A program made the position numbers and the translations under genes. A stretch of 35,300 nt of DNA from positions 1 through 35,300 of the forward strand of contig CALJIU010000218.1 in NCBI GenBank assembly GCA_937974055.1, in the 5' to 3' direction. Position 1 is the first letter of the stretch, and the number at the start of each line of letters is the position of its first letter. The notes under the pieces were generated by a model that saw only the letters and a program-made list of their open reading frames with translations, had not been told where the DNA came from and ran no database searches. Source of the DNA: an uncultured Neomegalonema sp. GTDB taxonomy: Bacteria > Pseudomonadota > Alphaproteobacteria > Rhodobacterales > Rhodobacteraceae. Shown here piece by piece: positions 1-35,300 of the stretch.

Positions 1-341
1 AGGATCGTGCGCGCATCGGGCTTCATCAGCCCGAACAGCACCCCGTCACGGAATACCGCCGCTGCTTCCCCTGCCCCGGTGCGCACCTCCATCAGATGCC
101 CATCGGCCAGATCAGGCCGCTCCCGCATCAGCGTCGCAAGCGCGGGTTCGCTGGCATTCCCGCCGGTCATGTCGAAGCGCTGCGGGTACACCTGCTTGTC
201 CCGCGCCATGAAAGTGTGCTCACCGGGACCATACAGCCCCTCGTAGCGGCCATCCAACGAGACGAGCGCGCGCCAGCCTTCATAGACGATGATACGTTCG
301 ACGCCCAGGAGAGCGTCGGCGAATTTACGGATAACAGTCAT
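1..341 (-). CDS. Slipin/SPFH-like protein, 5' part only
   Basis: The gene reads leftward from ATG at 341 and runs off the window edge, so only about the first 113 codons are visible. An AGGAGAGG Shine-Dalgarno lies 5 bases upstream, which fixes the start. The visible part is one open frame with no stop. It has the N-terminal pattern of bacterial slipin/stomatin-like proteins: a short strand motif (ERIIVYEGW), then DGRYEGLYGPGEH, the 'display loop plus GPG' segment that precedes the SPFH domain in slipins, and later a second VFRDGVLFGLM repeat. Slipins are membrane-associated scaffold proteins and many have no assigned task. The SPFH core itself lies outside the window, so the family call rests on the N-terminus only. 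Confidence 0.6.
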   Translation of the reverse strand, partial: MTVIRKFADALLGVERIIVYEGWRALVSLDGRYEGLYGPGEHTFMARDKQVYPQRFDMTGGNASEPALATLMRERPDLADGHLMEVRTGAGEAAAVFRDGVLFGLMKPDARTI

Positions 342-681
342 TGGCCTCTCCTGTGATTGCGCGAGCCTTTCACAACAAGCGGAATACCTGTGCATTGGTC
401 GCTTTGGCTGGGGGTTGAGAAAGAGATTGAGCGATTTCCGATGCCGAACGTGGCGGGCCGCCACGGGCGTAACGCGAGCGGATGTCGGGGGCGAGAGGCG
501 GCACATCCGGAAACAAGCCGAAGCCCGATCCTTCTGTGCGGCTCCCCACCGCCTTCACCATCATCATCGCGCCGGTGACGAACCCGTGGTCCCCACTCCA
601 AACGCATCGACCCGAAGGAAAACACGCGAGGGAAGGGACCGGCCCGACACCGGAAACCGTTTCAGTTCAGACAGCTTTGCA
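342..681. other. Intergenic stretch without a confident gene
   Basis: No convincing gene is seen. A 65-codon minus-strand frame (370-567, starting ATGATGATG) ends 29 bases before the slipin start. It has no good Shine-Dalgarno and no recognisable domain, so I do not call it. The stretch may carry the leader and promoter of the slipin-like gene, but no strong -35/-10 pair stands out. Confidence 0.4.
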
Positions 682-725
682 GGCTGTTACAGGACTCGAA
701 CCTGTGAGGCTTTCGCCCTTACCAT
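682..725 (-). pseudogene. tRNA fragment: GNRA hairpin plus T-arm
   Basis: Directly behind the CCA of the tRNA-like element at 726-800 the minus strand carries a D-loop-like ATGGTAAGG, a 4-bp hairpin capped by GAAA, and a perfect T-arm (ACAGG-TTCGAGT-CCTGT, 689-705). This is followed by AACAGCC, which looks like the 3' strand of an acceptor stem. No matching 5' strand (GGCTGTT) is present upstream and no seven-base anticodon loop can be drawn. It therefore looks like the remnant of a second tRNA that lost its 5' half and anticodon arm. A working RNA of unusual shape is possible but less likely. Confidence 0.5.
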
Positions 726-800
726 TGGAGTGATGACGGGGATCGAACCCGCTACAGTCAGATTATCGGTCTGATGCTCTATCCAGATGAGCTACATCAC
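726..800 (-). tRNA. Degenerate tRNA-Ile-like gene, anticodon GAT
   Basis: The minus strand folds as a cloverleaf. It has a 6-bp acceptor stem (GTGATG/CATCAC), a TA linker, a D-arm with GCTC/GAGC stem and GG in the loop, an anticodon arm TCAGA-CCGATAA-TCTGA, a 5-base variable loop, a T-arm GCGGG-TTCGATC-CCCGT, then T and an encoded CCA. The anticodon reads GAT (isoleucine). Two oddities speak against a normal housekeeping tRNA. The acceptor stem has 6 pairs instead of 7, because adding base 801 gives a C-T mismatch. Position 33 is C where T is nearly universal. It may be a phage-type or decaying tRNA. The fold is directly visible; function is uncertain. Confidence 0.6.
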
Positions 801-896
801 GATGGGTGTGAACCACCGTTCCAGCGGCGATTGCCGAACACTGGCCTCGCAACATGCAAACCCAAGGGGCGCATGGGGACGGAGACATATTTTCAT
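792..896 (-). CDS. Possible 34-aa ORF with a perfect Shine-Dalgarno
   Basis: An AAGGAGGT sequence (complement of 901-908) sits 4 bases before ATG at 896, the strongest ribosome site in the window. The frame has 34 codons and ends in TAG at 794-792, inside the 5' end of the tRNA-like element. The peptide has three Cys (one CC pair) and no signal peptide or known motif. It resembles no family I recognise. It may be a leader peptide or a remnant of a longer gene cut by the tRNA region, or the match may be chance. Low confidence that a stable protein is made. Confidence 0.3.
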   Translation of the reverse strand: MKICLRPHAPLGFACCEASVRQSPLERWFTPIVM

Positions 897-908
897 ACGG
901 ACCTCCTT

Positions 909-1208
909 TCCTTGAGGCTCAGGCGGTTATTCGCCGAGGCAGGACATGCGGCGAATCGCGCTGCATTCGCAAGCCATGTGTTATTTTTATACCGCATCAA
1001 CGCCTCACATGTTGCTATTTAGCATCATTTTAGCGATTGAACGCCGTAAACGAAACGTCTACACCCTGCCAAACCCACCGCCACACGAGTTGCAGATGAA
1101 CTTTTCCCGCTTGTCCCCAAAGGGGCGCTGATGCGGTGACCGGGCGCTCTCGCGCCGCTGTCGCCTTCAGGTGCCCTTGCCCCCTGATTGTCGATGGAGT
1201 CTTCTCCG
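909..1208. other. Non-coding leader between divergent units
   Basis: This 300-base stretch separates the minus-strand tRNA/small ORF from the ABC exporter gene. Its centre (about 975-1045) is markedly AT-rich against its surroundings and holds a GCTATTTAGC dyad at 1014-1023 and TATAAA on the minus strand, so promoters for both directions are plausible here. No full -35/-10 pair with good spacing was found. No gene is supported. Confidence 0.4.
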
Positions 1209-3047
1209 ATGTTCCGCTGGTTCGCAAACCGCGTCGATCCCTTCCAACCCTACGCGATAGATGACGGCATCCCGCCAACGCTGACGAAATTCTTCGTCGC
1301 GATGCTTTGGCCTGTGCGCAAGATCATCGTCTTAGCGCTCATTCTTGGCGGTGCGGTTGCTCTGCTCGAAATGCTGATGTTTCGCTATGTGCAGCGACTT
1401 GTGGATATCCTTGGTGAGACGACCCCCGCCACGCTTTGGGCCGACCACGGCACCGAGATCATGGTCATGGCCTTTGTCGCCCTGTTCTTGCGCCCGGTTG
1501 TCGATTTCATCGCCGTCTGCACCATCAACCTCACCTATCTCACCCCCGTTGCCGCCCTCGTCCGCTGGCGCACCCATCGCCATGTGCTGCGCCAGTCGGT
1601 TGGCTTCTTCCAAAACGATTTTGCAGGCCGCATCGCCCAGAAGATCGTGCAGACGGGACCAGCGGTGGGCGACTCCGCCTTCAATGTGATCGACGCCTTA
1701 TGGTACTCGACCATCTTCACCCTCGGCGCACTACTGCTGCTGGCCGAAAATGACGCGCGCATGGTGATCCCCTTTGTCCTGTGGCTCGCGGCCTATATCG
1801 CGCTGGCCGTCTACATCGTTCCCCGCGTGGGCCGGTCGTCCCATGCCATGTCAGAGGCACGCTCGGCCATGACGGGCCGGGTGGTGGATAGCTACACCAA
1901 TATCCAAACCGTCAAGCTATTCGCCCATTCCGACCGTGAAGACGGTTACGCCCGCGAAGCAATCGAGGACACCTACACCACCTTTCAGCACCAGATGACC
2001 CTGTTTTCAATGATGGAGGTCGCACTCCTCCTGCTCAACACCCTGCTCATCGCCGGGGTGTGCGGCATGGGCCTGTGGCTGTGGTCGAATGGTGAGATCG
2101 GCGTTGGTGGAGTTGCGGCCAGCACCGCCGTCATGCTCCGCATCTCCGCCATGACGACATGGGTGATGTGGTCGCTGACGCAGTTATTCCAGAATATCGG
2201 CGTGGCGATGGAAGGATACGAGACGATTTCCCGCGCCCGCGAGGTCGTCGATATCCCGAATGCCGCCCCCCTGACCGTCACGCAGGGCGAGATTACCTTT
2301 CAGAACATGCGCTTCATGTACGGTCGCGAAGTCGGCGGCGTGCGCAATATCGACACCGTCATTCGCCCCGGCGAACGGGTCGGCTTGATTGGCCGCTCCG
2401 GCGCGGGCAAGTCCTCCTTGGTGAACCTGCTCCTGCGCTTCTACGACGTGGAAGCGGGGCGCATCCTAATCGACGGCCAAGATATCGCGACCGTCACGCA
2501 GGACAGCCTGCGCGCGAACATCTCGGTCGTGACACAGGATACCGCCCTGCTCCACCGCTCGGTCATGGACAACATTCTCTACGGTCGCCCCGATGCGACC
2601 GAGGAACAGGCAATCGAGGCCGCAAAGCGCGCCCATGCCCATGACTTCATCCTCGACCTCTCCGACCCCTCAGGCCGCACCGCCTACGACGCCCATGTCG
2701 GTGAGCGTGGGGTCAAACTATCCGGCGGCCAGCGCCAGCGTATCGCCATCGCACGGGCCATCCTCAAGGACGCCCCGGTCCTCATCCTTGATGAAGCAAC
2801 CAGCGCCCTCGACTCAGAGGTGGAGGCCGAAATCCAAGACGAACTCGCCGAGCTGATGCAGGGCAAAACCGTCATCGCCATCGCGCATCGCCTATCCACC
2901 ATCGCCCATCTCGACCGGATCGTGGTGATGGATGCGGGCCAGATCGTCGAAGACGGCACCCACGACACCCTCTTGGATCGCAATGGCCTCTATGCCAACT
3001 TCTGGAAACGGCAATCTGGCGGGTTTTTGAATTTGGCGGCGGAATAA
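1209..3047 (+). CDS. ABC exporter, fused membrane and ATPase domains
   Basis: A 612-aa half-transporter of the type-IV (ABCB-like) exporter fold. The N-terminal half has about six membrane segments, the first near residue 40. The C-terminal nucleotide-binding domain shows Walker A GRSGAGKSS (about 395), a Q-loop (VTQD), the signature LSGGQ (about 504), Walker B LILDEATSALD (about 525) and a switch His in AIAHRLS. Such proteins work as dimers and export lipids, peptides or drugs; the substrate cannot be told. ATG 1209 is chosen because GGAG lies 8 bases upstream. The in-frame TTG 1188 and ATG 1194 lack a ribosome site. It heads a row with the next two genes, with a 1-bp gap to the DUF1353 gene. 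Confidence 0.9.
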   Translation: MFRWFANRVDPFQPYAIDDGIPPTLTKFFVAMLWPVRKIIVLALILGGAVALLEMLMFRYVQRLVDILGETTPATLWADHGTEIMVMAFVALFLRPVVDFIAVCTINLTYLTPVAALVRWRTHRHVLRQSVGFFQNDFAGRIAQKIVQTGPAVGDSAFNVIDALWYSTIFTLGALLLLAENDARMVIPFVLWLAAYIALAVYIVPRVGRSSHAMSEARSAMTGRVVDSYTNIQTVKLFAHSDREDGYAREAIEDTYTTFQHQMTLFSMMEVALLLLNTLLIAGVCGMGLWLWSNGEIGVGGVAASTAVMLRISAMTTWVMWSLTQLFQNIGVAMEGYETISRAREVVDIPNAAPLTVTQGEITFQNMRFMYGREVGGVRNIDTVIRPGERVGLIGRSGAGKSSLVNLLLRFYDVEAGRILIDGQDIATVTQDSLRANISVVTQDTALLHRSVMDNILYGRPDATEEQAIEAAKRAHAHDFILDLSDPSGRTAYDAHVGERGVKLSGGQRQRIAIARAILKDAPVLILDEATSALDSEVEAEIQDELAELMQGKTVIAIAHRLSTIAHLDRIVVMDAGQIVEDGTHDTLLDRNGLYANFWKRQSGGFLNLAAE

Positions 3048-3048
3048 G

Positions 3049-3636
3049 ATGAAACAGCAACCGGCTCCCTACACACCGGATATCGGCAATCCGTACACGG
3101 CCCGTGACGAGAATATCGATCTGTTCGAATACGAAAACGATCTTGTCATCCTGCGAATGCGCGATGCTTGTCCGATGGGCAGGGACCGCGAAGCCGACTA
3201 CATCGTCGCCGCTCCCTACACGATCAGCTTCGGACCACAGGAGGATCGTCGCACGATCACCGTACCCAAAGGAATGCTTACCGATCTCACATCGGTCCCC
3301 CGCCCTTTCCGCTGGCTGGTCGAGCGCGTCGGTCCCCACCTCGAAGCCGCGATCGTCCACGATTTCCTCTTCATCGCATGGCAAGACATCGAACCAAAGC
3401 GCCCACCCTCGCGCGACGACTGGCTCTTTGCCAATCGCGTGATGATCGCCGGGATGCGCAGGGCAGAGATCAGCCCTTGGATATGCTGGATCATCGCGCG
3501 GGCCATCGCCTCCAGCTTTTCGTGGCGACGATATGCCCAAGAAGATCCCCAACCCCGCTACATCAATCTAGACGCAGCAGAGTTGGAAACGCAGGGCCTC
3601 GAACCGTCAGAAGACGACGGCCTGGCAATCTCGTGA
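3049..3636 (+). CDS. DUF1353-family protein
   Basis: A 195-aa protein starting one base after the ABC exporter stop, hence probably cotranslated. The middle carries the DUF1353 hallmark: a beta-strand VPKGMLTDLTSVPRP (about residues 74-88), then AAIVHDFLF (about 100-108). This family occurs in phages and as host genes and has no firmly known activity; the conserved D/S/H/D residues look like an active site. A hydrophobic helix (about 141-158) could touch the membrane. Its pairing with an ABC exporter is unusual and suggests a shared envelope-related job, but that is inference. Confidence 0.75.
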   Translation: MKQQPAPYTPDIGNPYTARDENIDLFEYENDLVILRMRDACPMGRDREADYIVAAPYTISFGPQEDRRTITVPKGMLTDLTSVPRPFRWLVERVGPHLEAAIVHDFLFIAWQDIEPKRPPSRDDWLFANRVMIAGMRRAEISPWICWIIARAIASSFSWRRYAQEDPQPRYINLDAAELETQGLEPSEDDGLAIS

Positions 3637-3652
3637 CGCGAAGGAAACCGAC

Positions 3653-4402
3653 ATGACCAAAACCGCCCTCATCACCGGCGCAGCACGTGGTATCGGCCTT
3701 GCCACGGCCCAGCGGTTCCTGCGCGAAGGCTGGAATGTCGTGATGCTGGATCGGGATGCGGACGAGTTGGCCAACGCCGCCGCCCCGCGCCAAGACGCCC
3801 TCGCCATCGTCGCCGACGTATCAATCCCCGAAGACGTTGACCGCGCCATATCCGAGATCGACGCCCGTTTCGGGCGCTTGGATGCGCTGGTCAACAATGC
3901 GGGCGTCGCCGAATTCGGCCCGATTGCCAAAACCGACTTCGCCACGTGGCGGCGGGTCATGGCCACCAATCTCGACGGCGTCTTCCTCACCTCGCAGGCC
4001 GCGATCCCGCTGCTGTCACGCCAGGGCGGAGCCATCGTCAATATCGCAAGCATCTCCGGCCTGCGCGCCAGCACCCTGCGTGTCGCCTATGGCACCTCAA
4101 AGGCCGCCGTGATCCAATTGACGCTCCAGCAGGCCGCCGAACTGGGCGAAGTCGGCATCCGCGCCAATGCCGTCGCCCCCGGCCCCGTCGCGACCAAGCT
4201 TGCGATGGCGGTCCATTCACCAGAGATCATCGCCGCCTACCACGACGCCCTGCCCCTCAACCGCTATGGCCGCGAAGAAGAAATCGCCAATGCGATCTGG
4301 TTTCTATGCTCCGATGAGGCCAGCTTCATCACAGGTCAGGTTCTCGCCGCCGATGGCGGGTTCGAGGCGGTCGGCGTCGGCCTCCCCGCGCTACGCACGT
4401 AG
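3653..4402 (+). CDS. SDR-family NAD(P)-dependent oxidoreductase
   Basis: A 249-aa classical short-chain dehydrogenase. It has the cofactor motif TGAARGIG (residues 8-15), NNAG (about 81-84), the catalytic Ser in the IASIS segment, and YGTSK giving Tyr146 and Lys150. The C-terminus ends in a typical GQVLAADGG segment. The length is normal for the family. An Asp after the second strand (MLDRD) favours NAD over NADP. The substrate cannot be read from sequence. It follows the DUF1353 gene by 16 bases and converges on bhcD with one base between the stops, so any link to the bhc pathway is positional only. Confidence 0.85.
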   Translation: MTKTALITGAARGIGLATAQRFLREGWNVVMLDRDADELANAAAPRQDALAIVADVSIPEDVDRAISEIDARFGRLDALVNNAGVAEFGPIAKTDFATWRRVMATNLDGVFLTSQAAIPLLSRQGGAIVNIASISGLRASTLRVAYGTSKAAVIQLTLQQAAELGEVGIRANAVAPGPVATKLAMAVHSPEIIAAYHDALPLNRYGREEEIANAIWFLCSDEASFITGQVLAADGGFEAVGVGLPALRT

Positions 4403-4403
4403 C

Positions 4404-5369
4404 CTAAAGAGCAACGACCTGCGCCTTGCCCTGCTCCTCGGCCAGCTTGGCGGCGACCGACGCGACCGCAAGATCCTGTAGCCCCACCCCCGTGCCATCG
4501 AACAGCGTAATCTCGTCATCCGAGCGACGCCCCGGATGGTCGCCATTGATGACCGCGCCGATGGGCGTGATGTCGCTTTCCTGTACCGCACCGGTCGCAA
4601 CCGCGTGCTGCGCCTCGCCAATGCTGATCGACTGCGCCACCTCATCGGTAAACAGCGTTGCGGCGGCGACCAGCGCCGGATCGACCTCCTGCTTGCCCTT
4701 CGTGTCGGTACCCATACAGGCGATATGCGTGCCCGGCTTGATCCAATCCCGCATCATCAGGCTGTCATGGGCAGAGGTAATCGTGATGATAACATCCGCC
4801 TCCGCACCCAACTGCTCACGCTCCACCGCCTCGAACGGCAGCCCCAATTCCTCCGCGACCTTACCCAGCGCAGGCAGCATGTCTGGATGAAAATTCCACG
4901 CCACGACCCTCTCGAAATCCCGCTGCTCGACCGCCGAACGCAATTGAAACTGCGCCTGATGCCCCGCCCCGACCATGCCCAGCACCTTAGAGTCCTGACG
5001 CGCCAGATGCGCAATCGACACGGAAGAAGACGCCGCCGTCCGCACCGCCGTCAGGTAATTCCCCCCCACCAACGCCGCCAATTGCCCCGTATCCGGGTCG
5101 AACAGGAAGATCGTCGACTGATGGTTCGTCAGCCCCTTATCCGCATTCCCCGGCCAGTATCCGCCAGATTTCACCCCCAGCGCCTTGCCCGCCCGGTCAA
5201 ATCCAGACTTGAATCCGTAAAGCGCATCGGCATAGCCAATTGCCTCACGAATGACCGGAAAGTTATACGCATCCCCCTTCGCCATCGCGCCGAAGACGTT
5301 CTCCACGGCGGTAAATGCCGCTTTGCGGTCGATGACGGCCTTGCAGACCTCTTCGGAGACGATGAGCAT
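4404..5369 (-). CDS. bhcD: Iminosuccinate reductase (beta-hydroxyaspartate cycle)
   Basis: A 321-aa member of the ornithine cyclodeaminase/mu-crystallin family with the nucleotide motif GAGHQA at residues 134-139 and the family's N-terminal GVKSGG segment. In the beta-hydroxyaspartate cycle BhcD reduces iminosuccinate to L-aspartate with NAD(P)H, closing the cycle. The family alone would not prove this; the order bhcA-B-C-D behind a divergent IclR gene does, since it matches the known Paracoccus cluster. ATG 5369 is chosen for its AGGA site and for homology beginning at MLIVSEEV; the frame upstream runs into the inverted-repeat element. It is 188 bp from bhcC, a large gap for this operon. Confidence 0.88.
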   Translation of the reverse strand: MLIVSEEVCKAVIDRKAAFTAVENVFGAMAKGDAYNFPVIREAIGYADALYGFKSGFDRAGKALGVKSGGYWPGNADKGLTNHQSTIFLFDPDTGQLAALVGGNYLTAVRTAASSSVSIAHLARQDSKVLGMVGAGHQAQFQLRSAVEQRDFERVVAWNFHPDMLPALGKVAEELGLPFEAVEREQLGAEADVIITITSAHDSLMMRDWIKPGTHIACMGTDTKGKQEVDPALVAAATLFTDEVAQSISIGEAQHAVATGAVQESDITPIGAVINGDHPGRRSDDEITLFDGTGVGLQDLAVASVAAKLAEEQGKAQVVAL

Positions 5370-5416
5370 GGGGAAATTCCTTTGGTTCGTGAGAAAAGAG
5401 CGATGCGGCATCTTCT

Positions 5417-5521
5417 CCCTCTCCCCGCTTGCGGGGGGAGGGGGGAGCAGTTCTACAACCAAGAACATCGCGCGAGATGTAGACCCCCCTCCCAACCCTC
5501 CCCCCGCAAGCGGGGAGAGGG
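5417..5521. repeat. 105-bp inverted-repeat (REP/MITE-like) element
   Basis: Two perfect 26-base arms (5417-5442 and 5496-5521) are exact reverse complements around a 53-base centre. Each arm also contains its own small palindrome (CCCCGCTTGCGGGG on the left, CCCCGCAAGCGGGG on the right). The element fills the gap between bhcC and bhcD. It looks like the dispersed GC-rich palindromic repeats seen in many alphaproteobacterial genomes. In RNA it would form a long stable hairpin that could end or slow transcription before bhcD, or protect the upstream mRNA. There is no transposase. Confidence 0.85.
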
Positions 5522-5557
5522 CTAGATGCGCCGACATTCAGACGATTCGCGAGTTAC

Positions 5558-6724
5558 TCAATACGCTAACCCACGCGCCGTCACCGGCCACAGCGTCTCG
5601 ACCTTGCCGTTCCGCACGCCCACATACCAGTCATGGACGTTGCAAGTCGGATCACAATGCCCCGGTACCAGTTTCAGCTTGTCGTTGACCTTCAGCACGC
5701 CATCCGGGTCCGCGATGACGCCATGCTCATCCGAGCACTTCACGTATTCCACATCGTCGCGACCATAGATGAACGGCAACCCGCTATCCACCGATTGCGC
5801 CTTCAACCCCGCATCGCAAATCGCCTTGTCGGCCTTCGCATGGCTCATAACCGAGGTCAGGATGAATAGCGCGTTCTCCCATTCGCCCTCGTCGATCCGG
5901 TTGCCATCCTTGTCTAGAATACGCCCGTAATCGGCATCCATGAATGCGTAAGAGCCACATTGCAGCTCGTTATAAACTCCCGAACTGCCCTCGAAATAGT
6001 AAGAGCCGGTGCCACCGCCCCCGACGATATCGCATTCCAGCCCTTCGGCTTTCAGTCCCGCAACCGCGTCCTTCACCATCGCAATGGCGATATCGGTCTT
6101 GGCCTTGCGCTCATCATAGCTGTCGAGGTGCTGCATCGCGCCCTGATAGGCTTGCAGCCCCGCAAACTTCAGACCCGGTGCAAAATCGATAGCCTTGGCG
6201 ATGGCAACGACGTCTTCCGTCGTCGTCACGCCGCAACGGCCAGCCCCGCAATCGATCTCGACCAGACATTCGATCTCCGTGCCGTGCTTCGTCGCCGCAT
6301 CCGACAGGTCGGGCACGTTCATAATATCATCGACGCAGCAAATCGTCCGCGCGCCCAGCTTGGGAATACGCGCCAGCCGGTCTATCTTCGCCGGGTCGCG
6401 CACTTGGTTCGAGACGAGCACATCCTTGATACCGCCCCGCGCAAACGCTTCGGCCTCGGATACCTTCTGGCAGCAGACGCCGCAGGCTCCACCGAGTTCC
6501 TGTTGGATCATCTGCACATCCACGGATTTATGCATCTTTCCGTGGCTACGGTGGCGCATTCCCGCATTCTTGGCGAAATCGCCCATCTTCTTGATGTTCC
6601 GCTCCATCGCATCGAGATCGACCACGAGGCACGGCGTCTGTATCTCACTTTCATCCATGCCGATGGCGGCGGGGATGTTGTAGCCAACCTCGTACTCGTC
6701 GGAAATCTTAGTAAAGGCATTCAT
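5558..6724 (-). CDS. bhcC: Beta-hydroxyaspartate aldolase
   Basis: A 388-aa fold-type III PLP enzyme of the D-threonine aldolase/DSD1 family. The N-terminal barrel has the PLP-lysine motif SHGKMHK (Lys63 by analogy). The C-terminal domain has the metal-site motif GHCDPTCN. In the beta-hydroxyaspartate cycle it joins glycine and glyoxylate to give (2R,3S)-beta-hydroxyaspartate. ATG 6724 has GGGAG 7 bases upstream. It lies 18 bp behind bhcB. The family also holds D-threonine aldolases and D-serine dehydratases, so the specific call rests on the neighbours. Confidence 0.9.
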   Translation of the reverse strand: MNAFTKISDEYEVGYNIPAAIGMDESEIQTPCLVVDLDAMERNIKKMGDFAKNAGMRHRSHGKMHKSVDVQMIQQELGGACGVCCQKVSEAEAFARGGIKDVLVSNQVRDPAKIDRLARIPKLGARTICCVDDIMNVPDLSDAATKHGTEIECLVEIDCGAGRCGVTTTEDVVAIAKAIDFAPGLKFAGLQAYQGAMQHLDSYDERKAKTDIAIAMVKDAVAGLKAEGLECDIVGGGGTGSYYFEGSSGVYNELQCGSYAFMDADYGRILDKDGNRIDEGEWENALFILTSVMSHAKADKAICDAGLKAQSVDSGLPFIYGRDDVEYVKCSDEHGVIADPDGVLKVNDKLKLVPGHCDPTCNVHDWYVGVRNGKVETLWPVTARGLAY

Positions 6725-6742
6725 AGTTTCGCTCCCATCAAA

Positions 6743-7714
6743 TCAATTTTTCATCCAAGGCAAGGACGCCATGTCCACATTGCCCCCGGTAATCACAACG
6801 CCGACGCGCTTGCCCTCGAAAACCTCACGGTTTTTGAGGATCGTCGCCAGCGGCACGGCACAACTCGGTTCGATCACGATCTTCATCCGCTGCCAAGTCA
6901 GCAGCATCGCGTCGATGATCTCCTGTTCGCTGGCCAGCAGGATATCGGTGACGTGGTTCGACACGAAATGCCATGTCCGCTCCTTCAGTGGCACTTTCAG
7001 GCCATCCGCCACCGTAACCGGCGCATCATCGGCGATGATATGCCCCGCCTTGAACGAGCGATACGCATCATCCGCTTGTTCCGGTTCGGCGGCATAGATT
7101 TCGACATTGGGCGCAATGGCCGAGAGCGTCAGGCACGTCCCCGAAATCATGCCACCACCACCGATGGGCGCGATCACGGCATCCAGCCCCTCGACCTGCT
7201 CCATCATCTCGCGCGAGCACGTCGCCTGCCCGGCGATGACGCGCGGGTCGTTATAGGGATGCACGAAATCCGCGCCTGTCTCCGCCACGACCTCCGCAAA
7301 GACCGCCTCGCGCGACGAGGTGGACGGCTCACACTCCACCACCCGCGCGCCATAGCCGATCATCGCATCCTTCTTCGCCTGCGGTGCCGTGCGCGGCGTC
7401 ACCACCGTCACGGGGATACCCCGCCGACCGGCGGCATAGCTCAATGACAGGCCGTGATTGCCTGACGAATGGGTCGCGACCCCTTTTGCGGCCTGCTCGT
7501 CCGACAGCCCGAAGACGGCATTCGACGCCCCCCGCGCCTTAAACGCCCCTGCCTTCTGAAAGTTCTCACATTTGAAGAACAGGTCCGCCCCGGTCAGGCC
7601 GTTCAGGTATTCCGATGTCAAGATCGGCGTGCGGTGAATATATGGCGCGATACGGTCATGCGCCGCGATTACGTCGTCGAAAGTCGGAAGATTCAGATCA
7701 TCAACGTCTTTCAT
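6743..7714 (-). CDS. bhcB: Beta-hydroxyaspartate dehydratase
   Basis: A 323-aa fold-type II PLP enzyme of the threonine dehydratase/serine racemase family. Visible are the PLP lysine in GAFKARG (Lys59), the SSGNHG loop (83-88) that binds the substrate carboxylate, and the glycine-rich phosphate-binding GGGG (185-188). There is no C-terminal ACT domain, as in serine racemase-type proteins. In the cycle it removes water from beta-hydroxyaspartate to give iminosuccinate, the substrate of BhcD. Its ATG overlaps the bhcA stop by four bases (ATGA), so translation is probably coupled. Out of context it would be called threonine dehydratase. Confidence 0.9.
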   Translation of the reverse strand: MKDVDDLNLPTFDDVIAAHDRIAPYIHRTPILTSEYLNGLTGADLFFKCENFQKAGAFKARGASNAVFGLSDEQAAKGVATHSSGNHGLSLSYAAGRRGIPVTVVTPRTAPQAKKDAMIGYGARVVECEPSTSSREAVFAEVVAETGADFVHPYNDPRVIAGQATCSREMMEQVEGLDAVIAPIGGGGMISGTCLTLSAIAPNVEIYAAEPEQADDAYRSFKAGHIIADDAPVTVADGLKVPLKERTWHFVSNHVTDILLASEQEIIDAMLLTWQRMKIVIEPSCAVPLATILKNREVFEGKRVGVVITGGNVDMASLPWMKN

Positions 7715-8904
7715 GCCGCCTCCTTGAGGGTCGCTCCCTTGCGCGTCAGGCGATAGTAGTCCTGCGCGGCGGCGACACCAGACCCCAACGTGATCGGATA
7801 GCCCAAATCCTTCATCGCCATCTCAATCGCGGCGATCCCAGACAGCGCCATCACATCGGTCAGCGATCCCAGATGCCCGATCCGAAACGCCTTGCCCGCC
7901 ATCTCGCCCAAGCCCACACCAAAGGACACGCCGTATTCATCGAAAGCAAAATCCGTCAGTGCCGTACTGTCAAAGCCCTGCGGCACATAGATCGCGCTCA
8001 CCGAATCCGAGTACAGGTCCGGCGTCTTGGCGCACAGCGTCATGCCCCATGCGGCCACGGCACGGCGCACGCCTTCGGCAATCCGGTAATGCCGCGCGTA
8101 AACGTTCTCCAACCCCTCACCTAGCAACATATCGAGGCTTTCACGCAGCCCGAACAACAATTGGATTGGCGGCGTGTAGGGGTACCCACCCTTGGCATTC
8201 GCCCCGGCCATATCGCGGAAATCAAAGAAACAGCGCGGGCAAGTCGCCGTTTCACACGCCGCCAATGCCTTCTCGCTAACCCCGACGATGGCCATGCCCG
8301 TCGTCAGCATGAACCCTTTCTGCGAGCCGGAAACCGCCAAATCGACGCCCCATTCATCCATGCGAAAATCCATCGAGCCGAGCGACGAGACGCAATCGAC
8401 ATACAGCATCGCCGGATGCGCACATGCATCCATCGCTTGGCGTATAGCGGCGATGTCGCTAACCACGCCGGTCGCCGTTTCGTTATGCGTGACCAGAACC
8501 GCCTTGACCGCATGGTCCGTATCGGCGGCGAGGCGCGTCGCAAAGCGTTCGGCGGGCGCTCCCGTGCCCCATTCGCACTCCATCACCTCGACATCCAGCC
8601 CGTGTCGTTCGCACAGGTCGATCCAGCGATGCGAAAACATGCCGTAACGGGCGACCAGAACCTTGTCACCGGGCGACAATGTATTCGTAATCGCCGCCTC
8701 CCATCCCCCGGTTCCGCTGGCCGGAAAAGTGATGACGGTGCCGGTCGTCGTCTTGAAGACCTTTTTCAGATCGTCCAGCAATGGCGCAAGCAGATCCACG
8801 AAATTCGGTGCCCGATGATCGCTCGTTTGCACGTTCATCGCGTGACGCAGGCGGTCGGGAATATTGGTCGGGCCGGGAATGAAGACGGGATTCTGATCGC
8901 TCAT
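7711..8904 (-). CDS. bhcA: Aspartate-glyoxylate aminotransferase
   Basis: A 397-aa fold-type I PLP aminotransferase of the alanine/serine-glyoxylate group. It has an N-terminal PGPTNIPDRL segment, the PASGTGGWEA phosphate-binding loop (61-70) and the PLP lysine in SGSQKG (Lys196). BhcA moves the amino group of aspartate to glyoxylate, giving glycine and oxaloacetate. ATG 8904 is chosen for the GGAGGA site 6 bases upstream; the frame continues upstream into an AT-rich leader that is clearly non-coding. It is the first gene of the bhcABCD operon and faces bhcR. Without the neighbours it would be called serine-glyoxylate aminotransferase. Confidence 0.92.
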   Translation of the reverse strand: MSDQNPVFIPGPTNIPDRLRHAMNVQTSDHRAPNFVDLLAPLLDDLKKVFKTTTGTVITFPASGTGGWEAAITNTLSPGDKVLVARYGMFSHRWIDLCERHGLDVEVMECEWGTGAPAERFATRLAADTDHAVKAVLVTHNETATGVVSDIAAIRQAMDACAHPAMLYVDCVSSLGSMDFRMDEWGVDLAVSGSQKGFMLTTGMAIVGVSEKALAACETATCPRCFFDFRDMAGANAKGGYPYTPPIQLLFGLRESLDMLLGEGLENVYARHYRIAEGVRRAVAAWGMTLCAKTPDLYSDSVSAIYVPQGFDSTALTDFAFDEYGVSFGVGLGEMAGKAFRIGHLGSLTDVMALSGIAAIEMAMKDLGYPITLGSGVAAAQDYYRLTRKGATLKEAA

Positions 8905-9099
8905 GTCGCTTCCTCCAAATTTGATGACGACAGGATACGGAACCCGTATGATTTTACAATTTTTTTGAAAAATGTTTTCACAATTATACAAACATGGTCC
9001 ATACTACTGTTTATACAAAAAAATTCATTATTCTAAAAAATGACACTTAAAAATAGGACCAAATTCCTAACCCATAACTCGCCACCCGGAGCACCACCT
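8905..9099. promoter_or_regulatory. bhcA/bhcR divergent control region
   Basis: This 195-base gap is strikingly AT-rich between about 8945 and 9070, against the GC-rich genes around it. It holds a perfect TATAAT on the minus strand (8988-8983) toward bhcA, but no good -35 at normal distance, which suits an activated promoter. TTATACAAA occurs twice in the same direction (8984-8992 and 9011-9019). Between them lies a dyad AAACA-N13-TGTTT (8990-8994/9008-9012) enclosing ATGGTCCAT. These are the best candidates for BhcR binding sites. In Paracoccus, BhcR is known to bind this promoter and respond to glyoxylate. Confidence 0.55.
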
Positions 9100-9930
9100 A
9101 TGGCCGACGAAGCAACCCAAAAACGACCACGTGGACGCCCCAAGGGTACCGGCGGCGACGCACCTACCGGAACGGTACAGGCATTGGATCGCGGTCTGAC
9201 CGTACTCTCCGCACTGGCCCGCGATGGCAAAGGCAGGCTGTCCGACATCGCCATGCGTGTCGGAATGCCTCCCTCCTCGGCCTATCGCTTGCTCACCACC
9301 ATGCAGGCCCACGGATTGGTCGCCTTCGATGAGGCGGGGCAAGATTGGATGATCGGCGTCGAAGCCTTCCGCATCGGCAGCGCCTTCATCGCTCAGGTCA
9401 ACGTCACCGAAGCCGCGCGCGAACCCATGCGCCAGTTAATGCGCGATACCGGCGAAACCGCGAACCTTGCCATCGCCGATGAAGGGGGCGTCGTCTTCAT
9501 GAGTCAGGTCGAAACCCACAACCCCATCCGTGCCTTTTTCCGCCCCGGCACGCGCGGCCCACTCCACGCATCAGGAATTGGCAAGGCGCTATTGGCCGAG
9601 ATGAACCGCGACGAGGTAGAGGCGATCCTGCGACACCGTGGCCTGCCCGAATACACCCGCCGCACCCTGACCACGCCAGACCGCCTCTTCACCGACCTCG
9701 AAAACACCCGCACCCGTGGCTGGTCCTTCGATGACGAGGAGCGGTATATCGGAATGCGTTGTGTGGCCGCCTCGATCTTCAATGCCCACGGCGAAGCAGT
9801 CGCGGGCATCTCGGTGTCCGGCCCCACCGTGCGCTTCCCTGATACACGCCTCACCGAAATCGCAGGGAAAGTCCGTGAAGCCGCCGCAAACGTGACGGCG
9901 CGGATCGGCGGTGTTGAGCCTGACCGATAG
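9100..9930 (+). CDS. bhcR: IclR-type regulator of the bhc operon
   Basis: A 276-aa IclR-family regulator. The N-terminal winged helix-turn-helix spans about residues 25-85 (core SDIAMRVGMPPSSAYRLL), followed by an IclR effector domain. BhcR controls bhcABCD in response to glyoxylate in Paracoccus, and its place divergent from bhcA supports the same role here. ATG 9100 is chosen for CGGAG 8 bases upstream; the in-frame ATG 9040 lies in AT-rich promoter DNA. Odd point: the first 19 residues form a basic tail with RPRGRPKG (9-16), an AT-hook-like motif that could grip the AT-rich operator. It converges on the Rieske gene with 6 bp between stops. Confidence 0.9.
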   Translation: MADEATQKRPRGRPKGTGGDAPTGTVQALDRGLTVLSALARDGKGRLSDIAMRVGMPPSSAYRLLTTMQAHGLVAFDEAGQDWMIGVEAFRIGSAFIAQVNVTEAAREPMRQLMRDTGETANLAIADEGGVVFMSQVETHNPIRAFFRPGTRGPLHASGIGKALLAEMNRDEVEAILRHRGLPEYTRRTLTTPDRLFTDLENTRTRGWSFDDEERYIGMRCVAASIFNAHGEAVAGISVSGPTVRFPDTRLTEIAGKVREAAANVTARIGGVEPDR

Positions 9931-9936
9931 CGCGCC

Positions 9937-11070
9937 CTACCCGATTTTCTGTGAAATCCAGTTCGCGAAATCGTAATTGGGCCGCTCTAGGTGCGACAGG
10001 TGGCCGGGATCGGTCAAACCCGATGACAACCCCTTGAACACCCGCTCGGTGCAGCCCTTATCCTCTTCGTTCACGTCATCCAGCAACGTCTTGACCGTCT
10101 CGAAATGCTTCTGCGCGTCGGGGTCAGCGGCAAAGTCAGGCGACAACCCGCCGCCATAGATGATCCGCACCTGATCCGGCCCTTGCGGATGCAGCGATAG
10201 ATACCAAAAATACCCCGGCGTCAGCGTAATCATCAGCGCCGGATAGATCGTCAGCAAATACGTATGCCGCCGCCGCTCACCGACCAAGCGCGTATTCTTG
10301 GGGTGCGCAACGCTGATCGCGAAATTTGGGTCTTTCAAAATCCAGTGATAGTTAAAGGCCGGATGACTGGGCGGACATTCCATTTCATCCAGTTTGGTAA
10401 AGCCACCGATGGTCGCACCGTGGCAGACCGGCAGGTGGTAGCTCTCCATAAAATTCTCGGCGAGAACCTTCCAGTTGGTGTTCCACAGATGCTCCTCACG
10501 GAAACTCTGGGCATAGTCTTCCATGCCAAAATCACCGACGAGATTTTCGACCTCGGCCAACTGCCCCGAAATCGGTTCGGCGTCTGGGTCGAGGTTGATC
10601 ATAATCCAGCCAAGCCACTCCTCGCACCGGATCTGGGGCAGTTGATATCCCGACTTGCAGAAGCCTTCGTTATGCATCATCGCGGGCGCACCGCGCAGAC
10701 TTCCATCGAGATTATAGGTCCAGCCATGATACGGACAGGTAATCGCCCGTGCCGAGCCTTCCCCCTCCAGCAAGGTAGACATTCGATGCAGGCAGACATT
10801 GGATTGAGCGCGCAGCTTTCCTTCGGAATCGCGCAGCACCATGATCGGCTGCCCCGCAAGCTCGTAAGTAATATAGTCCCCCGGCTTGCGCAGCCCGTCA
10901 CCGCGCCCGACACAAACCCATTCGCGTCGGAAGATTGACTCAATCTCCTGCTCGCAGAAGTCTTTTGAGGTATAAACGCTTCTCGGCATCGCCTTTGCCT
11001 CGGCAAAGGGGCGCGCGACATTACTGCGCAATTCGGCGGCGGGATCTAGTCGGGAATCCTGATACGTCAT
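9937..11070 (-). CDS. Rieske non-heme iron oxygenase, alpha subunit
   Basis: A 377-aa ring-hydroxylating-type oxygenase. The Rieske cluster ligands are Cys93, His95, Cys112 and His115 (NVCLH...TCPYH). The mononuclear iron site is in ENFMESYHLPVCH, with His212 and His217. Size and motif style resemble the quaternary-ammonium oxygenases (glycine betaine, stachydrine and choline types) more than aromatic dioxygenases, so N-demethylation of a small compound is a fair guess. No ferredoxin reductase partner is encoded nearby, so electrons must come from elsewhere. It lies tail-to-tail with bhcR. A role in feeding the C2 pathway is inference from position. Confidence 0.85.
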   Translation of the reverse strand: MTYQDSRLDPAAELRSNVARPFAEAKAMPRSVYTSKDFCEQEIESIFRREWVCVGRGDGLRKPGDYITYELAGQPIMVLRDSEGKLRAQSNVCLHRMSTLLEGEGSARAITCPYHGWTYNLDGSLRGAPAMMHNEGFCKSGYQLPQIRCEEWLGWIMINLDPDAEPISGQLAEVENLVGDFGMEDYAQSFREEHLWNTNWKVLAENFMESYHLPVCHGATIGGFTKLDEMECPPSHPAFNYHWILKDPNFAISVAHPKNTRLVGERRRHTYLLTIYPALMITLTPGYFWYLSLHPQGPDQVRIIYGGGLSPDFAADPDAQKHFETVKTLLDDVNEEDKGCTERVFKGLSSGLTDPGHLSHLERPNYDFANWISQKIG

Positions 11071-11252
11071 TGAAATACCCTCGATAGCGACAGCGCAGCC
11101 TTGATGCGGCCCCGCAAAAAATCAAGCGGATTCAGCCAACATACGTTGAAATTGAACCCGAATATCCACGCAAAGGTTGCTTTTTGCTTGACGAAACCCA
11201 TTTACAACCCAATCAGGGTGCGACACCCTGCCCTACCGGAGTGACAGAGACA
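11071..11252. promoter_or_regulatory. Divergent leader with hairpin 11214-11230
   Basis: The gap between the Rieske gene and the plus-strand small gene contains a perfect hairpin, CAGGGTG-CGA-CACCCTG (11214-11230), just ahead of the CGGAG at 11237-11241. TTGACG at 11188-11193 could serve as a -35, but no clear -10 follows at the right spacing. The hairpin sits where it would lie in the 5' leader of the next gene and might act as an operator or mRNA structure. Confidence 0.35.
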
Positions 11253-11477
11253 ATGAATAAGCGCGACTTTCTGAAAGGGTCAGCAGCACTAACGACCGTG
11301 CCAGCCCTTTTTCCGATGATCGGGAACGCCGCCACCACCGTTGCCGACCGTGGCCTCGCCGTGACCGCGTCGATACCCACGCCCAGCTACGTCTATGACA
11401 GCACACGCCGTGCCATGACCTTCTACCGCATGGACCGCGATAGCCAGGCGATGCACGCCTATTTCGCCCATGGCTGA
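11253..11477 (+). CDS. Small protein with Tat/Sec-like leader
   Basis: A 74-aa protein opening MNKRDFLKGSAAL, close to a twin-arginine leader but with Lys-Arg instead of Arg-Arg, followed by a short hydrophobic stretch and AAT near residues 24-26, a possible cleavage region. The remaining 50 residues (PSYVYDSTRRAMTFYRM and onward) match no family I know. Translation initiation at ATG 11253 is supported weakly by GGAG 12 bases upstream; a longer frame from 11184 would spoil the leader. Its stop overlaps the next gene by 8 bases, which suggests coupling. Function unknown; possibly an exported accessory protein for a redox enzyme. Confidence 0.55.
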   Translation: MNKRDFLKGSAALTTVPALFPMIGNAATTVADRGLAVTASIPTPSYVYDSTRRAMTFYRMDRDSQAMHAYFAHG

Positions 11478-11973
11478 TGGAATGGATGGCGCTCCGGCCA
11501 ATGACAATCCGGAGCAGCAGCGGGTCGCGGTCATCGGTACCGGCGAGCGGTTCGAGCGTGTGGCGGAGATGTTGGGCGCTCTACCCGACATGAAGGTCAC
11601 CATCGGAAGCTTCGAGCCTCTCAAGAACGAGACACTCAAGCGCGAGCGTTCTATCGGTCAGGCCGTAGCGGGCGTTCCTGTCACGGTCGTCGTCGCGTCT
11701 TCGGCAGAAGAACTGCACGCAATCTTGTTCGGCAAGGGTGCGGCGGCGGTATCTGGTCCATTGAATGCCCTATTCATCGACCTGTCGGATGTGCCCGCCG
11801 AAGTCACAGGTTTCTGTGCCCAGCGTGTCGGCGTCCTGCGCAAACGCTATGTCAGCGCGGCCCGCGCCGATCTCGTCGGCCTTGCGACCGAAGACAGGTT
11901 TGCCGATGCAGGTGACCTGCTCACCCGCCTCGGCACCAGCCGCGAGCGTCAGGAACGCAGCCTCACCGCCTGA
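11470..11973 (+). CDS. Isolated NAD-binding domain, 3-hydroxyacid dehydrogenase-like
   Basis: A 167-aa protein overlapping the preceding small gene by 8 bases. Residues 18-30 read RVAVIGTGERFER, a Rossmann start. The layout that follows (second strand VTIGSFEP, VTVVVASSAEELHAILFG, ALFIDLSDVPAEV) tracks the N-terminal domain of 3-hydroxyisobutyrate dehydrogenase-type enzymes. The C-terminal helical domain with the catalytic Lys is absent, and the conserved substrate-loop motif is not kept. It is therefore about half the family length and probably not a working dehydrogenase. It may be a binding or regulatory domain, or a decaying gene. The frame itself is intact. Confidence 0.55.
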   Translation: MADGMDGAPANDNPEQQRVAVIGTGERFERVAEMLGALPDMKVTIGSFEPLKNETLKRERSIGQAVAGVPVTVVVASSAEELHAILFGKGAAAVSGPLNALFIDLSDVPAEVTGFCAQRVGVLRKRYVSAARADLVGLATEDRFADAGDLLTRLGTSRERQERSLTA

Positions 11974-11982
11974 ACTACCAGC

Positions 11983-12014
11983 ATCGGAAATCGCCCTCAC
12001 GGGCGACTTCCGAT
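11983..12014. terminator. Hairpin between convergent genes
   Basis: ATCGGAA-A-TCGCCC pairs with GGGCGA-C-TTCCGAT around a TCAC loop: 13 pairs with one A-C mismatch. It sits 10 bases after the plus-strand stop and 7 bases after the TRAP permease stop, so it could end transcription from both sides. There is no T-run on either side, so the strength is uncertain. Confidence 0.6.
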
Positions 12015-12020
12015 CTTCTG

Positions 12021-14234
12021 CTATGTCGCAAGACTCGCGCGCCGTGCCGCCAGTTGCGACAGGATCACCGGCGCAGCCAAGATCATCCCCACGACATCAC
12101 TCTGCCAGCCCGGTGCCACAAGGGCGAGGCCCGCAATCGCCAGCACAAACCGCCACAATCCGTTCAACGGACGCAGCAAATACGCACTGAATGCCGCTCC
12201 GATGATGCACACACCCACGGCGCAACTAATCGATACCTGCAAGAACGACATGATCGTGAAATACTCATCCAGTACGATCAGCATCGTTGGCGCATAAACA
12301 AACACCATCGGCACCATCAACTTACCGATCCCCAGCATAAAGGCCGAAACGCCCGTGCGGAATGGATTGGCCCCTGCGATCCCCGCTGCCGCATAGGCCG
12401 ATGCGCAAACAGGCGGGGTGATCTCGGATATAACCCCGTAATACAGCACGAACATATGCGTCGCCAGCGCCGGAATCCCAAGCTGCGCCAATGCGGGCTG
12501 GGCAACCGAAACGAGCATGATGTACAGCGCCGTCGTCGGCAGCCCCGCGCCCATCAGGATGCAGGCCATCGCGATCAGCACCAGCGACAGGAATTGCTGC
12601 AACGATGCCTGCGCCACGATCTCGAACGGCATAAATGACAGCGCACTGTACAGCCCATCGGCCATCTGCGTTGCACCATTCGTCACCATGAATCCGACCC
12701 GGAACGCAACGCCAGTCGTATTGATGACCCCGATCACGATCCCCACCGCCGCCGCCGCCGCACCCACGGCCAATGCGTATTGCACCCCCACCGCAAGGCT
12801 ATCAAACAGCGCGCTGAACGGCTCGCGCGCCCGTGGATGCAGCAGACCTGCTGCCGTCAGGCCAAGCAGGATACCCGCCATCACGGGATCGAACCCCCCA
12901 TTAGACGCTTTCCAGAGCACGAACCAAATGAACGCCCCCGGCACAACAAGCGTCAACGGTTTCGAGAACCCGCAGAACCCAACGATCACGCACAGCATCA
13001 GCCCGCAGAACGCCGCCATATTCGGCGTGTAGCCACTGAACAAGACATAGAGCAGCGCCACCAACGGAATGATCGTCGGCCATCCCTCACGCCAAACCTT
13101 GAAGAATCTGGGCAATTCATCCTTGCTATAGCTGGGCAAGCCGAGGCGCAGCGCCGTGAAGTGCACGATCGACATCACACCAACGTAATGCATCACCGCT
13201 GGCACAATCGCGGCCACCACGATGGTCGTGTAAGGCACTTCCAGAAATTCAGCCATCAGGAAGCTGGCCGCCCCCATAATCGGTGGCGTAATCTGCCCAC
13301 CCGCCGACGCCGCCGCCTCGACACCCCCCGCGAAATGCCCCGGATAGCCCATCTTCTTCATATTCGGGATCGTCAGCGATCCGGTCGAAACAGTATTTGC
13401 GATGGAGGAGCCGGAGATCGTGCCGAAGAATGCGGAGGATACCACCGACACCTTCGCCGGACCGCCCGTAAATCGCCCCGCCGCCATCATCGCGTTATCG
13501 ACGAAGAACTGCCCCAGCCCCATCCGCTGTGCCACGACACCGAACAGGACAAAGTGGAACACCACCGTCGACACGATCCAAAGCGTGACCCCGAAGATAC
13601 CTTCCGAGGGGAAGTACATGTTGTTGATGAACTGCCGCCAATCGACCCCCGGATGCTGCAATATCTGCGCGGGCATGTAAGGGCCGAACAGGGCATAGAT
13701 AATGAAGACCGAGATGATCATCGGCAGCACCGGCCCCAGCGTGCGGCGCGCAATCTCCAGCGCCAGAACGACAAGGGCAGAACCAAATATGATGTCGGGC
13801 GTCGAGGGATCGCCCTGCCGCAACGCCTGCTCCGCGATCTTATACCCAAAGATATCGAGGCCGCGCCATGACAGCGTCAGGAAGAACGCCGCCATGATCC
13901 CGATGACCATGAACACCCAATCGTATAGCGGCACAGACCCATACCGCCACCACCGATCCGGTTTGTGGTCGAGCGCACCCGCCGTGCGAAACAGTGGAAA
14001 ACCCGCGAAGATCAGGATGAACAACCCGGCCAGATGGATGCCCATATGCTCGTGGTCCACGGGCGTTCCGAACCCGGCGGTCCACAGGTGGTAGAGCGCA
14101 AAAGCGATAGAAATGAAGTAGAGTACCCGCGACAGCGTCGGCCCGTTATCGCGGGTATTCAGCGCGGTATCGTACTTTTTCTCGATCTCGGCCAGTTCAT
14201 CGGCGGTCAGGGTCCGGTCGGGATCGACAGTCAT
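12021..14234 (-). CDS. TRAP transporter permease, fused small and large subunits (TAXI type)
   Basis: A 737-aa polytopic membrane protein. The N-terminal part (about 1-180) has the four-segment DctQ-like domain and the rest is the DctM-like domain with repeated Gly-rich helices. Visible motifs include SGSSIANTVSTGSLTIPNMKK and GGQITPPIMGAASFLMAEF, typical of the DctM substrate channel, and again GVISEITPPVC near the C-terminus. This fused form is the rule for TAXI-type TRAP systems, which import small organic acids or amino acids with a sodium gradient. It lies downstream of the TAXI binding protein, separated by a terminator hairpin. The substrate is unknown. Confidence 0.92.
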   Translation of the reverse strand: MTVDPDRTLTADELAEIEKKYDTALNTRDNGPTLSRVLYFISIAFALYHLWTAGFGTPVDHEHMGIHLAGLFILIFAGFPLFRTAGALDHKPDRWWRYGSVPLYDWVFMVIGIMAAFFLTLSWRGLDIFGYKIAEQALRQGDPSTPDIIFGSALVVLALEIARRTLGPVLPMIISVFIIYALFGPYMPAQILQHPGVDWRQFINNMYFPSEGIFGVTLWIVSTVVFHFVLFGVVAQRMGLGQFFVDNAMMAAGRFTGGPAKVSVVSSAFFGTISGSSIANTVSTGSLTIPNMKKMGYPGHFAGGVEAAASAGGQITPPIMGAASFLMAEFLEVPYTTIVVAAIVPAVMHYVGVMSIVHFTALRLGLPSYSKDELPRFFKVWREGWPTIIPLVALLYVLFSGYTPNMAAFCGLMLCVIVGFCGFSKPLTLVVPGAFIWFVLWKASNGGFDPVMAGILLGLTAAGLLHPRAREPFSALFDSLAVGVQYALAVGAAAAAVGIVIGVINTTGVAFRVGFMVTNGATQMADGLYSALSFMPFEIVAQASLQQFLSLVLIAMACILMGAGLPTTALYIMLVSVAQPALAQLGIPALATHMFVLYYGVISEITPPVCASAYAAAGIAGANPFRTGVSAFMLGIGKLMVPMVFVYAPTMLIVLDEYFTIMSFLQVSISCAVGVCIIGAAFSAYLLRPLNGLWRFVLAIAGLALVAPGWQSDVVGMILAAPVILSQLAARRASLAT

Positions 14235-14267
14235 TGGGTATCTCGATTTTCAAAGGGACAAAAGAAA

Positions 14268-14296
14268 ACGGCCCCGGACGTCTAATCCGGGGCCGT
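14268..14296 (-). terminator. Rho-independent terminator/attenuator inside the TRAP operon
   Basis: A perfect 11-bp stem (14268-14278 with 14286-14296, arms ACGGCCCCGGA/TCCGGGGCCGT) and a 7-base loop is followed on the minus strand by TTTTCTTTT. It lies between the binding-protein stop and the permease start, so only part of the transcripts would read into the permease. This gives more binding protein than permease, as is common for solute-binding-protein systems. Confidence 0.85.
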
Positions 14297-14307
14297 GGCA
14301 GTCGTGC

Positions 14308-15321
14308 TTATTTCAGCAGACCGGCTTCTTTGTAGAACTTCTCCGCACCCGGATGCAGCGGCACGTTCAGCGCGGCGATGCCGTCCAGCGCCGTGTCAGG
14401 CGTGATGACTTTACCCTTCGCGTGGCCATTATCCAGCAGCTTGCGCGTGTTCTTGTTCCACAGCGCCTTGGTGATGTCATAGATCAACTGCTCGTCCTGC
14501 TTGGCGCTGGTGGCGAGAATACCGCTCACCGCGAGGGTGTGGGTATCTTGCTTCACGCCAGGATACGTACCCGCCGGAATGACCGAGCGGATGTAGTAGG
14601 GGACGGCCTTGTTCCCGGTCGTGATTTCCTCATCCGAGAAGGAATAGAGGTCCATGCCCTTGGTATTGTCGAGCTGGATCATCGCGGCAACTGGCGTACC
14701 GGCGGCGTAGAAATAGGCGTCGAGCTGACCATCCGCCAAGCGTTCCGCACTCTGGGAGTTGTTCAGCTCTGCCTCGTCATAATCGTCACGGGTCAGGCCA
14801 TGCGCTTCAAGGATCAGTTCCACGGCGATCTGCGTGCCCGAACCTGCCTGCGCAATACCGACGCGCTTACCCTTCAGGTCTTTCAGGCTTTTCAGCTTGC
14901 CGCCTTTCGGCAGCACGAGGTGCAGATCTTCAGGGAAGAGATTGGCGATAACGCGCAGGTCGGGTTTGGCGTTATCCTTGAACTTCGCTTCACCATGATA
15001 GGCGAAGTAAAGCGTCGCCGCACCCGTAAGGCCCGCTTCCATCTGACCTGCCTGAATCGCGGTCACGTTATGCGCGGAGGCATTGGTCGACTGCGCGATG
15101 GCCACGAGGCCTGGAACGCCGCAAGAGCCACCCTTGTCGCATTCGCGAGAGCCGGGGGGGTTCGAGATTGCATTGGCGATGGCCCCGCCGATGGGGAAAT
15201 ACGTGCCGCCCGCGCCGCCCGTGCCGATGCGGAAGAACTTCATTTCCTGCGCAGTTGCGACGCCCGCGAATAGAACCGCTGCGGCCAGTGCCGTCCCGGT
15301 GAATGTCTTCATCAGTCCCAT
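14308..15321 (-). CDS. TAXI-family TRAP solute-binding protein
   Basis: A 337-aa periplasmic binding protein. The first 24 residues are a Sec leader (hydrophobic AAAVLFAGV, cleavage after ATA). The mature start carries FRIGTGGAGGTYFPIGGAIANAI split by the family's Gly-rich loop, typical of TAXI proteins, and GKRVGIAQAGSGTQ at about 150-163. A Cys pair (ECDKGGSC) near residue 60 could form a disulfide. It catches the substrate for the fused permease downstream. ATG 15321 is chosen for GGGAG about 9 bases upstream; a second ATG three codons on is possible. The gene is divergent from a LysR regulator that probably controls it. Confidence 0.92.
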   Translation of the reverse strand: MGLMKTFTGTALAAAVLFAGVATAQEMKFFRIGTGGAGGTYFPIGGAIANAISNPPGSRECDKGGSCGVPGLVAIAQSTNASAHNVTAIQAGQMEAGLTGAATLYFAYHGEAKFKDNAKPDLRVIANLFPEDLHLVLPKGGKLKSLKDLKGKRVGIAQAGSGTQIAVELILEAHGLTRDDYDEAELNNSQSAERLADGQLDAYFYAAGTPVAAMIQLDNTKGMDLYSFSDEEITTGNKAVPYYIRSVIPAGTYPGVKQDTHTLAVSGILATSAKQDEQLIYDITKALWNKNTRKLLDNGHAKGKVITPDTALDGIAALNVPLHPGAEKFYKEAGLLK

Positions 15322-15458
15322 ACCGATAGTCTCCCATTATGATATCATTGGCCCGCCTAGAATTGGCGATAGACACTGACAGACTACGGTGACTGCATAT
15401 AAGGTCAATACATCTATTAATTTCTTATCTATCGGATTTTCTGATAGGTCTGGCTGTC
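15322..15458. promoter_or_regulatory. TRAP/LysR divergent control region
   Basis: This 137-base gap holds a dyad CTATC-N9-GATAG (15429-15447) just before the LysR start, of the size and T/A pattern of a LysR-type site. Further GATAG and TATC copies lie toward the TRAP side (GCGATAGAC near 15365). LysR regulators typically bind such sites to control the divergent gene and themselves. No clear -35/-10 set was assigned. Confidence 0.45.
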
Positions 15459-16382
15459 ATGAAGCTGAATCAGATCGCCGCTTTTCGGGAAGTCATGCGC
15501 ACTGGCACGATGTCGGCAGCCGCACGAAACCTCTCGCGCAGCCAGCCCGCCATAAGCGGTCTGATATCCTCGCTGGAAGCGGATATCGGCGTGAAACTCT
15601 TCACCCGCGACGGGGGGCGGCTGCACCCTGTGCCTGAGGCTTACTATCTACTCGAAGAGGCGAACCAGATCCTCGGTCGTCTGGAAACCGCGACCACGAT
15701 GATGAAGGGTATTCGCAGCACGGATCGCGGCACCATCCAGATTGCCTCGATGCCCGGTCCGTCGGTCTTCGTCCTGCCGGGAATCGTGTCCGACTTCGTC
15801 GCCGACCGAAGCGAGGTTTCCGTATCCCTCACGTCGCGCAGTTCGACTATCGTGCATCAGCTTGTCGCTTCGCAGCAATACGATATCGGTTTTGCCGACA
15901 CCCAGCCCGACCTCCAGACCGAAACCTCGCTGATGACCGCCGAAGCCTACTCGTTTCGCTGTTATTGCGCGCTCCACCCCGACGACCCGCTTGCACGTCA
16001 AGAATACATCTCACCCACCGATCTCGATGGACGCCCAATGGCCGCCCTCTACGGCGATCACCCGACACGACGCGCAACGGAAGACAACTTCACCAATGAA
16101 ACCGCACATTTCGCCCTTCGCTTTGAGGCCCAATATTTCATCCCACTGCTAACCTATGTCGAGCACCGTCTGGCCAATGCGATTGTCGATGCGATCACGG
16201 TGGAAGGGTACACAAATTACTGTAACGGCGACGCGGCACTGATTTTCCGGCCTTTCGTCCCCGATATATATCTGGACACACGGTTGCTGATGCCCCGACA
16301 CAATCGGCGGTCGCATCTATCGTCTGCATTCGTCGATGTTCTGCGCAGCCGCCTAAAGGATATCCAGCGGCGCTACCCTTGA
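15459..16382 (+). CDS. LysR-family transcriptional regulator
   Basis: A 307-aa LysR regulator. The N-terminal helix-turn-helix (about residues 1-60) has the classic pattern AFREVMRTGTMSAAARNLSRSQPAISG. A linker helix and a two-lobed effector domain (about 90-300) follow. It is divergent from the TAXI-TRAP genes, so it most likely controls that importer in response to its substrate. It may also act on the neighbouring Rieske gene, but no sign of this is visible. No ribosome site is strong at ATG 15459; the start fits the family's usual N-terminus. Confidence 0.9.
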   Translation: MKLNQIAAFREVMRTGTMSAAARNLSRSQPAISGLISSLEADIGVKLFTRDGGRLHPVPEAYYLLEEANQILGRLETATTMMKGIRSTDRGTIQIASMPGPSVFVLPGIVSDFVADRSEVSVSLTSRSSTIVHQLVASQQYDIGFADTQPDLQTETSLMTAEAYSFRCYCALHPDDPLARQEYISPTDLDGRPMAALYGDHPTRRATEDNFTNETAHFALRFEAQYFIPLLTYVEHRLANAIVDAITVEGYTNYCNGDAALIFRPFVPDIYLDTRLLMPRHNRRSHLSSAFVDVLRSRLKDIQRRYP

Positions 16383-16484
16383 TCGAAATGCGTGTGGATA
16401 TCGCAGCGCAAAAGAAAACGACGATCCCCCCTTTTTTTCATGCTCATCTCGTGAAATAGGAACACGGCAACGCTCACATCCTGA

Positions 16485-17963
<1,479 letters not shown>

Positions 17964-17972
17964 GGCGCAGTA

Positions 17973-18998
17973 ATGGATGACCGCTTCACGCCCGAACTAC
18001 GCCGCGCCGTGATGCGGGTTTGCCCGGAATATTTCACCCTGCCACGAGACGATCGCGAGGCATATTACGGTCGTCTCGACAGTGACCGTATAAACGCGCT
18101 CTATGCCCACCTCCTCGATGAACTCTTCGATATTGAAGCGACAACGCATGACGAAGTGGACGTCGCCGTTTCGTCGCTGGAAACGTCGGAGAACAAGCGC
18201 CTCGCCGCCGCACTACTGCCACTACAAGGCATCGGGGACGATTGTTTCTGGCTCAACGAAGTCATGGGCGACCGCCTGTTGACGGATTTCGAGACGCTGC
18301 GCGACTATGATTCCCATGATTACGCCGTTCAGGAGGAACATCGCACCCGCGCAGATGCCACATATATCCCCAAACCCTATCGCGGCTCACTCTATGCCGA
18401 ATGGGCACGTCTGTTCGGTGAAGAAAGCGAACTTATATACGCCACCCTCTTCTGCGCTGCCGGCTACCTGTTGTGCCAAATCGAGGAGGCGGGTGAAGCG
18501 GCAATCGAACGGTTGGTCCCGCACCGCATCGTACGCGGCCCCAAGGATGGGCAATCCGCCGCAAATGGTACGATCATGGACATCCGGGTCGACGCAGATG
18601 GATTCGAAGAGATCTACGAACAACTGAACGACCGCTTTCACACGTACCAGCGCGACCGCTACGAAACCCTATTGAAGCGGTGGGACCGAACCACCCCAGC
18701 CGAGGCTTGGGTGATCGACCGCACCACCCCCGGCGACCACGAATGGACCTTCATTTTCTCCAATAAGGGAGCGCTGGGCAAAGTACGCTTGCGTCACTTC
18801 CTATCCGACTGCCACGCTATTGCGGGCGATCGGCACCCCCTCGATGCGATGACCACAGAAGAACGAGCGCGCGCGACCCGTTTCCTCGAAGAGCAACACG
18901 CGCAAATCATGACCGACTTCGACCCAAAGGTCCGCACTCTACGCCCCCGCATCAAACTGGTGCTGCCACCTCATATCATCCACCCTCTTGATCCATAA
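17973..18998 (+). CDS. Unrecognised 341-aa protein
   Basis: I do not recognise this protein. It starts 9 bp after guaB and ends 6 bp before the RsmB-family gene, on the same strand and with similar codon use, so it is very likely expressed with them. It is soluble in appearance: no leader and no clear membrane segment. It is rich in charged residues, mostly helical by look, with several Trp and Cys. The middle (about 125-170) is the most hydrophobic part. The C-terminus has a proline-rich end (KLVLPPHIIHPLDP). No metal or nucleotide motif was seen. Confidence 0.8.
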   Translation: MDDRFTPELRRAVMRVCPEYFTLPRDDREAYYGRLDSDRINALYAHLLDELFDIEATTHDEVDVAVSSLETSENKRLAAALLPLQGIGDDCFWLNEVMGDRLLTDFETLRDYDSHDYAVQEEHRTRADATYIPKPYRGSLYAEWARLFGEESELIYATLFCAAGYLLCQIEEAGEAAIERLVPHRIVRGPKDGQSAANGTIMDIRVDADGFEEIYEQLNDRFHTYQRDRYETLLKRWDRTTPAEAWVIDRTTPGDHEWTFIFSNKGALGKVRLRHFLSDCHAIAGDRHPLDAMTTEERARATRFLEEQHAQIMTDFDPKVRTLRPRIKLVLPPHIIHPLDP

Positions 18999-19004
18999 CG
19001 CGCC

Positions 19005-20189
19005 ATGACCCCCACCGCCCGCCTCGCCGCCGCCGCTAGTATCCTCGACACGCTCGACCCGGCGCGCCCCGTCGAGCAACAGTTGAAGTCATGGGCACGC
19101 GCAAACCGCTATGCCGGATCAAAAGACCGCCGCGCCATCGCTGACCGCGTTTATACCGTCCTCCGCCGCCGCCGAACCTGCGCCGCACAAGGGGGTGGCG
19201 ACACAGGCCGGGCGCTGGTGCTCGGATCATTGGCGATTGCCGACGGCCTTATCCCGGCGGCGATAGCTGAGTTATGCACTGGCGGATACGGCCTCGCCCC
19301 CTTGTCTAAAGACGAGCGAACATCACTGGATAGCGCCCCGTCATATCCTTCGGATGCTGCAAGATTGGATTGGCCAGATTGGCTTTGGGAAGAGGCCCAG
19401 TCAGCTTTCGGCATGGATACCGAGCGTGAACTCGATGCCCTACGCCTACGCGCCCCCATTGACCTGCGCGTCAACACACTGAAAGCAACCATCGAACAAG
19501 CTTCAGAATCAATCAGAGAGTCCGGCTTCAATCCCGAACAAGTCGGCCCCCTCGCCCTGCGCCTAGACCCCGGCGCACCCGTCTTTCGGATGCAAGCCTA
19601 TCTCGACGGCTTGGTCGAATTGCAGGATGCCGGATCGCAGATCATCGCGGCGGCGACCGGTGCAAAACCGGGCGAAATGGTGCTAGATTTCTGCGCTGGC
19701 GCTGGCGGAAAAACCCTCGCCCTCGCGGCGGATATGCAGAACCGTGGAAAATTAATCGCCCATGACATCAACTCCGTGCGCATGGCGGGCCTGAGTGATC
19801 GAGCGATCCGCGCCGGTGCCACCTGCATCACCCAAATGCCGACCCATGCCTTGCACGAAAACTGCGACCGGGTACTGGTCGATGCCCCATGTTCAGGCTC
19901 CGGCTCTTGGCGACGCGACCCGGCGGGCAAATGGGCGTTGACAGCAGAGAAACTGAACGACCTGACCACCATGCAGGATGATGCCTTGGACAATGCGGCA
20001 CGCCATGTACGCCCCGGCGGCACCCTCACCTACGCCACATGTTCCATACTGCGGCCAGAAAACGAAGCGCGCGTCGCTGCATTTCTGACGCGACATGCTG
20101 GATACAGCCTTCTTGCCGAACACCGCCTTCATCCTGCCCGCAATGCGTGTGATGGCTTCTACTCGGCAATACTTCAGCGTGACGATTAA
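19005..20189 (+). CDS. RsmB/NOP-family RNA m5C methyltransferase
   Basis: A 394-aa SAM-dependent methyltransferase. The N-terminal part (about 1-130) resembles the NusB-like RNA-binding domain of RsmB. The catalytic domain has the SAM motif DFCAGAGGKT (about 227), motif IV DAPCSGSGSW (about 293) and motif VI TYATCSIL (about 344). The two Cys in PC and TC are the catalytic pair of this family. RsmB modifies C967 of 16S rRNA in E. coli; the exact target here is not certain because the N-terminal domain is divergent. The gene lies between the unknown gene and cckA. Confidence 0.88.
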   Translation: MTPTARLAAAASILDTLDPARPVEQQLKSWARANRYAGSKDRRAIADRVYTVLRRRRTCAAQGGGDTGRALVLGSLAIADGLIPAAIAELCTGGYGLAPLSKDERTSLDSAPSYPSDAARLDWPDWLWEEAQSAFGMDTERELDALRLRAPIDLRVNTLKATIEQASESIRESGFNPEQVGPLALRLDPGAPVFRMQAYLDGLVELQDAGSQIIAAATGAKPGEMVLDFCAGAGGKTLALAADMQNRGKLIAHDINSVRMAGLSDRAIRAGATCITQMPTHALHENCDRVLVDAPCSGSGSWRRDPAGKWALTAEKLNDLTTMQDDALDNAARHVRPGGTLTYATCSILRPENEARVAAFLTRHAGYSLLAEHRLHPARNACDGFYSAILQRDD

Positions 20190-20256
20190 CACGCTATTAA
20201 CCACACTAACCTATGCGTTAAGAAAGACGACGCCGGTACACGGCGAGGGGTTGAGC

Positions 20257-22575
20257 ATGTTTGGATCGTTGTTATCGGAAACCACGGAAATACTACATGG
20301 CGTGGCCGCTATGGCGATATTTTCACGGCGCACAAGAGATCGCCAATCTGGACTGCCGCCTGACTTCTCGATCCTCGAAAATGCGCTTGGCAGCTTTTTC
20401 ATCACCGATGCGCTCGGCGTAATAATCGAACAAAACGACAGCGCCCGCGCCCTTGCCATCAGCCTCGGAACCACCGTCACGGCAGGTTCCAAGATGCGTA
20501 CCCTTTTGGGCAACAACACGGATGCCGATGCGGCGATCTATCGGGTAATGCGCCGCGCCGCCGCCGAAGGTGTCGCTTTCGAGACGTTCCCGGTCGTGGT
20601 GGCAGGCCAACCATCTGACCTTGAGATCGAGATTGCGAGACAACGAAACCCCCGTTTTTTCCTTTGGTCGATTACCGTCACCGCAAAACCCCCGGCTCAA
20701 GACGAAGTAGAGCCTCACTCCCTCGACATGACCGATGCGCCAATCGCTTATTTTAGCGCCAATGCTGAAGGTCAGATCGTAGAGATGAACCACGCGATGC
20801 GCCGGATGACAGGCATCGAAGCGGATAAATCGACCGACGAATTCCCAAGCCTGAAACAACTTTTCGGTGATGACGGTAACAGCCTCGTTCCTGAAAATGC
20901 AGGGGAAGACGAGACTATCGAAAAACGCTTTTTACTCACCACACTCGGCGGTGATCGCATATCCGTGCGGATCATACAGAAATTCCGCACCTTCGACCAT
21001 CACGAAGGGATCACTCAATCCTTCGCGATACAGACCCGCCGCCGTCCAATCGGCGAAGGTGGCGACGAAGTGCGCCGCCTCGTTCGCCTGCTGGACGATG
21101 GGCCGGTCGCCGTGGCCATTACCGATCTTGATGGAATTGTACTCGAAGCCAACGACCGCCTTGCCACTATGTCGGGCGGTGCGGCCCGCATCGGCGCTGA
21201 AATCTCGCTGGCCGTGCGCCTCGACGACCGCCCCGATGTCAACGAACGCCTGCGCGCCGTCGCCAATGGTGCGGCTCCCGACCGCCCCCTCGATATCAAA
21301 TTAACCGGCGAGGCGGGCAAGGAGCACGAGGCCCATTTCCACGCCCACCGGGTCGATACAGAGCATGGCGAAATCCTCTTCACTTACGTCATGGATGTCA
21401 GCGCCGAAAAGGTCATCGAACGCAAACTGGCTCAAGCCGATAAGATGCAGTCCGTTGGCCAGCTCGCAGGCGGCATCGCACATGACGTAAACAACGTCCT
21501 CACCGCTATCCGTGGCCATTGCGACCTCTTGATGCTACGCCACCACGAGGGCGACCCCGATTTCGATCATCTCTACCAAATTCAGGGTCAGACCGTCCGC
21601 GCCGCCTCGACAATCAGCGGCCTGCTCGCCTTCTCACGCCGCCAAACCATGCGTCGGCAGGTTACCCAGCTTTCGGAAACGCTGGACGAGATGCGCTTTA
21701 TGCTCAACCCCTACATCACCGAGCGGATCACTTTCAAATCCCACCACGACCGCGATCTGGGCCTCGTCCGCATCGACCGTGGCGAATTCCAGCGCGTCAT
21801 CATGAACCTTGCGGTGAATGCCAGCGATGCGATGAAGGGTGGCGGCACACTAACGGTATCAACCCGCAACATCGCCCCCGACGACGTCGCGGGCTTCGGA
21901 TACGACCCAATCCCAAAATCCGATTTCGTGCTGATCGAAGTCGCAGACACGGGCAGCGGCATTTCAAAGGCCGATCTCGGCTCGATCTTCGAGCCGTTCT
22001 TCACCACCAAGGGCACCGGCAAAGGCACGGGTTTGGGCCTCTCCACCGTCTATGGTATCATCAAGCAGATGGAAGGCTTCATCTACTGCGTCAGCGAGCT
22101 GGGCAAAGGCACCACCTTCCAAATCTTTCTACCCCGTTACTTCGGGCCTGCCGAAGCCGAGATCGACACCACCAAGACCGATGCCGCCGTCCCCCGCGAC
22201 CTCAGTGGAACGGGCCGTGTGCTGCTGGTCGAAGACGAAGATTCAGTGCGAAGCTTCGCCGTAAGAGCATTGGAATTGCGCGGCTATACCGTGACCGCCG
22301 CCGCATCCGGTCAGGAAGCGTTGGAGGTGATCGAAGAAAACCCCGACGCCATCGATCTGATCGTCTCCGATGTCGTCATGCCAGAGATGACTGGCCCCGA
22401 AATGATGCGCACGGTTCGCGCTATTCGTCCAAAGATGAAGTTCATCTTCATTTCCGGCTATGCCGAAGACGCCTTCCGCGAAGACATGATCGAGGGCGAA
22501 GAATTTCACTTCCTCGCAAAACCATTCTCATTGAAAGACTTGGCCGTGAAAGTGAAGAAAGCGTTTCAAGATTGA
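20257..22575 (+). CDS. cckA: CckA-type hybrid histidine kinase
   Basis: A 772-aa hybrid kinase. About 1-390 holds PAS-like sensory domains. The HisKA domain has AGGIAHDVNNVLTAI with His409, followed by the GHCDLL and LLAFSRRQT segments that are diagnostic of CckA. The ATPase domain shows NLAVNASDAM, DTGSGI and GKGTGLGLSTVYG. The C-terminal receiver has Asp705 in VSDVVMPEMTG. CckA sends phosphate through ChpT to CtrA and controls cell cycle, motility or gene-transfer agents in alphaproteobacteria. ATG 20257 follows GAGGGG by 6 bases. Odd: the two N-terminal membrane segments known in Caulobacter CckA are not visible. Confidence 0.88.
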   Translation: MFGSLLSETTEILHGVAAMAIFSRRTRDRQSGLPPDFSILENALGSFFITDALGVIIEQNDSARALAISLGTTVTAGSKMRTLLGNNTDADAAIYRVMRRAAAEGVAFETFPVVVAGQPSDLEIEIARQRNPRFFLWSITVTAKPPAQDEVEPHSLDMTDAPIAYFSANAEGQIVEMNHAMRRMTGIEADKSTDEFPSLKQLFGDDGNSLVPENAGEDETIEKRFLLTTLGGDRISVRIIQKFRTFDHHEGITQSFAIQTRRRPIGEGGDEVRRLVRLLDDGPVAVAITDLDGIVLEANDRLATMSGGAARIGAEISLAVRLDDRPDVNERLRAVANGAAPDRPLDIKLTGEAGKEHEAHFHAHRVDTEHGEILFTYVMDVSAEKVIERKLAQADKMQSVGQLAGGIAHDVNNVLTAIRGHCDLLMLRHHEGDPDFDHLYQIQGQTVRAASTISGLLAFSRRQTMRRQVTQLSETLDEMRFMLNPYITERITFKSHHDRDLGLVRIDRGEFQRVIMNLAVNASDAMKGGGTLTVSTRNIAPDDVAGFGYDPIPKSDFVLIEVADTGSGISKADLGSIFEPFFTTKGTGKGTGLGLSTVYGIIKQMEGFIYCVSELGKGTTFQIFLPRYFGPAEAEIDTTKTDAAVPRDLSGTGRVLLVEDEDSVRSFAVRALELRGYTVTAAASGQEALEVIEENPDAIDLIVSDVVMPEMTGPEMMRTVRAIRPKMKFIFISGYAEDAFREDMIEGEEFHFLAKPFSLKDLAVKVKKAFQD

Positions 22576-22598
22576 TGCGTTTGTAACGCTCCAATATC

Positions 22599-22648
22599 AA
22601 CCTGAGCCACATGTCGCGCCAAGTGGGGCGTTAAAAATGGCTCAGGTT
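22599..22648. terminator. Long inverted repeat between cckA and aspS
   Basis: Perfect 11-base arms AACCTGAGCCA/TGGCTCAGGTT enclose 28 bases that contain a second GC-rich hairpin (GCGCC with GGGGC). It sits between the convergent ends of cckA and aspS, the place of a two-way terminator. A T-run is missing on the plus strand side, so it may act as an RNA end-protecting structure. Confidence 0.6.
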
Positions 22649-22672
22649 ACCTAAGGATAGCCGCAACTCGCT

Positions 22673-24439
22673 TCAGTCACGCGGTACAAGGCGCAAGCCG
22701 AGTTCCTTGAGTTGTTCATTCTCGACAGGCGCAGGCGCGCCCATCATCAGGTCTTCGGCACGCTGGTTCATCGGGAACATAACGACCTCACGGATCGCAT
22801 TCTCGCCCGCCAGCAGCATCACGATCCGCTCCATACCCAGCGCCATGCCGCCATGCGGCGGTGCGCCGTAGCGGAACGCATTCAGCATTCCCCCGAATTT
22901 CTCCTCGACCACATCCGCGCCATACCCGGCAATCTTGAATGCCTTGAGCATGATTTCCGGCTTGTGGTTTCGGATTGCGCCGGAACCAAGTTCATAGCCG
23001 TTGCACACAATGTCATACTGATACGCCGTCAGCGTGGTCGGATCGTCGCTTTCCAGCCCCTCCATCCCGCCTTTCGGCATCGAGAACGGGTTATGCGAGA
23101 AATCGACCTTTTTCGCTTCGTCGTCATATTCGTACATCGGGAAATCGACGATCCAGCACAGCTCGAACCGTTCTTTGTCAGATAGCTCCAGCTCGTCAGC
23201 CACCACGTCCCGCGCACGTCCCGCGACAGCGAGGAAGCTTTCCGGCTTGCCCGCAAGGAAGAACGCGGCATCGCCATCGGTCAGCCCAAGCTGCTCCCGC
23301 ACGGCCTCTGTCCGCTCTGGCCCGATGTTCTTGGCAAGTGGACCAGAGCCCGCACCATCCTTCCAGAAGATATACCCCATCCCCGGCAAACCTTGCTTCT
23401 GCGCCCAAGAGTTCATCCGGTCACAAAACGCGCGGCTACCGCCTTTCGGCGCAGGGATCGCCCGGATCTCATTCTCCGGCTTCTCCAGCATCGATGCGAA
23501 GATCTTGAAGCCCGATCCCCGGAAATGATCGCTAACCACCTGCATCTCGATGGGGTTGCGCAGGTCGGGCTTATCCGTCCCGTATTTCGCCAATGATTCC
23601 GCATAGGGAATCTGCCGAAACTTCTGAGTTACCGGCTTACCATCCGCAAATGTCTCAAAGATGCCGCGAATGACCGGTTCCATCGTGTCGAGCACCTCGT
23701 CCTGCTCAACAAAGCTCATCTCCAAGTCGAGCTGGTAGAACTCACCCGGCGAACGGTCGGCGCGCGGGTCTTCATCCCGGAAGCAGGGCGCAATTTGGAA
23801 GTACCGATCGAATCCGGCCACCATGATAAGCTGCTTGAACTGCTGTGGAGCCTGCGGCAATGCATAAAAGCTGCCCGGATGCAGGCGCGACGGCACTAGA
23901 AAATCGCGCGCTCCTTCGGGTGACGAAGCCGTCAGAATCGGCGTTTGATACTCGGTGAAGCCGATCCCATCCATCGCCTGCCGCGTATGGGTAAAGACGC
24001 GGCTCCGCAGCTTCATATTCTCGTGTAGTCCCTCACGCCGCAAATCGAGGAAGCGGTATTTCAGGCGCGTTTCTTCCGGGTAGTCCTGATCACCGAAGAC
24101 CGGCAGCGGCAACTCATCTGCCTTGCCCAAGACCTCCATGTCACGGATATAAACTTCGATTGCCCCGGTATCGATGTTGTCGTTCACCAAGGACGCATCG
24201 CGTGCCTTCACGGTGCCATCAATGCGGATCACCCATTCCGAGCGCACTTTTTCGATCTCCGCAAAGACCGGGCTGTCACTGTCGGCCAGCACTTGCGTCA
24301 TGCCATAATGATCGCGCAGGTCGATGAACAAGACGCCCCCGTGGTCCCGGACCCGGTGAACCCAGCCAGACAGACGCACGGTCGCGCCCTCGTGTTCTTT
24401 GCGAAGATCGTTGCATGTATGTGAGCGATAAGCGTGCAT
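22673..24439 (-). CDS. aspS: Aspartyl-tRNA synthetase
   Basis: A 588-aa class II synthetase that charges tRNA-Asp. The N-terminal OB-fold anticodon domain (about 1-110) reads [19 protein letters not shown]. The catalytic domain has motif 2 [10 protein letters not shown], in the alphaproteobacterial form followed by [14 protein letters not shown]. An insertion (GAD) domain of bacterial AspRS lies in the middle, and motif 3 [13 protein letters not shown] lies near the end. ATG 24439 fits the usual N-terminus MHAYRSHTC; the longer frame upstream has no support. Whether the enzyme also charges tRNA-Asn cannot be told from reading. Confidence 0.96.
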
Positions 24440-24535
24440 GGCGGTATTCCGGTGCGTGACAGGGTTGTTGGGGAAAGGCCACGGGGCGCGCCGGATGTCA
24501 ACCACGCCCCGCAAAAAGTCGGCACTGACCGCCCA

Positions 24536-25381
24536 TTACTCACGTTCCCGCAACAGAAGGACACCGCTTATGATGATGATCGCCGCCCCCACATAGACCG
24601 GCCATTCGGGTACGCTGCCCCAGACCAACCATCCAATACCGGTCGCCCAAAGCAGCGCCAAATAATCCAGCGGCGCGACCAACGAAGCCGGTGCCAAGCG
24701 AAAAGCCTGACTGATCAACGCCGCCCCGCCCGTACCCATCACGGCCAAGACGCCGAATAACGCCATGTGCTCCCCTGTCATCACCGGCCATTCCCACAAC
24801 AGACTGACCACTCCGAAGATAACCGAGAAAACCGTCATCCAGAACGTCATCGTCCACAGGCTATCGCGCGGATCGATCCATCTGGCACTGACCATGATTA
24901 ATGCGTAGAGGAAAGCGGCCAACAAAGCATAGCCAGAACCCGGCGCAATGGTCGAGAATCCCGGACGCACCACGATCAACACCCCGATAAAGCCGAGCAA
25001 CACACTCACCCATCGCCGCGCACTGACCCGCTCTTTCAGTAGCGGCGCCGCAATCGCCGCCACGATAATCGGTGCCGTGAACAACAACGATGTTGCCTCC
25101 GCCAGCGATAAGCTCCGCAAGGCACTGAAGAACGCCATCGTCGCGAGAACGACCAGCAAAGCCCGCAGGGCGTGGATACCGGGACGTAACGACCGGAATC
25201 CTTTCGGCCCATCGACCCCACCAACCAAGACGACCACAACCGGCAACGCCAGAACACTGCGCAGAAAAGCGATTTGGAGCGGCTCATACCAAGCCAACAG
25301 CCATTTGGCCGCCGCATCATTGATCGCGAGCATCAACACACCGCAGCACATGAACAAAATAGCTTGCGACCGCTGCGCCAT
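24536..25381 (-). CDS. EamA/DMT-family membrane transporter
   Basis: A 281-aa protein with about ten membrane segments arranged as two EamA repeats (about 10-140 and 150-278). The first repeat carries the conserved AKWLLAWYEPLQIAFLRS stretch and SLAEATSLLFTAPI; the second has the counterpart APASLVAPLDYLALLWA. The family exports or imports metabolites, often amino acids or their breakdown products; the substrate is unknown. It sits about 96 bp beyond the aspS start on the same strand and is divergent from ccmF. Confidence 0.88.
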   Translation of the reverse strand: MAQRSQAILFMCCGVLMLAINDAAAKWLLAWYEPLQIAFLRSVLALPVVVVLVGGVDGPKGFRSLRPGIHALRALLVVLATMAFFSALRSLSLAEATSLLFTAPIIVAAIAAPLLKERVSARRWVSVLLGFIGVLIVVRPGFSTIAPGSGYALLAAFLYALIMVSARWIDPRDSLWTMTFWMTVFSVIFGVVSLLWEWPVMTGEHMALFGVLAVMGTGGAALISQAFRLAPASLVAPLDYLALLWATGIGWLVWGSVPEWPVYVGAAIIIISGVLLLRERE

Positions 25382-25477
25382 GGCGATGACCGTAACCCCA
25401 AATCTGGCCTATCACGCAAATATTTATTGCCCCGGCATGATGCCGCGTTGCGTGCGCGTCCGTGACAAGGCAAATTA

Positions 25478-27466
25478 ATGCGCATGATAGCAGAACTCGG
25501 ACATTTCGCACTGGTGCTGGCCTTCGCGGTCGCCATCGCACAGGCCATCGTCCCGCTTTGGGGTGCGCATAAGGGATATGCGGAGCCAATGCGCTTCGCC
25601 GAACCCGCCGCCATGACGGGCTTCCTGTTGGTTGGCCTCTCCTTCGCTGCGTTGACCTATAGCTTTATCAACTCGGATTTCTCGCTGAAGGTCGTGGCGA
25701 CGAACTCCCACAGCGCGAAACCCTATCTTTATAAGATCGCCGGGGTTTGGGGCAATCACGAGGGGTCGATGCTCCTATGGGTGCTGATCCTCATGCTCTA
25801 CGGCGCATTGGTCGCCGCTTTTGGGCAAAACATCCCCCCCGCCCTGCGCGCTCGCACGCTATCCATTCAAGCGATGATCGCTGTTGCCTTCCTCGCTTTC
25901 ATCCTCTTCACCTCCAATCCATTCGAGCGGATGGACCCCGTGCCTGTCGACGGTAGCGGCCTCAACCCACTGTTGCAGGATTGGGCGCTCGCCGCGCACC
26001 CACCGTTCCTCTATCTCGGCTATGTCGGCCTATCCATGCCATTCAGCTTCGCCGTCGCCGCCTTGATCGAAGGCCGAGTCGATGCAGCTTGGGCGCGCTG
26101 GGTCCGCCCGTGGACCCTGCTGGCATGGTCGACCCTAACGGTCGGCATCGCATTGGGCAGCTATTGGGCGTATTACGAGCTTGGTTGGGGCGGCTGGTGG
26201 TTCTGGGATCCGGTCGAAAATGCCAGCTTCATGCCATGGCTCGTCGCCGCCGCCCTGCTGCATTCGGCGGTCGTGGTAGAGAAACGCTCCACGCTGAAAA
26301 GCTGGACGATCCTGCTCGCCATCATCGCCTTCTCACTCAGTCTCGTCGGCACCTTCATCGTTCGTTCCGGCCTCCTCACCAGCGTCCACGCCTTCGCCTC
26401 CGACCCGGAGCGCGGTGTCTTCATCCTCGCCATCCTGCTCATCGCAACGGGTGGGGCGCTCTGCCTTTACGCATGGCGCGCACCGCAAATGGAGCCTGAA
26501 GGCGTCTTCGCCCCAGTCAGCCGTGAAAGCGGGCTGATCCTCAACAACCTCCTGCTCTCCGTCTCCACCGCAGTCGTCTTCCTCGGAACGCTTTACCCCC
26601 TCTTTGCCGACGGCGTGATGGACGAGAAGATCAGCGTCGGGAAACCCTTCTTCGACCTCGCTTTCGCTCCCTTCATGATCGTCATCTTGATCGCCATGCC
26701 TTTGGGCGCGGCACTATCATGGAAGCGAGGCGACCTTGGCCGCGTGATGAGCAAGCTGTGGGTTGCAGCCGTCATGGCGTTCCTCGTCGGCATCGCTTTC
26801 TGGGCCTTCCGTACCGAAAGTTCGATCTGGCCACCCCTGTTCATCGCTTTGTCCTTCTGGGCCATATTCGGCGTAATCGTCGATCTGGCCGAGCGCGTAA
26901 AACTGGGCCGCGCACCCTTTGCCGAGAGTATGCGCCGTCTTGGTGGTTTACCCCGGTCTGCATGGGGACAGGCGGTCGCGCATATCGGCTTTGGCATCAC
27001 CGCCTTCGGCATCGTCGGGATCAGCGCATGGGCAACGGAGGACATCCGCATCGCCCAAATCGACGACCGCATCCCGCTATCCGGCTACGAGATTCGCTTC
27101 GATGGAGTCGAACGCTCACGCGGGCCAAATTATCGCATCGACGGCGGCAAATTCACGATCTTCCAAGACGGCAAGCAAATCGCGACTCTCGTCTCTGAAA
27201 AACGGTTCTATCCCGTCCAACGCACGCAAACGACCGAAGCGGGCATCCGCGCCAGCCTTGTCGAAGACATCTACATCGTCCTTGGCGACAAGCAGGATAA
27301 CGGCGGATGGGCCGTGCGTAGCTACGTCAAACCCTTTGCCAACTGGATATGGCTCGGCGCGCTGATCATGACAATTGGCGGCGTTCTAAGCCTTACGGAT
27401 CGTCGCCACCGCGTCGGCGCACCGGCACGCGCGCAGCGGTCAAACCCCGTGGTGCCAGCAGAATGA
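25478..27466 (+). CDS. ccmF: Cytochrome c heme lyase subunit CcmF
   Basis: A 662-aa membrane protein of the system I cytochrome c maturation pathway. It holds the heme-handling WWD motif (WGGWWFWDPVENASFMPWL, about residues 235-253), many membrane segments, and the C-terminal periplasmic domain (about 535-625). With CcmH it moves heme from CcmE to the CXXCH sites of apocytochromes on the periplasmic side. The start ATG 25478 has AAGG 7 bases upstream; ATG 25484 (MIAELGHFAL) is an alternative that matches relatives. Its stop overlaps ccmH by four bases (ATGA). Confidence 0.96.
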   Translation: MRMIAELGHFALVLAFAVAIAQAIVPLWGAHKGYAEPMRFAEPAAMTGFLLVGLSFAALTYSFINSDFSLKVVATNSHSAKPYLYKIAGVWGNHEGSMLLWVLILMLYGALVAAFGQNIPPALRARTLSIQAMIAVAFLAFILFTSNPFERMDPVPVDGSGLNPLLQDWALAAHPPFLYLGYVGLSMPFSFAVAALIEGRVDAAWARWVRPWTLLAWSTLTVGIALGSYWAYYELGWGGWWFWDPVENASFMPWLVAAALLHSAVVVEKRSTLKSWTILLAIIAFSLSLVGTFIVRSGLLTSVHAFASDPERGVFILAILLIATGGALCLYAWRAPQMEPEGVFAPVSRESGLILNNLLLSVSTAVVFLGTLYPLFADGVMDEKISVGKPFFDLAFAPFMIVILIAMPLGAALSWKRGDLGRVMSKLWVAAVMAFLVGIAFWAFRTESSIWPPLFIALSFWAIFGVIVDLAERVKLGRAPFAESMRRLGGLPRSAWGQAVAHIGFGITAFGIVGISAWATEDIRIAQIDDRIPLSGYEIRFDGVERSRGPNYRIDGGKFTIFQDGKQIATLVSEKRFYPVQRTQTTEAGIRASLVEDIYIVLGDKQDNGGWAVRSYVKPFANWIWLGALIMTIGGVLSLTDRRHRVGAPARAQRSNPVVPAE

Positions 27467-27927
27467 AGCGTCTCGCCCTGATAATCGCCCTATCGATGCC
27501 CCTTCCGACCCATGCGGTCGAACCGGGCGAAATTCTCGATGACCCGGTGCTCGAAAACCGCGCCCGTGCATTGTCCAAGGGCTTGCGTTGCCTCGTTTGC
27601 CGCAATCAAAGCATCGACGATTCTGATGCCGGTCTTGCCAAAGACTTGCGCGTTCTGGTCCGCGAGCGACTGGTCAAAGGCGATACAGACGATCAAGTGC
27701 TGGATTACGTCGTCGATCGGTATGGCGAATATGTCCTCCTCAGCCCCCGCTTCTCGCCCTTGACGGCCCTCCTTTACCTCGGTGGTCCCCTCATATTGCT
27801 CGGAGGGTGTTTAATCGTTTGGCAACAATCCAAAACCAATGCCGCCGCCCCGGCACGCGCCGCCGCCCCCTTGACCGAGGCAGAACGCGCTCGCCTGCGA
27901 GAATTAGGCATCGACACCGATGCATGA
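27463..27927 (+). CDS. ccmH: Cytochrome c maturation protein CcmH
   Basis: A 154-aa protein with a Sec leader (cleavage after about residue 18, THA), the redox motif LRCLVCRNQS (Cys43 and Cys46), and one membrane helix at about 97-117 with a short cytoplasmic tail. It reduces the apocytochrome Cys pair before heme attachment. The length equals the short CcmH/CycL form, without the TPR part called CcmI. ATG 27463 overlaps the ccmF stop by four bases, so translation is coupled. No ccmI follows here. Confidence 0.94.
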   Translation: MKRLALIIALSMPLPTHAVEPGEILDDPVLENRARALSKGLRCLVCRNQSIDDSDAGLAKDLRVLVRERLVKGDTDDQVLDYVVDRYGEYVLLSPRFSPLTALLYLGGPLILLGGCLIVWQQSKTNAAAPARAAAPLTEAERARLRELGIDTDA

Positions 27928-27962
27928 ACCCGACTGTCACGCTTTTCGCATAGGATCGATCC

Positions 27963-28859
27963 ATGAAACATTGGATCGTGATCGCGGGCATCCTCTCCGG
28001 CGCAGCCCCCGCCACCGCGCAAGATCGCGGCATGGAGGTCATCCATTGCTGGGATACCGCCCGTGGTATCGTCCAGCCAACCCGCCGCCGTGCCTGTACC
28101 GGGCGCGAGGTCACGGCGGAGCAGGCGACCCACCTCAAATCTCAATACGATGCCAAACGTCGCGTCACCATGTCCCGCGCAGATAGCATCCGCCGCGCAG
28201 AGGCAGCGCGCGACCTTGATTTTCACAGTGCAGGCACCGGCTTTGCCATTAACAAAGACGGCGCAATTCTCACCAGCGCCCATGTCGTCAGTGCCTGTGA
28301 TGCCGTCGAGCTGCGCGTGCCGGGTTCGACCCGCCGCCTACCCGTTCGTATCCGCGCGATGGACGAAGACAACGACCTCGCCATTCTCGACACCGGATAC
28401 CGCGCCCCGGCCATCTTACGTTTCGCACCCCATCTACCACCCGCCGCCGACCCGGTCGCGGTGATCGGCTATCCGCAAGAAGGCCAAATCCGCCTGACCC
28501 CACGCCTTACCCCGGCCCAAGTCAGTTATGACCTCAGCGACCCTCGCAAACGTGGCCTTTTGGGCGTTATCGGCGATGTGCGGCGCGGCCATTCCGGTGG
28601 CCCTGTCCTAGACAGCAAAGGCCGCGTTATCGGCGTGCTGAAAGCGAAAATCGATTCCGTGGCCGCTCATCGCATCAGCGGCACCGTCCTAAAACACCTC
28701 GGTGTCGTCACCGAAGCCCGCGCCGTGGCCGCTTTCCTCGAACGGTCCAAAACGCGCTTTGCCATCGACGGCAGCCGCAGCAAAGAACGCACCGTCGGCG
28801 ATCTTCGCCGGATCGGGACAAAAGCGACTGTCCGCCTCGATTGCCTACGCCGTGGCTGA
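27963..28859 (+). CDS. Periplasmic trypsin-like serine protease
   Basis: A 298-aa S1-type protease with a Sec leader ending about residue 19 (ATA). The catalytic triad is visible as His107 (LTSAHVV), Asp138 (DEDNDLAIL) and Ser211 (RGHSGGPV). There is no PDZ domain, so it is shorter than DegP/HtrA. Residues 20-85 form a Cys-containing lead-in of unknown role. It starts 35 bp after ccmH, so it may be read through from the ccm genes. Targets are unknown; periplasmic quality control is a fair guess. Confidence 0.8.
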   Translation: MKHWIVIAGILSGAAPATAQDRGMEVIHCWDTARGIVQPTRRRACTGREVTAEQATHLKSQYDAKRRVTMSRADSIRRAEAARDLDFHSAGTGFAINKDGAILTSAHVVSACDAVELRVPGSTRRLPVRIRAMDEDNDLAILDTGYRAPAILRFAPHLPPAADPVAVIGYPQEGQIRLTPRLTPAQVSYDLSDPRKRGLLGVIGDVRRGHSGGPVLDSKGRVIGVLKAKIDSVAAHRISGTVLKHLGVVTEARAVAAFLERSKTRFAIDGSRSKERTVGDLRRIGTKATVRLDCLRRG

Positions 28860-30051
28860 AAACCTGCGCATAGCTGTGTGCGGCGCGGGGATCGGTGGCC
28901 TCGCCTCGGCCCTTCTTCTCTCCCGTGCGGGTCACGATGTTACCCTGTTCGAGCGGTTTGAAACGCCGGAACCCGTCGGATCGGGCTTCATGCTTCAACC
29001 AACGGGCATGGCCGTCCTCCACGCGCTCGGCCTCGCCACAGCTATCGAGGAATGCGGCGCGCGTATCGACCGACTACTCGGACGCTCCCGTCCCACCGAT
29101 GCCATCGTTCTCGACGTGCGCTATAACGCACTAGACCCCGCTTTTTCCGGCCTCGCCGTCCAGCGCACCGCGCTATTCGATCTTCTCTACGAAGCGGTGA
29201 AATCCGAACCCGTCACGGTTCGGTCGGGCATGTCCATCACGGCGAACGATGGCGCATCGCTGCATTTCGAGGGTCACCCGCCCGCCGGTCCCTTCGACCT
29301 GATCATCGATTCTCTCGGCGTTCGCTCCGTCCTCAGCGCGGCGACTCCAGCGCGCGAACTCGAATATGGCGCACTGTGGGCGTCCCTCGATTGGCCGGAC
29401 GCCGGACCCTTCGACCCCACCTTGCTCGAACAACGCTACTTTCGCGCCTCACAAATGGCGGGCGTCATGCCCATCGGAACTGCCGAACCGGGCGCACCGC
29501 GAAAAGCCGCATTTTTCTGGAGCTTGCACCGAGACGCTTTCCAAGCGTGGCGCAATACCTCGCTCGATACGTGGAAATCCCAAGTACGCGACCTCTGGCC
29601 CGCCACCGGCACGCTGCTAGACCAAATCACAGATCATGACGCCTTGACCTTTGCCGCCTATCGCCACCGGACGCTGCGCAAACCCTACGCCGGTCCCCTT
29701 ATCCATATCGGCGACAGCTACCACGCCACCAGCCCACAGCTTGGGCAAGGCGCAAACATGGCGCTTCTCGACGCTTTCGCCCTGACCCGCGCCATAGAGG
29801 CCGAAGGATTAGCCGAAATCGGCCCGCATTACGCCCAACTCCGCCAAGGCCACGTCCACCTATTCCAGATGATGAGCCGCCTCTTCACGCCCGTCTATCA
29901 ATCCGATAGCCGCGCCCTTCCGATCCTACGCGACCGCATCGTCGGCCCGCTCTCCGGCATCCAACCCGCTCCACGAATCTTGGGATCGCTTGTCACGGGC
30001 CTTCTTGGCAGACCACTTCAACGCCTCGGCCTAGAACCTTATCGCCACTGA
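28852..30051 (+). CDS. FAD-dependent monooxygenase, UbiH/PHBH-like
   Basis: A 399-aa flavoprotein. The FAD-binding motif GAGIGG is at residues 11-16 (IAVCGAGIGGLASALLLSRAG). The second FAD motif is GDSYHATSPQLGQGAN near residue 290, typical of group A aromatic hydroxylases. The usual DG motif is altered to DSLGVRS. It probably hydroxylates an aromatic or polyprenyl compound with NAD(P)H; the substrate is unknown. GTG 28852 is the only start that gives the proper N-terminus. It overlaps the protease gene by 8 bases and has no Shine-Dalgarno, so it should be translated by coupling. Confidence 0.8.
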   Translation: MAENLRIAVCGAGIGGLASALLLSRAGHDVTLFERFETPEPVGSGFMLQPTGMAVLHALGLATAIEECGARIDRLLGRSRPTDAIVLDVRYNALDPAFSGLAVQRTALFDLLYEAVKSEPVTVRSGMSITANDGASLHFEGHPPAGPFDLIIDSLGVRSVLSAATPARELEYGALWASLDWPDAGPFDPTLLEQRYFRASQMAGVMPIGTAEPGAPRKAAFFWSLHRDAFQAWRNTSLDTWKSQVRDLWPATGTLLDQITDHDALTFAAYRHRTLRKPYAGPLIHIGDSYHATSPQLGQGANMALLDAFALTRAIEAEGLAEIGPHYAQLRQGHVHLFQMMSRLFTPVYQSDSRALPILRDRIVGPLSGIQPAPRILGSLVTGLLGRPLQRLGLEPYRH

Positions 30052-30054
30052 CGA

Positions 30055-31275
30055 TTACGCGAACAGCGAATGCGCTTTTTCCAGCGATTCCACCAGCACA
30101 TCGACCTCATCTGTGGAATTGTACATCCCAAAAGACGCCCGGCAGGTCGCATTCACTCCCATATGCTCCATCAATGGCTGGCAGCAATGATGCCCCGCCC
30201 GCACCGCCACGCCGTATCGATCCAGCACAGTCGAAATGTCATGCGCGTGCGCCCCTTCCATCGTGAAGGAAAAAATCGCACCCTTCGTCTCGGAATGCCC
30301 TTGAACTGCCAGCCAGTTCAACCCGGCCAGCCGCTCCCGCGCATAATCGCGTAGCATCCGCTCATGCCCCGCAATCGCGTCCATCCCCACGCCCTGCATG
30401 TAGCGCAGTGCCTCGGCCAGCCCGATCACCTGCGCGATAGGAGGGGTGCCGGCCTCGAATTTATGCGGCGGATCGTTATACGTCACGACGTCCTTGGCCA
30501 CCGTGCGGATCATATCCCCGCCCCCATGCCAAGGCCGCATCTCCGCCATACGCTCACGCCGCACATACAGCGCACCGACCCCGGATGGGCCGTACAGCTT
30601 ATGACCTGTGATGCAGTAAAAGTCGCAGCCGATATTCGCCACATCCACCGGCATATGCACCGCCGCCTGCGATCCATCCACCATAACGACCGCTCCGGCA
30701 GCATGGGCGATTTCGGTAATCCGCTTCACATCTACGACCGAGCCAAGCACATTCGACATATGCGTAATCGCCACGATTTTCGTGCGCGGCGTGATGACCG
30801 CCTCGACCATCTCAGGCGAGATATCACCGTTCACATCCGGATCGACCCATACCAGTTTCGCGCCGAACCGTTCACGCAAAAAGTGCCACGGAACGATGTT
30901 GGCGTGGTGTTCGGCGGTCGACAGTACGATCTCGTCGCCTGTCTGAATGCGCGGCTCCGCCCAGGCATAGCTGACGAGGTTCACCGCTTCCGTCGACCCT
31001 CGCGTGAAAATGATCTCATCCTCATGCTCTGCCCCTAAAAAGCCCTGCACGACCCCGCGCGCCGCCTCATAATTCTCGGTCGCTAAGTTAGACAGGTAGT
31101 GCAAGCCCCTGTGAACATTCGCATACTCACTTTCATAGGTACGCGTAACCGTGTCGATTACGACCTGAGGCTTTTGCGCACTCGCGCCATTATCCAGGTA
31201 AACCAACGGCTTACCATGCACAGTCAAGCTAGTCGCCGGGAAGTCCGCCCGAATTTTCTCGATATCATAACTCAT
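30055..31275 (-). CDS. sufS: SufS cysteine desulfurase
   Basis: A 406-aa type II cysteine desulfurase that takes sulfur from cysteine for Fe-S cluster building. It has YLDNGASAQKP near the start, the PLP lysine in TGHKLYGPSG (about 226), and the catalytic Cys in NATCRASFGMYN near the C-terminus. The RxSxxxYN pattern marks the SufS rather than IscS type. ATG 31275 is chosen by homology (MSYDIEKIRADFP); the Shine-Dalgarno is weak. It is the last gene of the suf row and converges on the FAD monooxygenase with 3 bp between. Confidence 0.95.
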   Translation of the reverse strand: MSYDIEKIRADFPATSLTVHGKPLVYLDNGASAQKPQVVIDTVTRTYESEYANVHRGLHYLSNLATENYEAARGVVQGFLGAEHEDEIIFTRGSTEAVNLVSYAWAEPRIQTGDEIVLSTAEHHANIVPWHFLRERFGAKLVWVDPDVNGDISPEMVEAVITPRTKIVAITHMSNVLGSVVDVKRITEIAHAAGAVVMVDGSQAAVHMPVDVANIGCDFYCITGHKLYGPSGVGALYVRRERMAEMRPWHGGGDMIRTVAKDVVTYNDPPHKFEAGTPPIAQVIGLAEALRYMQGVGMDAIAGHERMLRDYARERLAGLNWLAVQGHSETKGAIFSFTMEGAHAHDISTVLDRYGVAVRAGHHCCQPLMEHMGVNATCRASFGMYNSTDEVDVLVESLEKAHSLFA

Positions 31276-31301
31276 GGGTCTATCCGACTGAAAAAGCTTG
31301 T

Positions 31302-31879
31302 TTATCCGGGAACGGGAAGCATGGCACTGAACACGAAGCTGAACACCATCAGAAACCCGATCATCGCCCCAACCACCGTGGCCGTGCTGCGAAAGCGGTG
31401 TACTTCGGTAATGTAGGCCGCCAACAGTACGAGGGTAAGCACTGCGACACCAAAGAGCACCAGCACCGCGCCAGACGATTCCCCATTCTGCATCGCAACC
31501 ATCATGATGATCGGCAGGGGCGACGTAACCAGCATCCACCACGCGACGAGCGTTTGATTATCTTCGCCCTGACCCGTTCCCCCATCGCCCGCGCGATGAT
31601 CCCGACCAACCATGACAACAACCGATACTGAACCAGCCCACCGATGATGGTCAGCACATAGCCGAAGATAACGATGATGAAACCGATCTCTTCGGTGCGG
31701 TCCGCCGTAAAGGCCACGCCAAGGCAGCTAACGGCAATCGCGATCGCGATCATCAGCAGCCGGTCGCCCTCGTCCAACCTCAGCGAAAGGATACGCGCCA
31801 TCGACTGCCGGGGGGCCAGATAGCCCTCCGCCAGCACCGACCCGATGCGAAACGATGGCGAGGGATCACTTTCCTGCAC
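31302..31879 (-). pseudogene. Yip1-like membrane protein, one-base frameshift
   Basis: Two half-frames together make one about 192-aa membrane protein. The first (from GTG 31879) encodes an N-terminal amphipathic helix and two membrane segments (LLMIAIAIAVSCLGV, IIVIFGYVLTIIGG) up to IIARAMG. The second frame continues with GTGQGEDNQTLVAWWM and three more segments to TAA at 31302. They switch at a run of five C on the plus strand (31579-31583); six would restore one frame. The pattern and place between sufD and sufS match Yip1-family genes seen in rhodobacterial suf operons. It may be a true broken gene, phase variation or a sequencing error. The start is uncertain, since it overlaps sufD. 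Confidence 0.7.
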
Positions 31880-33131
31880 GTGCCTGCATCCATTCATCGG
31901 TGGTGGCCCGCATGATCTCTTGCAGACCCTCATCCGAGATTTCCATGATCGCCTCGTCGATGAACGCCGCCACCAACAACGCCTCGGCCTCACGCTCCGT
32001 ACACCCACGCGAGCGCAGGTAGAACATGGCGTCCTCGTCCAATGATCCGGTCGTACACCCATGCGAGCAGATCACGTCGTCGGCGTAGATTTCCAGTTCC
32101 GGCTTGGAATTGAACTCCGCGTTTTCCGACAGCAAGACCGCTTGGCTGATCTGGTATCCATCCGTCTTCTGCGCGTCCTTCTTGACGAAAATCTTGCCCT
32201 GAAAGACCGATTTCGCATTGCCATCCAGCACCGACTTGATGACCTGTCGGCTTTCGCAATGCTCGGCCTCGTGGCTGACATAGACCGTGTTGTCGATCAA
32301 CGTCCCATCCAGCCCCATCACCCCGGCGGCAACATGTCCAGAGCCGTTATCCCCCGCCATCGTCAGCACCGTCTCGTTGCGAACGAGCGCTGAGTCTGCA
32401 CACAGGGTAAAGCTCTTGAACGCCGCTTCGGCCCCGACCTTCGCGTATAGCGCCGTAAATTGACGTTCGCCAACTTCGTTCTGCGCCCGGACGTGGTCAA
32501 GCGATGCACCGTCCTCGACCACGATCTCCGCCGCCGTGGTCAACGCCCCTGCCCCGCTCTCCAGCACCGTCATCGACGCTCCCGCCTCGACCAGCATCAC
32601 CAGCCGCAGATGCGACCCGACCGCGCCCTCGTAGCGCAGGTGGATCGGCTTATCGAGGGCCAGATCGGCGGGAATACGAATGGCCAAACCATCCGTGAAC
32701 ATCGCCATGTTCAGATCGGCAAAGGGCCGCTCGACCTGAAACATCGCCCCCGGAATATCCCGATTTTGCAGCGTGCCATAGACACCCTCCATCCACGGCG
32801 CACCCTCCGGCCCAGCAATATCCGCCACCGCCGCCAACGCGGCATGGTCCGAACGCGACATATCGATACGCCCATCGACGAAGATCAGTCGATACGCATC
32901 GACCCCGGCAAACGGGTCTGCCGCCGCGCGCGACACAACACCAGTATCCGCCGTCAATCCGCGAACCGGCGTATATTTCCAGTATTCGTGCCGCCGCGTT
33001 GGCAGCCCATGCGCCTCGAACCGCGCAAACGCCTGCTCGCGCGATTTGGCCCCCATCGCGGCGGCTTCATCATTCGCGGCAAAGGCATCGAACGCCTCGC
33101 GCCACGGCGCCATCGTATTCACAGCATCCAT
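31866..33131 (-). CDS. sufD: SufD Fe-S scaffold component
   Basis: A 421-aa SufB/SufD-family protein. It shows the N-terminal RHEYWKYTPVRGL, the beta-helix core, and the C-terminal ADDVICSHGCTTG with the conserved Cys/His residues. With SufB and SufC it forms the SufBC2D scaffold that builds Fe-S clusters in the cytosol. ATG 33131 has GAGGAG 6 bases upstream, which overrides the longer frame to 33230. It lies 10 bp after sufC. Its C-terminal end overlaps the GTG of the Yip1-like frame. Confidence 0.94.
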   Translation of the reverse strand: MDAVNTMAPWREAFDAFAANDEAAAMGAKSREQAFARFEAHGLPTRRHEYWKYTPVRGLTADTGVVSRAAADPFAGVDAYRLIFVDGRIDMSRSDHAALAAVADIAGPEGAPWMEGVYGTLQNRDIPGAMFQVERPFADLNMAMFTDGLAIRIPADLALDKPIHLRYEGAVGSHLRLVMLVEAGASMTVLESGAGALTTAAEIVVEDGASLDHVRAQNEVGERQFTALYAKVGAEAAFKSFTLCADSALVRNETVLTMAGDNGSGHVAAGVMGLDGTLIDNTVYVSHEAEHCESRQVIKSVLDGNAKSVFQGKIFVKKDAQKTDGYQISQAVLLSENAEFNSKPELEIYADDVICSHGCTTGSLDEDAMFYLRSRGCTEREAEALLVAAFIDEAIMEISDEGLQEIMRATTDEWMQARAGK

Positions 33132-33141
33132 GATCCGCTCC

Positions 33142-33897
33142 TCAAGCCGCGCTGATGAGGTCGGCATAGCCCTCGTTCTCGACCTTAAGCGCCAGATCCG
33201 GCCCGCCGGTTTCGATGATCCGCCCCGCACTCATGATATGCACGACATCCGGTTTGATGTGGTCCAGCAAACGCTGATAGTGCGTGATGACGAGGAACCC
33301 GCGCCCCTCGTCGCGCAGCGCATTCACGCCCTGCGACACCAGCTTCATCGCATCGACATCCAGCCCTGAATCCGTCTCATCGAGGATGCACATCTTCGGC
33401 TGCAACAGCGCCATCTGCAAAATCTCGTTGCGCTTCTTCTCGCCACCCGAAAAGCCCACATTCACGGGCCGCTTCATCATCTCAGGCGAGATGTTCAGCG
33501 TCTTCGCCTTCTCGCGCACCAGCTTGAGGAAATCGGGGGCCGAAATCTCGTCCTCGCCCCGCGCCTTGCGCTGCGCATTCATCGCGGTGCGCAGGAAGAT
33601 CATGTTCCCAACGCCCGGAATTTCCACCGGATACTGGAACGCCAAGAACAGTCCCGCCGCCGCCCGCTCTTCCGGGTCCATGTCCAGCAGGTCATCACCG
33701 TCCAGCGTCGCCGATCCACCCGTCACCTCGTAGCCATCCTTGCCGGACAGCACGTAGGAAAGCGTGGATTTTCCCGACCCGTTCGGCCCCATGATCGCAT
33801 GGACCTCACCCGCCGGAACCTCCAGCGACACACCGTTGAGGATTTTCGTATCCGGCTCATCTTCGAGCTGGCAGTGGAGGTTGTCTATCTTCAGCAT
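33142..33897 (-). CDS. sufC: SufC ATPase
   Basis: A 251-aa ABC-type ATPase of the Fe-S scaffold. It has Walker A GPNGSGKST (37-45), signature FSGGEKKRNEI (about 149-159), Walker B CILDETDSGLD and a switch His in VITHYQR. There is no membrane domain; it drives conformational change of SufBD. The family-specific signature separates it from transport ATPases. It overlaps the upstream small membrane gene by 7 bases (ATGCTGA). Confidence 0.96.
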   Translation of the reverse strand: MLKIDNLHCQLEDEPDTKILNGVSLEVPAGEVHAIMGPNGSGKSTLSYVLSGKDGYEVTGGSATLDGDDLLDMDPEERAAAGLFLAFQYPVEIPGVGNMIFLRTAMNAQRKARGEDEISAPDFLKLVREKAKTLNISPEMMKRPVNVGFSGGEKKRNEILQMALLQPKMCILDETDSGLDVDAMKLVSQGVNALRDEGRGFLVITHYQRLLDHIKPDVVHIMSAGRIIETGGPDLALKVENEGYADLISAA

Positions 33898-34271
33898 TGA
33901 TCGTTCCCCTGAATATCCCCGGACGCACCCGCGCCCGCTTTATTTTCCGCGCGATACGCCGCAAGCTGCGCTGCTCGGATCGCATCCAAATCCTTCGTCT
34001 TCGTCCCATGTGACCAGTAGACCGCCATCAGGCCCACGAACAATCCCCCGACCCACAGCGCCCCGATCCGCGCGCTGGTATGCATGAAGATCATCGGCGT
34101 GGCGACCACCGCCAGCGCCATGATCATCCCCATCATTCGTTCCAGCAGATAGGTCGATCCCCATTCCTGCTGCGCCGCCAGTCCGTCCTCGCCCCGCATC
34201 CGGGCATTCGCCGCAATGGCGTCCTGCACGGCGATACCTAGTTCGGCATTGGCACTGTCACCGACACTCAT
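33891..34271 (-). CDS. Small membrane protein in the suf operon (126 aa)
   Basis: A 126-aa protein with a hydrophilic N-terminus (about 1-45, rich in Ala, Gly and Glu), two membrane helices (about 48-66 and 71-90) and a charged C-terminal tail. No known domain was recognised. Its ATG overlaps the upstream gene stop by 4 bases (ATGA), and its stop overlaps sufC by 7 bases, so it is firmly embedded in the suf operon. Proteins of this type appear between sufB and sufC in some Rhodobacterales, without known function. Confidence 0.75.
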   Translation of the reverse strand: MSVGDSANAELGIAVQDAIAANARMRGEDGLAAQQEWGSTYLLERMMGMIMALAVVATPMIFMHTSARIGALWVGGLFVGLMAVYWSHGTKTKDLDAIRAAQLAAYRAENKAGAGASGDIQGNDQC

Positions 34272-34561
34272 GCCGGACCCCCGTAAAAGTTCAGCACCAG
34301 CATCGTGCCGCCCAGAAACCCGAAGACCAGCCCGAGGAACAGCGCCGCGCTCAGCACGAAAGGCCGGGTCGCAAACGGCATCACCACCCACAGCAACGCC
34401 ACCGCCGGCACCCCGTAGAAGAACACCGGCGGCCACCCCGCCCCGAACAGGTCGGCCACGACGAAATCGCCGATATTGAACAGAATACCCAGCGCAAACC
34501 CGCCCGCGAAATACGTCACCGCATCCGAGAATCGCACCCTCTCCACCTCACGCGCCGCCAT
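34268..34561 (-). CDS. Small membrane protein in the suf operon (97 aa)
   Basis: A 97-aa strongly hydrophobic protein with about three membrane segments (about 15-35, 47-63, 69-92) and a short polar N-terminus (MAAREVERVRFSD). The start is ATG 34561, or GTG 34564 one codon earlier; it touches the Uma2 stop in a TGATG arrangement. Four-base overlap with the next gene. Together with that 126-aa protein it may form a small membrane module linked to Fe-S assembly. No domain recognised. Confidence 0.72.
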   Translation of the reverse strand: MAAREVERVRFSDAVTYFAGGFALGILFNIGDFVVADLFGAGWPPVFFYGVPAVALLWVVMPFATRPFVLSAALFLGLVFGFLGGTMLVLNFYGGPA

Positions 34562-35145
34562 CACGACGCCGCTCCAGACGAGGAGCCAGCCCAGAAATCC
34601 GCCACGTCGAGAACGATACCGGGCGGATCGAGCGTCAGTTTTCCAGAAGCGAGAATGCGAGCAACATACCCTTCTTCACCTCGTCGGTAATACACGACCC
34701 TCCGCGACGCCGCATCCACGATAAGGTAATGCAGGATCGACGGAACATCGAAATAACCGACGAGCTTGGCATTCAGATCCTTGCGCGACGTACTTTCGGA
34801 TAACACTTCGACCACGATTACCGGATCGCCGCACAACAAGTCGCTATCGTCCTGATGTTCGGCACAATCGACCACCACGTCGGGAATGAACGTCGTCCGC
34901 TCATCGATCTTCACGGCCAGCCCATCGACATAGGTTTCGCAGAGCGTCTCCCTGCCCCCGAATGCCGCCCTGATCGCGTCTCGCACATTGATCTTGTAGC
35001 GGGTATGCCCTCTCGTACCCCCCGCCATCGCCACGACCTCGCCATCGATCAACTCGACCCGCCCCACGTCATGCTCACTCGCCCAGACGAGAAACTCGTC
35101 CGAGGTCATGGGATAGGGGGGTTGCGGGTTGAGGCGGATGGTCAT
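34561..35145 (-). CDS. Uma2-family (DUF820) PD-(D/E)XK nuclease-like protein
   Basis: A 194-aa protein with the Uma2 pattern: YPMTSDEFLVWA at the start, RVELIDGEVVAM (29-40), the catalytic PDVVVD (Asp89), VIVVEVLSESTSRKD (Glu113) and a following Lys127. Uma2 proteins have a restriction-endonuclease fold. They are abundant in cyanobacteria and often sit in mobile or defence regions; their natural role is not settled. Here it lies inside the suf operon, 35 bp behind sufB, with AGGA 7 bases before ATG 35145. The catalytic residues look intact. Confidence 0.85.
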   Translation of the reverse strand: MTIRLNPQPPYPMTSDEFLVWASEHDVGRVELIDGEVVAMAGGTRGHTRYKINVRDAIRAAFGGRETLCETYVDGLAVKIDERTTFIPDVVVDCAEHQDDSDLLCGDPVIVVEVLSESTSRKDLNAKLVGYFDVPSILHYLIVDAASRRVVYYRRGEEGYVARILASGKLTLDPPGIVLDVADFWAGSSSGAAS

Positions 35146-35180
35146 GTTTTTCCTATATTGATGAAATCAGGATTTCGATC

Positions 35181-35300
35181 CTAACCCACCGACCCCTCCA
35201 GCGAGATCGCCACCAGCTTCTGCGCCTCGACCGCGAATTCCATCGGCAGCGCCTGAAGCACCTCACGGCAGAACCCGTTCACCACCAGCGCAACCGCCTC
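35181..35300 (-). CDS. sufB: SufB Fe-S scaffold subunit, C-terminal end only
   Basis: The last 39 codons of a minus-strand gene that begins outside the window. The sequence ([20 protein letters not shown], ending AISLEGSVG, stop TAG at 35183-35181) is the typical SufB C-terminus. This places sufB as the gene upstream of the Uma2 gene and makes the order sufB-Uma2-two membrane genes-sufC-sufD-Yip1-sufS. Confidence 0.9.

What the first reader, a model, noticed from the sequence alone, without database searches (positions are those of the whole stretch)
726..800. tRNA-Ile-like gene with 6-bp acceptor stem and C33
The element folds into a full cloverleaf with an encoded CCA and a GAT anticodon, but it has only six acceptor pairs and C at position 33 instead of the near-universal T. 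It is not inside an rRNA operon, where this isoacceptor normally lies. It may be a phage-type tRNA, a decaying copy or a tRNA-like RNA with another job.
Basis: partly seen in the sequence, partly recalled or inferred. Interest (0 to 1): 0.6.

Follow-up and report, generated by a model that had tools for sequence, protein, structure and literature searches.

The report
tRNA-mimic leader RNA before slipin genes
What looks like an odd isoleucine tRNA is really one module of a long, conserved bacterial RNA that imitates tRNA and lies just upstream of a gene for a membrane-ring protein of the slipin family; the RNA has no described family and its job is unknown.

Summary
On the minus strand, 801-726, lies a cloverleaf with GAT anticodon, C33, six acceptor pairs and CCA. 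It is neither a decoding tRNA-Ile, nor a phage tRNA, nor a relic. It is the best-kept of three tRNA-like modules in a structured leader RNA of about 500 nt (about 940-433) that runs towards a slipin (SPFH/Band-7) gene cut by the contig edge (341-3). Cloverleaf pairs, the 5' domain and a 14-bp long-range stem after the modules covary strongly. The 'anticodon' is free: five assessable members of the window's genus show five; slipins at least 85% identical share it in 7 of 40 cases. Of 24 ordinary slipins, one has a tRNA upstream. In some other lineages the module sits beside rtcR with a sigma-54-like site. One printed precedent was found, the 'mutant tRNA' of Pelobacter carbinolicus. No Rfam family beyond generic tRNA fits. 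Mechanism (inferred): a tRNA-mimicking leader that tunes slipin synthesis, or an RNA partner of slipin.

The parts
943..972 (-). tentative promoter block: TTGCGAAT (972-965) and CATGTC (948-943)
   Evidence: two of four congeners (L105, L106) keep TTGCGAAT..CATGT; L107 and L109 do not; many other Alphaproteobacterial loci show TTGA-CGAATC..CTAT or TTGCGACAAC..CTATAG just upstream of the 5' domain (by eye); the sigma-70 scan found nothing at its threshold, so weak
842..939 (-). 5' domain of the leader RNA (two covarying hairpins; includes CATGC..GCATG at 875-853)
   Evidence: alignment A2 of 60 loci; 95.5% of cells paired, 12 of 14 pairs with double changes, 0 of 500 shuffles as high on these; model R1, built with this row included, finds it once in the genome
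801..817 (-). remnant of tRNA-like module 1: T-arm-like hairpin GGTGG-TTCACAC-CCATC
   Evidence: sits where other loci have a full module 1; read by eye
726..801 (-). tRNA-like module 2, the element of the finding: cloverleaf, six acceptor pairs, C33 (768), 'anticodon' GAT (767-765), CCA (728-726)
   Evidence: ARAGORN, Rfam 51.9 bits, alignment A3 and covariation
689..718 (-). remnant of tRNA-like module 3: small hairpin GGGC-GAAA-GCCT (718-707) and T-arm ACAGG-TTCGAGT-CCTGT (705-689)
   Evidence: read directly and by folding; same layout in congeners and in other Rhodobacteraceae
433..658 (-). 3' domain of the leader, closed by a 14-bp stem (arms 658-645 and 446-433)
   Evidence: 14 of 14 pairs in the window; 91.1% of cells paired in 54 non-redundant loci against 31-62% when slid and at most 75.8% in 300 shuffles; the stretch 940-430 folds at z = -3.0
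345..353 (-). ribosome-binding-site-like CAGGAGAGG before the slipin start
   Evidence: read directly; coordinates
3..341 (-). slipin-family gene, N-terminal 113 codons only, cut by the contig edge
   Evidence: 34% identical to the full-length slipin P0001 over the aligned part, which has Band_7 at 1.6e-30; no Pfam match of its own; contig ends here

Best explanation
The element is tRNA-like module 2 of a conserved, structured leader RNA of a slipin gene. Shown: the RNA has a 5' domain with two covarying hairpins, one to three tRNA-like modules in tandem (full cloverleafs or only the T-arm half), and, in 80 of 88 upstream regions compared (12 or more of 14 pairs), a 3' domain closed by a long-range 14-bp stem; in the loci examined it lies upstream of, and on the same strand as, a slipin with an extra N-terminal domain. 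Shown: the tRNA elbow (D- and T-arm) is nearly invariant, while anticodon, U33, acceptor length and CCA are not kept, so the modules do not decode. Inferred: the leader is transcribed together with slipin and acts in cis. The tRNA-shaped elbow is offered to a tRNA-binding factor (a tRNA-maturation enzyme, a tRNA-cutting nuclease, the ribosome or slipin itself); binding or cutting there changes the 3' domain and so slipin translation, which would tie slipin to tRNA or translation stress.
For: Colinearity: 80 of 80 named loci carry T-arm motifs at about -580 to -320 (78 of 80 with a cloverleaf by ARAGORN); 88 of 88 upstream regions including the window, 0.85 expected after shuffling; 21 of 21 assessable loci of a phylum-wide scan. 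Specificity: 1 of 24 ordinary slipins has a tRNA upstream; the 5'-domain model matches 3 of 385 genomes of the class, all with this slipin nearby, though two of the three (the window and G377, whose sequence equals L092) were in its training set. Structure kept by selection. Not decoding: position 33 is T in 52 of 72, 24 anticodon strings in 72 (3 with a gap), at least 7 contiguous acceptor pairs in 4 of 72, CCA in 3 of 72, sisters share the anticodon in 7 of 40. Cis action: no terminator-like site between module and gene, 3' domain and, in 76 of 88 loci, a start plus 1-5 codons plus stop 'minigene' with Shine-Dalgarno just before slipin (7 expected). Stress link: next to rtcR with a sigma-54-like site in Citrobacter, Burkholderia and five unnamed loci of the phylum; in such operons damaged tRNAs are the reported signal (PMC7790460: title, start of abstract, two passages).
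Against: No expression data. The window genus lacks the minigene in 5 of 5 loci. None of 5 congeners with the slipin has RtcB or RtcR, and 11 of 15 slipin genomes checked have no RtcB, so a link to RNA repair is not general. The promoter in Alphaproteobacteria is only a visual pattern. All loci but those were found through the slipin or a first DNA search, so the colinearity is conditional. R1 missed three genomes whose slipin also has T-arms upstream (G426, G210, G542), so the 5' domain diverges. The 14-bp stem is poor (8 or fewer pairs) in 6 of 88 loci. Free variation of the anticodon may be mere lack of constraint: other positions of the leader vary as much.
Confidence: 0.6

Rival explanations
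1. The leader is cut out and works in trans as a stable tRNA-like RNA partner of the slipin ring, as Y RNA is for Ro60/Rsr; slipin is its protein partner rather than its target.
For: The elbow is nearly invariant while the anticodon is free. The module stays with slipin even where rtcR and rtcB were not found. A junction of two modules resembles the Rfam YrlA model below threshold, 34.3 bits against 69. The slipin model aligns over residues 13-358 with major vault protein, another ribonucleoprotein shell (Z 11.3).
Against: The 3' domain and, in most loci, a minigene reach up to the slipin start, which fits a leader. Any tandem tRNA-like pair may resemble YrlA; no control was run. The N-domain alone gives no fold match above Z 4.0.
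Confidence: 0.25
2. The modules are only processing signals: RNase P or RNase Z cut there to trim the slipin messenger, as at tRNA-mRNA junctions.
For: In several loci tandem cloverleafs directly abut each other and precede a coding gene.
Against: Several loci have kept only T-arm halves beside one cloverleaf, and module-2 acceptor stems of 3-6 contiguous pairs are common (61 of 72), poor substrates by established knowledge. Two further conserved domains are not needed for trimming.
Confidence: 0.08
3. It is an ordinary or slightly degenerate, still decoding tRNA-Ile(GAT).
For: Cloverleaf, CCA and Rfam score above the gathering score; no other tRNA-Ile(GAT) appears among the calls on 30 of 34 matches in the draft.
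Against: C33; six acceptor pairs; congeners carry TAT, TAA, TGT and TCT at the same place; CCA in the window, L105 and L032 only, of 72; the draft has no 16S rRNA match, so the normal gene is probably unassembled.
Confidence: 0.04
4. It is a decaying tRNA copy or a phage or island tRNA remnant.
For: Partial tRNA pieces lie on either side (801-817 and 689-718).
Against: Compensatory changes in stems across 72 loci; same place, order and gene partner in 80 of 80 relatives found by the slipin; no relative of the slipin in phage records.
Confidence: 0.02

Closest known systems
'Mutant tRNA' Pcar_R0061 of Pelobacter carbinolicus (PMC3543383; section 'The mutant tRNA' read, other passages seen)
   Same: Cloverleaf kept through reciprocal mutations, U33 lost, acceptor end abnormal, not a pseudogene by the authors' reading; just upstream of a stomatin-like gene
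   Different: One case in one genome, followed by rtcA and rtcB with divergent rtcR, discussed as substrate, guide or modulator of Asn-tRNA synthesis; no tandem modules, flanking domains or family in the parts seen
YrlA / Y RNAs beside Rsr in rsr-yrlBA-rtcBA operons (PMC7790460, two passages seen)
   Same: Noncoding RNA with a tRNA-like domain in an RtcR-type operon, next to a ring-forming protein (ring: recalled)
   Different: Partner here is slipin, not a TROVE protein; tandem cloverleafs with flanking domains; below the YrlA gathering score
rtc locus SPFH protein PaFlo8 of Pseudomonas aeruginosa (PMC13086221, one passage seen)
   Same: SPFH gene embedded in an rtcR-rtcB-rtcA locus
   Different: The term tRNA does not occur in its main text
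Anabaena stress tRNA array and TrcR regulon (PMC10272220, passages seen)
   Same: A silent array of extra tRNAs, a slipin gene and rtcB under one repressor tied to translation stress
   Different: 26 tRNA genes on a megaplasmid, not a slipin leader
T-box leaders (recalled)
   Same: Structured leader tied to tRNA
   Different: T-boxes bind tRNA; here the leader itself looks like tRNA; no T-box match

Membership tests
decoding elongator tRNA | reaches the Rfam RF00005 gathering score and folds as a cloverleaf | tested here: met
   51.9 bits against 29; MFE cloverleaf (energy not unusual, z = -0.99)
decoding elongator tRNA | U33 before the anticodon | tested here: not met
   C33 here; T in 52 of 72 relatives, against 29 of 29 other tRNAs of the genome
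decoding elongator tRNA | seven acceptor pairs | tested here: not met
   six here; at least 7 contiguous pairs in 4 of 72 relatives; 28 of 29 other tRNAs have 7
decoding elongator tRNA | anticodon conserved among orthologues | tested here: not met
   five anticodons in five assessable members of the genus, window included; 7 of 40 close pairs agree
decoding elongator tRNA | aminoacylation | not testable with these tools
   needs acid-gel or sequencing assay
YrlA / Y RNA | Rfam RF02553 gathering score of 69 | tested here: not met
   not listed for the window up to E = 1; 34.3 and 18.6 bits in two relatives
YrlA / Y RNA | encoded beside Rsr (TROVE) and bound by it | not tested
   neighbour is slipin; no search for TROVE was made
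RtcR-regulated RNA repair operon | divergent rtcR and sigma-54 promoter | tested here: not met
   window: the divergent neighbour is an ABC transporter; rtcR in 0 of 5 congeners with the slipin; no sigma-54 pattern match in 88 upstream regions; but rtcR beside the slipin in 6 of 22 phylum loci and in Citrobacter
RtcR-regulated RNA repair operon | rtcB in the genome | tested here: not met
   0 matches in the 78.7% complete window genome; 4 of 15 other slipin genomes have one, none of the 5 congeners among them
Pcar_R0061-type mutant tRNA before a stomatin-like gene | non-decoding cloverleaf directly upstream of a stomatin/slipin gene on the same strand | tested here: met
   compared with the paper's section
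Pcar_R0061-type mutant tRNA before a stomatin-like gene | homology to the Pelobacter locus by sequence | not tested
   that genome was not fetched by name
major vault protein (for the linked slipin) | vault repeats plus SPFH-like shoulder plus cap helix | tested here: inconclusive
   whole model aligns with vault protein, Z 11.3, rmsd 6.5, 247 residues; N-domain alone at most Z 4.0, to HflK

The most novel reading that the evidence does not exclude
A large, undescribed bacterial RNA family whose tandem tRNA mimics, with freely changing anticodon loops, act as bait that reports damage to tRNAs (for instance by anticodon nucleases) and switches on, or assembles with, a vault- or stomatin-like ring protein: a membrane ribonucleoprotein of translation stress that exists with and without the Rtc repair enzymes.
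Probability: 0.2. Interest if true: 0.9.

Novelty: new variant of a known kind. Interest (0 to 1): 0.77.

Why it matters
Gene finders report many of these modules as tRNAs, so a structured RNA family spread over Pseudomonadota, with one further record labelled Bacillota (Subdoligranulum), has been easy to overlook as odd or pseudo tRNAs. It joins three loose ends: the unexplained SPFH genes of rtc loci, the 'mutant tRNA' of Pelobacter, and the question of why RNA-repair operons carry tRNA-like RNAs. About 30% of complete E. coli genomes (1621 of 5426) hold at least 80% of a slipin locus of this type, so it can be tested in ordinary laboratories.

Tried and rejected
Ortholog search by DNA in 198 genomes of the family gave matches in 108, of which only the two best besides the window itself led to the module; the next eight loci checked were tRNA-Arg genes, and most of the rest were not looked at one by one. 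The 34-codon ORF at 896-792 with a Shine-Dalgarno (MKICL...) was considered as a leader peptide and dropped: it coincides with the conserved 5' hairpin, its frame is broken early in L106 (read by eye), and the other families printed have no ATG there. Rfam with permissive thresholds on three leaders gave only tRNA, YrlA and, on the opposite strand of L071, a plastid element; for Citrobacter only a 15-nt T-arm match at E = 0.93. An RNA-repair-only reading was dropped because rtcB and rtcR were not found in five congeners. Diversifying selection on the anticodon is not shown: in 24 Mesorhizobium leaders the module-2 anticodon loop has 1.02 bits per position against 0.12-0.15 in the rest of module 2 and the 5' domain, but single positions elsewhere in the leader reach 1.5-1.9. 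Structural matches for the slipin N-domain alone are weak; no family can be named from their absence. Plasmid-collection hits for the slipin are mostly megabase records, so no claim of plasmid carriage is made.

Full report
WHAT IS THERE. The finding is real and on the minus strand: ARAGORN reports tRNA-Ile(gat) at 801-727, Rfam RF00005 gives 51.9 bits, and the sequence reads six acceptor pairs, C33, GAT and CCA ending at 726. In the same draft genome 29 of 29 distinct other tRNAs have T33 and 28 of 29 have seven acceptor pairs. Directly downstream, at 718-689, comes a small hairpin plus a second tRNA T-arm; upstream, at 817-801, a T-arm-like hairpin. Further downstream on the same strand, from 341, starts a gene cut by the contig edge, 34% identical over its part to a full-length slipin that carries Band_7.

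RELATIVES. A DNA search of 198 genomes of the family gave matches in 108; of the loci looked at, most were ordinary tRNAs, but the two best hits outside the window, L003 and L004, showed tRNA-like pieces ahead of a Band-7 gene. Searching genomes with that slipin gave 179 relatives, of which the best 80 were kept: Rhodobacteraceae, Rhizobiales, Sphingomonadales and others; one record labelled Oceanobacillus (L056) reads the same over the stretches printed as L111 of the window's own family, so its label is doubtful. In 80 of 80, T-arm motifs lie at about -580 to -320 of the slipin match start; in 78 of 80 ARAGORN sees at least one cloverleaf, with Lys, Leu, Ile, Gln, Asn, Thr, Met, stop, undetermined and other 'anticodons'. 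At least L111 and L114 repeat L056 and L041 over this stretch. For the alignments, identical rows were removed: for module 2, 72 of 81 distinct rows were aligned (left out: L024, L026 and L037 for long variable arms, six Mesorhizobium near-duplicates); for the 5' domain, five loci with short or odd starts were dropped first (L058, L062, L065, L068, L110) and 60 of 80 distinct rows aligned. The slipin is the only gene cluster found in all 80 loci apart from antisense frames; the upstream gene differs by lineage.

STRUCTURE UNDER SELECTION. Module 2: 72 sequences, 20 pairs, 95.6% of cells paired and 334 double-change cells; sliding the partners gives 35-47%. The D-stem shows no double change because it is nearly invariant; the acceptor helix is the weakest, 85.2% paired. 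5' domain: 60 sequences, 14 pairs, 95.5% paired, 12 pairs with double changes, none of 500 shuffles as high on cells paired or covariation score. 3' domain: a 14-bp stem joining both ends of a stretch of about 200 nt, 93.2% paired in 88 loci and 91.1% in 54 non-redundant ones, with 142 double-change cells, against 31-62% when slid and at most 75.8% in 300 shuffles. The window's own arms (658-645, 446-433) pair 14 of 14. Twelve or more pairs form in 80 of 88 loci, 10 in two and 8 or fewer in six, where the stem is missing or misaligned. The window stretch 940-430 folds at z = -3.0; the module alone folds no better than shuffles, z = -0.99. Relatedness of the sequences inflates such counts; the slid controls are the safer ones.

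NOT A DECODING tRNA. In module 2, position 33 is T in 52 of 72 (C 15, A 4, G 1) and the three anticodon letters give 24 strings, 3 of them with a gap. CCA follows in 3 of 72, the window, L105 and L032. In the window's genus the same place reads GAT, TAT, TAA, TGT and TCT in five genomes; a sixth with the slipin, G199, has only about 250 nt of upstream DNA. Among 40 loci whose nearest slipin is at least 85% identical, 7 share the anticodon. The missing normal tRNA-Ile(GAT) is no argument: the draft has no 16S rRNA match.

WHERE IT OCCURS. In 385 genomes of the class, the matches listed include a slipin with the N-terminal extension in six (G000, where only the cut N-terminus is held, G377, G474, G426, G210, G542), while shorter slipins are common; the 5'-domain model, run with strict filters, hits three, all among these six. 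Two of these three were in its training set (the window; G377 equals L092), so G474 is the independent one. The other three have T-arms upstream but a diverged 5' domain. L158 (G474) fails my T-arm pattern but shows variants of it by eye. Of 24 ordinary slipins, one (L168) has a tRNA-Thr about 125 nt upstream, the rest none; L185 has only about 300 nt of upstream DNA. A phylum-wide scan with the N-domain found 24 of 398 genomes; of the 22 loci analysed (the own locus and a weak partial match in G780 left out), 21 have T-arm motifs about 220-630 nt before the match start and one (L200) has only about 100 nt of upstream DNA. In five of the 21, ARAGORN sees no cloverleaf, only T-arms. Six of the 22 have rtcR divergent next to it and five a sigma-54-like site. 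The same holds in Citrobacter, whose rtcR faces slipin and a nucleotidyltransferase gene and whose leader shows one T-arm and no cloverleaf, and by tblastn in Burkholderia; an E. coli locus has the sigma-54-like site and one T-arm without rtcR beside it. A record labelled Subdoligranulum (Bacillota) has two T-arms. In E. coli, 1621 of 5426 complete genomes hold at least 80% of the locus, and the T-stem differs by a compensated pair between two E. coli strains. No copy was found in phage records or, for close relatives, IMG/VR.

HOW IT MAY WORK. Shown: position, colinearity, structure, freedom of the anticodon. Inferred: it is a leader, because no terminator-like site was found between it and slipin in the window, because the 3' domain fills the gap, and because 76 of 88 loci carry a start codon, 1-5 codons and a stop with Shine-Dalgarno just before slipin (7 expected after shuffling). 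In Mesorhizobium this is ATG-NNN-TGA with the middle codon changing, in most Rhodobacteraceae TTGCGACGACGATAG or close to it. The window's genus lacks it. I take tuning of slipin by a tRNA-mimicking leader as most likely, and a trans-acting RNA partner of slipin as the main rival. In rtc operons damaged tRNAs are the reported signal (PMC7790460, title, start of abstract and passages), but neither rtcR nor rtcB was found in five congeners of 86-98% completeness, so the RNA-slipin pair appears to stand without the repair enzymes.

THE PROTEIN. A predicted model of the slipin (mean pLDDT 87.9, pTM 0.65) matches stomatin over residues 131-336 (Z 15.3) and, over residues 13-358, major vault protein (Z 11.3, rmsd 6.5, 247 aligned). 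The N-domain alone matches only weakly, best HflK at Z 4.0. The vault resemblance is a lead, not a membership.

WHAT IS KNOWN. The 'mutant tRNA' of Pelobacter carbinolicus (section read) looks like one case of the same arrangement; its sequence was not compared. The Pseudomonas SPFH paper places PaFlo8 in the rtc locus (one passage). Searches of the held library gave no other paper that, from listings and passages, describes such a family; the 2016 survey of RNA-repair systems that I recalled is not held, so earlier notice elsewhere cannot be excluded.

Noticed in passing
window 896-792 (-): A 34-codon ORF with a strong Shine-Dalgarno (AAAGGAGG, 909-902) starts in the 5' domain and stops inside the tRNA-like module; its first part is almost identical in three congeners (L105-L107) although the frame is broken in L106.
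   Followed up: partly
L024-L103, about 25-70 nt upstream of the slipin match start: Minigenes of start, one to five codons and stop: ATG-NNN-TGA in Mesorhizobium with a changing middle codon, TTG-CGA-CGA-CGA-TAG or close to it in most Rhodobacteraceae.
   Followed up: partly
window 4404-9930: Genes for an ornithine-cyclodeaminase-like reductase, an aldolase/epimerase-like enzyme, a dehydratase, an aminotransferase and an IclR-type regulator look like a beta-hydroxyaspartate cycle cluster (recalled from the translations, not searched).
   Followed up: no
window 12021-15321 (-): A TRAP transporter fusion protein next to a TAXI-type solute receptor (by reading of the translations only).
   Followed up: no
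L190 9149-9934, L189 9137-9928, L193 6697-7488: A nucleotidyltransferase-domain gene follows slipin in E. coli and Citrobacter; the Citrobacter protein has no NCBIfam match up to E = 0.01. Its role beside the tRNA-like leader is open.
   Followed up: no
88 upstream regions (L024-L103, L105-L107, L109-L111, L114 and the window): T-arm spacing falls into two groups, mostly 71-79 nt (two full modules) and 42-52 nt (one module reduced to its T-arm half), which suggests stepwise loss of cloverleaf halves.
   Followed up: partly
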